NCBI GenBank assembly: GCA_020355945.1
Contig: CP070627.1
Span: 8,685,106 to 8,693,955 of the forward strand
Source: Candidatus Aminicenantota bacterium
Lineage (GTDB): Bacteria; Acidobacteriota; Aminicenantia; UBA2199
Direction: 5' to 3'
DNA: 8,850 nucleotides
The position numbers and the translations under genes were made by a program. This document shows positions 1-8,850 of the stretch, one piece after another (positions within the stretch are counted from its first letter, which is position 1; each line of letters opens with the position of its first letter). The notes below the pieces were generated by a model. It worked only from the letters and a program-made list of their open reading frames with translations, was not told the DNA's origin and searched no databases.

Positions 1-4
1 AATT

Positions 5-93
5 CCCCTCTTGAGAGGGGTGGCCCGAAGGGCCGGGGTGTGTCTCCCCTCTTGAGAGATAGTGGCGGTGGACGCGAAGCGGCCGGAGTGTGA
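5..93. repeat. Two degenerate copies of a hairpin-rich intergenic repeat
   Basis: The first copy (about 5-43) contains CCCCTCT/AGAGGGG arms (5-11 and 14-20), followed by a second hairpin GGCCC-GAA-GGGCC (22-34) and GGGGTGTGT. The second copy (about 46-93) starts with the same CCCCTCTTGAGAG, has lost the closing GGGG arm, keeps a CGC-GAA-GCG hairpin (73-81) and ends in GGAGTGTGA. The shared order of boxes shows that they are copies of one element. Similar CCCCTCTTGAGAGGGG elements occur between genes in many environmental genomes, which is general recollection and was not searched. No coding potential is seen. Confidence 0.65.
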
Positions 94-196
94 CATTCAG
101 ACATTCGTGTCAGGCAAAGTTTTTTAATAATTAGGGTGCCCTCGCCGGGGATCTGAGTTTTTTTCATAAAAAATTAGTTTTTTCAAACTTTTCCCC

Positions 197-225
197 TTGA
201 CAATTTAGTTTTCTTCATATAAAAT
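197..225 (+). promoter_or_regulatory. Sigma70-like promoter for the exported-protein/permease operon
   Basis: TTGACA (197-202), a 17-bp spacer and TAAAAT (220-225) form a near-consensus promoter. Transcription would start near 232, leaving a leader of only about 13 nt. An AGGAGG ribosome binding site (234-239) lies inside that leader, 5 nt before the ATG at 245. Confidence 0.7.
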
Positions 226-244
226 ATGAAACCAGGAGGATTAA

Positions 245-877
245 ATGATAAAAATTAATATTTTTGCAGCGGTTTTGTTGATTGTTTTTAGTCTTAATTT
301 GCACCCTCTTATCGATATGAATGATATCGTCCCGGTTTTTCCCGGTGAGAAACAGGTGCAAATCGAAGGTGCGGTTATTGAAGGAGCCATTCATTTTTTG
401 GAAGCCCAATCTTTTGCCAGCCTCTTACTGGAAGAAATTGAAAAGTCGGCTCAACAACCCCTGGATTATCCGTCAGCGTTGGCGTATGCTGAAAAAGCCG
501 TCATTGAAGTGGAAAAATCAATCCATGAATACGACCGAGCAATTTCAGCCGGCAAACAAGTGGGTTATGTGAATGAGGTGATTCAAAAATTTAAAAATTT
601 CGATTACGATGCTTTTGCCTCTGACAAAGGATTAAACAGGGATATCATGACAGTGGTCAAAGCCTATTTCACCGGGGGTAATATCCTGGGCGCTTACCAG
701 CAGCGGTTGGAACACCTGGGCGATATCCTGGTCACGCTTCATCAAATCAAGGAAAAGTTGACTGATCGCCAATCACCGGATATTTCACTGGCCTGGAAGT
801 TGTTTCAACGGTTTTCCGAAGCTTCACTTTTTGGGAATTACTGCACCGTAACCGCAAATGCGGTTTTTGAACGATAG
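245..877 (+). CDS. Exported helical protein of unknown function, first gene of the permease operon
   Basis: I do not recognise the family. The 210-aa product begins with a short basic end and a hydrophobic stretch (about residues 5-20, FAAVLLIVFSL) that looks like a signal peptide or N-terminal anchor. The rest is predominantly helical and charged, with no cysteine-based lipobox and no known catalytic motif visible. The start is well supported by AGGAGG with a 5-nt gap and a promoter just upstream. Its last 20 bases overlap the longest reading frame of the ABC-type permease at 858, and its stop codon lies 5 nt before the alternative permease start at 882. The two genes are therefore probably translationally coupled. 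The inference is that it is an extracytoplasmic partner of the permease. Its base composition matches its neighbours. Function is unknown. Confidence 0.75.
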   Translation: MIKINIFAAVLLIVFSLNLHPLIDMNDIVPVFPGEKQVQIEGAVIEGAIHFLEAQSFASLLLEEIEKSAQQPLDYPSALAYAEKAVIEVEKSIHEYDRAISAGKQVGYVNEVIQKFKNFDYDAFASDKGLNRDIMTVVKAYFTGGNILGAYQQRLEHLGDILVTLHQIKEKLTDRQSPDISLAWKLFQRFSEASLFGNYCTVTANAVFER

Positions 878-2816
878 GAACATGGCTGCCATTTTTCTAT
901 TCGATATTAAGCGGGTCTTCAATATAAAGAATATCCTTATATTCTTACTTTTTTTTTCCCTCAGCCTATATGCTGTATATTACGGAACCACCAAGTTTGA
1001 CGATTTCCTGGATGAAGAAGGTAATTTTTCCAACTATGAAAAACTGAAAATCAAACAGTATATCAATTATGAACAATATGGTTCCTTTGGTTTCCGGGTG
1101 TTTTTGCAGCCCTCGCCCTTGAGTATTTTTTGTCACTCCTCGCTCTTGCCCATTGAAAGCAATATCAACACAAAAGAAATTTTAAATATCAATTCCGTTC
1201 ATAAAGGACAAAAAATATTCAATGCTAACGGGAGGGTGGGCGATTTTTCCACTGTTTTTTTTGTATTGGCCAGCATGCTGATGATGTATTTCGGGCTGAA
1301 TACCTTTATCAGTGTCGCTTCTATCTGGTTTCACGGCACCAAAAAATACATTTTTGCTGCCATATGTTCACGATTCATCATTTTAGCTGCATATTTCTCA
1401 CTGGTTATAGTGGCAGCTTTTCTCACGGCAAAATTACTGGGTGCCCCTCTATCCGGGAAAGACGCCGGTATTTTCTTTCAATACTTCTTCTATGTCATGC
1501 TGTTCATCACATTTTTCTATTGCCTGGGAATTTTCCTGGCGGTCATGTTTCGGTTTAATAAAGTATTTATGATAAGTGCTTACCTGGTATGGTTCATTAT
1601 TATATTCGGTATTCCCTTGATTTCCAATATGAACCTGGAAAAAAGAGCCAAACGGATTAAGTCCAATGAGATCGTAAATATCGAAAAATTAAACAACGGT
1701 AAGGATTTTGAAAGAAAAACCGAAGCGTACTTTAAAGATTTACAGGAGAAAAAAGTAAAGGATATTCGGCCCATTGCCAAAAAATTTGTCCGGGAGTATA
1801 TCGAAAAGATATTACCCTTAAACACTGCCATTGAAGCCAATTTGAACCGGGAAGTCAAACAGTTAATTACCCGTCATGAAGAGCACAGCGTAATTTGGCC
1901 TTCCTCGTTTTATTGTTTTATGTCCAGGGAGTTTTCCAGTATGGGCTATTACGGGTACCAGGAATTTCTCACCTACATCCTACGGTTAAAAGATGAATTT
2001 TACCATTATTATTTTGATAAACGATACAATCGAATCGATCAAACCGTGGAACCCTTTATAAAGAACGATGAAAATATTTTCCGGTCTAAAAGCCTTTTAC
2101 CCGTTAATTACTGGAAGGGGGTGTCAATCATCTGCCTTTATTCGCTTTTACTATTAGGGGGAACCCTGGTGGGACTGCTGCGGATGTTGAAACCTCGCCA
2201 GAGTAATCAACGGGTTAAATTGGATATCAATCAATTGGAGTTGGGTAAGGCCTATTTTTACCTCTCCCGGAATGTTCCCCCGGGACAAAAGAGTGGCATG
2301 CTCCATTATTTAAAATCCCATCAGGCGGTGGTCATTGAAAAACCGGACCCCACCTGGTATGATCCCGGGACATCATTAAAGGCATGGGTCCGGCTTGAAT
2401 CACACCTGAAAGGGATCGATTCTCATATTCTTCGCCAATACCTGGAAGCCCTGGGGATTACCGAAGATCGATTAAAGCAAAAGATAAAAAAACTGGATAA
2501 TGAAGAGTTTTACGCGGCTTACCTGGGAATCCGCCTGGCACAAAATGCAGCGATGTATGTATTCGATGATTTTTTAAATTGCGTTTCCAGGGAATTTGAG
2601 CAAACCTTCAAAAAAGCCCTTGATAAACTCAAACCCCATACGGTTATTATCTATTTTAGCAGCCAGATGTTTGATATCAGGGCGAAAGAAAAAAACAAGT
2701 CCCGGAACCGGAACCAGGTCTTTACGGATTTCACGTCTACGGCTGATACGGATAGGCAAGATACGCAAGAATGCCGTTTTGTAGCAGTAGACCTCAACGA
2801 TATTACATTGAGGTGA
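858..2816 (+). CDS. ABC-2-type permease fused to a degenerate ABC ATPase-like domain
   Basis: The 652-aa protein has about six hydrophobic segments (roughly residues 20-42, 132-153, 166-192, 205-232, 236-256 and 421-441) and two large loops (43-131 and 257-420), the topology of ABC-2-type export permeases. After the last segment, residues about 454-610 follow the order of an ABC nucleotide-binding domain with most key residues replaced. The Walker A region reads NVPPGQKSG (472-480), the signature position LDNEE (546-550) instead of LSGGE, Walker B MYVFDDF (566-572) with Asp for the catalytic Glu, and the H-loop position SSQ (601-603) instead of SSH. It probably does not hydrolyse ATP in the canonical way. 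The tail 610-652 is basic, then polar. The start could be 858, or 882 (MAAIFLFDIKRV), which looks more like typical permease N-termini. Neither has a well-spaced ribosome binding site, so coupling to the upstream gene is likely. No intact ATPase gene lies in the window. Confidence 0.82.
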   Translation: MRFLNDRNMAAIFLFDIKRVFNIKNILIFLLFFSLSLYAVYYGTTKFDDFLDEEGNFSNYEKLKIKQYINYEQYGSFGFRVFLQPSPLSIFCHSSLLPIESNINTKEILNINSVHKGQKIFNANGRVGDFSTVFFVLASMLMMYFGLNTFISVASIWFHGTKKYIFAAICSRFIILAAYFSLVIVAAFLTAKLLGAPLSGKDAGIFFQYFFYVMLFITFFYCLGIFLAVMFRFNKVFMISAYLVWFIIIFGIPLISNMNLEKRAKRIKSNEIVNIEKLNNGKDFERKTEAYFKDLQEKKVKDIRPIAKKFVREYIEKILPLNTAIEANLNREVKQLITRHEEHSVIWPSSFYCFMSREFSSMGYYGYQEFLTYILRLKDEFYHYYFDKRYNRIDQTVEPFIKNDENIFRSKSLLPVNYWKGVSIICLYSLLLLGGTLVGLLRMLKPRQSNQRVKLDINQLELGKAYFYLSRNVPPGQKSGMLHYLKSHQAVVIEKPDPTWYDPGTSLKAWVRLESHLKGIDSHILRQYLEALGITEDRLKQKIKKLDNEEFYAAYLGIRLAQNAAMYVFDDFLNCVSREFEQTFKKALDKLKPHTVIIYFSSQMFDIRAKEKNKSRNRNQVFTDFTSTADTDRQDTQECRFVAVDLNDITLR

Positions 2817-2838
2817 ACCGAGACCTTTTACATTGTAA

Positions 2839-2909
2839 AGAACCCGGGTTCGCTTCGTTACGTATTACCTAGATCGATGATCGATTGTGAACGAAGCGAA
2901 CCGGGTTCT
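2839..2909. repeat. Long inverted repeat between convergent genes, possible bidirectional terminator
   Basis: The left arm (2839-2859) and right arm (2890-2909) are complementary over 20 bp with a single bulged base in the ACCCGGG box. The 30-nt loop contains two ATCGAT palindromes (2873-2878 and 2880-2885). The element sits between the stop of the permease gene (2816) and the stop of the convergent 137-aa gene (2915). Neither side has a proper T-run, so intrinsic termination is uncertain. A Rho-independent-like role, mRNA 3' protection or a repeated element are all possible. Confidence 0.6.
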
Positions 2910-2914
2910 ATATT

Positions 2915-3328
2915 CTATTTTACCATGATATTGGAATAGGGGAGGATTCTCAGGAAGAAATCATCCAGTACTGTTTTTCTCAAAGCCTGGTGGTTTTTAA
3001 AATAATCCATAAAAATTCGCACCTGTTCCTCTTCCGGGGCATACCTGTACCCGGAGGCATCAACAATCTTAATAATGGTTGACGTTGACACACTGTCATC
3101 GGCAATGCTGCTACTGCTGCTTGATGTTTCTTTTTCGGGAATGTTTTTAAAAGGTATGGGAAAGCGGATAATATTCGAGGTCTCCGACTCTTCCCATTGG
3201 TTTTCCGCGCTTTCTTTGAGTTTGTTTTTAAATATCAAGCGAAGTTCAACAAATTTTGCCGCTATAATCTGTTGAACCTCAGGGATTGCCATCAATCGAT
3301 TGATTTCGGATCGCGAGATTCCCTTCAT
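2915..3328 (-). CDS. 137-aa protein of unknown function sharing a module with the neighbouring XRE regulator
   Basis: No known family is recognised. Residues 8-44 (beginning EINRLMAIP and containing AAKFVELRLIFK) align without gaps to residues 130-166 of the XRE regulator upstream (numbered from its longest reading frame), with 17 identities in 37 positions by my count. This copy has no HTH domain in front. A serine-rich linker (69-74 is six Ser, then more Ser/Thr) separates this module from a C-terminal region (about 85-137) that ends in hydrophobic and aromatic residues (LDDFFLRILPYSNI). The start at 3328 is preceded by GGGGG at 6 nt, a weak ribosome binding site, and by an AT-rich promoter. 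No in-frame HTH remnant is seen upstream. It could be a partner that dimerises with the regulator through the shared module, or a decayed or rearranged paralog. Expression is probably independent of the regulator gene, given the 333-bp gap. Confidence 0.72.
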   Translation of the reverse strand: MKGISRSEINRLMAIPEVQQIIAAKFVELRLIFKNKLKESAENQWEESETSNIIRFPIPFKNIPEKETSSSSSSIADDSVSTSTIIKIVDASGYRYAPEEEQVRIFMDYFKNHQALRKTVLDDFFLRILPYSNIMVK

Positions 3329-3353
3329 GAAAAACCCCCATATATATATTTTT

Positions 3354-3382
3354 TTATTACATATATTTCATATATTTGTAAA
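3354..3382 (-). promoter_or_regulatory. Candidate promoter for the 137-aa gene
   Basis: On the minus strand, TTTACA (3382-3377), a 17-bp spacer and TAATAA (3359-3354) lie just upstream of the ATG at 3328, giving a start site near 3347 and a leader of about 19 nt. The region is extremely AT-rich, so chance matches are easier here. Confidence 0.4.
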
Positions 3383-3533
3383 TAATTCCTGTTATTTTTC
3401 ATCTTTTTCTTCCTTGATAACAATATAACTCATTTTGATTTAAAATGCAACCCCATAAATGAAGAAAATACAAATTTTCACTGAGAAACAGCAAAACCAC
3501 GAAACCGCGGCTTATCTGCGCTGCGGTGCATCC

Positions 3534-3568
3534 TTGCACATTGCACATTGCACATTGCACCTTGCGCC
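3534..3568. repeat. TTGCACA heptamer tandem array (5 units)
   Basis: Three exact TTGCACA units (3534-3554) are followed by TTGCACC and TTGCGCC in the same register. This is a non-coding short tandem repeat with a strict 7-bp period. Confidence 0.85.
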
Positions 3569-3629
3569 ATCTCCACTATCACCATGTTATGAAAAGCAAG
3601 AGCATTGACCCTGTGGTTCTGTGGTTCCA

Positions 3630-3664
3630 GGTCATACGTCATACGTATTACAAATTACGTATTA
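3630..3664 (-). repeat. TAATACG/TATGACG heptamer array at the 3' end of the XRE gene
   Basis: Read on the minus strand from 3664, the units are TAATACG, TAATTTG, TAATACG, TATGACG and TATGACC: five heptamers in register. The first unit contains the TAA stop codon (3664-3662) of the XRE regulator. Confidence 0.7.
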
Positions 3665-4165
3665 TTTTTTTACCCTGGCTTGTTCTGCTTTTTTTTCTTT
3701 TTCACGTTTTTTCTTTTCCTGGTTTTTTAGAAATTTTTTAACCTGTTCCTTGAATATGATCTTACATTCGCTTAACTTAGCGAATATCACCTGCTCGATA
3801 ACGGGGATTTGCATCAATGAATTGAGTTCCTGGTAATTGTCATAGGTTGGTTCGCCGTATTTCACGTGAGGGGCCATGATGCGGGAGGCATTTTTCTTTT
3901 CAGCGCTCTCTAAATACATGTTCTCCTCCCCGGTTACCAGCCAATTCAGGTTTAAATCATATTTTTCATAAAAATAATGAAGATAATTCACCTTGGGAAA
4001 AGTAGTCCCGTTTTCGATATTGGTGATAGTGGATTGATGGACCTTTAATTCTGACGCCAATATTCTCTGCGCCTTTTTTTTGTCTGAGCGAAACTTCCTA
4101 AACCGTCCGCCAACTTCTTTTTTTAAATCTTTGAGGGTAGTGGGTTTTTTTTTCATTTGTTTCAT
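3662..4165 (-). CDS. XRE-family HTH transcriptional regulator
   Basis: This is a Cro/C1-type helix-turn-helix DNA-binding protein. Counting from the longest possible start (4216, 184 aa), the HTH domain covers about 36-97: a first helix around GGRFRKFR, then LASELKVHQSTITNIENG as the helix-turn-helix, and NLNWLVTGE, a phrase common at the end of phage-repressor-like HTH domains. Residues 127-166 form a module shared with the 137-aa protein downstream, and the C-terminus (about 160-184) is strongly basic. No peptidase or ligand domain is visible. I place the start at 4165 (MKQMKKKPTT), because the longer version only adds a Lys/Arg-rich stretch overlapping a 52-aa frame. ATGs at 4156 and 4216 are alternatives, and none has a clear ribosome binding site. 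Likely targets are its own promoter and the divergent promoter at 4617-4645. Confidence 0.88.
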   Translation of the reverse strand: MKQMKKKPTTLKDLKKEVGGRFRKFRSDKKKAQRILASELKVHQSTITNIENGTTFPKVNYLHYFYEKYDLNLNWLVTGEENMYLESAEKKNASRIMAPHVKYGEPTYDNYQELNSLMQIPVIEQVIFAKLSECKIIFKEQVKKFLKNQEKKKREKEKKAEQARVKK

Positions 4166-4172
4166 CGTTTTT

Positions 4173-4331
4173 TTATTTTTGTTGACCCTTCCCAGGGGCC
4201 TTATACTTTTGTCCATTGGTCAGGCTGTACACATGAATATCCGTATGGAACCGCACACGCGTTTGTACATCTACAACCGCGACAACCACGGCTGGTGTAT
4301 GACAGCCATCAAGATTAAATATCGTCTTCAT
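4173..4331 (-). CDS. Possible 52-aa small protein upstream of the XRE gene
   Basis: An ATG at 4331 opens a 52-codon frame (starting MKTIFNLDGCHTPAVVVAVV, ending with GKGQQK) that stops with TAA at 4175-4173, 7 nt before the ATG at 4165 of the regulator. The stretch is visibly less AT-rich than its surroundings, as expected of coding DNA here. The middle part is valine-rich with alternating hydrophobic residues, suggesting beta strands. A minus-strand promoter ends 7 nt upstream, so the message would be essentially leaderless; no ribosome binding site is present. I do not recognise the protein. It could instead be an untranslated leader or a decayed gene. Confidence 0.4.
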   Translation of the reverse strand: MKTIFNLDGCHTPAVVVAVVDVQTRVRFHTDIHVYSLTNGQKYKAPGKGQQK

Positions 4332-4338
4332 GCCAAAT

Positions 4339-4367
4339 AATATAACCCAAATTTATCTTAATTTCAA
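4339..4367 (-). promoter_or_regulatory. Candidate promoter for the 52-aa ORF and XRE gene
   Basis: On the minus strand, TTGAAA (4367-4362), a 17-bp spacer and TATATT (4344-4339) predict a start near 4332, immediately at the ATG of the 52-aa frame (4331). Confidence 0.5.
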
Positions 4368-4576
4368 GATGAAAAAATAAAAAAAAGAAAAGTGAAAACT
4401 GCAAAAATTCGATTAATCCTCAGAAGACAATAGGTAGAAATTTGGTAATTCCTGTTTCCGTACCTGAAAATTTTATATTTTCATACAAAATAAATCCCAC
4501 TTTTTTGACGTATATATATGCTTGTCTGGTATTCAAAACGGGAATCTGCCCCCTGGACGGCTGCATAAAGAACCTG

Positions 4577-4640
4577 AAAAAAATGCAAGAAAAAATTCAA
4601 TTTTTGCATTTTTTTCTTGACAAATTGAATTTTTTGCATT
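4577..4640. promoter_or_regulatory. Candidate operator: repeated TTGCATT boxes with perfect 12-bp inverted repeat
   Basis: The arms AAAAAAATGCAA (4577-4588) and TTGCATTTTTTT (4604-4615) are perfectly complementary. A third box, TTTTTGCATT (4631-4640), repeats 4601-4610 exactly 30 bp downstream and lies in the spacer of the plus-strand promoter. The related contexts AATTCAATTTTTGCATT and AATTGAATTTTTTGCATT show that the repeat is longer than the core. Overlap with the promoter suggests binding of a regulator, plausibly the divergently encoded XRE protein. Confidence 0.5.
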
Positions 4641-4645
4641 ATTAT
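4617..4645 (+). promoter_or_regulatory. Strong sigma70-like promoter for the 28-aa ORF and 109-aa gene
   Basis: TTGACA (4617-4622), a 17-bp spacer and TATTAT (4640-4645) predict a start near 4652, leaving a leader of about 170 nt before the 109-aa gene. Confidence 0.65.
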
Positions 4646-4721
4646 ATATAGGTGTAAGCGTGTAAACCGGAAGCCAGTGAGTCAGTAAGTGCGGTGAGTC
4701 AATCATCCGGGACCCAGGATA

Positions 4722-4808
4722 ATGAAAACAGGAAACACAAAACTTAATAATGAGGCCCAGCAAAATGAAACCGGTAAGAAGAATCAACGCGGCAAATCCA
4801 AAGAATGA
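4722..4808 (+). CDS. Possible 28-aa leader ORF
   Basis: The frame ATG (4722) to TGA (4806-4808) encodes a very hydrophilic peptide rich in Asn, Lys, Gln and Glu (starting MKTGNTKLNN). An AGGA (4716-4719) precedes it closely. Its stop codon runs into the GAGGAGGT ribosome binding site of the next gene, an arrangement that allows translational coupling. It is too short to judge as a protein and may be only a leader. Confidence 0.3.
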   Translation: MKTGNTKLNNEAQQNETGKKNQRGKSKE

Positions 4809-4819
4809 GGAGGTAAAAA

Positions 4820-5149
4820 ATGGAGATTCTCACTTATGAAGCAAAAGAACAAACAATGGTTCAAGAAAAAGAAGCAAAAACAATATCTATATTGATCAAT
4901 TCAATTTATTTTTTTATTGAATGTGTATTCATTTTAGACTTCCCCGATCACTATCGGTTGGTGGTGCTTCAGCATGGTCGGGTGCTAAAAGATGCCCGGT
5001 ATAAGACCCTCAGGGGGGCAAAGATCGCATTTTCAAATGCCTACAGGAAAAAGGCCTGGAAAGAAGGAATGAAGCCTCAGTGGAGCCATTTCTATGATCC
5101 TGATAAACCATGGCTGGATAAAAAGATAAAAGACATTAGAGCAGTGTAG
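4820..5149 (+). CDS. 109-aa protein of unknown function
   Basis: The start is secure: GAGGAGGT (4807-4814) lies 5 nt before the ATG, with a strong promoter further upstream. The N-terminal third (about 1-40) is charged and then hydrophobic (SILINSIYFFIECVFIL, about 23-39). The rest is a compact basic region (DHYRLVVLQHGRVLKD, then TLRGAKIAFSNAYRKKAW, then WSHFYDPDKPWLDKK) that looks like a small folded domain with conserved-looking aromatics. I do not recognise the family. The hydrophobic part could be a core strand-helix rather than a membrane span. The gene is first after the putative XRE-controlled promoter, so it is the best candidate target of that regulator. Its TAG stop is part of a heptamer repeat array. 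Confidence 0.8.
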   Translation: MEILTYEAKEQTMVQEKEAKTISILINSIYFFIECVFILDFPDHYRLVVLQHGRVLKDARYKTLRGAKIAFSNAYRKKAWKEGMKPQWSHFYDPDKPWLDKKIKDIRAV

Positions 5150-5185
5150 AGTGTAAAATGTAAAGTGTAAAGTGTAGAGTGTAGT
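5144..5185 (+). repeat. GTGTARA heptamer tandem array (6 units)
   Basis: The units are GTGTAGA, GTGTAAA, ATGTAAA, GTGTAAA, GTGTAGA and GTGTAGT, all in register. The first unit supplies the TAG stop codon (5147-5149) of the 109-aa gene. Confidence 0.85.
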
Positions 5186-5248
5186 GGTACAATTCTCATT
5201 CTTCGTTCTTCATGTACCTTTGCAGTTAAATGAGAAGTGGAGTGCCAA

Positions 5249-5277
5249 TTGACATTGGTTTTAAAATTCGTTATAAT
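5249..5277 (+). promoter_or_regulatory. Perfect consensus promoter for the acyltransferase gene
   Basis: TTGACA (5249-5254), a 17-bp spacer and TATAAT (5272-5277) match the sigma70 consensus at all 12 positions. The predicted start near 5284 is about 3 nt before the ATG at 5287, so the transcript would be practically leaderless. Confidence 0.75.
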
Positions 5278-5286
5278 ATTATTCCC

Positions 5287-6111
5287 ATGGGTTATGATAC
5301 AGCACAAAAAGCGTTTTCTGCAGATTCGTACGATACACCCGAAGATACCCGCCGTTATCCGGGGGACAGGATTTTATTTAATTCCCGCTGGTGGCTTTAC
5401 CTTCGGTTTGCCTCTGCGGTGATCAAAAGCTACCGGCTGGCCATAAAAGGAAAGTATGATGATGAAGCGTTGATAAAAAGTTCTTTTCGGGTATTTCAAC
5501 ATATCGAGGGCTGCGGCGGCCGCTTTCATATCAGGGGACTGGATAACCTGAGAAAAACCAAAGAACCTTTAGTCATTGTAAGCAACCACATGAGTACCAT
5601 GGAGGGTATTATTTTCCCCTGTATTATTTCGCCTTTTCGTGCCGTTACCTATGTGGTCAAAGAGAGCCTGGTGACCGGACGTTTTTTCGCCTACATGGTG
5701 CGAACGCAAAAGCCAATCGTGGTAAGCCGCACCAATCCCCGGGAGGATTTTCGCCTGGTTATGGAAGAGGGACAGCAAGCTTTAGAAAACGGACTATCCC
5801 TGGTTATCTTTCCTCAAGCCACCCGCTCCCTTGAATTTAATCCTGAAAAATTTAATACCCTGGGAGTTAAACTTGCCAGGAACACGGGCGTAAAGATATT
5901 ACCACTGGCCATCAAAACCGATTTTTGGGGCCATAGTAAGATCATTAAAGGCTTTGGCCCCTTAGATCGGAAAAAACCGATTTATATGACCTTTGGGGAA
6001 CCTATAACCATTAAAGGTAATGGGAAAGAGGAACACCAACAGATTATCCGCTTTATCGGTTCCCACCTGGAAAAATGGCAGCAGCCGGCAAATCCCCAGG
6101 TCACTGACTGA
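5287..6111 (+). CDS. PlsC-like 1-acyl-sn-glycerol-3-phosphate acyltransferase family protein
   Basis: This belongs to the lysophospholipid/glycerol-phosphate acyltransferase family, which transfers an acyl chain to lysophosphatidate or related acceptors at the inner membrane. From the ATG at 5287 (274 aa), motif I is NHMSTME (100-106), with Glu where HX4D is usual. A middle block contains GRFFAYMVRTQKPIVVSR (131-148), motif III is FPQATRS (175-181) in place of FPEGTRS, and motif IV is LPLAIK (205-210). The length fits the family. There is no clear multi-span membrane region, only moderately hydrophobic patches near 36-50 and 94-114. The ATG at 5230 would extend the frame by 19 residues, but that stretch is the promoter itself and has no ribosome binding site, so I reject it. 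The changed motifs suggest a divergent subfamily, perhaps with another acceptor. The acyltransferase fold call is confident; the exact substrate is not. Confidence 0.9.
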   Translation: MGYDTAQKAFSADSYDTPEDTRRYPGDRILFNSRWWLYLRFASAVIKSYRLAIKGKYDDEALIKSSFRVFQHIEGCGGRFHIRGLDNLRKTKEPLVIVSNHMSTMEGIIFPCIISPFRAVTYVVKESLVTGRFFAYMVRTQKPIVVSRTNPREDFRLVMEEGQQALENGLSLVIFPQATRSLEFNPEKFNTLGVKLARNTGVKILPLAIKTDFWGHSKIIKGFGPLDRKKPIYMTFGEPITIKGNGKEEHQQIIRFIGSHLEKWQQPANPQVTD

Positions 6112-6209
6112 AAATTTTGAAAAGGGGAAAGAGCGAATCTCAAAATTCCAAAACTTCCGGTAATGTATTTTCGTAAAATGTATAATGCATTATCTTAAAA
6201 GTTTATTTG

Positions 6210-6238
6210 TTGAAAAAATTGTGATATGATTTTAATAT
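6210..6238 (+). promoter_or_regulatory. Candidate promoter for the Prc gene
   Basis: TTGAAA (6210-6215), a 17-bp spacer and TAATAT (6233-6238) predict a start near 6245. A ribosome binding site AAGGAGG (6261-6267) follows. A 12-bp palindrome ATAATGCATTAT (6182-6193) lies just upstream and a related GTAATGCATAA (6252-6262) lies in the leader. Confidence 0.5.
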
Positions 6239-6271
6239 ATGTATATAACCAGTAATGCATAAGGAGGAAAT

Positions 6272-8476
6272 GTGAAACAAAAAATAATTGTGCTGCTGAG
6301 CCTAATAGCGGCGATAGCGTTGGTAATAGAAGTGGTGTCTCTTCCTGGCGGTGGATATGCATATGCAGAAAAGGAAGTTGAGATTCCTAAAGAGAGATTG
6401 ATATCCCAGATCATTCATACCGGTTTGGAGAGGTGGCATTATAGTGGAAAGAAGATCGATGATGATTTTTCTCAGAAAGCATTTCCTGAATTCCTGGAAT
6501 TCCTGGACGCCAGTAAGCGATTTTTATTGCAAAGTGATATTGAGACGCTTCGGAAATATGGGGATAAGATTGACGATCAATTGGAGAGCGGGAGTACTGA
6601 GATGATGAAATTGGCCACAGGACTCCTGGAACAGCGTATTCGCCAGGTGATGGGTTTTTACGAGGAACTCCTGGCAAAGCCTTTTGATTTTACTAAAGAC
6701 GAATACCTGGAATTGGACCCGGATAAGCTTGATTATTGTCTCAATCTTGAAGAATTGAAAGAATATTGGAGAAAAACCTTAAAATACCGGGCTTTGCTGC
6801 GTTATATTACGCTGTTAGAGGTCAATGAGACGGGTACGGCGTCTAAGGCGGATTCTCAAGGGGAAACAGGAGACAAAACCAAAAGCCAGGTGAAAAAAGC
6901 CCGGAAGAAGAGTGATAAAGAGTTGGAAGCAGAGGCGCGCCAGTCGGTGTTAAAAAGTTTCAGGAACATTTTTAACCGGCTGCTCCAGGCCAATAAAAAT
7001 GACTCCCTTTCCCGTTACTTGAATTCCCTGGTCCAGGTTTACGATCCTCACACCACCTATTTTCTCCCGGTGGATAAAGAGACCTTTGATATGCAGATGT
7101 CCGGGTCTTTCGAGGGAATTGGGGCATTATTACAGAATGAGGATGAGTATGTAAAGGTAGCTAGTATTGTTCCTGGCGGTCCTTCCTGGCGCGGTAAGCA
7201 ATTGGAGGCTGGCGATCTTATACTCAAAGTTGGCCAGGGAGATGAAGAGCCTGTGGATATTATTGGCATGCGCACAGTGGATGCGGTCAAATTAATACGG
7301 GGAAAGAAAGGCACCCTGGTTCGTTTGACAGTAAAAAAACCCGATGGCCGGATTGTAGTGATTCCTATTGTTCGGGATGTGGTGATCCTGGAGGACACCT
7401 TTGCCAGGTCCGCGATATTGCTCCATAAAGAATCGAATCGCCGGTTTGGTTATATTGAATTGCCGGGTTTTTATGACGATTTTAACCACGACGGCGGACG
7501 CAATTCCGCGGATGATGTAAAAAAAGAAATAGAAAAACTTAAAAAGAAAAAAGTGGATGGTATTATTTTGGACCTGAGAAGTAATACCGGGGGTGCCTTG
7601 CGGGATGCGGTGCGGATGTCCGGGCTATTTATTCCCCAAGGACCGATTGTCCAGGTGAAAAATAAGCAAGCTAAAATCAGGGCTCTTAAAGATCAAGACC
7701 CTAACGTCAATTATAAAGGTCACCTGGTGGTATTGGTCAATCGGCTGAGTGCTTCTGCTTCTGAAATCCTGGCAGCCGCACTCCAGGATTACAACCGGGC
7801 TGTGATTGTGGGCGGCCACCATTCTTACGGCAAAGGTACCGTACAGGCTATGATCAACCTGGATAACATTATTTCCTCTAATTATCGATCTGGACGGGAA
7901 AGATATGATTCCTTCGGTGCTTTAACCATCACCATTCAAAAATTTTACCGCATTAATGGTATGGCTATCCAATTGCGAGGGGTAACCCCGGATATTGTTT
8001 TACCCGATACCAACGACGTCCTGGAAATCGGTGAAAAACACCTGGATTATTCGCTAAAGTGGGATGTCATTCCCCCTGCTGCTTACGAAAAGTGGAATCC
8101 CAGACGCCTGGTTTCTAAAGAATTGCTGGAACGCAGCAGTGACCGGGTGCAAAAGAATACTGGTTTTCAGCAGCTCAAAAAATACATCGAAACAGTGAAG
8201 CAAATGCGGAAAATGACCTGGCAAAGCCTCCTGTTGACCGAAATGATGAAACAACAGGAAGAAATAAAAATGGAACGGAAAAAACTGGAAAAGTCACAAA
8301 AGGAATTACTCAATATTATGATTGTACCTTCCGCGGAACTGGTGAAAAAAAAGTCAGACAGACTGGACAAAATTGCCAAAGAACAGCAAACAGAATGGTT
8401 TAAAGAACTTAATAGATGCTTCCTTCTAATTTCTTCTCTTCCAGCTGATCCAGGCCGGTACGCTCATTCAGTTTAA
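6272..8476 (+). CDS. prc: Prc/Tsp-type carboxy-terminal processing protease (S41), altered C-terminus
   Basis: This periplasmic serine protease of the tail-specific family degrades or processes proteins from the C-terminus. Start: GTG at 6272, 4 nt after AAGGAGG; the ATG at 6270 is followed directly by a stop. A signal peptide covers about 1-31 (hydrophobic core IIVLLSLIAAIALVI). An N-terminal helical domain (about 35-265) contains a Lys-rich insertion (189-222). The PDZ domain is about 275-370 (GIGALL, then PGGPS, then GDLILKVG). The S41 core is about 390-580, with DLRSNTGGALRDA (434-446), SASASE (493-498; middle Ser 495 is the likely nucleophile by comparison with E. coli Prc) and YGKGTVQ with Lys521. 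The C-terminal helical region spans about 600-714. The final 19-20 residues after WFKELN read antisense through the DUF2961 gene and do not resemble the usual Prc end, so the natural tail is probably missing. Confidence 0.93.
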   Translation: MKQKIIVLLSLIAAIALVIEVVSLPGGGYAYAEKEVEIPKERLISQIIHTGLERWHYSGKKIDDDFSQKAFPEFLEFLDASKRFLLQSDIETLRKYGDKIDDQLESGSTEMMKLATGLLEQRIRQVMGFYEELLAKPFDFTKDEYLELDPDKLDYCLNLEELKEYWRKTLKYRALLRYITLLEVNETGTASKADSQGETGDKTKSQVKKARKKSDKELEAEARQSVLKSFRNIFNRLLQANKNDSLSRYLNSLVQVYDPHTTYFLPVDKETFDMQMSGSFEGIGALLQNEDEYVKVASIVPGGPSWRGKQLEAGDLILKVGQGDEEPVDIIGMRTVDAVKLIRGKKGTLVRLTVKKPDGRIVVIPIVRDVVILEDTFARSAILLHKESNRRFGYIELPGFYDDFNHDGGRNSADDVKKEIEKLKKKKVDGIILDLRSNTGGALRDAVRMSGLFIPQGPIVQVKNKQAKIRALKDQDPNVNYKGHLVVLVNRLSASASEILAAALQDYNRAVIVGGHHSYGKGTVQAMINLDNIISSNYRSGRERYDSFGALTITIQKFYRINGMAIQLRGVTPDIVLPDTNDVLEIGEKHLDYSLKWDVIPPAAYEKWNPRRLVSKELLERSSDRVQKNTGFQQLKKYIETVKQMRKMTWQSLLLTEMMKQQEEIKMERKKLEKSQKELLNIMIVPSAELVKKKSDRLDKIAKEQQTEWFKELNRCFLLISSLPADPGRYAHSV
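8409..8422. other. Junction between the Prc gene and the DUF2961 fragment
   Basis: Left of about 8413 the plus strand encodes normal Prc sequence (WFKELN). Right of about 8417 the minus strand encodes normal DUF2961 sequence and the base composition rises in GC. Both genes lose homology within the same few bases, and the two frames overlap convergently by 68 bp. This marks a recombination breakpoint or an assembly join. Confidence 0.65.
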
Positions 8477-8850
8477 GCATCCTTTGTACGTCGTTGATAG
8501 TCGACCGAGTTTGCTCCAGGTCCTTCATAGTAAAAGACTTGACCTTTGTGCCCGGATCATAAGTACGATAGTTAATCTGATAATAAAGTGCTTCACCTTT
8601 GCGCGCACCCTTATCGATGAGGACATCGGTCTCATAAGTTATCTTGCAGTGCCTGGCGTAGGGGATGGGCAGATAAAGGTTGTGCCCGCGATGCTTGTAG
8701 GGTGTCTCGGGCGAAACCCCTTCCGAAAGCGGCGCCGCGACCAGCTGACCCTTACTTATCAATTCCTCGGTGGGCCCCTCAATAACAGGCTTGGGATTCC
8801 CATCGAGATAGAAGCGCAGCGTTCCATTGCTGAACTGTCCACCGCCCGGA
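8409..8850 (-). CDS. DUF2961 (GH172-like) protein, partial: 5' end outside window, 3' end truncated
   Basis: The frame is open from the window edge (first full codon at 8849) to a TAA at 8411-8409, giving 146 visible residues. Features of DUF2961 proteins are seen: LRFYLDGNPKPVIEGP (11-26), then QLVAAPLSEGVS, then GHNLYLPIPYARHCKITYE, then YYQINYRTYDPGTKV and FTMKDLE. DUF2961 corresponds to glycoside hydrolase family GH172, whose characterised members act on fructan- or arabinan-type glycans. The substrate here cannot be told. The visible part ends soon after a helical stretch (NDVQRMLKLNERTGLDQLEE), much earlier than full-length members, and stops exactly where the Prc frame begins to be homologous on the other strand. 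The region is visibly more GC-rich than the rest of the window, with different codon use. It is therefore a fragment joined here by rearrangement or misassembly. No start is in the window. Confidence 0.85.
   Translation of the reverse strand, partial: PGGGQFSNGTLRFYLDGNPKPVIEGPTEELISKGQLVAAPLSEGVSPETPYKHRGHNLYLPIPYARHCKITYETDVLIDKGARKGEALYYQINYRTYDPGTKVKSFTMKDLEQTRSTINDVQRMLKLNERTGLDQLEEKKLEGSIY

Follow-up and report, generated by a model that had tools for sequence, protein, structure and literature searches.

The window, i.e., the whole stretch of 8,850 nucleotides analyzed here, carries an open frame for an ABC-2-type permease with a fused C-terminal pseudo-nucleotide-binding domain (pseudo-NBD), together with genes for an upstream partner (UP), a protein termed MAI, an XRE-type helix-turn-helix (HTH) regulator and a further ORF, ILI (Table 1). 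The start of the fused protein is uncertain, as most of its relatives start near the ATG at position 882 of the window. Within the permease part, the helical domain (~residues 270-405) is presumably extracytoplasmic. On inspection by eye, a long and nearly perfect inverted repeat, GAACCCGGGTTCGCTTCGTT with its complement, occupies ~2840-2910, in the gap where the fused and MAI genes converge; it is possibly a bidirectional terminator. The MAI and HTH proteins of the window have a common C-terminal stretch of the IPEVQQII/IPVIEQVI type, and such genes recur beside the cassettes described below. ILI recurs near some of these cassettes and gave no Pfam match over the cut-off.

Table 1. Genes and features of the window (positions and strand refer to the window)
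Feature	Position	Strand	Remarks
UP, upstream partner, 210 aa	245..877	+	N-terminal hydrophobic segment, then helical bundle; recurrent cassette member
Fused ABC-2 permease/pseudo-NBD	858..2816	+	Open frame, 652 aa; start alternatively 867 or 882
Permease part	882..2195	+	Transmembrane helices and helical domain
Pseudo-NBD, residues 448-652	2199..2813	+	ABC ATPase core; P-loop-to-Q-loop stretch shortened
Former Walker A site, SRNVPPGQKSG	2265..2297	+	Without GxxGxGK[ST]; placed via close relative L001
Former signature motif, LDNEE	2493..2507	+	Counterpart of FSKGM in the intact family
Former Walker B, FDDF	2562..2573	+	Aligned to LDEP; Asp at the catalytic Glu position
Former H-loop, SSQ	2658..2666	+	Without His; register unsure by one residue
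MAI, 137-aa protein	2915..3328	-	Recurs beside fused cassettes
XRE-type HTH regulator	3662..4216	-	PF12844 HTH_19, 1.4e-9, over cut-off
ILI, 109-aa ORF	4820..5149	+	18 matches in the loci searched; cassette membership unsure

UP is a predicted exported helical protein of ~210 aa, and its structure model has a pLDDT of 95.3. Comparison of UP with the PDB yielded no fold match at E ≤ 0.001 and no profile match below 0.069; chemoreceptor-like helical-bundle matches were too weak to use, and a PADLOC match of UP to a JetA model was weak as well (E 6.5e-4, 49 residues). PADLOC gave no convincing defence match, with the HTH gene of the window matching HTH models, and a plasmid search returned no match. 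Of the 62 permease ORFs of the family, 46 have a UP homolog encoded on their strand in the 3.5 kb upstream, a count in which one locus (L013/L092) enters twice and some of the misses fall at contig ends. Tandem UP genes, or pieces of them, were seen near one permease at L048, L052, L055, L056, L059, L060, L082, L086, L096 and L115.

Homology and fold of the C-terminal domain

Pfam and NCBIfam searches with the single window sequence gave no match over a cut-off, ABC families included. PF12679 was likewise not matched by the window protein; it was matched over the cut-off by the relatives L004, L011, L067, L085 and L096, and not by L001, P0023, P0045 and L056. By profile comparison, similarity of the domain to ABC ATPases was significant, both for the fused domains and for the degenerate NBDs that other family members encode as a separate gene. 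More specifically, the fused profile (A3) matched the separate-form profile (A4) at 98.8% (E 4e-17) and an intact NBD profile (A8) at 91.9% (E 6.8e-7), with two unrelated control profiles scoring 0.3% each. The top PDB sequence match of the fused profile was the ABC ATPase 1sgw (E 7.9e-5), and the separate-form profile reached 2.9e-10 against the PDB, with 212 sequences at E ≤ 1. This chain of homology, running from fused to separate to intact NBDs, together with the direct match of the fused to the intact profile, supports an ABC-transporter ancestry. In the structure model, the C-terminal domain has an ABC ATPase fold and occupies the usual place of an NBD under the permease, which itself has an ABC-2 (ABCA/ABCG-like) fold.

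At the level of motifs, the profile-profile alignment placed LDNEE on FSKGM and FDDFLNCVS on LDEPTAGLD of the intact family, in register, and PPGQKSG falls at the P-loop site, where the close relative L001 has SRDPKQKNG. At the H-loop, SSQ pairs with STH, and hence Q with His, when the domain is aligned directly with the intact family, and an alignment routed via the separate genes shifts the His column to the second Ser; in both cases the window protein lacks a His. An initial annotation of this DNA had proposed an ABC-2 permease with a fused, catalytically degenerate NBD, a reading borne out by the profiles, the structure model and the relatives: the fold modeled for the C-terminal residues is that of ABC ATPases rather than an unrelated one, the Walker B and signature regions align with those of intact ABC NBDs, and the four altered motifs (LDNEE, FDDF, SSQ and PPGQKSG) are all present where it had described them. 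The order and spacing of an ABC NBD that it recognized over residues ~454-610 also hold, but the domain extends beyond that end to residue 652, with residues 610-637 modeled at low confidence.

Loss of the nucleotide site across the family

Walker A, an LSGG-like signature, the catalytic Glu and the H-loop His, i.e., the features of a competent ABC ATPase, are all absent from the window protein. The initial annotation had framed this as a single altered protein; the NBD is degenerate, but far from being a one-off, degeneration is the rule in the family. The close full-length members share the altered motifs of the window (C-domain consensus LDxE, VFDDFL and YxGSxMFDI), and motif loss is family-wide. 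GxxxxGK[ST] was present in 0/50 different fused proteins encoded at the loci retrieved, 0/57 fused database proteins and 0/120 separate homologs (sets that overlap in part), and for seven further loci from a class-wide search (L110-L116) none of the permease and NBD frames listed had a Walker A match.

To count motif columns, 7 intact and 7 separate domains were aligned with 50 fused ones. The signature Gly occurs in 2/50 fused, 0/7 separate and 7/7 intact domains, the catalytic Glu in 6/50, 0/7 and 7/7, respectively, and the H-loop His in 0/57 degenerate versus 6/7 intact domains; with the register shifted by one residue, a His is found in 1/50 fused locus proteins and in 3/57 fused database proteins (P0015, P0016 and P0018). 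A GxxGxG loop at the P-loop site was found in none of the 57 aligned degenerate domains. The Walker A Lys column holds Lys or Arg in 29/50 fused domains, without the glycines, and Asp stands at the catalytic Glu position in 29/50 fused and 5/7 separate domains (34/57). Nine regular-expression matches to the signature motif were discarded as false, being located elsewhere (residues 8-57). The degenerate NBD of P0045, which is fused and distantly related (25% identity), retains, by eye, the P-loop-to-Q-loop stretch that is shortened in the window lineage. Judged from the sequences and the structure model, ATP binding and hydrolysis have probably been lost in the family.

Gene arrangement, distribution and neighbors

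An alignment of 26 members comprises full-length proteins of ~610-660 aa and short ones of ~445 aa that end before the C-terminal domain. Within a set of 14 loci, at all seven short-permease loci with downstream DNA (L014, cut before the NBD position, was excluded), the degenerate NBD is a gene of its own directly after the permease. In the permease tree, 63 cassette permeases stand apart from 10 outgroup permeases (support 100/100), and true separate forms occur in both main clades, L012 in one and nine in the other (L013 and L076, cut by contig ends, were not counted as separate forms). Thus, fusion or splitting occurred more than once. Since the separate NBD genes are degenerate too, motif loss is, on the simplest reading, older than fusion or independent of it; being common to all forms, loss of the P-loop would most simply predate the fusion or splitting events. 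In a sample of the phylum, at least 12 of 396 genomes matched at E ≤ 1e-10, six of them strongly and six weakly, match counts being lower bounds as up to three candidates were scored per genome. Three of the weak-match loci (L100, L102 and L103) carry homologous permeases beside an intact NBD, two (L101 and L104) show no such arrangement in the stretch covered, and at L105 an ABC exporter-like ORF lies upstream. For 7/7 separate pseudo-NBDs, the best match out of 7 intact NBDs was that of L100.

The separate NBD genes are under purifying selection, with a dN/dS of 0.18-0.33 in 4/4 pairs (permeases of the same four pairs, 0.19-0.21). Support for constraint on the NBD is weaker for the fused form: in near relatives, identity to the window is similar for C-domain and permease (e.g., 0.70 versus 0.68 for P0002), and among distant fused members the C-domain has diverged faster (e.g., 0.33 against 0.45 in the permease for P0030). 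For the C-domains of the window and L001, pN was 0.239 and pS was saturated (0.775), and no dN/dS ratio was drawn; their permeases were left out of the divergence comparison (frame slip). The pseudo-NBD genes of L006 and L008 are 90% identical and their permeases only 66%, a mismatch that suggests recombination or an assembly effect.

Two database searches, each scoring about 8,000 candidates, returned at least 45 and at least 38 family proteins. Of five organism names among the matches listed, four were Candidatus Aminicenantes and one was "bacterium"; the titles of 14 loci named Candidatus Aminicenantes (11) or Acidobacteria bacterium (3), and a few separate-gene homologs were named Chrysiogenia, Candidatus Binatia or Desulfovibrio, all of them metagenome bins. 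In the data here, the family is an ABC-2-type exporter lineage mainly of Aminicenantes. Profile matches numbered 33, 28, 16 and 8 in genomes of 10.4, 7.6, 5.7 and 5.2 Mb, respectively, and 2-3 in each of seven genomes of 2.1-3.1 Mb, where the counts include fragments and NBD pieces and the 11 genomes, picked for having the family, are those of relatives rather than the window's own. The cassette is multiplied in the large Aminicenantes genomes (G001, G002, G003 and G010) and single in small ones. In the class to which G008 belongs, 21/142 genomes matched the separate-NBD profile at E ≤ 1e-30. End branches of the permease tree are long (median 0.68), so that the copies seem to be old and not the product of recent transposition.

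The two arrangements have different regulatory neighbors. An HTH or MAI gene lies within 1.5 kb of 35/49 fused members, with some of the remaining 14 located at contig ends. In G001, an HTH gene lies within 1 kb of at least 14/27 permease places versus 0.9 expected under random placement, a test that ignores both that the profile was built from cassette neighbors and that the cassettes are paralogs. Beside the separate form, a kinase gene and/or a gene for an NtrC-type sigma-54 activator is convergent and within 63 bp in 15 of the 16 loci whose sequence continues downstream, all except L107 (at L093 it does not continue; Pfam domains were obtained for three pairs). Among five histidine kinases examined there, a hydrophobic segment passed the threshold in that of L012 and in none of the other four. 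L107 lacks the two-component pair; by eye, a short ORF resembling a receiver (3309-3701) follows its pseudo-NBD on the same strand, and this ORF did not match the L009 regulator at 1e-8. At L011, the ORF upstream of the cassette (1-3704) resembles, by eye and from its motifs, part of a non-ribosomal peptide synthetase.

Candidate functions and comparison with known systems

The best explanation, held with moderate confidence, is that an ABC-2-type transporter has turned into an ATP-independent receptor or scaffold, which most likely no longer pumps. Because the relatives examined likewise lack what is needed to bind and hydrolyze ATP and some genomes contain dozens of copies, another job is probable, perhaps sensing. 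Moreover, the presence of two regulator families beside the two forms, one of them with a mostly soluble-looking kinase, suggests that the complex is a membrane sensor and the pseudo-NBD its output. Under such a mechanism, the family would have lost the nucleotide site and retained the permease, the NBD fold and the NBD position under the permease; the extracytoplasmic domain of the permease and exported UP would receive a signal or ligand; the permease would pass a shape change on to the cytoplasm; and the pseudo-NBD would serve there as a docking or output module for regulators, i.e., XRE/MAI proteins in the fused form, and the kinase (mostly without a clear membrane segment) plus NtrC-type regulator in the two-gene form. 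Beside the observed homology, fold, motif loss, purifying selection on the two-gene form, cassette and neighbors, we infer signal reception and contact with the regulators. It is the gene neighborhood alone that points to sensing, and the regulator neighbors lend circumstantial support to the non-transporting sensor that the initial annotation had offered as one option; the adjoining regulators may also simply control expression of the transporter, which would yield the same gene maps. Also counting against the receptor reading are the 14/49 fused members with no HTH or MAI gene within 1.5 kb, the missing two-component pair at L107, the rapid divergence of the C-domain in remote fused members and the intact ABC ATPases that these genomes encode. 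As a tentative proposal in its fullest form, this would be a large, lineage-specific family of ATP-free, ABC-derived receptors: the NBD lineage would have lost nucleotide binding as a whole, its cassettes (UP, permease/pseudo-NBD and dedicated regulators) would have multiplied into dozens of divergent copies in a genome, and the pseudo-NBD would be an output domain docking transcription regulators or a soluble kinase.

The main alternative, which we regard as rather unlikely, is that the permease still exports by means of an intact ABC ATPase encoded elsewhere, with the pseudo-NBD as the structural half of an asymmetric dimer (the other option of the initial annotation) or with the fused protein pairing with another half-transporter. 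Relatives of the intact-family NBDs were found at E ≤ 1e-30 in 11/11 genomes, an intact NBD ORF lies in the covered DNA of 3/66 cassette loci (1.4, 3.0 and 4.2 kb from the permease in L107, L051 and L091, respectively), and there are precedents of ABC exporters with one degenerate site (PMC7544095). However, the covered DNA of the other 63/66 loci, with flanks that are short in many, contained no intact NBD ORF at a profile threshold of 1e-8, and a fused homodimer would fill both NBD seats. In the precedents, one site of the pair has degenerated and the P-loop is retained.

That the protein is an ATP-independent scaffold or a passive or ion-driven transporter, for instance one that anchors or passes on UP or a lipid without any signaling, seems unlikely; the recurrence of UP upstream of the permeases, in tandem at several loci, and the ABCA/ABCG-like permease fold agree with it, but it leaves the regulator neighbors, which belong to different gene families for each form, unaccounted for. 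Quite improbable is a domain that still binds nucleotide or another ligand in an altered way and thereby switches the permease: the Asp at the catalytic Glu position, the Lys or Arg of the Walker A column and the three proteins with a His one residue past the aligned H-loop column could be read in its favor, against which stand the absence of the GxxGxG loop from every aligned degenerate domain and a signature Gly in just 2/57. A decaying remnant without function, to which the vanished motifs and the faster divergence of the C-domain among distant relatives might point, is scarcely credible given the purifying selection on the separate NBDs, the frames that are open in 50 distinct fused proteins and the recurrence of the cassette.

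ABC proteins are defined by their use of ATP. A family in which the NBD stays in its usual position, under purifying selection and in many copies, but has no nucleotide site would set the structural and signaling roles of an NBD apart from its motor role, and the conspicuous gene expansion in large Aminicenantes genomes would be explained; the family is a natural set of NBD-dead transporters for asking what an ABC permease does without ATP. Going by sequence, the family-wide loss of the motor would be new here, and the ABC-2 architecture is known. Among the papers listed by searches of a library with few subscription journals and no preprints, there was no description of the family, and neither DUF3526 nor the motif loss returned a paper.

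Among known systems, Bce-type modules (BceAB plus the kinase BceS) also place an ABC-type transporter beside a two-component system and use the transporter as a sensor, a comparison of how the systems work only. Such modules are the subject of PMC10314905 and PMC7828314. In them, BceS sits in the membrane and BceA has ATPase activity. In the present family, by contrast, the ATPase looks dead, 4/5 kinases examined show no membrane segment, and the association is known from gene proximity. NosDFY (PDB 7o0y) differs from the window family in that NosF, part of a copper-related system, is an intact ATPase. Exporters with one degenerate site (TAP, TmrAB, CydDC and ABCB11) likewise keep a degenerate NBD or site in the complex; in these, the degenerate site is still largely preserved and has a competent partner, whereas a P-loop is present in no member of the window family examined. 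ABCA/ABCG-type (ABC-2) transporters resemble the window protein in permease fold, and ABCA also in its combination of permease and NBD; they are active ATPases and are not known to have a UP or regulator cassette. Finally, the intact ABC-2 operons at L100, L102 and L103, with one NBD and DUF3526/PF12679 permeases, have permeases homologous to those of the cassettes. They are without a UP match, the NBD precedes several permeases at L100 and L102, and they differ from the cassettes in that their nucleotide site is intact (at L102, a Cys replaces the second P-loop Gly).
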